In this document: positions 1 through 23,166 of the stretch, in pieces | Layout: each line of letters begins with the position of its first letter | Numbering within the stretch: position 1 is the first letter of the stretch | IMG/VR virus record: IMGVR_UViG_3300033143_001929 | Location: 1 to 23,166 of that record | Direction: 5' to 3' (one strand) | DNA from: a virus | Length of the DNA: 23,166 bases | Position numbers and translations under genes: made by a program | The notes under the pieces: generated by a model | Databases searched by the model: none | Seen by the model: the letters and a program-made list of their open reading frames with translations, nothing else | Told to the model about the DNA's origin: nothing

Positions 1-88
1 CTCTCGTGTCCGAGCACGTGCAATTTTTGATTAATAATATCAATCACTTACATCATTAGTTAAATTAAATCATATAGATAGGTCTAAT

Positions 89-433
89 ATGGCACAACCA
101 AATCAAAAAAAAGACAACCGAGGCGGGAAACGTGAAGGGGCGGGCAGAAAGCCTGAGACTTTAAGCGTTAATCAAGTCAGGCTCATGCTTAAGAAGGCAA
201 AAGACTGGGCGAAGAAGACAGGCAAAGAGGTTGATGATATTTTGCTTGAGATCATTTATGAGTCGAAGGGTGACAGTACAAAGCTGAACGCTATTAAGCT
301 CTGGAAAGAATATACTATTGCAAAACTACAGGAAGGTGGTGAGACTGATCAGGTGCTTGGTCCACAGATTGGATTGCCCCCGACAAAGCCTGATCCTGCA
401 TTGAGCCTTGTAGAAGACAAGAAGGCTGGATGA
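89..433 (+). CDS. Probable terminase small subunit
   Basis: A 114-residue basic, helical protein that directly precedes and overlaps the large terminase (ATGA at 430-433). The N-terminus carries GGKREGAGRKPE (about residues 12-23), a basic motif often seen at the start of phage small terminase or terminase-associated DNA-binding proteins. A Lys-rich helical middle and an acidic C-terminus follow. Small terminases recognise the packaging site on phage DNA and load it onto the motor. Here that role is inferred from position and motif; no pac site is visible. The start at 89 has the Shine-Dalgarno-like GATAGG (77-82) six bases upstream, a variant that recurs before other genes in this window. 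It could instead be an unrelated small DNA-binding protein. Confidence 0.7.
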   Translation: MAQPNQKKDNRGGKREGAGRKPETLSVNQVRLMLKKAKDWAKKTGKEVDDILLEIIYESKGDSTKLNAIKLWKEYTIAKLQEGGETDQVLGPQIGLPPTKPDPALSLVEDKKAG

Positions 434-1866
434 AGTGGTATCCACATGCAGGCCCACAGACTGAGTTTTGTTCAAGGGGTGAGTTTGAAGTCCTTTTCGG
501 AGGCTCTGCTGGGCCTGGAAAAACTGATTGCCTTATCATGGAGGCATCAAGGTATGTATCGATTGATACTTATCGCGGGGTAATACTCAGGCGTACATTC
601 CCGCAGCTTCAAGAAGTTATAGATCGCTGCTATAAGTGGTATCCTTTGATCGGTGGTATTTATAGGGCCACTGAGCATAGATGGTATTTCCCAGGAGGCG
701 GGACTATAACTCTTGGTCATATGCAGTTTGAGAATGATAAGTTTAATTATCAGGGCAAAGAATTTCAGTTTATAGGATTCGATGAGCTGACCCAGTTTAC
801 CGAAACCCAGTATCTTTATCTGTTTTCAAGGGCAAGGTCCACCAATCCTGCAGTCCCATCAAGGATAAGGTCAACGACTAACCCAGGTGGCATAGGCCAT
901 TATTGGGTAAAGGAAAGATTTGTATCTATAGCTAATCATGCACAAACATTCATTGATCCAAAATCTGGGTTATCCAGAGCATTTATACCGGCAACGATTG
1001 AAGACAACCCTACATTATTCGACAATGATCCGGCGTACTTGGCACGACTTGAGGCACTGCCGGAGATTGAGAAGCTAAGACTCAGGCACGGTATATGGGA
1101 TGCATTTGAAGGGCAGGTCTTTACTGAGCTTTCAATGCGTGTTCACGGTATTGATGATTTCACCCCGCCACCAGAATGGGAGAAGATCCTTTTATTTGAC
1201 TGGGGTTATGCCAAACCATTCTGCGCCCATTGGTACGCGGTTGATTATGATGGTATCGCTTATCTGTACCGAGAGTGGTACGGGAACAAAGGTGATGAGA
1301 CAGATGTCGGGGTTAGGATGCAGGCATGGGAAGTGGCACGCGGGATACTTGAGCGTGAGAAAGAGCATGTCAGGGTTCGTATAGCAGATCCTTCTATCTG
1401 GCACGCACGCCCTGATTTTCGTAAGAAAGAGTCTAAAGGTGAGACTATTCAGGAAGACATGGCGGCAGAAGGTGTATTTTTCCTAAAGGCTGATAATGAG
1501 CGTGTTCAGGGGAAACTACAGGTTCATAAAAGATTAAAGGTTGAAGAAGAGATAGACAAGGAAACCGGAGAGATTACCGGCGAACATCCCATGTTTTATG
1601 CCGTGAAGTCTGCTAAAGCATTTTGGCGAGTCATGGAAAACATAGTTGAAGACCAGAAGAATCCAGAAGATGTTGATACTAAACAGGAAGACCATCCTTA
1701 TGATTGCTTTAGATATTTTTGTATGTCCAGGCCGATCAAGCCTAAAAAGGTTGAGCAAATACCACAAGGCAGTTTCAGAGCAGAGCGCAATAAATTGATT
1801 AATGCAAAAAAATACGCAAGGCGTCACGGTGTATCACTTGATGTCGCATTTGGCAGGGTTCGTTAA
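430..1866 (+). CDS. terL: Terminase large subunit (packaging ATPase/nuclease)
   Basis: This is the packaging motor, an ATPase and RNase H-fold nuclease that pumps DNA through the portal and cuts it. Within 478 residues, Walker A is GGSAGPGKT (residues 24-32) and Walker B is FQFIGFDEL (112-120, with D118 and E119). A STTNPGG coupling-type motif sits at 148-154. The nuclease half shows the expected spaced acidic residues: D257 in LLFDWGY, D320 in RIADPS and D425 in DHPYD. Length is usual for the family. The gene is coupled to the small subunit by ATGA and to the portal by TAATG at 1864-1868, so the three packaging proteins are probably made together. All key residues are present and nothing suggests truncation. 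Confidence 0.96.
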   Translation: MKWYPHAGPQTEFCSRGEFEVLFGGSAGPGKTDCLIMEASRYVSIDTYRGVILRRTFPQLQEVIDRCYKWYPLIGGIYRATEHRWYFPGGGTITLGHMQFENDKFNYQGKEFQFIGFDELTQFTETQYLYLFSRARSTNPAVPSRIRSTTNPGGIGHYWVKERFVSIANHAQTFIDPKSGLSRAFIPATIEDNPTLFDNDPAYLARLEALPEIEKLRLRHGIWDAFEGQVFTELSMRVHGIDDFTPPPEWEKILLFDWGYAKPFCAHWYAVDYDGIAYLYREWYGNKGDETDVGVRMQAWEVARGILEREKEHVRVRIADPSIWHARPDFRKKESKGETIQEDMAAEGVFFLKADNERVQGKLQVHKRLKVEEEIDKETGEITGEHPMFYAVKSAKAFWRVMENIVEDQKNPEDVDTKQEDHPYDCFRYFCMSRPIKPKKVEQIPQGSFRAERNKLINAKKYARRHGVSLDVAFGRVR

Positions 1867-3671
1867 TGGCTGATATACAGAAACTATGGGAAGGTCGATT
1901 AAGCCGAGCGCAGAAAGTCCATGAAGAATGGGCTAAGCAGTTCAAGGTTGAGATGGCGCGTCAGTATTTTGCTGGCAAACAAAACCCCGGCTACCCTCAA
2001 GATGAGTGGATAACGATCAATAAAATCTATTCTCATTTAATGGCACAGCTCCCGACCCTGTATTCTATTGACCCTTATTTTTATGTGAAGGTTAAAAAGT
2101 CATATACACCTGACCCAGATCAGATAGCGATATTTGAGCAGCGTGGGAAGATACGACAGGCCATGCTTAATTATCTCAAGGGTGAGCTTAAGCTAAAATC
2201 AAAGGCAAGATTATCTATCCAAGATGCTCATTTTGCCTATGGTGTAATGAAGGTCCACTACACGGCAGACGAACAGGAAAACGCGAAAGCTGGAGAGCAG
2301 ATTTTAGGTGACGATGAGAATCCATTGCTTGATGATGATGGTGAGCCGTTGTTGCAGCCAGAAACAATACCAGTAAACAAGCGATATAACATTACCAGAA
2401 CCCATCCAGACGATTTTATATGGTCAGGTGATGCAGGTCCTTTAGAGGACAAGTGGGAGTGGGTAGCTGAGCGCGTGCGTGTATCGATGGACGAGGCCAA
2501 GCAGGACAAGCGGTTTAATAAAAGATTTTTAAATTCAATCAAGCCCAGAAATAAAGACGAAGACAAAAAAGGCATCTTAAACAAGGCAAGATCGTTTTTT
2601 AACGGGGCTGACGAACCAAAGAAAGAAACGGATGTTGTTGTATACTGGGAAATATACGATATTAAGAAACAGCAATGGTTAGTCATATCAGAAGATGCTG
2701 ACGGCCCTTTGATTGATCCAAGCCCATTGCCTCCAGGCACTGAGGACCATCCTTACGGTATTTTAAGATTTACCATGCAAGATGACAGCCCTTATCCTAT
2801 ACCGCCTTTGAGTCAGGGCATAGACCCGCAGAAAGAGTATAATCTTGCACGTTCTCGTATTATGACGCACAGAAAGCGCTTTAATCGTAAATATACGATA
2901 ATCAGGGCAATGCTTGAGACCGAGGATGAGGCTAGTAAGCTGGAAAATGGTGATGATGGAACACTGATATTTGCCAATAATCATGGCGCTGTCGAGCCTA
3001 TACAGGATGCACAGTTAGACCAGCAAAGTTATACCGAGATAGGTATGCTCAATAATGATCTGGTAGAGGTATTAGGTTCTCCGGACCAGTCTCGCGGTAT
3101 AGCTGATGCAGACAGTGCTACCGAGGCCAGTATTTTAGATAATCGTCTTGAGGTTAGAGAGGGCGACAGGCTTAGTACAGTGATTGACTTTGTAACCGAT
3201 GTTGCTAAAAAACTGGACATGTTAATACAGGCGCATATCTCACAGGATGAAGCGGTCAAGATCACAGGTCCGGAGGGCGAATTTTGGCAGACAGTCAAAG
3301 AGACAGACTATGAGCAGATTGCAGGTGAATTTGAGTACACCGTTAATGCCGGCGCTTCTCAGCCAAGACTACCCGACATAGAGCGTAGTCAGTGGATTGC
3401 GTTCTTGAGTCAGGTTGTAATCCCATTCCCCCATATTCTCACAGCGCCAAGTGTTATGAAGCGAATGGCTGAAATGTTCCATATTGAAGACGAAAACGCT
3501 CTGGAAGAATTCAGGCAGTTAGGGATGAAGATTATGAGTGGTGAAATGCCAACTCCGGGCAATCAGGGAGGCGGACCTCCAGGCGGAAGCGCTGAATCAC
3601 AAACAATAGGTTCAGCGCTTGGTGCTTTGGGCGGTAATAATAACGGCGGTGGCGCGGAGACTGTACAGTAA
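1866..3671 (+). CDS. Portal protein
   Basis: A 601-residue protein immediately downstream of the terminase and upstream of scaffold and capsid, the usual place for the portal ring at the DNA-entry vertex. The N-terminus is helical and rich in Lys and Trp. It is followed by an aromatic stretch, QLPTLYSIDPYFYVK (61-75), typical of large podovirus-type portals. The middle holds a beta/alpha wing-like region (about 250-330) and a helical part with GIDPQKEYNLARSR. The last 45 or so residues are Gly/Asn/Pro-rich and probably disordered. The size fits P22-like or T7-like portals better than the shorter HK97-type. No single diagnostic motif exists, so the call rests on size, composition and synteny. 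TAATG couplings lie at both ends. Confidence 0.88.
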   Translation: MADIQKLWEGRLSRAQKVHEEWAKQFKVEMARQYFAGKQNPGYPQDEWITINKIYSHLMAQLPTLYSIDPYFYVKVKKSYTPDPDQIAIFEQRGKIRQAMLNYLKGELKLKSKARLSIQDAHFAYGVMKVHYTADEQENAKAGEQILGDDENPLLDDDGEPLLQPETIPVNKRYNITRTHPDDFIWSGDAGPLEDKWEWVAERVRVSMDEAKQDKRFNKRFLNSIKPRNKDEDKKGILNKARSFFNGADEPKKETDVVVYWEIYDIKKQQWLVISEDADGPLIDPSPLPPGTEDHPYGILRFTMQDDSPYPIPPLSQGIDPQKEYNLARSRIMTHRKRFNRKYTIIRAMLETEDEASKLENGDDGTLIFANNHGAVEPIQDAQLDQQSYTEIGMLNNDLVEVLGSPDQSRGIADADSATEASILDNRLEVREGDRLSTVIDFVTDVAKKLDMLIQAHISQDEAVKITGPEGEFWQTVKETDYEQIAGEFEYTVNAGASQPRLPDIERSQWIAFLSQVVIPFPHILTAPSVMKRMAEMFHIEDENALEEFRQLGMKIMSGEMPTPGNQGGGPPGGSAESQTIGSALGALGGNNNGGGAETVQ

Positions 3672-3934
3672 TGCCTTTATATAACTACATGTGTCCTAAA
3701 TGTGGATCAAGGCGCGATGCATTTAGAAAGATAACCGACCGTCATCAAGGCCCTGCTTGCTGTAATACGCCGATGGAGCAGAAGATAACAGGTCAATATG
3801 CCATTCATGGGAATGTTGATTTTGTTACAGATGATATAACAGGAGACCCGATCAGGATTGAATCAAGAAAACAGCATGATCAGGTTTGTGAGAAAAACGG
3901 CGTTTCGCCGATGTATGGGAAAGGATGGTCATGA
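3671..3934 (+). CDS. Small FmdB-like zinc-ribbon protein
   Basis: An 87-residue protein starting MPLYNYMCPKCG, which matches the opening of FmdB-type zinc-ribbon proteins. Putative metal ligands are C8, C11, C30 and C31. The second pair is CC rather than the usual CxxC, so geometry may differ or one cysteine may not bind metal. The rest is polar, ending in a tail with YGKGW. It is coupled to the portal gene (TAATG at 3669-3673) and to the next gene (ATGA at 3931-3934). Position suggests co-expression with head assembly proteins. Its function is unknown; a minor structural or regulatory role is a guess. Confidence 0.75.
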   Translation: MPLYNYMCPKCGSRRDAFRKITDRHQGPACCNTPMEQKITGQYAIHGNVDFVTDDITGDPIRIESRKQHDQVCEKNGVSPMYGKGWS

Positions 3935-4104
3935 GAATTTGCGATAAGTGCAAAGAGAAGGCAACGAATAAAGTCATATTTGCTGTAGAGGATCAACGTT
4001 TTGATGTTTGCAGCAAGTGTGAGAAAGAAGTTTTGGATCTGTTAATATCAGACCCGAAAAAATCTAAGCACAGTTTGCTTAGTCTTAAAAACAAGGCTAG
4101 TTAG
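3931..4104 (+). CDS. Tiny CxxC/CxxC protein of unknown function
   Basis: A 57-residue frame beginning MRICDKCKEKATNK and ending LLSLKNKAS. Two cysteine pairs, C4/C7 (CDKC) and C27/C30 (CSKC), are spaced like a zinc ribbon, with a basic C-terminal tail. The ATG overlaps the stop of the preceding zinc-ribbon gene as ATGA, the coupling used throughout this operon, and the frame fills the otherwise empty gap before the scaffold gene. Both facts support it being translated. Its role is unknown; two adjacent zinc-ribbon genes between portal and scaffold may act together. Confidence 0.7.
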   Translation: MRICDKCKEKATNKVIFAVEDQRFDVCSKCEKEVLDLLISDPKKSKHSLLSLKNKAS

Positions 4105-4125
4105 CCTTAACGATAGGTAATTAAT

Positions 4126-4905
4126 ATGGCAGACGCAGAAATCGATAATGCTGAAGAACAACCCGTAGATGACTCCACTGGAATAACTGATATGGGACTC
4201 GAAAGCGGCGGCGAACAATCTGAGAATCAGATAACCCAGGCGGGAACTGATGACGCTAATGTGTTCTACGATCCGACACAGCTTCCAGACGAAATGCAAG
4301 GCTTGTATAAAGAAATGCAGGGAGCTTTTACCAAAAAGATGCAGGATTTTAGCAGTAGAAAGGATGATCTTGAGTTAATGGATCAGTTCAGGGCAAACCC
4401 ACAAGCAGTTTTACAGCAAGTGGCAACCCAATATGGATTAACATTAAATCAAGGGCAAGGTGAAGAGCCAGGCGAATTTGAACCTCAGACCTGGGATGAC
4501 GTAACGAAAACCGTCACAGAACAGGTTATTAGTCAGTTACAACCGTTATTAGGTAAAGTTCAGGAGCTGCAAAAAGGTAATATTGAGCAGCATTTAGACC
4601 AGAACCATCCAGATTGGCGGGTGTATGAAGACAAGATGATGAGCTTAGTTAATCAACATCCAACTCTTGCAGACAATCCAGATCTTTTATATAAACTATC
4701 CGTGCCCGATGATGTTTTACAGTCAAGGGCAACGCAAATGGCATTAAAAAAGCTGCAAACGAATACGGATGGTGCACAAGTGTCGAGCGGTAGTAGCACA
4801 AACAAATCTGTAACTACAAACCCGAAGGTCAATAATTTCAATGATGCTGTCAAGGCTGCGAAAGCAAAACTGGCAAGTCAGGGGATGCATAGACCTACAC
4901 ACTAA
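4126..4905 (+). CDS. Probable capsid scaffolding protein
   Basis: A 259-residue protein directly upstream of the major capsid gene, where scaffolds are found. The N-terminal 60 residues are very acidic and disordered-looking. The middle is Gln- and Glu-rich and helical, with probable coiled coil. The C-terminus is short and basic (about 235-259, with AVKAAKAKLASQG), resembling the capsid-binding end of scaffolds. Scaffolds nucleate the procapsid and leave or are cleaved before DNA packaging. No protease gene is visible nearby, so release rather than digestion is the simpler guess. The start has GATAGG (4112-4117) eight bases upstream. The call is from composition and synteny. Confidence 0.78.
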   Translation: MADAEIDNAEEQPVDDSTGITDMGLESGGEQSENQITQAGTDDANVFYDPTQLPDEMQGLYKEMQGAFTKKMQDFSSRKDDLELMDQFRANPQAVLQQVATQYGLTLNQGQGEEPGEFEPQTWDDVTKTVTEQVISQLQPLLGKVQELQKGNIEQHLDQNHPDWRVYEDKMMSLVNQHPTLADNPDLLYKLSVPDDVLQSRATQMALKKLQTNTDGAQVSSGSSTNKSVTTNPKVNNFNDAVKAAKAKLASQGMHRPTH

Positions 4906-4918
4906 ATGAGGAAATATC

Positions 4919-6028
4919 ATGGCTACAATAGGTGATACTGGCGCTCCCAGTACCAATACCCTATATTACGATGCGTTACTGTCTACGACATTAGATTCTT
5001 ATGTCGGCAGTGGTAACATGTTTGATAATATCTTCAAGGACAGTGCGTTTCTCGCGTTTTTGCGTCAGTCAAATGCAGTACAAATGCAGAATGGCGGCGA
5101 ACGTATCCGCGCTCCCTTGATGTACGGGAAAAACAGTACCGTTAAATCTTACTCCGACTATGAAACACTGGACACCACGCCACAAGACGGCATGACTACA
5201 GCGTTTTATGACTGGCGCGAGATTGGCGGCACTATCTCAATTTCACGTAAAGAAGAACGTCAGAACTCAGGCGAGGCGGCTATTATTGCCCTGCTTGAAA
5301 GTAAGATTCGACAGGCAGAAATGTCTATGCGTGAAGAAATCAACCGGCAACTAATCCAGGGTACGGTGTCAAGTTCGACATTTATTCCTGGTAATGAAGC
5401 CAAAGACCTGAACCCGCTTGCATGGTTCTTGCGTAAAGACAACACAACTGATCCCACCACGGGCGGTAATGTTGGCAATATCGCAGGTGCTACCGAGGAT
5501 TGGTGGAGACATCAGACAGCTGTTGGCAATAGTGGATCAAAAGACACGGGCAATGATTTTGCGCTGGCAATTACGACTTATGCAGGATTAAAAGTCGGCT
5601 TGCGTAGAATGTACAATACTTGTTCTCGTGGCTCTGGCGGTTCACCTAATCTGGTTCTTATGGATCAAATTACGTTTGAAACGTATGAGAATGCCCTGGA
5701 TACTCAGGTGCGCTATCAAAACACTGCAATGGCTGATATGGGCTTTGATAATATCAAGCTACGCGGGGCTACTTGTGTATGGGATGAGCAGGTTCCTGAT
5801 CTGGATAGCGGCACTGTCGCTAATACAACTGGAACGGCGTTCTTCTTGAACACAAACTTTTATAACCTGATAATCGATCAAGAAACTGATGTTGTTACGA
5901 CTCCGTTTGTTGAGCCTGAGAATCAGACAGCGAAGACAGCTAAGATACTGTTTATGGGTAATACTGCGGTAAGTAACTTGCGTAAGCATGGCGCTCTCTA
6001 TGGTATGCCTTTGACAATCGTGTCTTAA
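4919..6028 (+). CDS. Major capsid protein (HK97-fold type)
   Basis: A 369-residue protein that forms the head shell. Features expected of the HK97-type group are an extended N-terminal arm (about 1-60), a beta-rich E-loop-like region around 70-110 (IRAPLMYGKNS, then DGMTTAFYDWREIGGTISIS), and a long helix rich in Glu, Arg and Gln (about 112-150, with EMSMREEINRQLIQG). The family is inferred from size, architecture and position between scaffold and decoration gene. There is no obvious N-terminal propeptide. It has one of the strongest ribosome-binding sites in the window (GAGGAAA, 4909-4915), consistent with the highest expression. Intact, with no odd features. Confidence 0.9.
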   Translation: MATIGDTGAPSTNTLYYDALLSTTLDSYVGSGNMFDNIFKDSAFLAFLRQSNAVQMQNGGERIRAPLMYGKNSTVKSYSDYETLDTTPQDGMTTAFYDWREIGGTISISRKEERQNSGEAAIIALLESKIRQAEMSMREEINRQLIQGTVSSSTFIPGNEAKDLNPLAWFLRKDNTTDPTTGGNVGNIAGATEDWWRHQTAVGNSGSKDTGNDFALAITTYAGLKVGLRRMYNTCSRGSGGSPNLVLMDQITFETYENALDTQVRYQNTAMADMGFDNIKLRGATCVWDEQVPDLDSGTVANTTGTAFFLNTNFYNLIIDQETDVVTTPFVEPENQTAKTAKILFMGNTAVSNLRKHGALYGMPLTIVS

Positions 6029-6082
6029 TTTCTAACAAAACGGGAAGGGTAGGGCTTTCGTCAGTCACAAAAGGAAACTACT

Positions 6083-6559
6083 ATGTTATTTCAACGTATT
6101 AACAGGAGCAATCCTGAGAAAATATTTATTGTTGCAAAAAATTCCTATGCAACCGCTTCTCTGACCAACGGTCAGGCGGTTATCTGGGATTATGCCACTG
6201 ACGCTGATGGTGTCGGTGTAACAAAACCAACTGATGGTACAGGTCGCGCAGGTCATTATGGCAATGCGTTTGCCGGTATCGCTTCTGAAACTATCGCTTC
6301 TGGTGATTATGGTCTTTTACAGACTTATGGTTATCATTCAGCGGTTCGTGTTCGCACGCATACGGGGGCTAACCCTGCAATTGCTGCGGGTACGGCTTTG
6401 ACATGTGTTGATGCTATTTTTGCATTGGCAAGTTATCCAGCTGCAGCTGCAGCTACATCTACCGTTACCCTGCATAACGCAGACTGGGTAGGTCATGCAC
6501 TGGCAGCACAGGCGAGCTTTACGACGAAGGCCGTAGCTTGTTTCTTGAAGGGTCTTTAA
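6083..6559 (+). CDS. Probable head decoration / minor capsid protein
   Basis: A 158-residue protein rich in Ala, Gly and Thr, mostly predicted beta, with segments such as YGNAFAGIASETIASGDYG and an Ala-rich stretch near 117-124. The gene directly follows the major capsid gene, has its own good ribosome-binding site (AAAGGA about eight bases before the ATG), and is followed by a hairpin-type terminator. That pairing suggests a head decoration protein needed in many copies. Similar small beta proteins next to capsid genes are often annotated as decoration or head-fibre proteins. No motif proves it. Confidence 0.6.
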   Translation: MLFQRINRSNPEKIFIVAKNSYATASLTNGQAVIWDYATDADGVGVTKPTDGTGRAGHYGNAFAGIASETIASGDYGLLQTYGYHSAVRVRTHTGANPAIAAGTALTCVDAIFALASYPAAAAATSTVTLHNADWVGHALAAQASFTTKAVACFLKGL

Positions 6560-6563
6560 TAAC

Positions 6564-6590
6564 AAGCGGAGATAGGGCCGCTTTATTTTC
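6564..6590 (+). terminator. Candidate Rho-independent terminator after the capsid genes
   Basis: AAGCGG (6564-6569) and CCGCTT (6578-6583) are perfect inverted repeats around an eight-base loop, followed by TATTTTC (6584-6590). A six-pair stem with four G:C pairs and a T-rich tail fits a modest intrinsic terminator. It may only partly stop transcription, giving more transcript of capsid and decoration genes than of genes downstream. Confidence 0.55.
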
Positions 6591-6604
6591 GATAGGGGAT
6601 AATA

Positions 6605-6874
6605 ATGAACGAAGCAATTAATGAAGCAGAAGCAAAATACAGTTTTGACGGGCCATTTAAAGAGCCTGTTGTTAAATGTGATTCATGCCAGGAGATTTTG
6701 TTAAGGCAGCGATTACAGCAAACGGGCAAATGTCCTCATTGCGGTAATACTCGTGTCAGGAATGTCAATAATATGACAGAAGCTGATGCAGCAAAGGCTA
6801 AAAAGTGGGCAGAAGAAGGCTTGCTTGATGCTGATTGGCTAACCTTGTTTGAAGCGAATGAGGTGGATGCATGA
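6605..6874 (+). CDS. Small zinc-ribbon protein
   Basis: An 89-residue protein with a four-cysteine zinc ribbon: C25/C28 (CDSC) and C43/C46 (CPHC), followed by GNTRVRNVNN. Around it are an acidic N-terminal helix and an Ala/Lys then acidic C-terminal helix. It starts a new block after the candidate terminator, with GATAGG (6591-6596) eight bases before the ATG, and is coupled by ATGA to the glycosyltransferase-methyltransferase gene. Similar small proteins are common in phage head operons, but their role is not established. Confidence 0.7.
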   Translation: MNEAINEAEAKYSFDGPFKEPVVKCDSCQEILLRQRLQQTGKCPHCGNTRVRNVNNMTEADAAKAKKWAEEGLLDADWLTLFEANEVDA

Positions 6875-8256
6875 AGATTGTTATCGGTATTCCTTGCTAT
6901 CAAGGGGTAAGTGCAGAGACTTTGGAAGACTACATGCGCCTTTCGTATTATTTAGGCCGCAGATGTTCAGAGCATGAGTTTACATTAGCTATTAAGAGCA
7001 AATCAGAGCAATTCAGGGCAAGAAATGCCATTGTTGAAGGCGCTTTGCAGGTCGGGGCTGATTATCTGTTATTTCTTGATGATGACCATGTTATTGACTG
7101 GGAAATAACATCGGGTCCTAACAGCCGATATGGGATGGTGCAAACCCTGATAGACCATCTTGAGAATGATGAGAAAATGGGCGTTTGCGGAGTAGTTTAT
7201 TATCACCGTGGCTCACAATGCAGACCTGTCTTGATGAAAAGAGGCAATGACGGCGGTTATTATTGGTTGCGTGATGATGAGATAACTGGAGAACTGCAAG
7301 AGGTCGCTGTGCAAGGCGGCGGCTGTATGATGCTTAAAATGAGCATGTTTGATCGTATTCAAGCTCCTTATTTTGAGCCGGAGCATGATTTAGGGACTGA
7401 TTTACAGATCAGTACCAAAGCAATCGAAGCCGGTTTCAAGGTATGTTGTGATACTTCTATTCAAATAGGCCATGTTCTTGCAAAACGTGAGGTTGTATCC
7501 CCTCAGAACCGCCACAGGATAGCAATGGAGAACGCACAGCAGGTTTCAGGTGGTGCAGAAGGGCTTGATAGTGCTTGGATGCTAAACAGCGCACTAGGGC
7601 TTTACAGGCAGGATGCAGAGGAATACCTGGGCTGCAAAATGCAAGACATGGGATCTATTGCAATGCGTTACAGCATGGATGATCTTGAAAAGTACAAGGG
7701 CGACCTGAAAAAATATTATGCAACGCGAGGGAAAGAGCAGTTAGCGCGGCAAGTCTTGTTTCATCATACAGACCCTATGGTGCAGCAAATGGAAATGTTT
7801 CATAACATGGTTAATTCACAGGCTCCTGCACGTGGCGTAGATGTAGGATGTGGATCGGCTCCAGTAACCTTTGAGCTGGCTATGCGAGGCCATCATATTG
7901 ATTTTGTGGATGTCGATGGTGCTGCAGCTTATGACTTCACTAAATGGCGTGCTGAAAAACGCGGTATTGATGCAGGCTTTGAGCTTAAAGGGCCTTATGA
8001 CTACGCATTTATGCTGGATTCAATCGAGCATATAGAAGATTGGCAATCAGTTCTTTTGGAGGTGATCGAGAATCTAAAGGAAGACGGCGCATTTATCACA
8101 AACTATTTCTTCAACAATGACTTTGATAATCCAGAGCACGTTTCAATGGATCACGCGGCTGTCAAGATGTTTCTGACAGAACACGGTGTATTTCCGTTAA
8201 GTGACTTATTATGGACTAAAAAAGACCTTGGATTTATGGATAAGGAGGCAGGATGA
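6871..8256 (+). CDS. Glycosyltransferase (GT-A type) fused to SAM-dependent methyltransferase
   Basis: A 461-residue two-domain enzyme. The N-terminal half (about 1-230) looks like a GT-A family glycosyltransferase. MKIVIGIPCYQG opens the nucleotide-sugar fold, FLDDDH (68-73) is the DxD-type metal/nucleotide-sugar motif, GGGCMMLKMSMF (149-160) and EPEHDLGTD (169-177) resemble acceptor-side motifs, and H201 is a further candidate ligand. After a helical linker (230-315) comes a class I methyltransferase: VDVGCGSAP (323-331) is the SAM-binding glycine loop, FVDVDG (345-350) the acidic strand end, and LDSIEHIED (382-390) matches the motif after it. The pathway is unknown. Its place between capsid and tail genes suggests that it glycosylates and methylates a virion part or host glycan; this is inference. 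Overlaps by ATGA at both ends. Confidence 0.85.
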   Translation: MKIVIGIPCYQGVSAETLEDYMRLSYYLGRRCSEHEFTLAIKSKSEQFRARNAIVEGALQVGADYLLFLDDDHVIDWEITSGPNSRYGMVQTLIDHLENDEKMGVCGVVYYHRGSQCRPVLMKRGNDGGYYWLRDDEITGELQEVAVQGGGCMMLKMSMFDRIQAPYFEPEHDLGTDLQISTKAIEAGFKVCCDTSIQIGHVLAKREVVSPQNRHRIAMENAQQVSGGAEGLDSAWMLNSALGLYRQDAEEYLGCKMQDMGSIAMRYSMDDLEKYKGDLKKYYATRGKEQLARQVLFHHTDPMVQQMEMFHNMVNSQAPARGVDVGCGSAPVTFELAMRGHHIDFVDVDGAAAYDFTKWRAEKRGIDAGFELKGPYDYAFMLDSIEHIEDWQSVLLEVIENLKEDGAFITNYFFNNDFDNPEHVSMDHAAVKMFLTEHGVFPLSDLLWTKKDLGFMDKEAG

Positions 8257-8534
8257 GTATTCAGGCGAGATCGGTATTTTTTGATAATACCAACAATATT
8301 GTACGTTTTTGGGATTGGGCTATTGTGACTACGACTTTGGGAACAATGGCAGAGCCTTTTGTCGTTAATGAGCGTACACAACTTAATACGCCAACAATTG
8401 AATTTGACCCGACTGATGAAATGGTACGCATTGACAATATACGCGCTATGCCGGTAGGACAGTCTTATAATGTTTTATCAGGTGATGATATGCCCATGCA
8501 TGGCGGTGAACAAATGCCGCGTGATGGCAGATAA
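8253..8534 (+). CDS. Unknown small late protein
   Basis: A 93-residue protein that I do not recognise. The sequence looks beta-rich, with no cysteines and no membrane segment, and ends in a flexible Gly/Met/Asp-rich tail (MPMHGGEQMPRDGR). It is coupled to the preceding enzyme gene by an ATGA-type overlap, so it is probably translated with it. It could be a minor head protein or a partner of the enzyme. Nothing in the sequence decides between these. Confidence 0.6.
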   Translation: MSIQARSVFFDNTNNIVRFWDWAIVTTTLGTMAEPFVVNERTQLNTPTIEFDPTDEMVRIDNIRAMPVGQSYNVLSGDDMPMHGGEQMPRDGR

Positions 8535-8539
8535 GTTTA

Positions 8540-8587
8540 TGGGGCGGCTTGCCTTAATTGTTGTTGCCCTATCCAATAACGGCCCCA
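8540..8587 (+). other. Long-loop inverted repeat before the adaptor gene
   Basis: TGGGGC (8540-8545) can pair with GCCCCA (8582-8587), bracketing a 36-base loop. It lies in the 60-base gap before the ATG at 8595, which has no recognisable Shine-Dalgarno sequence (CCACCCTATT precedes it). The fold could influence translation of the next gene or stabilise an mRNA end. There is no T-tract, so it is not a standard terminator. Confidence 0.25.
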
Positions 8588-8594
8588 CCCTATT

Positions 8595-9233
8595 ATGAAT
8601 GAACTCGAAAAGCATGTGCTTCAAATCATCGGAGAGGACACGACTTCCCCTGATGTATTTTTAAATACAGATGCAGGCATGGAGCCGATACGTGATTCTA
8701 TTAACGATGCTATTCAAGAGATAACGGCGTTAACAGGGTCGGTAAAGGAAACCTACTTTATTCCCCTGGTAGCTGGTCAGATGTTTTACAGGATCAGTTT
8801 TACCAGTGGGTTTTTTGGTTGGGTTACAGATGCATGGCTGGTCAATCAGAAAAGACGATTAGTACAAACCGATGTACTCAAGTTAAGCCGTGATAATCCT
8901 AGATGGATGTTAACCAATGGATCACCAGAGCAATACATGCAGATTGGTGAGGATACGCTTGGTGTTTATCGAAAGCCTGGAGGCAGTGATGACATGATAG
9001 AATTAACTGTCGTCACTATTCCAAAGCGGTATGAAACAGACAAAGATCGTGTAAAATTAAGAGACACGTTTAAATGGGCTGCAGTTCATTATGCTGTTTC
9101 TGAGTATTGGGTTAGTCGCGGAGATGTTAAGGCGGCTAATTTCGACCTTGCTAAATACATTGAAGAACTGGGCATACAGAGTCTTTATCCAGAAGCACAG
9201 GAGAGGTTTCGTACCTTTAATGCACGCAGATGA
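8595..9233 (+). CDS. Probable head-tail adaptor protein
   Basis: A 212-residue protein. The N-terminal helical region (ISDSIND-like segment, IRDSINDAIQEITALTG at about 32-48) leads into a beta region and a long C-terminal helix (about 155-195). That plan is seen in the gp6-like or tail-tubular-A-like adaptors that join the portal to the short tail. The gene lies upstream of the other tail genes and overlaps the next by ATGA (9230-9233), as expected for an adaptor. No conserved catalytic residues are present. The call relies on fold-type impression and gene order; a head completion protein is the main alternative. Confidence 0.6.
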   Translation: MNELEKHVLQIIGEDTTSPDVFLNTDAGMEPIRDSINDAIQEITALTGSVKETYFIPLVAGQMFYRISFTSGFFGWVTDAWLVNQKRRLVQTDVLKLSRDNPRWMLTNGSPEQYMQIGEDTLGVYRKPGGSDDMIELTVVTIPKRYETDKDRVKLRDTFKWAAVHYAVSEYWVSRGDVKAANFDLAKYIEELGIQSLYPEAQERFRTFNARR

Positions 9234-9967
9234 ATTATGGACAGCAACTTAAAAGAATCAGGCGCTATCTCAGGGACCCAGACGGGAATTTATGGGATAA
9301 TGCATATCTGAAAACAGTATTTAACGATATTCAGCGCGAAATACAAAAGAAAACACAGTTCTTAGAATCTATTGCCGCTATCCGTATTCCACAGACATAT
9401 CAATTTTCATATATGTTCGATTTTGAATGGTCGAGCTTATCCGGTTCATTATTTTATCGTTGTTTGAAATTCTACCAGCAAGCAGGCTTTGCTATATGTA
9501 ATCGATGGGAAGCACAAACTCAGTTTGGTAATAGCGGTTTAAGTGACGATAACGGCGCTATGTTTACCCAAGTATGGGAAGCGTGGTATTTATCACCAAA
9601 TGAGGCTATCAGAACATCATTTCCTAAAAACTTTCATACAACCAAGCTACTGGCCTTCGATAATGAGCCGATAGATTATATTGATAAAAAATCCATTACG
9701 ATGCAGGACCCCGCTTATCAGTCAAGAGAGGGCAAGCCACTGGGGTACTACAGGGAGGATGATTTAGAAAACGATTTCATCATATACCCGCGTCCATCGT
9801 CTATTGTATGGGATGATGTTATCCGTTTATGCGTGGCATGTACTTATTTGAGATTGGCACAGAGCAATCAGGTCAGTTTGGCATGGTTATATACCGTGAA
9901 GGGGATACCGTTGAGGGCATTGGTATTATCGCTTCGCGTACAGGGTCTCTGTTTAATCAGGATTTAG
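9230..9967 (+). CDS. Connector/tail protein, N-terminal part of a frameshifted gene
   Basis: This 245-residue frame starts in ATGA overlap with the adaptor gene. It looks like a real phage structural protein up to about residue 197 (SSIVWDDV, ending near 9820). After that the translation (VACTYLRLAQSN onward) turns into unstructured shadow-like sequence to the stop at 9965. The sensible continuation, GMYLFEIGTEQSG, is in the -1 frame (next entry). That frame has a stop at 9814-9816, so the switch falls after it. Adding one base gives a 361-codon gene, 9230-10311. Position between adaptor and nozzle proteins suggests a virion connector or tail component. The last 48 or so residues of this frame are probably not real. 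Confidence 0.7.
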   Translation: MNYGQQLKRIRRYLRDPDGNLWDNAYLKTVFNDIQREIQKKTQFLESIAAIRIPQTYQFSYMFDFEWSSLSGSLFYRCLKFYQQAGFAICNRWEAQTQFGNSGLSDDNGAMFTQVWEAWYLSPNEAIRTSFPKNFHTTKLLAFDNEPIDYIDKKSITMQDPAYQSREGKPLGYYREDDLENDFIIYPRPSSIVWDDVIRLCVACTYLRLAQSNQVSLAWLYTVKGIPLRALVLSLRVQGLCLIRI

Positions 9968-10311
9968 GGCTTGCGATCGACATTGTAGAGGCTGATAACA
10001 ACGTATTATTGATTTATGATGTTATGCCTGGGGATATTCAGGATGATAACGATGAGAGTGATTTCCCTGAATATTTGCAAAAATATATCGAGTGCGGGGT
10101 ATTGGAGCGTGCCTATACTGCTAACACTGATGGGCGCATCGATAGTCTTAGGGATTATTGGGGCGGGCGTTATCGTTTGGGCTTATCCGTTATAGAGATG
10201 ATCAAGGGTAAGCGCAAGGCAGACCGTGTTTATCGCCTTAGAACCTCACAAAGACCTGCACAGAGAAACTTTAGGCATCCACGCCTTCCAGACGGATATC
10301 CAGCAGTATGA
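9829..10311 (+). CDS. Connector/tail protein, C-terminal part of a frameshifted gene
   Basis: This frame is open from 9817 and its first ATG is at 9829. It continues the preceding frame with well-formed protein: beta segments (FGMVIYREGDTVEGIGIIAS), then a helical, charged C-terminal region (DFPEYLQKYIECGVLERAYT) and a basic end (RNFRHPRLPDGYPAV). Its stop overlaps the next gene's start as ATGA (10308-10311), which anchors this frame as the genuine end of the gene. There is no good ribosome-binding site for the ATG at 9829. Translation as a separate protein is therefore less likely than being the second half of one protein of about 360 residues. Confidence 0.7.
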   Translation: MRGMYLFEIGTEQSGQFGMVIYREGDTVEGIGIIASRTGSLFNQDLGLAIDIVEADNNVLLIYDVMPGDIQDDNDESDFPEYLQKYIECGVLERAYTANTDGRIDSLRDYWGGRYRLGLSVIEMIKGKRKADRVYRLRTSQRPAQRNFRHPRLPDGYPAV

Positions 10312-12014
10312 GCCTTATATTCAAGCCTAATGGCCTGTTAAATATTGCAACAGAGGCAACCGACTTACCGCAGATTGGAGATGGGACCAGCTTTGCATCA
10401 GACGCACTAACACGCTGTAAAAACCTCAGAGTAGACCAGACCGGGGTTTTAAAAACCCGTGATGGATCGAGTAAATTTAATACATCTGCTATTAATACAG
10501 CTATCTGGCTATTAATTGAGCAGGCTGGTAATCGGTATTCATTTGCAGGGGCAAACATTTATAAAGATGAATCGAGCATAGCATCAGGGCTAACCTCGGC
10601 TCAGTGGTCGGGTATTAAGTACAATGCTTTCAATGATACTACGAACCAGATATATGCGCTTAACGGGACTGACAGGAAGCGCATACAGGACACCACGGTT
10701 ACCGAATGGGGTATAGAGCCTCCAACCGTAGCCCCGACACTTGCTGTGGGCGCTTTGGGCGGGTTAACAGGTGATTATAACGTAAGATATACCTATGCAC
10801 GCAAAGTTGGTGCTACGGTCGTCTCTGAGTCTGACCCGTCTCCTGCTGGTACTGCGGCCACACTATCCAATGAAAGTCTATCCGTTACATGGACAGCTTC
10901 CAGTGATTCACAGGTAACACATGTTAGGGTTTACAGAACATTAACCAGCGGCGCTACTTATTTTCATGACCAGGATATAGCCATAGGGACGGTCACTGTA
11001 GACACTGATACAACTGATGCAGGGCTTGGTACTGAGGTCGCTACTGATCATGATAGACCCCCGCTTGGTTCGCACGTATCAGGCCCCACATATAATGGCA
11101 CATGCTTTATTATAAAAGATAATCTTCTGTATTACTGCAAGCCAAAGCAGCCAGAATACTGGCCTTTATTGTACAATATCGAAGTTTCAATAACACAAGA
11201 CCCCGGACAGGTATTGGTTTTTCATAACGGACAACCTTATGTATTAACCAAGAACGAAATATTCTATATTCAAGGCACGGGGCATGGGACGTTTTTCCCA
11301 TTACCGATGAAGGCAAGAGCCGGTGCACAGGGGTTATTTGGGGCTATATCTGTACATGGACATGGTATTTATCATGTAGGCTCTGACGGTCTTTATCTTT
11401 ATTCAGGTACGGACGAAAAAATAACACAGAATAATCTTGATCCAATATTCAGAGGCGAAACCGTTAACGGACTCCCGGGTGTAACTGATCTTAATACCGC
11501 ATGGCTACATCAGCATAAAAATAGTCTGTATTTTGGGTATACATCGAGCGGTAACACATATCCGACTAATGTAATTATATTCAACTTAACGTCTAAACGC
11601 ATTGCATACTATCTTTATAATGACGGATCAGATATTGAAATCAGGTGTATCGAAACCGATAAAACCAATAACAAGCTGATTGTAGGCGACAACACCGGGT
11701 TTGTAAGAGAGATCGAGCAGACTAGCCAAACCACTGATACCAGTACAGCGATATCATGGGAGGCACAGGGCAAAGATTTCACATTGCAGACCCGGGCTAA
11801 TTTCCCTCGATGGGTGAAATATGACGTTGATGCCAGCTCAACCACCACCTGTACAGGAGAATTATTATTGGATGGTGTCTCGCATCAATCACACACTGTT
11901 ACCGGGAACAGAAAAACCAGGAGGCGATTAGTTGACACAGGAAATGGGGAGCGTGTTTCACATAAGATTAGTGGATCAGGACCCGTTTCTTTTTATGCAA
12001 TAGAAAGCGAATGA
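10308..12014 (+). CDS. Probable tail nozzle / DNA stabilisation protein
   Basis: A 568-residue, almost wholly beta protein. An N-terminal segment (MSLIFKPNGLLNIATEATDLP) is followed by repeated short beta motifs (about 35-135). A fibronectin-type-III-like domain covers about 140-245 (YNVRYTYARKVGATVVSESDPSP, then VTHVRVYRTL), and blade-like repeats about 250-470 resemble a beta-propeller. Podovirus nozzle proteins (T7 gp12-like, P22 gp10-like) have this kind of build and plug DNA in the filled head. Assignment is by architecture and position after the connector gene. The start overlaps the preceding stop as ATGA. A moderately strong call; a different minor tail protein is possible. Confidence 0.7.
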   Translation: MSLIFKPNGLLNIATEATDLPQIGDGTSFASDALTRCKNLRVDQTGVLKTRDGSSKFNTSAINTAIWLLIEQAGNRYSFAGANIYKDESSIASGLTSAQWSGIKYNAFNDTTNQIYALNGTDRKRIQDTTVTEWGIEPPTVAPTLAVGALGGLTGDYNVRYTYARKVGATVVSESDPSPAGTAATLSNESLSVTWTASSDSQVTHVRVYRTLTSGATYFHDQDIAIGTVTVDTDTTDAGLGTEVATDHDRPPLGSHVSGPTYNGTCFIIKDNLLYYCKPKQPEYWPLLYNIEVSITQDPGQVLVFHNGQPYVLTKNEIFYIQGTGHGTFFPLPMKARAGAQGLFGAISVHGHGIYHVGSDGLYLYSGTDEKITQNNLDPIFRGETVNGLPGVTDLNTAWLHQHKNSLYFGYTSSGNTYPTNVIIFNLTSKRIAYYLYNDGSDIEIRCIETDKTNNKLIVGDNTGFVREIEQTSQTTDTSTAISWEAQGKDFTLQTRANFPRWVKYDVDASSTTTCTGELLLDGVSHQSHTVTGNRKTRRRLVDTGNGERVSHKISGSGPVSFYAIESE

Positions 12015-12026
12015 TAGGAGTTTGCT

Positions 12027-12560
12027 ATGATATTAGTACCTTATGTAGAGTTAAACGGCTCTAGAACTATTTCTGATGATATTTTAATATCTGTATTTAA
12101 TCAAACAAAAGAAGATGGTATTTTTGACACTGTTTTTTATGAGGGGAATATAAATACAGAGCAAGATTTTATTAGCATAATGAAATCCGCCAATAATTAC
12201 CCTGTCTTTATTTTTGATGAAGATAAAACCCCTTTAGGCTATGCGTGGCTAAATGGACTCGGCAACAATCATGCGTTTGCCCACTTTTGCTACTTGAAAA
12301 GATCATGGGGTAAGCATACACAAGAATTTGGCAGCAAACTTTTAAAATATTGGTTTTCATTCCCCGGCGAAGAGGGTCTTTTGTTTGATGTAATTTTAGG
12401 CAATGTTCCTGATTTTAATAAACATGCTCATAAATATATTGAGAAATTAGGATTTAAGAAAGTAGGGGAGATACCAAAAATGTGTATTAATAAAAGTTCC
12501 AATCGAAAATCCAGTTATTATCTGTACTATTATTTGAGGGAAGATCATGGGCAAGAGTAG
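12027..12560 (+). CDS. GNAT-like N-acetyltransferase (accessory gene)
   Basis: A 177-residue protein resembling a GNAT acyltransferase. HAFAHFCYLK (82-91) fits the beta-4 strand, RSWGKHTQEFGSKLL (92-106) fits the CoA-pyrophosphate loop and helix, and NVPDFNKHAHKYIEKLGFK (126-144) is the classic 'N...A..YEKLGF' end motif. A beta-strand tail with YYLYYYLRED follows. The substrate is unknown. The gene sits between nozzle and ejection genes, looks AT-richer than its neighbours by eye, and has its own start signal (GATAGGAG, 12013-12020). That suggests a cargo gene inserted in the late operon. It overlaps the next gene by 14 bases. Confidence 0.7.
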   Translation: MILVPYVELNGSRTISDDILISVFNQTKEDGIFDTVFYEGNINTEQDFISIMKSANNYPVFIFDEDKTPLGYAWLNGLGNNHAFAHFCYLKRSWGKHTQEFGSKLLKYWFSFPGEEGLLFDVILGNVPDFNKHAHKYIEKLGFKKVGEIPKMCINKSSNRKSSYYLYYYLREDHGQE

Positions 12561-13422
12561 TGGAGGTGGTGATGCAGGGCAAGGTCAGGCTGCATTAAAA
12601 CAAGCGGAATTAGCGGAAAAGCTGTTTGAGCAAACCGACCCTTTGCGCGAATTATTTGCCGGCAGGGGTGAAAGTTTTCTTGAGGGCGGGGCTGATGTAA
12701 CACAAACACCTGGGTTTGCAAATCTAAAGCAGGCGATTGAAACGCAGTTTGGCAGGGCAAAGGAAGGTGTTCTGTCAGATCAAGCGACCGGGGGCGGATT
12801 GTCGGAATCACTTGCCGGATTACAAGGAGATAGAGCTAAATCATTAGTCAGTGGAATATCGGGGCTTCAAGAGAATGAATTAGCCAGATCGTTTGCGCTT
12901 GCTACAGGAACGGCACCAACCGCATTGGGGGCATTGGGTCAAGCTGGACAGACTCAAGCAGGGCTTGCAAATGCCGCTGCCAATAGATCCTCTTCTGGAA
13001 AGGCAGCACTTGGTAGTGGAGCGGGCTTATACGCAGGACTATCCAAAGCAGGAGGCGCAGGTGCTGCAGGTGCGGGTGCTGCTGCAGCACTATCAGCAGC
13101 CCCGGCAATAGGTGCGGGTATTGGCAGTTCAGCGGCACTTTTACCGCTTAGCAGTAGAGACTATAAAGAAAATATTCATGAATACGATATCGACGCCCTG
13201 TCGGATATGATTCAGAATGTCAAGATTGTTCAATATGATTACCTGCCTGAATACAGCGGGAAAAAGAATGTTATTGGCATGATAGCAGAAGAAACCCCAG
13301 ATGCATTTACAACCCCTGATAAAAAACAAATCGAGATTATGAATCTTATCGGCGGGCTTATTGCTGCTAATCAGGTTTTGACCAGAAAGGTAGAATTAAT
13401 GGAGTCTTCTCATGGCAAATGA
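12547..13422 (+). CDS. Ejection-type virion protein with C-terminal S74 chaperone-like domain
   Basis: A 291-residue protein in two parts. The first (1-200) has a Gly/Ser start (MGKSSGGGDAG), helical Gln/Ala/Leu-rich segments and a strongly Ala/Gly-rich hydrophobic stretch (168-198, with GAAAALSAAPAIGAGIG). The second (about 202-291) matches the peptidase S74 / intramolecular chaperone domain of tail fibres and spikes: SSRDYKENI (202-210), VIGMIAEETPDAF (242-254), and a long helix with NLIGGLIAANQVL (266-278). In known members this domain trimerises and cleaves itself off at the Ser of the S-R-x-x-K motif; S202/S203 and K207 are present here. First of three ejection-protein candidates (compare P22 gp7, gp20, gp16). 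Confidence 0.72.
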   Translation: MGKSSGGGDAGQGQAALKQAELAEKLFEQTDPLRELFAGRGESFLEGGADVTQTPGFANLKQAIETQFGRAKEGVLSDQATGGGLSESLAGLQGDRAKSLVSGISGLQENELARSFALATGTAPTALGALGQAGQTQAGLANAAANRSSSGKAALGSGAGLYAGLSKAGGAGAAGAGAAAALSAAPAIGAGIGSSAALLPLSSRDYKENIHEYDIDALSDMIQNVKIVQYDYLPEYSGKKNVIGMIAEETPDAFTTPDKKQIEIMNLIGGLIAANQVLTRKVELMESSHGK

Positions 13423-14347
13423 AGCTAATTTTTTCGGTAATTTCCTACAGTCTTTTGCTCAAGGTCAGCAGCTTGCTGGACAGAAGAAACTGCAGGATGA
13501 TGAGCGCAAGGCAAAATTAAAGCTAATTGACTTTCAGTTGCAAAAAGCAGAACAAACGCAAACGGCACAAGATCAGTTTTTCGGACAGTTTCAAGGTGAA
13601 GAAGGCGTACCAGGGAAGTCATTAACAGAGATTCTATCAGATCCTCAAGGGCAGATGTCAGCATTAAAGAGTGGTTTAGTTAAATTTGGCGATATTGGTC
13701 AAGCTAAGCAGCAAGAAATGATGACAGGGCTATTAGAAAGACTTGGAGGTGCGGGTGGCGCTGGTCAAGGCGGAGTAACGCCATTAGTAACTATGACTCC
13801 TAGAGGACCAAATGTTAAATTTCAGCCTGATAGGGTAACATTTCAGGATACTGGAACAGAGTTAATACCTGTTAACCAGCGTGGCGAGCGTGTTACTGAT
13901 ATAAGTCCCATCAAGAAAAACATAGGCGCTTTAAAAGAAGTTGATATTGAGATCAATCAGCGTGGAGCTAAAGCTGTTTTAAGCCGTTTAACTGAGTTGA
14001 GTAAAGAAATATTTAAGGATGATGGTTTTTTTGAAAGATTAAAGTCAGCTCCACAACACATGATTGAGTCATTTACACAGTCAAATCCAAAAATTGCACT
14101 GCTTGATAGCTATATAAAGGGAACACTTGCGCCAATGATCAGGTCATTAGGTGAAAAAGGATCTCTGTCTGATACAGACGTAAAAAGGGCTATGGCTCTG
14201 ATGCCGACTATGTTCCCTATCCCTGATAGTAAAGAAGTAGCAATGGGCAAGATTAAGCAGATAAATGATATATTAGATCGTGTAAGAAAAAAACCGTCCG
14301 CTCCATCTGGTAGTGGTAATGTAATCGACTTTTCGGAGCTTCCATAA
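13412..14347 (+). CDS. Probable ejection / internal virion protein
   Basis: A 311-residue helical protein. The N-terminal part (about 18-60) is Gln/Lys-rich coiled-coil-like, and a Gly-rich hinge (112-121) follows. The second half contains YIKGTLAPMIRSLGEKGSLS (234-253), a segment of a type common in late phage virion proteins. No membrane segment or catalytic motif is clear. The gene overlaps the preceding S74-domain gene by 11 bases and is followed directly by the next ejection candidate, so all three are probably co-translated and packaged together in the head. The function is inferred from this grouping. Confidence 0.55.
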   Translation: MANEANFFGNFLQSFAQGQQLAGQKKLQDDERKAKLKLIDFQLQKAEQTQTAQDQFFGQFQGEEGVPGKSLTEILSDPQGQMSALKSGLVKFGDIGQAKQQEMMTGLLERLGGAGGAGQGGVTPLVTMTPRGPNVKFQPDRVTFQDTGTELIPVNQRGERVTDISPIKKNIGALKEVDIEINQRGAKAVLSRLTELSKEIFKDDGFFERLKSAPQHMIESFTQSNPKIALLDSYIKGTLAPMIRSLGEKGSLSDTDVKRAMALMPTMFPIPDSKEVAMGKIKQINDILDRVRKKPSAPSGSGNVIDFSELP

Positions 14348-15898
14348 GTGGACGTAAGGATGCCAGATGGTACTGTTATCAAAAATGTACCTAAAGGAAC
14401 GACTAAAGCTGAATTAAGCAGAAAGCTAGGCTTGTTTCAAGATGAAGGCATGTCATTGCGTGCATTGCCGCCACTGTCTTTTGAAGAAGAAACCGCACAG
14501 CGTGAAGCCCAGACAGCGCAGATGCAAGAACAGTTACCTGAGCAAATCCCAGGGTTTCAACTACCACATCCAGAAGGCATGACAAAAGAAGGTCTACAAA
14601 CAGCCAGAGAAAATCTTCCTCTAGCAGCATCAGCCCCAGCGGCAATGATGGGCGGCGGCGCTGTTGTATTACCAGCCTTAAGAGCTTTAATGGCCGCAGG
14701 TGGAACCAAGACAGCCCAAGAGATTGCAGGTGGTGAAGGTATATCAGAAGCGGTCAAGTCAGGGGCAGTAGAGGGTGCTGAAATAGGCGCAGGTACGCTT
14801 GCTGGTGGATTAGCATTTAAGCATTTATTAGCCCCTGCCGGACGTGCGATATTTGGTACAAAACCTGGAATAAAAGCATTAGAGGCAATCGAATTTGCTA
14901 AAAATAAACTAATAACTGCAGGTAAAACCCCAAGACTGGCTACTCTCGACCGAGCTTTCTTAAAAGAAGAAGGAGGCGCATTTCTGCCTATTGATGCAAT
15001 TAATGACGCTTCTTTATTACAAACTACACGTTTCTTATTGGCTGGTGGTAGATCTTCCAATGTTAGAGCTGCAACCGCTGCTAAATTCATCAATAAAGAG
15101 ATTAATAAACTTGTAGGCAGGCCGACACCAGACGCCTCAGAAGTCGCTTTGTTAGGTAAGAGTGCATTTGAGCTGCATGGTATACCGATAAAGGCCGCCG
15201 GTGCTGCAGATGACTTTATTAATGAGGCGGTTACATCAGTTAATGCAAAGGCACTGCACGCATTGAAAGCCTCTAATCCAGAAGTCCATCAGGTTCTACT
15301 TGCAAAAAGACTTGCTAATGTTTTTGAGAAGTTCAAGAAGCCTAAATTATTAGAAGGTAAACCCATATATGATGGTGCAGCCCTTAATAAGTGGGTTATT
15401 GGCAATAAAAAGATGCTGAGAGATGTCTATGGCGAGGCTACTGCTGGCAATATGGCTTCATTTACAAACTATGTCAGGTTTTTAGATGATATTACAGAGA
15501 GTGCATCTAAAGGTTTAGGGTTAAGCCCTCCTACTTTGCAAGGTGTAACAAGACTTGCCGTTGAAGGTGGTGCTATGAAGTGGATGCCAGGATTGGGTGA
15601 TCCTGGGGTAGCAGCAACAATAGAAGCTGGGTCATGGTCATTAGGCAATACTTTAATGAATCCTACATCCAAAACATTCAGGTTTTTCCAAGCCCTGCCA
15701 AGTGCTGCGCATGCTGTTAAGGCTGGAGTACAATTAGCAGGAGCCAAGGCTGCTTTAAGTGATAAGCCTAAAAAAGTACAGTTCCCGAAAGGTGTTTCTA
15801 TGTCGGGTATTATCGGGACTCCTACAGGAACGTTAAAACGTCCCAAAGGGCTTAAACCAGGCAGTCTATTCAAGATAAAAGACAGTGGCATCATCTAG
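14348..15898 (+). CDS. Probable DNA ejection (pilot) protein
   Basis: A 516-residue protein. It begins with the short module MPDGTVIKNVPKGTTKAEL (5-23), which recurs at the N-terminus of many phage ejection and structural proteins. Next come a Gln/Glu-rich segment, two hydrophobic Ala/Gly-rich stretches (about 91-118 and 139-170) and a long helical body. The C-terminus is basic (KPKKVQFPKG to the end). Amphipathic and hydrophobic stretches fit a protein that inserts into the host envelope to form a DNA channel. It uses a GTG start immediately after the preceding TAA. CGGAG at 14335-14339 is nine bases upstream, whereas the ATG at 14360 has only AAGG adjacent to it, so GTG is preferred. Overlaps the next gene by 14 bases. 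Confidence 0.6.
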   Translation: MDVRMPDGTVIKNVPKGTTKAELSRKLGLFQDEGMSLRALPPLSFEEETAQREAQTAQMQEQLPEQIPGFQLPHPEGMTKEGLQTARENLPLAASAPAAMMGGGAVVLPALRALMAAGGTKTAQEIAGGEGISEAVKSGAVEGAEIGAGTLAGGLAFKHLLAPAGRAIFGTKPGIKALEAIEFAKNKLITAGKTPRLATLDRAFLKEEGGAFLPIDAINDASLLQTTRFLLAGGRSSNVRAATAAKFINKEINKLVGRPTPDASEVALLGKSAFELHGIPIKAAGAADDFINEAVTSVNAKALHALKASNPEVHQVLLAKRLANVFEKFKKPKLLEGKPIYDGAALNKWVIGNKKMLRDVYGEATAGNMASFTNYVRFLDDITESASKGLGLSPPTLQGVTRLAVEGGAMKWMPGLGDPGVAATIEAGSWSLGNTLMNPTSKTFRFFQALPSAAHAVKAGVQLAGAKAALSDKPKKVQFPKGVSMSGIIGTPTGTLKRPKGLKPGSLFKIKDSGII

Positions 15899-16235
15899 AG
15901 AACATTATCATGTAATGGGTAATACGGTTGAAGAGCTGGCCCGTTCACTTAATTTCGCTTTATCTCAGATAGAAAGCAGGCTGGATAAGCAAGAGGGCGT
16001 GCGCGGTATACCTAAGTTTGAGTCTGCCGTTGATATGGATAGTAATCAGATTAACCAACTAGCAGCTCCAGTAGTGCCATCAGATGCTGCACGAAAGGCT
16101 GACGCAGCCGGACAAGACTTAGAGACAACCGATTCACCAACTTTTGTCGGACTTACCTTAACGGGTACTGCAGATGCCAATGTTTACACGGTAACCGATT
16201 CTAACGGCACTATAATTCATCAACTGGGCGCATAA
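15885..16235 (+). CDS. Short tail fibre/adaptor protein
   Basis: A 116-residue protein with a GTG start inside the end of the preceding gene. The N-terminal helix (GNTVEELARSLNFALSQIES) is followed by SAVDMDSNQINQLAAPVVPS. That stretch closely matches a motif of the 'NxIxxLAxPVxxxDAA' kind, which is very common in phage tail fibres. The C-terminal part is beta and ends with TIIHQLGA. The next gene's ATG follows its TAA directly. It may connect fibre to tail. An alternative start is the ATG at 15915, but the conserved-looking opening ASSREHYHVMGNT favours the GTG. Confidence 0.6.
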   Translation: MASSREHYHVMGNTVEELARSLNFALSQIESRLDKQEGVRGIPKFESAVDMDSNQINQLAAPVVPSDAARKADAAGQDLETTDSPTFVGLTLTGTADANVYTVTDSNGTIIHQLGA

Positions 16236-17573
16236 ATGACTATTAAAAAAGGCAGGATATTAAGAGCAGATCAGTTTATATGGAATGGTACAGATAAGAC
16301 CGCTAGTCGGGAAGATTCGACGGGCGGCACTGTTTCAGGGCTGCGTATTGGTGTTGAGGTTGATGTATTACAGGCTTATGGTGATGGTGACACATACACC
16401 CTTGACGTTATTAATAAAGCTATTACTAACATCGGATCGGATAATGTTACATTGGTCTTTAACCCCGGAACATGGACGATTGATGATGATGTAACGATTG
16501 CAGCTAATTTTGTTTGTCGAATTCCTGCAGGTTGTGTGTTTAATGTATCCAGCGGTAAAACACTTACATTCTCAGGGCCTGTTATTCAGGATCATGCTAC
16601 TTTCTCAAGTGGTGCTGGAACGGTAACTACTAACGGCACGCGCACTGTTAACGGCAGTCAGACAGTATCGGGTAATACGACGACTACCGGAAATAATACG
16701 ACTACCGGAACATCGACATTAACCGGCAATGTAACCGCTGGGGGAACATTAGCTGTTACAGGTAATACTACTGTTGGCGGCACGCTGGTTACTACAGGTA
16801 CTAGCGGGAGCGCTGCGGGCACAACTACAGGTCATAATCCTACTATTGACCAGATACAAAAGACCTCAACTATCACAGCAACAGGCGGTGGCACGGTAAG
16901 CGCTATCACAGCCACTCTTGCCCCTGCAATAAGCCTATCAAATGGAACTACTGTCTTTATTCGCTCAGTAGGTGCAAACACATCAGCTACCCCATCATTT
17001 GCTCCCAATGGATTAACTGCAAAGACGATTGTTAAGGGTAGTAACGCCGCTTTAAATTTAGGTGATATTGGCGGGACATCACACGAGCTTATTCTTCGTT
17101 ATAATTCCTCGCTCGATAAATGGACATTATTAAACCCTATTGCAAGCTCATTCAGGGGTGCACTAGTAAAAGATGCTGCAAACCACACTCTCTCTGACTC
17201 AACCTTTACAGTGCTAACATTTGATACAGAGGCTTATGATACCGACACCATTCACGACACCGTTACAAACAGTTCCAGGCTAACGGTTCCTTCTGGGGTC
17301 ACCAAAGTAAGAGTAACTGGGATGGTGTCATGGTCTGCAAATGCTACTGGCATAAGATATTCTTACATATATATAAATAACAGTCCGTCATATACTGGCA
17401 GAGGGGCAATCCATCAGGACGGCTCATCTACCTCGCAGTTAGACCAAGCCATAAGTACAGCTATAGTAGAGGTAACATCGGGCGATTATTTTGAACTATT
17501 TTCATATCAGTCAAGTGGCGGTAATCTTGATGTTCTTTCATCGACTTGGCTCGCAATGGAGATCATTGAATGA
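16236..17573 (+). CDS. Tail fibre / receptor-binding protein with shared N-terminal domain
   Basis: A 445-residue beta-rich fibre. Residues 1-130 form an N-terminal domain that is clearly paralogous to the one in the next gene (shared landmarks: ILR near the start, SGLRIG or TGLRIG, EVDVL, GTW, IDDD, IPxGC, SGKTLTF, GP). Residues 134-190 are a low-complexity shaft of TGN-TT-TG repeats. The C-terminal part (about 310-445) resembles a C1q-like jelly roll: FDTEAYDTDTIHD, SRLTVPSGVTKVRVTG, then YSYIYIN. Such domains often form the receptor-binding tip. The N-terminal domain probably attaches it to the tail. It ends in ATGA overlap with the paralogue. Confidence 0.75.
   Translation: MTIKKGRILRADQFIWNGTDKTASREDSTGGTVSGLRIGVEVDVLQAYGDGDTYTLDVINKAITNIGSDNVTLVFNPGTWTIDDDVTIAANFVCRIPAGCVFNVSSGKTLTFSGPVIQDHATFSSGAGTVTTNGTRTVNGSQTVSGNTTTTGNNTTTGTSTLTGNVTAGGTLAVTGNTTVGGTLVTTGTSGSAAGTTTGHNPTIDQIQKTSTITATGGGTVSAITATLAPAISLSNGTTVFIRSVGANTSATPSFAPNGLTAKTIVKGSNAALNLGDIGGTSHELILRYNSSLDKWTLLNPIASSFRGALVKDAANHTLSDSTFTVLTFDTEAYDTDTIHDTVTNSSRLTVPSGVTKVRVTGMVSWSANATGIRYSYIYINNSPSYTGRGAIHQDGSSTSQLDQAISTAIVEVTSGDYFELFSYQSSGGNLDVLSSTWLAMEIIE
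16635..16805 (+). repeat. Degenerate T-G-N/T-G-T repeats in the fibre shaft
   Basis: Within the fibre gene, short units coding for TGN-x-T-xx-G-TL-x-V-TG run for about 57 residues (134-190). At DNA level the near-identical copies ACGACTACCGGAAATAA and ACGACTACCGGAACATC are visible around 16678-16712. This is a beta-solenoid-like or stalk repeat; recombination between copies could change shaft length. Confidence 0.6.
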
Positions 17574-18859
17574 GCAACGTAATAAAAGGCCAGATACTCC
17601 GACAGGATCTAGATTTATATGATGGGATTAATAAAGAAGGTAGTCGTCAAGATCAAACACGCGGGGTTATTACGGGCTTGCGTATTGGTGATGAGGTGGA
17701 CGTATTATCTGTTTATGGCTTTGGCGTTAATCGCACAAGCCTTGCTATACAAGACGCTCTTAACGCTGTTGGGACTAATAGCGTTACTTTCTTACTTAGT
17801 GTTGGAACGTGGTCGATAGACGATGATTTAACTATTCCGTCTACGATTAATTGTCATATCCCATCAGGCTGTATCTTACAGGTAGCCAGTGGCAAGACCT
17901 TAACATTTAATGGACCTATCCAGAGAGAATCTGAAACATGGACTTCTGGAAGCGGCACTGTAACGACTACTGCAAGTAATAATGTTCTAGTTCATTCAAG
18001 TGACCTCGCAGCATCAGGCGGATCAGCCCTTATAGGCCATCTACCAGCAGGTACAGGAGCAGTAGCTCGTACTCAGAAAAGTAAGAATGATGAGACTACA
18101 GACAGTACAGACTTCCTTGCCGTAGGTGATGATACAGCGGATGATACGGCTGAATTACAGGCAATGTTAGACGCTGGATTTTCTAAGGTGAAACTATCAA
18201 AAGACAAGACTTTTAAGGTTAGTAGTGCTGGCAGCAAAACTATTAATGGCACCGCGCAATTTTATTGCTTAACAATTCCTTCCGATACCTCGCTTGACCT
18301 TAATGGCTCTACGATTAAGGCGGCAGATGCTTCTAATGCTTCCCTGATTATGAATTCTACAGCTGGTACTACACAAAATACAGATATTGAAATATTTGGT
18401 GGATGGCTAGACGGAAATCAATCTAATCAAACAAGTCCTGCTACTGGTGAAACAGGATGCCTTTATCTCCATGATGTAGATAGACCAAAGATTTATAATA
18501 TTAACGTAAAGAACGCTCGCATTTATGCTGGCCGGTTCCTAAAATGTGTGAATGGATATTTCGATAACCTACGGCTTGAAAGCTCTTATGGTGATGGGTG
18601 GTCTTTTGGAATAGATGCCAACTCAAATCAATCTCAAGAATGCCATATTGATAATATCTACGCTGATGATTGTAAAGGTACTTATGCAGGGCTACAGGGG
18701 AATGGGTTTATTGGTGTATTTCAACAGTGCCAAGTGGGTAAGGTTTATACTAAAAACAAGGTGGTGCAAATGATACAGCAAACTCTGGCATTAAAATTCA
18801 AGGTAATGGAGCAGGGCTGTCCCCTACTAACATTACTGTCAACAGTGCTGTCTCGATAG
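17570..18859 (+). CDS. Tailspike (pectate-lyase-like beta-helix), N-terminal and central part
   Basis: The intact first part of a tailspike. It starts in ATGA overlap with the preceding fibre gene. Residues 1-130 duplicate that fibre's N-terminal domain. From about residue 186 (DDTADDTAELQAML, then FSKVKLSKDKTFKVS) the sequence has the look of pectate-lyase-type tailspikes, and right-handed beta-helix rungs follow (IEIFGGWLDGNQSNQ, RPKIYNINVKNARIY). After about residue 395 (YTKN) the frame degenerates. The true continuation, GGANDTANSGIKIQGNG, is in the -1 frame from 18754. With two single-base repairs the full gene is 17570-19616, 682 aa. Tailspikes bind and usually cleave host surface polysaccharide. 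No catalytic residues could be assigned. Confidence 0.8.
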   Translation: MSNVIKGQILRQDLDLYDGINKEGSRQDQTRGVITGLRIGDEVDVLSVYGFGVNRTSLAIQDALNAVGTNSVTFLLSVGTWSIDDDLTIPSTINCHIPSGCILQVASGKTLTFNGPIQRESETWTSGSGTVTTTASNNVLVHSSDLAASGGSALIGHLPAGTGAVARTQKSKNDETTDSTDFLAVGDDTADDTAELQAMLDAGFSKVKLSKDKTFKVSSAGSKTINGTAQFYCLTIPSDTSLDLNGSTIKAADASNASLIMNSTAGTTQNTDIEIFGGWLDGNQSNQTSPATGETGCLYLHDVDRPKIYNINVKNARIYAGRFLKCVNGYFDNLRLESSYGDGWSFGIDANSNQSQECHIDNIYADDCKGTYAGLQGNGFIGVFQQCQVGKVYTKNKVVQMIQQTLALKFKVMEQGCPLLTLLSTVLSR

Positions 18860-19569
18860 GTGCACAAGCAGAAGGCTTGTATATTGTCGACACTAAAAAC
18901 GTCACTGTTAATTCTTATGTAGGGAATGGAAATGCTACGGGGGCTGCAAACCCAGATGTTCGCATTGAGGGTGACAGAACTACAGTTAACTCTATAACGT
19001 CAGTTGATTCTGCCTCGACTGCGGTTTTGGTTCGAGTGGATGCAGACCATTATCATATAGGCAGTATAGTCTCCTATAACGTTACGGGAGTGGCGGTATC
19101 AATAACCTCTACAGGAATAGGAAGAATAGACTCTGTAGTTGTAGAGGACGATCAAGGCGGGTCTGAGACAACTACCAAAGTATTTGACATGACAAGTGCG
19201 GGCAAAGGCTCTTGTGGATCTATCCTTACTAACTTAGACCATAACACTACTACGCCCATTTTAGATATGGCGGCCAGTAACTATGATTATATTATAGAGA
19301 GCTTCATGATGAACGGCGGTGTTGATCCCCATTTTGAAGTGGTGACACTTGCTAATGCATCTTCTACGGCAGTTACAAATACAAATATCATGAGAGTTGC
19401 ATTAGGGGGTGGGGACTATCTACATCCTATTATTCAAGTAATGAATTGGGATAGTGCTAGTGCAGCTTTAACATCAGATTACAGAGTTGTAGATACTGAC
19501 TATTCCTCTGGCACAGGATTTACAATATTACAATACATCACGCAGCAGCGGCAGGAACAGAGAAAGTAG
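18754..19569 (+). pseudogene. Tailspike, middle fragment in shifted frame
   Basis: This is the continuation of the beta-helix in the -1 frame. It is open from 18754, just after an in-frame TAA at 18751-18753. The translation runs KQGGANDTANSGIKIQG, then NITVNSAVSIGAQAEGLYIV and further asparagine- and valine-rich rungs. It has no start codon with a plausible ribosome-binding site; a TTG at 18877 is the nearest nominal start for an independent gene. Near 19520 the frame is lost again, and it runs out to a TAG at 19567-19569 with charged, non-helix-like sequence (QQRQEQRK). It is best read as part of the tailspike gene and not as a separate gene. Confidence 0.7.
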
Positions 19570-19616
19570 CATATAGAGTGCTTGGATATACAGTCGTTTC
19601 AGCAGCGGGCGCATAA
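19521..19616 (+). pseudogene. Tailspike, C-terminal end in shifted frame
   Basis: In a second -1 shifted frame (open from 19500), translation gives YNITIHHAAAAGTEKVAYRV and then LGYTVVSAAGA before the TAA at 19614-19616. This is smooth, beta-rich protein. Its stop overlaps the ATG of the next gene as TAATG, the coupling used repeatedly in this operon. That overlap supports this frame as the original C-terminus of the tailspike. Confidence 0.65.
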
Positions 19617-20056
19617 TGACTGACCTAAACCAAATAGCAGACTCATTAGCCTCTATAGATAAAAGACTGGCTGTTGTAGAGTCTAATTCAAAAGGAGCTA
19701 ACGCCAGGTCTGATAAGATAGTTGCCGACATAGATAATAAATTTAAATTGCTCTTTCAGCATTATGATAGGCGTCATACTGAAATGCAGGCATGTAAGAC
19801 GGGCATAATGGATGAGATCAGGGATAACTTTGTAAGCTCGGATGAACTAATTATTACCAAACTCGAAACTCAGAAAATGTGTTCTGCCGATGTTGCCAAG
19901 CTAAAACGTAACTTCCTTGAGCGCCATGAATCATTGGAAAGTAAGATAAGCGAGAATAAAAACAGACATCGAATCTATACCTATATGGGGCTGACAGCAT
20001 TAGCAGTAGTGCAGGCTTTTGTGTTTATCCATGACAAAGGATTTTTGGACAAATGA
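19616..20056 (+). CDS. Coiled-coil protein with C-terminal membrane segment (possible holin-like)
   Basis: A 146-residue protein. The first 115 residues are charged and helical with heptad-like spacing (IADSLASIDKRLAVVES; LKRNFLERHESLESK). A single hydrophobic span (about 120-138, YTYMGLTALAVVQAFVFIH) sits near the end with a short basic tail. This layout recalls XhlA-type hemolysin/holin-associated proteins, and the gene opens the lysis cassette, with ATGA overlap to the endolysin gene. A holin partner or regulator is the best guess. A virion-associated coiled coil is the alternative. Confidence 0.5.
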   Translation: MTDLNQIADSLASIDKRLAVVESNSKGANARSDKIVADIDNKFKLLFQHYDRRHTEMQACKTGIMDEIRDNFVSSDELIITKLETQKMCSADVAKLKRNFLERHESLESKISENKNRHRIYTYMGLTALAVVQAFVFIHDKGFLDK

Positions 20057-20406
20057 AATTATCAAAACACTTTTATCGAGTTGAGTTTAAATGCCGATGT
20101 GGAAAATGTGACTTTGATACTGTTGACGCTGGTTTAATTGAAGTGCTTGAGATAGTCAGAGAAACATATGGCGAGGTTAGAATCAACTCAGGCGCTCGCT
20201 GTGAGGCTCACAACAAGGCTGTAGGTGGTGGTAGTAGATCGCAGCACCTATACGGGAAAGCGGCTGATATAGTCGTAGATGATGTCTCAGCCAAGGTTAT
20301 ATATGACTTTTTAGACAGGGAATATCCAGATACATTTGGAATTGGGCTGTATAAGAATCCAGCAAGAGTCCATATTGATGTCAGAACTAAGAAAGCGAGG
20401 TGGTAG
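20053..20406 (+). CDS. Endolysin, M15-family peptidase
   Basis: A 117-residue peptidase of the M15 (D-Ala-D-Ala carboxypeptidase / L-Ala-D-Glu endopeptidase-like) group that cuts peptidoglycan cross-bridges or stems. Visible motifs are INSGARCEAHNKAVGG (44-59), SRSQHLYGKAADIVV (61-75, with probable zinc ligands H65 and D72), and the C-terminal RVHIDVR (105-111, with H107 and D109). The N-terminal CRCGKC (14-19) is also usual in this subgroup. Length is typical for compact phage M15 proteins. No signal peptide is present, so release needs a holin, consistent with the membrane genes next to it. Confidence 0.88.
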   Translation: MKLSKHFYRVEFKCRCGKCDFDTVDAGLIEVLEIVRETYGEVRINSGARCEAHNKAVGGGSRSQHLYGKAADIVVDDVSAKVIYDFLDREYPDTFGIGLYKNPARVHIDVRTKKARW

Positions 20407-20407
20407 G

Positions 20408-20575
20408 ATGAACGAAAAGTTTGGCAGCCGAAAATTCATATTAGCCGCTACATTTACTATTTCTGGCATTGCGGCCTTATTTGCAGGATTCATGGCAGAA
20501 GGTTCGTTTTTAGGGTTGGCTGGTATTGTTCTTGGATTATATAGTGCAGCCAATGTTACCGAGAAAAAGCAATGA
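20408..20575 (+). CDS. Probable holin (small two-span membrane protein)
   Basis: A 55-residue protein beginning MNEKFGSRKFILAATFTISG, with two hydrophobic spans (about 10-30 and 34-49) and a short charged tail (VTEKKQ). This topology and size fit a small holin that opens the inner membrane for the endolysin. The frame is open further upstream to 20336. However, the ATG at 20408 follows a good ribosome-binding site (GAGG, 20397-20400, seven bases away), so this start is preferred. It overlaps the next gene by ATGA. Confidence 0.65.
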   Translation: MNEKFGSRKFILAATFTISGIAALFAGFMAEGSFLGLAGIVLGLYSAANVTEKKQ

Positions 20576-20964
20576 CCTGGATATTTAAACTACTGCCTTT
20601 TCTGTCAAAGATAGGCGGTTGGCAGTTATACCTAATAATAGCCGTGTCTGCGGCCTCCGTAGGGGCGTATGGTGCTTATAAGGTCACAGCATGGCGATAT
20701 GACGCCTCTTACGCAAAAGCTCTTGAAATCGCTTTAAATGACCAGCAAGCGGCAATTGAGAAAAATCGTAAGATTGAGATCAAATATATTGAGAAAGCAG
20801 GGAAAGAGAAGATTATTTACAAGACCAAGATAAAAGAGGTAATCAAGTATGTTAAGCAAACTACTTTTGTTGACGTTCAGTGTTTTGATGATAATGGGCT
20901 GCAACTCTATAGTGAAGCCCTTGCCGGTAAAGCCAGCAGCATCTCTGATGGTAAAATGCCCTGA
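20572..20964 (+). CDS. Rz-like inner-membrane spanin
   Basis: A 130-residue protein with an N-terminal membrane anchor (about 17-37, WQLYLIIAVSAASVGAYGAY), followed by a periplasmic charged helix with coiled-coil character (about 45-90, rich in Glu, Lys and Ile). This is the layout of Rz i-spanins, which with Rz1 bridge and fuse the two membranes at the last step of lysis. The Rz1-like frame begins inside this gene in another frame, the classic nested arrangement, which makes the call firm despite low expected sequence conservation. Confidence 0.82.
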   Translation: MTWIFKLLPFLSKIGGWQLYLIIAVSAASVGAYGAYKVTAWRYDASYAKALEIALNDQQAAIEKNRKIEIKYIEKAGKEKIIYKTKIKEVIKYVKQTTFVDVQCFDDNGLQLYSEALAGKASSISDGKMP

Positions 20965-21082
20965 ATCGTTACCTCTGCCGACATCCGGTAAATCCTCTGA
21001 TTTATTGCTGAACGCGGTTGATATTGGCAATACTTATCGAGAATGCAGGGATCGTCATAATAGTCTGGTGGACACTCTGTAA
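20849..21082 (+). CDS. Rz1-like outer-membrane lipoprotein spanin
   Basis: A 77-residue protein encoded in a different frame, overlapping the end of the Rz-like gene by 116 bases. It starts with a signal peptide (MLSKLLLLTFSVLMIMGC). The lipobox-type end MIMGC places the lipidated cysteine at position 18, and a proline-containing stretch (VKPLPVKPAA) follows, as in Rz1 proteins. After processing it would sit in the outer membrane as partner of the Rz-like spanin. The lipobox has Met at -2, slightly unusual. Its TAA overlaps the next ATG. Confidence 0.8.
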   Translation: MLSKLLLLTFSVLMIMGCNSIVKPLPVKPAASLMVKCPESLPLPTSGKSSDLLLNAVDIGNTYRECRDRHNSLVDTL

Positions 21083-21279
21083 TGGACTACTTCATACTTA
21101 TTTTGGCTATCTGCGGTGATCCTTACGCTTTCGTGGCTCACGATGAATATGACGTATATAAATACAGAATTAATGAAATGACAGAAGACCAGCGCAAAAA
21201 CATGCTTCAAATCTATAAAGATGCCCCAGATGAAAACAGGATACTGATTGAAACTGCTAATCCTTATAATTGTACTTAA
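21082..21279 (+). CDS. Unknown small protein at the end of the late operon
   Basis: A 65-residue protein with a hydrophobic start (MDYFILILAICG) followed by an acidic, tyrosine-containing helix (EYDVYKYRINEMTEDQRKN). The ATG overlaps the Rz1-like stop as TAATG. I do not recognise it. The hydrophobic start is too short to be a sure membrane segment or signal peptide. It is the last gene on the plus strand before convergent minus-strand genes only 16 bases away, and no terminator hairpin is visible in that gap. Confidence 0.6.
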   Translation: MDYFILILAICGDPYAFVAHDEYDVYKYRINEMTEDQRKNMLQIYKDAPDENRILIETANPYNCT

Positions 21280-21295
21280 TCCACATCTACACTGA

Positions 21296-21559
21296 CTATT
21301 TAAACACCTTAAATAAATCAACAGTATAAAATATACCATTTACCCCATATCCTTTTTCCTTTTTTTTAAGCCCTGTAATATGAATATACTCAATCTCTGT
21401 ATATTTAAACCTCCATCCAGCCTTGACGATTCCACCATCATGACCCAAGTTAACTTCTGGCTTACCTGAATCCATGACCCCGGCCCCGATGTTAAAATAA
21501 GGTTCTGCATCCACAGTCCCACATAGCATTATTGTTAATAGTGTTATTAATGATTTCAT
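21296..21559 (-). CDS. Small exported protein, possibly beta-barrel-like
   Basis: An 87-residue protein with an N-terminal signal peptide (MKSLITLLTIMLCGTVDA, probable cleavage before EPYF). It is followed by alternating beta-like segments (GAGVMDSGKP, GWRFKYTEIEYIHI, GYGVNGIFYTVDLFKVF). The ATG at 21559 is chosen over the one at 21568. It overlaps the upstream gene's stop as ATGA and has AGGAA nine bases away, whereas the upstream ATG touches that AGGAA. It may act in the periplasm or outer membrane, for example in superinfection exclusion. That role is speculative. Confidence 0.6.
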   Translation of the reverse strand: MKSLITLLTIMLCGTVDAEPYFNIGAGVMDSGKPEVNLGHDGGIVKAGWRFKYTEIEYIHITGLKKKEKGYGVNGIFYTVDLFKVFK

Positions 21560-21822
21560 TGGTCGCATTTCCTGAATTTATTGTCATACCACGTTTCAAA
21601 ATAACCCCAGACAGCATTATTTTCTATTGGCTGCCTCTTTCTAGGTTCCCCATTCATGGTTAGGAATGTGGGTCCGAAGCGTGGATTAAATTCAAACGGC
21701 CAGTTATTTCTGCCTATGTGAATAACACCAGTGAATATAGCATGAGAACATTTAACGCAATAATCACAAGGCTTGCATCCATTGATTGACGTGCAAATAT
21801 CTGGCTTTATGAAGTCACTCAT
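21556..21822 (-). CDS. Cysteine-rich protein of unknown function
   Basis: An 88-residue protein with an N-terminal cysteine cluster, C10, C16, C19, C22 and C25 (CKPCDYCVKC), and a further Cys at 86. The middle is aromatic and Arg-rich, with NPRFGPTFLTMNGEPRKR. The cluster could bind zinc or an iron-sulphur centre. The ribosome-binding site AGAGGAA lies before the ATG, and the end is coupled by ATGA to the exported-protein gene. I do not recognise the family. Confidence 0.6.
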   Translation of the reverse strand: MSDFIKPDICTSINGCKPCDYCVKCSHAIFTGVIHIGRNNWPFEFNPRFGPTFLTMNGEPRKRQPIENNAVWGYFETWYDNKFRKCDQ

Positions 21823-21825
21823 ATC

Positions 21826-22011
21826 TCATTCCTCTTTAGTAGTGCAATGCTCTCTCTTAAAGCATCCTTTACGCGATAGTATCCAATTATTATAAGATTC
21901 TTCCCCGCAATTAGGGCAGTCAGTTTTAAGCAGTTTAGCGATCTTCTTTTTTCTTACAAATAAGTTATGACCGCACTTGCGACAATTAAAAACATAATCT
22001 GGCTTAATCAT
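21826..22011 (-). CDS. Small zinc-ribbon protein
   Basis: A 61-residue protein with C10/C13 (CRKC) and C32/C35 (CPNC), a textbook zinc-ribbon spacing, plus C50 and C56 in a basic tail. The start at 22011 is preceded by GGAGTAGAAGAA, part of a 21-bp leader repeated exactly before another gene of this cassette. The fold suggests nucleic-acid or protein binding; the function is unknown. Confidence 0.65.
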   Translation of the reverse strand: MIKPDYVFNCRKCGHNLFVRKKKIAKLLKTDCPNCGEESYNNWILSRKGCFKREHCTTKEE

Positions 22012-22029
22012 TTCTTCTACTCCATAATA
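22009..22029 (-). repeat. 21-bp ribosome-binding leader, copy 1
   Basis: On the minus strand this element ends in the start codon of the zinc-ribbon gene and contains GGAGTAGAAGAAATG. An exact second copy lies at 22275-22295. The GGAG serves as Shine-Dalgarno sequence about eight bases before the ATG. Confidence 0.8.
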
Positions 22030-22052
22030 TTAATAAAGAATTTTATTTGATG

Positions 22053-22277
22053 TCATTTGCAATACCATCTTTCAAGTTGAGGAAGGCTATCTAAGACTAG
22101 CTCAATATTATGCCGCGATAATTTTGTTTCAGCTTGAATCAATATTATTATTGCTTTTTTATTGAGGCCACTTTTTAATAATGCATTCGATGCCTTGCCA
22201 ATATTTACAATAGCTTTAGCAAGTATTTCCGTACTTTCAGGTTGATCACTTTTTTTCACTTTTATTCGTTCACTCAT
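22053..22277 (-). CDS. Unknown small helical protein
   Basis: A 74-residue, helical protein (MSERIKVKKSDQPESTEILA, then a Lys/Ile/Leu-rich middle and the end ERWYCK). The frame is open to an ATG at 22310. The start at 22277 is chosen because it is preceded by the same 21-bp leader that precedes the zinc-ribbon gene, with GGAG at good spacing. The leader would otherwise lie inside the coding region. Function unknown; a small DNA-binding or regulatory protein is possible, though no helix-turn-helix is evident. Confidence 0.6.
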   Translation of the reverse strand: MSERIKVKKSDQPESTEILAKAIVNIGKASNALLKSGLNKKAIIILIQAETKLSRHNIELVLDSLPQLERWYCK

Positions 22278-22295
22278 TTCTTCTACTCCATAATA
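22275..22295 (-). repeat. 21-bp ribosome-binding leader, copy 2
   Basis: An exact copy of 22009-22029, ending in the ATG at 22277. It supports that start over the one at 22310. Confidence 0.8.
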
Positions 22296-22299
22296 GGGG

Positions 22300-22638
22300 T
22301 TAATCATCATCTAGCACACAATCATCAACCATTTTGATTAATACCGCCTTGATAAACTTTTTATCCATCATTTCATTATCACAATGAGTTGTGCCGTCAA
22401 TATCAGTATGAAAATAAAACTCTCCAAAGCCAATATCCTGAATACTCCACTGAATCACAAAATTCATCTGTAGGTCGCATTTGTTAATTTGATAGTCTTT
22501 AGTCATTATGTTTTCATAACCTGCATCTATTTCGTTATTACTCACTATAAAATCCTCCATAGGACGCTCACCACAATCAATCGAATATTGAACCTCGTCA
22601 TTGATAAACTTTTTATACTTTTCAAGATCAATCTTCAT
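22300..22638 (-). CDS. Unknown acidic protein
   Basis: A 112-residue acidic protein (MKIDLEKYKKFINDEVQYSI, ending DDCVLDDD) with a beta-rich middle (MNFVIQWSIQDIGFGEFYFH). The ATG at 22638 is preferred over a GTG at 22644, because AAAGGGG is five bases before the ATG but touches the GTG. I do not recognise it. Strong negative charge raises the possibility of DNA mimicry, as in some anti-restriction proteins, but nothing specific supports it. Confidence 0.55.
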   Translation of the reverse strand: MKIDLEKYKKFINDEVQYSIDCGERPMEDFIVSNNEIDAGYENIMTKDYQINKCDLQMNFVIQWSIQDIGFGEFYFHTDIDGTTHCDNEMMDKKFIKAVLIKMVDDCVLDDD

Positions 22639-22674
22639 ACTCACCCCTTTACATTGTTCTGGTAGGTTATTTGG

Positions 22675-22920
22675 TTAGGCTTTAATAGGTTCGCCAAGCG
22701 GTGTACATTCATTGCTATCACAGCCATCACAAGTGACGACATGGCTAAAAACTTCAACAGACCCATCATCATTTTGCACTTGATGCCCCGTTACACCTTT
22801 TACTGACCCATGTATATAAAATTCTTGTTCTAATGTATCTTCATCAATAGCTCCCAGTGGCTCGATAGTAAAGCCAGCGTACTCAGCCAAATCCTTTATT
22901 TCTCTGCCTGTTAAATACAT
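22675..22920 (-). CDS. Unknown small protein with C-terminal cysteines
   Basis: An 81-residue protein. A helical start (MYLTGREIKDLAEYAGFTI) is followed by a beta hairpin-like region (QEFYIHGSVKGVTG) and a cysteine group C64, C67, C72 (CDGCDSNEC). AAGGGG precedes the ATG at good spacing. It is the first gene of the minus-strand cassette after the tRNA-like element. Function unknown. Confidence 0.55.
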   Translation of the reverse strand: MYLTGREIKDLAEYAGFTIEPLGAIDEDTLEQEFYIHGSVKGVTGHQVQNDDGSVEVFSHVVTCDGCDSNECTPLGEPIKA

Positions 22921-22952
22921 ACACTACCCCTTGTTATTACCTGTATTAATAA

Positions 22953-23056
22953 TGGCGGCTACTACGGGAATCGAACCTCGCTCGCCGTCTAGTGGATATC
23001 CGTTATGCGCTCCACCGACCAACTACCCAAACATTTCGTATACAAATGCAGTAGCC
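22953..23056 (-). tRNA. tRNA-like element, atypical; isotype not assignable
   Basis: On the minus strand, GGCTACT (23056-23050) pairs perfectly with AGTAGCC (22963-22957), followed by GCCA. This is a seven-pair acceptor stem with encoded CCA end. The T-loop TTCGATT sits in GGTTCGATTCCC, but its stem needs a bulged A to make five pairs. TAGTTGGTCGGTGGAGC resembles a D arm, yet 24 extra bases, including the hairpin-like CATTTGTATACGAAATG, separate it from the acceptor strand. No clean five-pair anticodon stem is found; one weak option gives CCA in the loop. It could be a degenerate tRNA, a tRNA with an insertion, or a tRNA mimic. The total length of 104 bases is too long for an ordinary tRNA without a large variable arm. 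Confidence 0.5.
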
Positions 23057-23087
23057 ATAATTCTTTATATAGTTACCTTGTTAATCA

Positions 23088-23165
23088 TTACGTGAACATA
23101 CTCCATGCATCCTCATCCTCAAACCATCCAAAATCATTCATTATGGATAATTCGCCCTCTGTCAT
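23088..23165 (-). CDS. Partial minus-strand frame, C-terminal end
   Basis: Reading leftwards from the window edge, a frame codes for MTEGELSIMNDFGWFEDEDA and then WSMFT before TAA at 23088-23090. It may be the end of a gene lying mostly beyond the window, or a 25-residue peptide. Acidic and aromatic, with no recognisable motif. Confidence 0.3.
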   Translation of the reverse strand: MTEGELSIMNDFGWFEDEDAWSMFT

Positions 23166-23166
23166 T

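What the first reader, a model, noticed from the sequence alone, without database searches (positions are those of the whole stretch)
6871..8256. Glycosyltransferase-methyltransferase fusion inside the structural operon
One 461-residue protein joins a GT-A glycosyltransferase (FLDDDH motif) to a class I methyltransferase (VDVGCGSAP). It is coupled by overlaps to a zinc-ribbon gene before and an unknown gene after, in the stretch between capsid and tail genes. O-methylated sugars on proteins or lipopolysaccharide are known elsewhere. A late-expressed bifunctional enzyme here suggests capsid or tail glycan decoration, or modification of host glycans to block re-infection. The three-gene set 6605-8534 may be one functional unit.
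Basis: partly seen in the sequence, partly recalled or inferred. Interest (0 to 1): 0.65.

Follow-up and report, generated by a model that had tools for sequence, protein, structure and literature searches.

The report
Phage sugar-transferase–methylase in capsid–tail island
A family of uncultured short-tailed phages carries, between its capsid and tail genes, a swappable set of sugar-building enzymes centred on one protein that appears both to attach a sugar and to methylate it, most likely to coat the phage particle itself with an unusual sugar.

Summary
Window 6871-8256 encodes 461 aa: an N-terminal GT-A glycosyltransferase and a C-terminal class I SAM methyltransferase. ATGA overlaps couple it to the genes on both sides. 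The fusion is a real family. Seventeen full-length members (relatives 42-65% identical to the window copy) have invariant catalytic residues in both halves. Wherever the flanks could be read, the gene lies between the capsid/decoration genes and the SU10-type adaptor gene.

The site is a hypervariable glycan-enzyme island. Sister phages carry, at the same place, separate GT-A and methyltransferase genes, GT-B enzymes, RMNT_CmcI O-methyltransferases, DegT sugar aminotransferases, sulfotransferases, WbqC and radical SAM/SPASM enzymes. A four-cysteine zinc-ribbon gene directly precedes the GT-A in 25 of 27 cases. The 93-residue gene looks more like the island's downstream border.

Most likely role: cytoplasmic synthesis of an O-methylated sugar on virion proteins (confidence 0.6), by analogy with chlorovirus PBCV-1 A064R, a GT/methyltransferase fusion that builds methylated capsid glycans. 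Modification of host surface glycans is the main rival. DNA hypermodification is poorly supported. The acceptor and the sugar are unknown.

The parts
6871..8256 (+). GT-A glycosyltransferase / class I SAM methyltransferase fusion, 461 aa
   Evidence: 17 full-length members aligned
6871..7512 (+). GT-A domain (residues 1 to about 214): DDD 70-72, E171, G175-T176-D177 and H201 invariant in 17 of 17
   Evidence: alignment, model, fold matches
7570..7809 (+). helical linker (residues 234-313)
   Evidence: secondary structure
7819..8235 (+). class I methyltransferase domain (residues 317-455): D324, C327-G328, D383, E386-H387, N411 and E422-H423 invariant
6605..6874 (+). C4 zinc-ribbon gene, 89 aa, stop overlaps the fusion start (ATGA)
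   Evidence: four cysteines invariant in 25 aligned sequences; directly upstream of GT-A in 25 of 27 cases
8253..8534 (+). 93-aa gene of unknown function at the downstream border of the island, start overlaps the fusion stop (ATGA)
6083..6559 (+). 158-aa beta-rich protein, 1-3 copies right after the capsid gene in relatives; putative decoration protein and candidate glycan acceptor (inference)
   Evidence: low-confidence model
4919..6028 (+). major capsid protein, upstream border of the island
   Evidence: phrog_9953, E 3.5e-39
8595..9233 (+). SU10-type adaptor (head-tail), first gene after the island
   Evidence: PF24175, E 3e-11

Best explanation
The protein is a soluble bifunctional enzyme. 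The N-terminal GT-A domain, metal-dependent through the DDD motif and a C-terminal histidine, transfers a sugar from a nucleotide donor onto an acceptor. The fused C-terminal class I methyltransferase then O-methylates that sugar, or a neighbouring one, with SAM. It works with a small C4 zinc-ribbon partner, perhaps a substrate adaptor. The gene is the core of an exchangeable glycan-synthesis island placed among the head and tail genes of a group of short-tailed phages. Its most likely acceptor is a virion protein made in the same transcript, such as the decoration protein, the capsid protein or a tail protein, so that each phage wears its own modified sugar. Shown: fusion, conserved catalytic residues, predicted fold, position, linkage, glycan-enzyme neighbours, tree conflict. 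Inferred: chemistry, zinc-ribbon role, acceptor, benefit.
For: Two domains with invariant catalytic residues in 17 members and a confident model. The nearest solved folds for the GT half are protein or virus glycosyltransferases: collagen galactosyltransferase COLGALT1, LH3, STIV A197 (TM 0.70 by target length) and polypeptide GalNAc-transferases. The site lies between capsid/decoration and adaptor genes in every contig where both flanks were called. The neighbours at the site are glycan enzymes: GT-B, RMNT_CmcI (E 2e-40), DegT (E 3e-100), GNAT, WbqC, sulfotransferases, SPASM radical SAM. All 17 Methyltransf_11 matches in 17 contigs lie within about 1.3 kb of the GT-A gene, with none elsewhere. 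Only 3 of 146 island ORFs are strongly hydrophobic, so no flippase or membrane GT goes with them as a rule. MCP and fusion trees conflict with support, and a pair with 75% identical MCP can have 41% identical fusions, as expected for an exchanged surface trait. Precedents: PBCV-1 A064R is a GT-GT-MT fusion that builds methylated rhamnose on the capsid glycan, and most of its GTs are predicted soluble (PMC9614988). STIV A197 is an essential GT-A thought to glycosylate the glycosylated capsid protein (PMC10551542). Mycobacteriophage Che8 carries capsid glycans (cited in PMC11256854).
Against: No cultured phage of this group was found in the collections searched, and no glycan or mass data exist. 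GT-A folds resemble each other whatever the acceptor, so fold neighbours do not fix it. Some contigs may be temperate (integrase in 1 of 14), so host-surface modification stays possible. The putative decoration protein could not be modelled with confidence, so no acceptor surface could be inspected.
Confidence: 0.6

Rival explanations
1. The island modifies the host's surface glycan (LPS core or O-unit) late in infection. The new methylated or sulfated sugar hides the receptor, stops progeny from binding debris and blocks other phages.
For: DegT, WbqC and GT enzymes are also typical of O-antigen clusters (family knowledge). One of 14 contigs has an integrase, so some members may be temperate. 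Cytoplasmic GTs can act on lipid-linked units before host flipping (general knowledge).
Against: The genes sit inside the head-tail module with late genes. There is no membrane GT or flippase-like partner as a rule: 3 of 146 island ORFs are strongly hydrophobic. Integrase was not found in 13 of 14 contigs, though these may be incomplete.
Confidence: 0.25
2. The GT glycosylates modified bases of the phage DNA (like the TET-associated or HMC glucosyltransferases), and the methyltransferase finishes the hypermodification.
For: Sub-threshold matches to TAGT (E 0.058) and phrog_842 (E 0.05). One TET-associated GT lies far down the viral fold list (rank 37).
Against: No thymidylate-synthase-type base hydroxymethylase in 14 contigs, with positive controls ringing. 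No Tet_JBP either, but that control did not ring and so shows little. The neighbours make sugars and sulfate esters, not bases. The site lies among head and tail genes, not replication genes.
Confidence: 0.05
3. The fusion modifies a small molecule, lipid or other host target. It is an auxiliary metabolic cargo that happens to sit at a permissive insertion point in the late operon.
For: The site tolerates many different genes, and no acceptor is shown.
Against: Cargo with recognisable families at this site is mostly sugar-related across contigs, and the zinc-ribbon/GT-A pair persists while other genes change.
Confidence: 0.1

Closest known systems
PBCV-1 A064R (chlorovirus, 638 aa; PMC9614988)
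   Same: Virus-encoded single polypeptide with an N-terminal GT-A domain with a DXD motif and a C-terminal class I O-methyltransferase; makes a methylated sugar on the virus's own capsid glycan.
   Different: A064R has a second GT domain between and infects algae. Its gene is expressed early. No sequence comparison was made here, and A064R-D1 is not among the 50 best fold matches.
STIV A197 (PDB 2c0n; PMC10551542)
   Same: Third-best fold match of the model (E 3e-9, TM 0.70 by target length); viral GT-A, thought to glycosylate the major capsid protein.
   Different: GT only, archaeal virus, 19% identity over aligned columns.
Mycobacteriophage Che8 capsid glycosylation (Freeman 2023, as cited in PMC11256854)
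   Same: Tailed phage with glycans on the capsid protein; related phage Maravista encodes putative GTs. A Che8 GT (Q855A2) appears in the viral fold list at rank 36.
   Different: In Maravista the GT genes are near the genome end, not between capsid and tail; no GT-MT fusion is reported in the passages read.
Bacterial protein glycosylation islands, e.g. the Pseudomonas syringae viosamine island (PMC3927599)
   Same: Clustered genes for a modified sugar on a surface protein. Sugar-modifying genes next to a GT resemble island L043 (RMNT_CmcI, DegT, GNAT, fusion).
   Different: Bacterial and flagellin-specific; enzymes are not fused as here; no zinc-ribbon partner known to me.
A0A0F7L1S0, family 2 glycosyl transferase, uncultured marine virus
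   Same: 45% identical over 337 columns; an already deposited relative, 350 aa long.
   Different: Shorter record; no study of it found.

Membership tests
GT-A glycosyltransferase, GT2-like | Rossmann-like GT-A fold with DXD metal motif | tested here: met
   Model matches GT-A enzymes in the PDB; DDD 70-72 invariant in 17 of 17
GT-A glycosyltransferase, GT2-like | Match above the curated Glycos_transf_2 cut-off | tested here: inconclusive
   22.3 bits against 23.3; just below, supported by fold
GT-A glycosyltransferase, GT2-like | Sugar transfer activity | not testable with these tools
   needs enzyme assay
Class I SAM-dependent methyltransferase | Motif I (D/E-x-G-x-G type) and family profile | tested here: met
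   VDVGCG, Methyltransf_23 39 bits over cut-off 27; D324, C327, G328 invariant
Class I SAM-dependent methyltransferase | Sugar O-methylation | not testable with these tools
   nearest solved relatives are mixed small-molecule methyltransferases
Viral capsid-glycan GT-MT fusion (A064R type) | GT-A and class I methyltransferase in one virus polypeptide | tested here: met
Viral capsid-glycan GT-MT fusion (A064R type) | Common descent with A064R | not tested
   no direct comparison made; A064R-D1 not among the top 50 PDB matches. Treated as analogy only
Viral capsid-glycan GT-MT fusion (A064R type) | Glycan present on the capsid protein | not testable with these tools
   needs virions
Phage serotype-conversion cluster (Gtr type) | Membrane GT and flippase beside a bactoprenol GT | tested here: not met
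   fusion has no hydrophobic segment (maximum 0.90) and 3 of 146 island ORFs are strongly hydrophobic; no Pfam match to flippases among the proteins scanned
DNA-base glycosyltransferase (TAGT / HMC-GT) | Profile match above cut-off | tested here: not met
   TAGT 13.7 bits against 27.5
DNA-base glycosyltransferase (TAGT / HMC-GT) | Base hydroxymethylase or TET/JBP in the same genome | tested here: inconclusive
   none of thymidylate-synthase type in 14 contigs; Tet_JBP search had no ringing control; contigs may be incomplete

The most novel reading that the evidence does not exclude
A whole lineage of short-tailed phages keeps a dedicated, fast-exchanging glycosylation cassette inside the head-tail operon. 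The cassette is anchored by a conserved zinc-ribbon/GT-A pair, and swapping its enzymes (methyl, sulfate, amino-dideoxy sugar, radical SAM) gives each phage a different chemical coat, much as bacteria vary O-antigens.
Probability: 0.5. Interest if true: 0.75.

Novelty: new variant of a known kind. Interest (0 to 1): 0.55.

Why it matters
Virion glycosylation by tailed phages is proved in few cases. A fixed site in a lineage where the glycan genes turn over while capsid genes stay alike would be a phage counterpart of O-antigen or flagellin glycosylation islands. It would mean that many environmental phage particles carry methylated, sulfated or amino-sugar coats that could affect adsorption, stability and recognition. 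It also gives a practical marker, the gap between capsid and adaptor genes, for finding such phages and new sugar-modifying enzymes.

Tried and rejected
Chance fusion or assembly artefact: rejected, since full-length relatives occur in independent contigs. Dead active site: rejected on sequence, since all expected catalytic residues are invariant. DNA hypermodification: poorly supported. Serotype-conversion cluster: defining membrane partners absent. PHROG and NCBIfam naming: nothing specific. Annotated phage and plasmid collections: no full relative. The first genome-contig scan found nothing; the second found a Smithella MAG contig that carries the fusion at the same site but is wholly phage-like where read, so it only hints at a host. 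Scanning for the zinc ribbon by itself found two contigs already known: the patterns were too narrow, and direct inspection of each locus was needed. The structure of the putative decoration protein was low confidence (pLDDT 55) and was not used for a fold search. Paper searches on phages of this group gave nothing about glycans. The Fisher test on zinc-ribbon linkage treats related genomes as independent and uses a rough background, so only the counts are relied on. Freeman 2023 itself is not held; it is cited through PMC11256854.

Full report
WHAT IS THERE. The window is a 23,166-base virus record from an uncultured phage. Its left part is a standard head-tail order: large terminase, portal, a zinc-finger ORF, scaffold, major capsid protein (phrog_9953, E 3.5e-39), a 158-aa protein, a zinc ribbon, the 461-aa protein, a 93-aa protein, then a SU10-type adaptor (the scaffold and zinc-finger names are inference). 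Pfam finds Methyltransf_23 at residues 317-455 (39 bits, cut-off 27) and Glycos_transf_2 at 42-162 (22.3 bits, cut-off 23.3).

IT IS A REAL FAMILY. Scans of viral contigs with growing alignments gave full-length relatives 42-65% identical to the window copy, with further ones among capsid relatives. The 17-row alignment, window included, has invariant D70-D72, G149-G151, E171, G175-T176-D177 and H201 in the GT half, and D324, C327-G328, D383, E386-H387, N411 and E422-H423 in the methyltransferase half. Those are the metal site, the base region and the SAM site expected for working GT-A and class I enzymes (family knowledge). No copy searched has a stop inside. AlphaFold2 gives mean pLDDT 86.6 with two domains and a helical linker; pTM 0.51 means that the domain orientation is uncertain. 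The best solved-structure matches are collagen hydroxylysine galactosyltransferase COLGALT1, STIV A197 (TM 0.70 by target length), LH3 and polypeptide GalNAc-transferases. These act on proteins or are viral, but GT-A folds are alike, so this is only suggestive. In the viral model library the top match, from an uncultured marine virus, is 45% identical over 337 columns, so the family has a deposited relative, and a Che8 mycobacteriophage GT appears lower down.

THE SITE. Wherever both flanks were called, the fusion lies between capsid/decoration and adaptor genes. Capsid relatives of 68-80% identity carry different genes at exactly this place. L034, L035, L037, L039 and L040 have a GT-B enzyme, a separate methyltransferase, a zinc ribbon and a separate GT-A. 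More distant phages (L007, L008, L010) have GT-A followed by methyltransferase as two overlapping genes. The fusion therefore has unfused counterparts at the same site. Other cargo identified by Pfam: radical SAM with SPASM, Sulfotransfer_1, Sulfotransfer_2, Sulfotransfer_3 (just below its cut-off), DegT_DnrJ_EryC1, GNAT, WbqC, GT2, and RMNT_CmcI, the rhamnosyl O-methyltransferase family. In L043 the order is zinc ribbon, RMNT_CmcI, DegT aminotransferase, GNAT, fusion. Aminotransferase plus acetyltransferase is the usual way to make acylated amino-dideoxy sugars (pathway knowledge); the P. syringae viosamine island is a bacterial example of such a cluster. All 17 Methyltransf_11 matches found in 17 whole contigs lie within about 1.3 kb of the GT-A gene, with none elsewhere. 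The distance from MCP to adaptor ranges from 2.5 to 8.3 kb.

PARTNERS. A zinc-ribbon gene lies directly upstream of the GT-A gene in 15 of 17 fusions (L043 and L049 have it elsewhere in the island) and in 10 of 10 unfused or truncated GT-A genes of the same capsid clade, but not in the outgroup phages checked. Two of the 15 (L004, L017) were missed by the strict pattern, because of a variant second knuckle and a longer upstream start, and were counted by homology. Its four cysteines are invariant in 25 aligned sequences. L058 and L060 have GT-A proteins with a short cysteine-containing N-terminal extension that resembles a degenerate ribbon (inference). The 93-aa family is found at the downstream edge of the island, often with other enzymes between it and the fusion. 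I read it as a border gene, possibly structural.

EVOLUTION. MCP and fusion trees disagree with support. The window's MCP groups with L003 and L004 (97/96), while its fusion groups with L017 (96/94). L017's MCP groups with L024 (99/99), whose fusion groups instead with L023 (100/100). L021 and L025 share 75% of MCP residues but 41% of fusion residues. The gene seems to be exchanged among related phages and to diverge faster than the capsid, as expected of a surface or arms-race trait.

HOW IT LIKELY WORKS. Shown: two conserved catalytic modules in one chain, position among head-tail genes with overlapping reading frames, constant zinc-ribbon partner, sugar-modifying neighbours, tree conflict. 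Inferred: the GT adds a sugar, the fused methyltransferase caps it by O-methylation, and the acceptor is a virion protein. Reasons: the neighbours in the operon are virion proteins, the enzymes lack membrane partners (3 of 146 island ORFs strongly hydrophobic), and integrase was seen in only 1 of 14 contigs, which may be incomplete. PBCV-1 A064R does the analogous job: N-terminal GT-A, C-terminal methyltransferase, methylated rhamnose on the capsid glycan. STIV A197 is essential and thought to glycosylate the capsid. Capsid glycans are reported for Che8.

RIVALS. Host-surface modification fits the enzyme types but not the position or the lack of membrane partners; it is kept at 0.25. DNA modification has only sub-threshold matches, and no thymidylate-synthase-type hydroxymethylase was found. 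The Tet_JBP search had no ringing control and counts for little.

VERDICT. As a protein this is a new variant of a known kind, virus-encoded GT-MT fusions for capsid glycans. The island is the more interesting part and is directly testable by mass spectrometry of virions.

Noticed in passing
window 9230-10311: A gene that is one ORF of about 347 aa in relatives (L002 8488-9537, L003 8436-9479) is split here into overlapping ORFs 9230-9967 and 9829-10311, so the window copy looks frameshifted (real or sequencing error).
   Followed up: partly
window 12027-12560: A GNAT acetyltransferase-like gene follows the tail gene at the same place in most relatives and has a weak, sub-threshold likeness to the sugar N-acetyltransferase PseH.
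   Followed up: no
L053 3712-5229; L005 3143-4156: The putative decoration protein is present as two or three tandem diverged copies in some relatives.
   Followed up: no
L049 15323-17387: Two different sulfotransferase families (Sulfotransfer_2 and Sulfotransfer_1) in one phage island, unusual for a small phage.
   Followed up: partly
L126: A contig binned to a Smithella MAG is wholly phage-like where read and carries the fusion at the same site, a weak hint at a host.
   Followed up: partly
L119 7857-8486 (MW202711.1): Another annotated phage also has a GT-A-like gene between capsid and tail tubular protein genes, without a zinc ribbon upstream.
   Followed up: partly
L002 6717-7586: Radical SAM/SPASM enzyme inserted between the 93-aa gene and the adaptor; also in L005, L050 and L053 near the fusion. 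Its role in glycan chemistry is unclear.
   Followed up: partly
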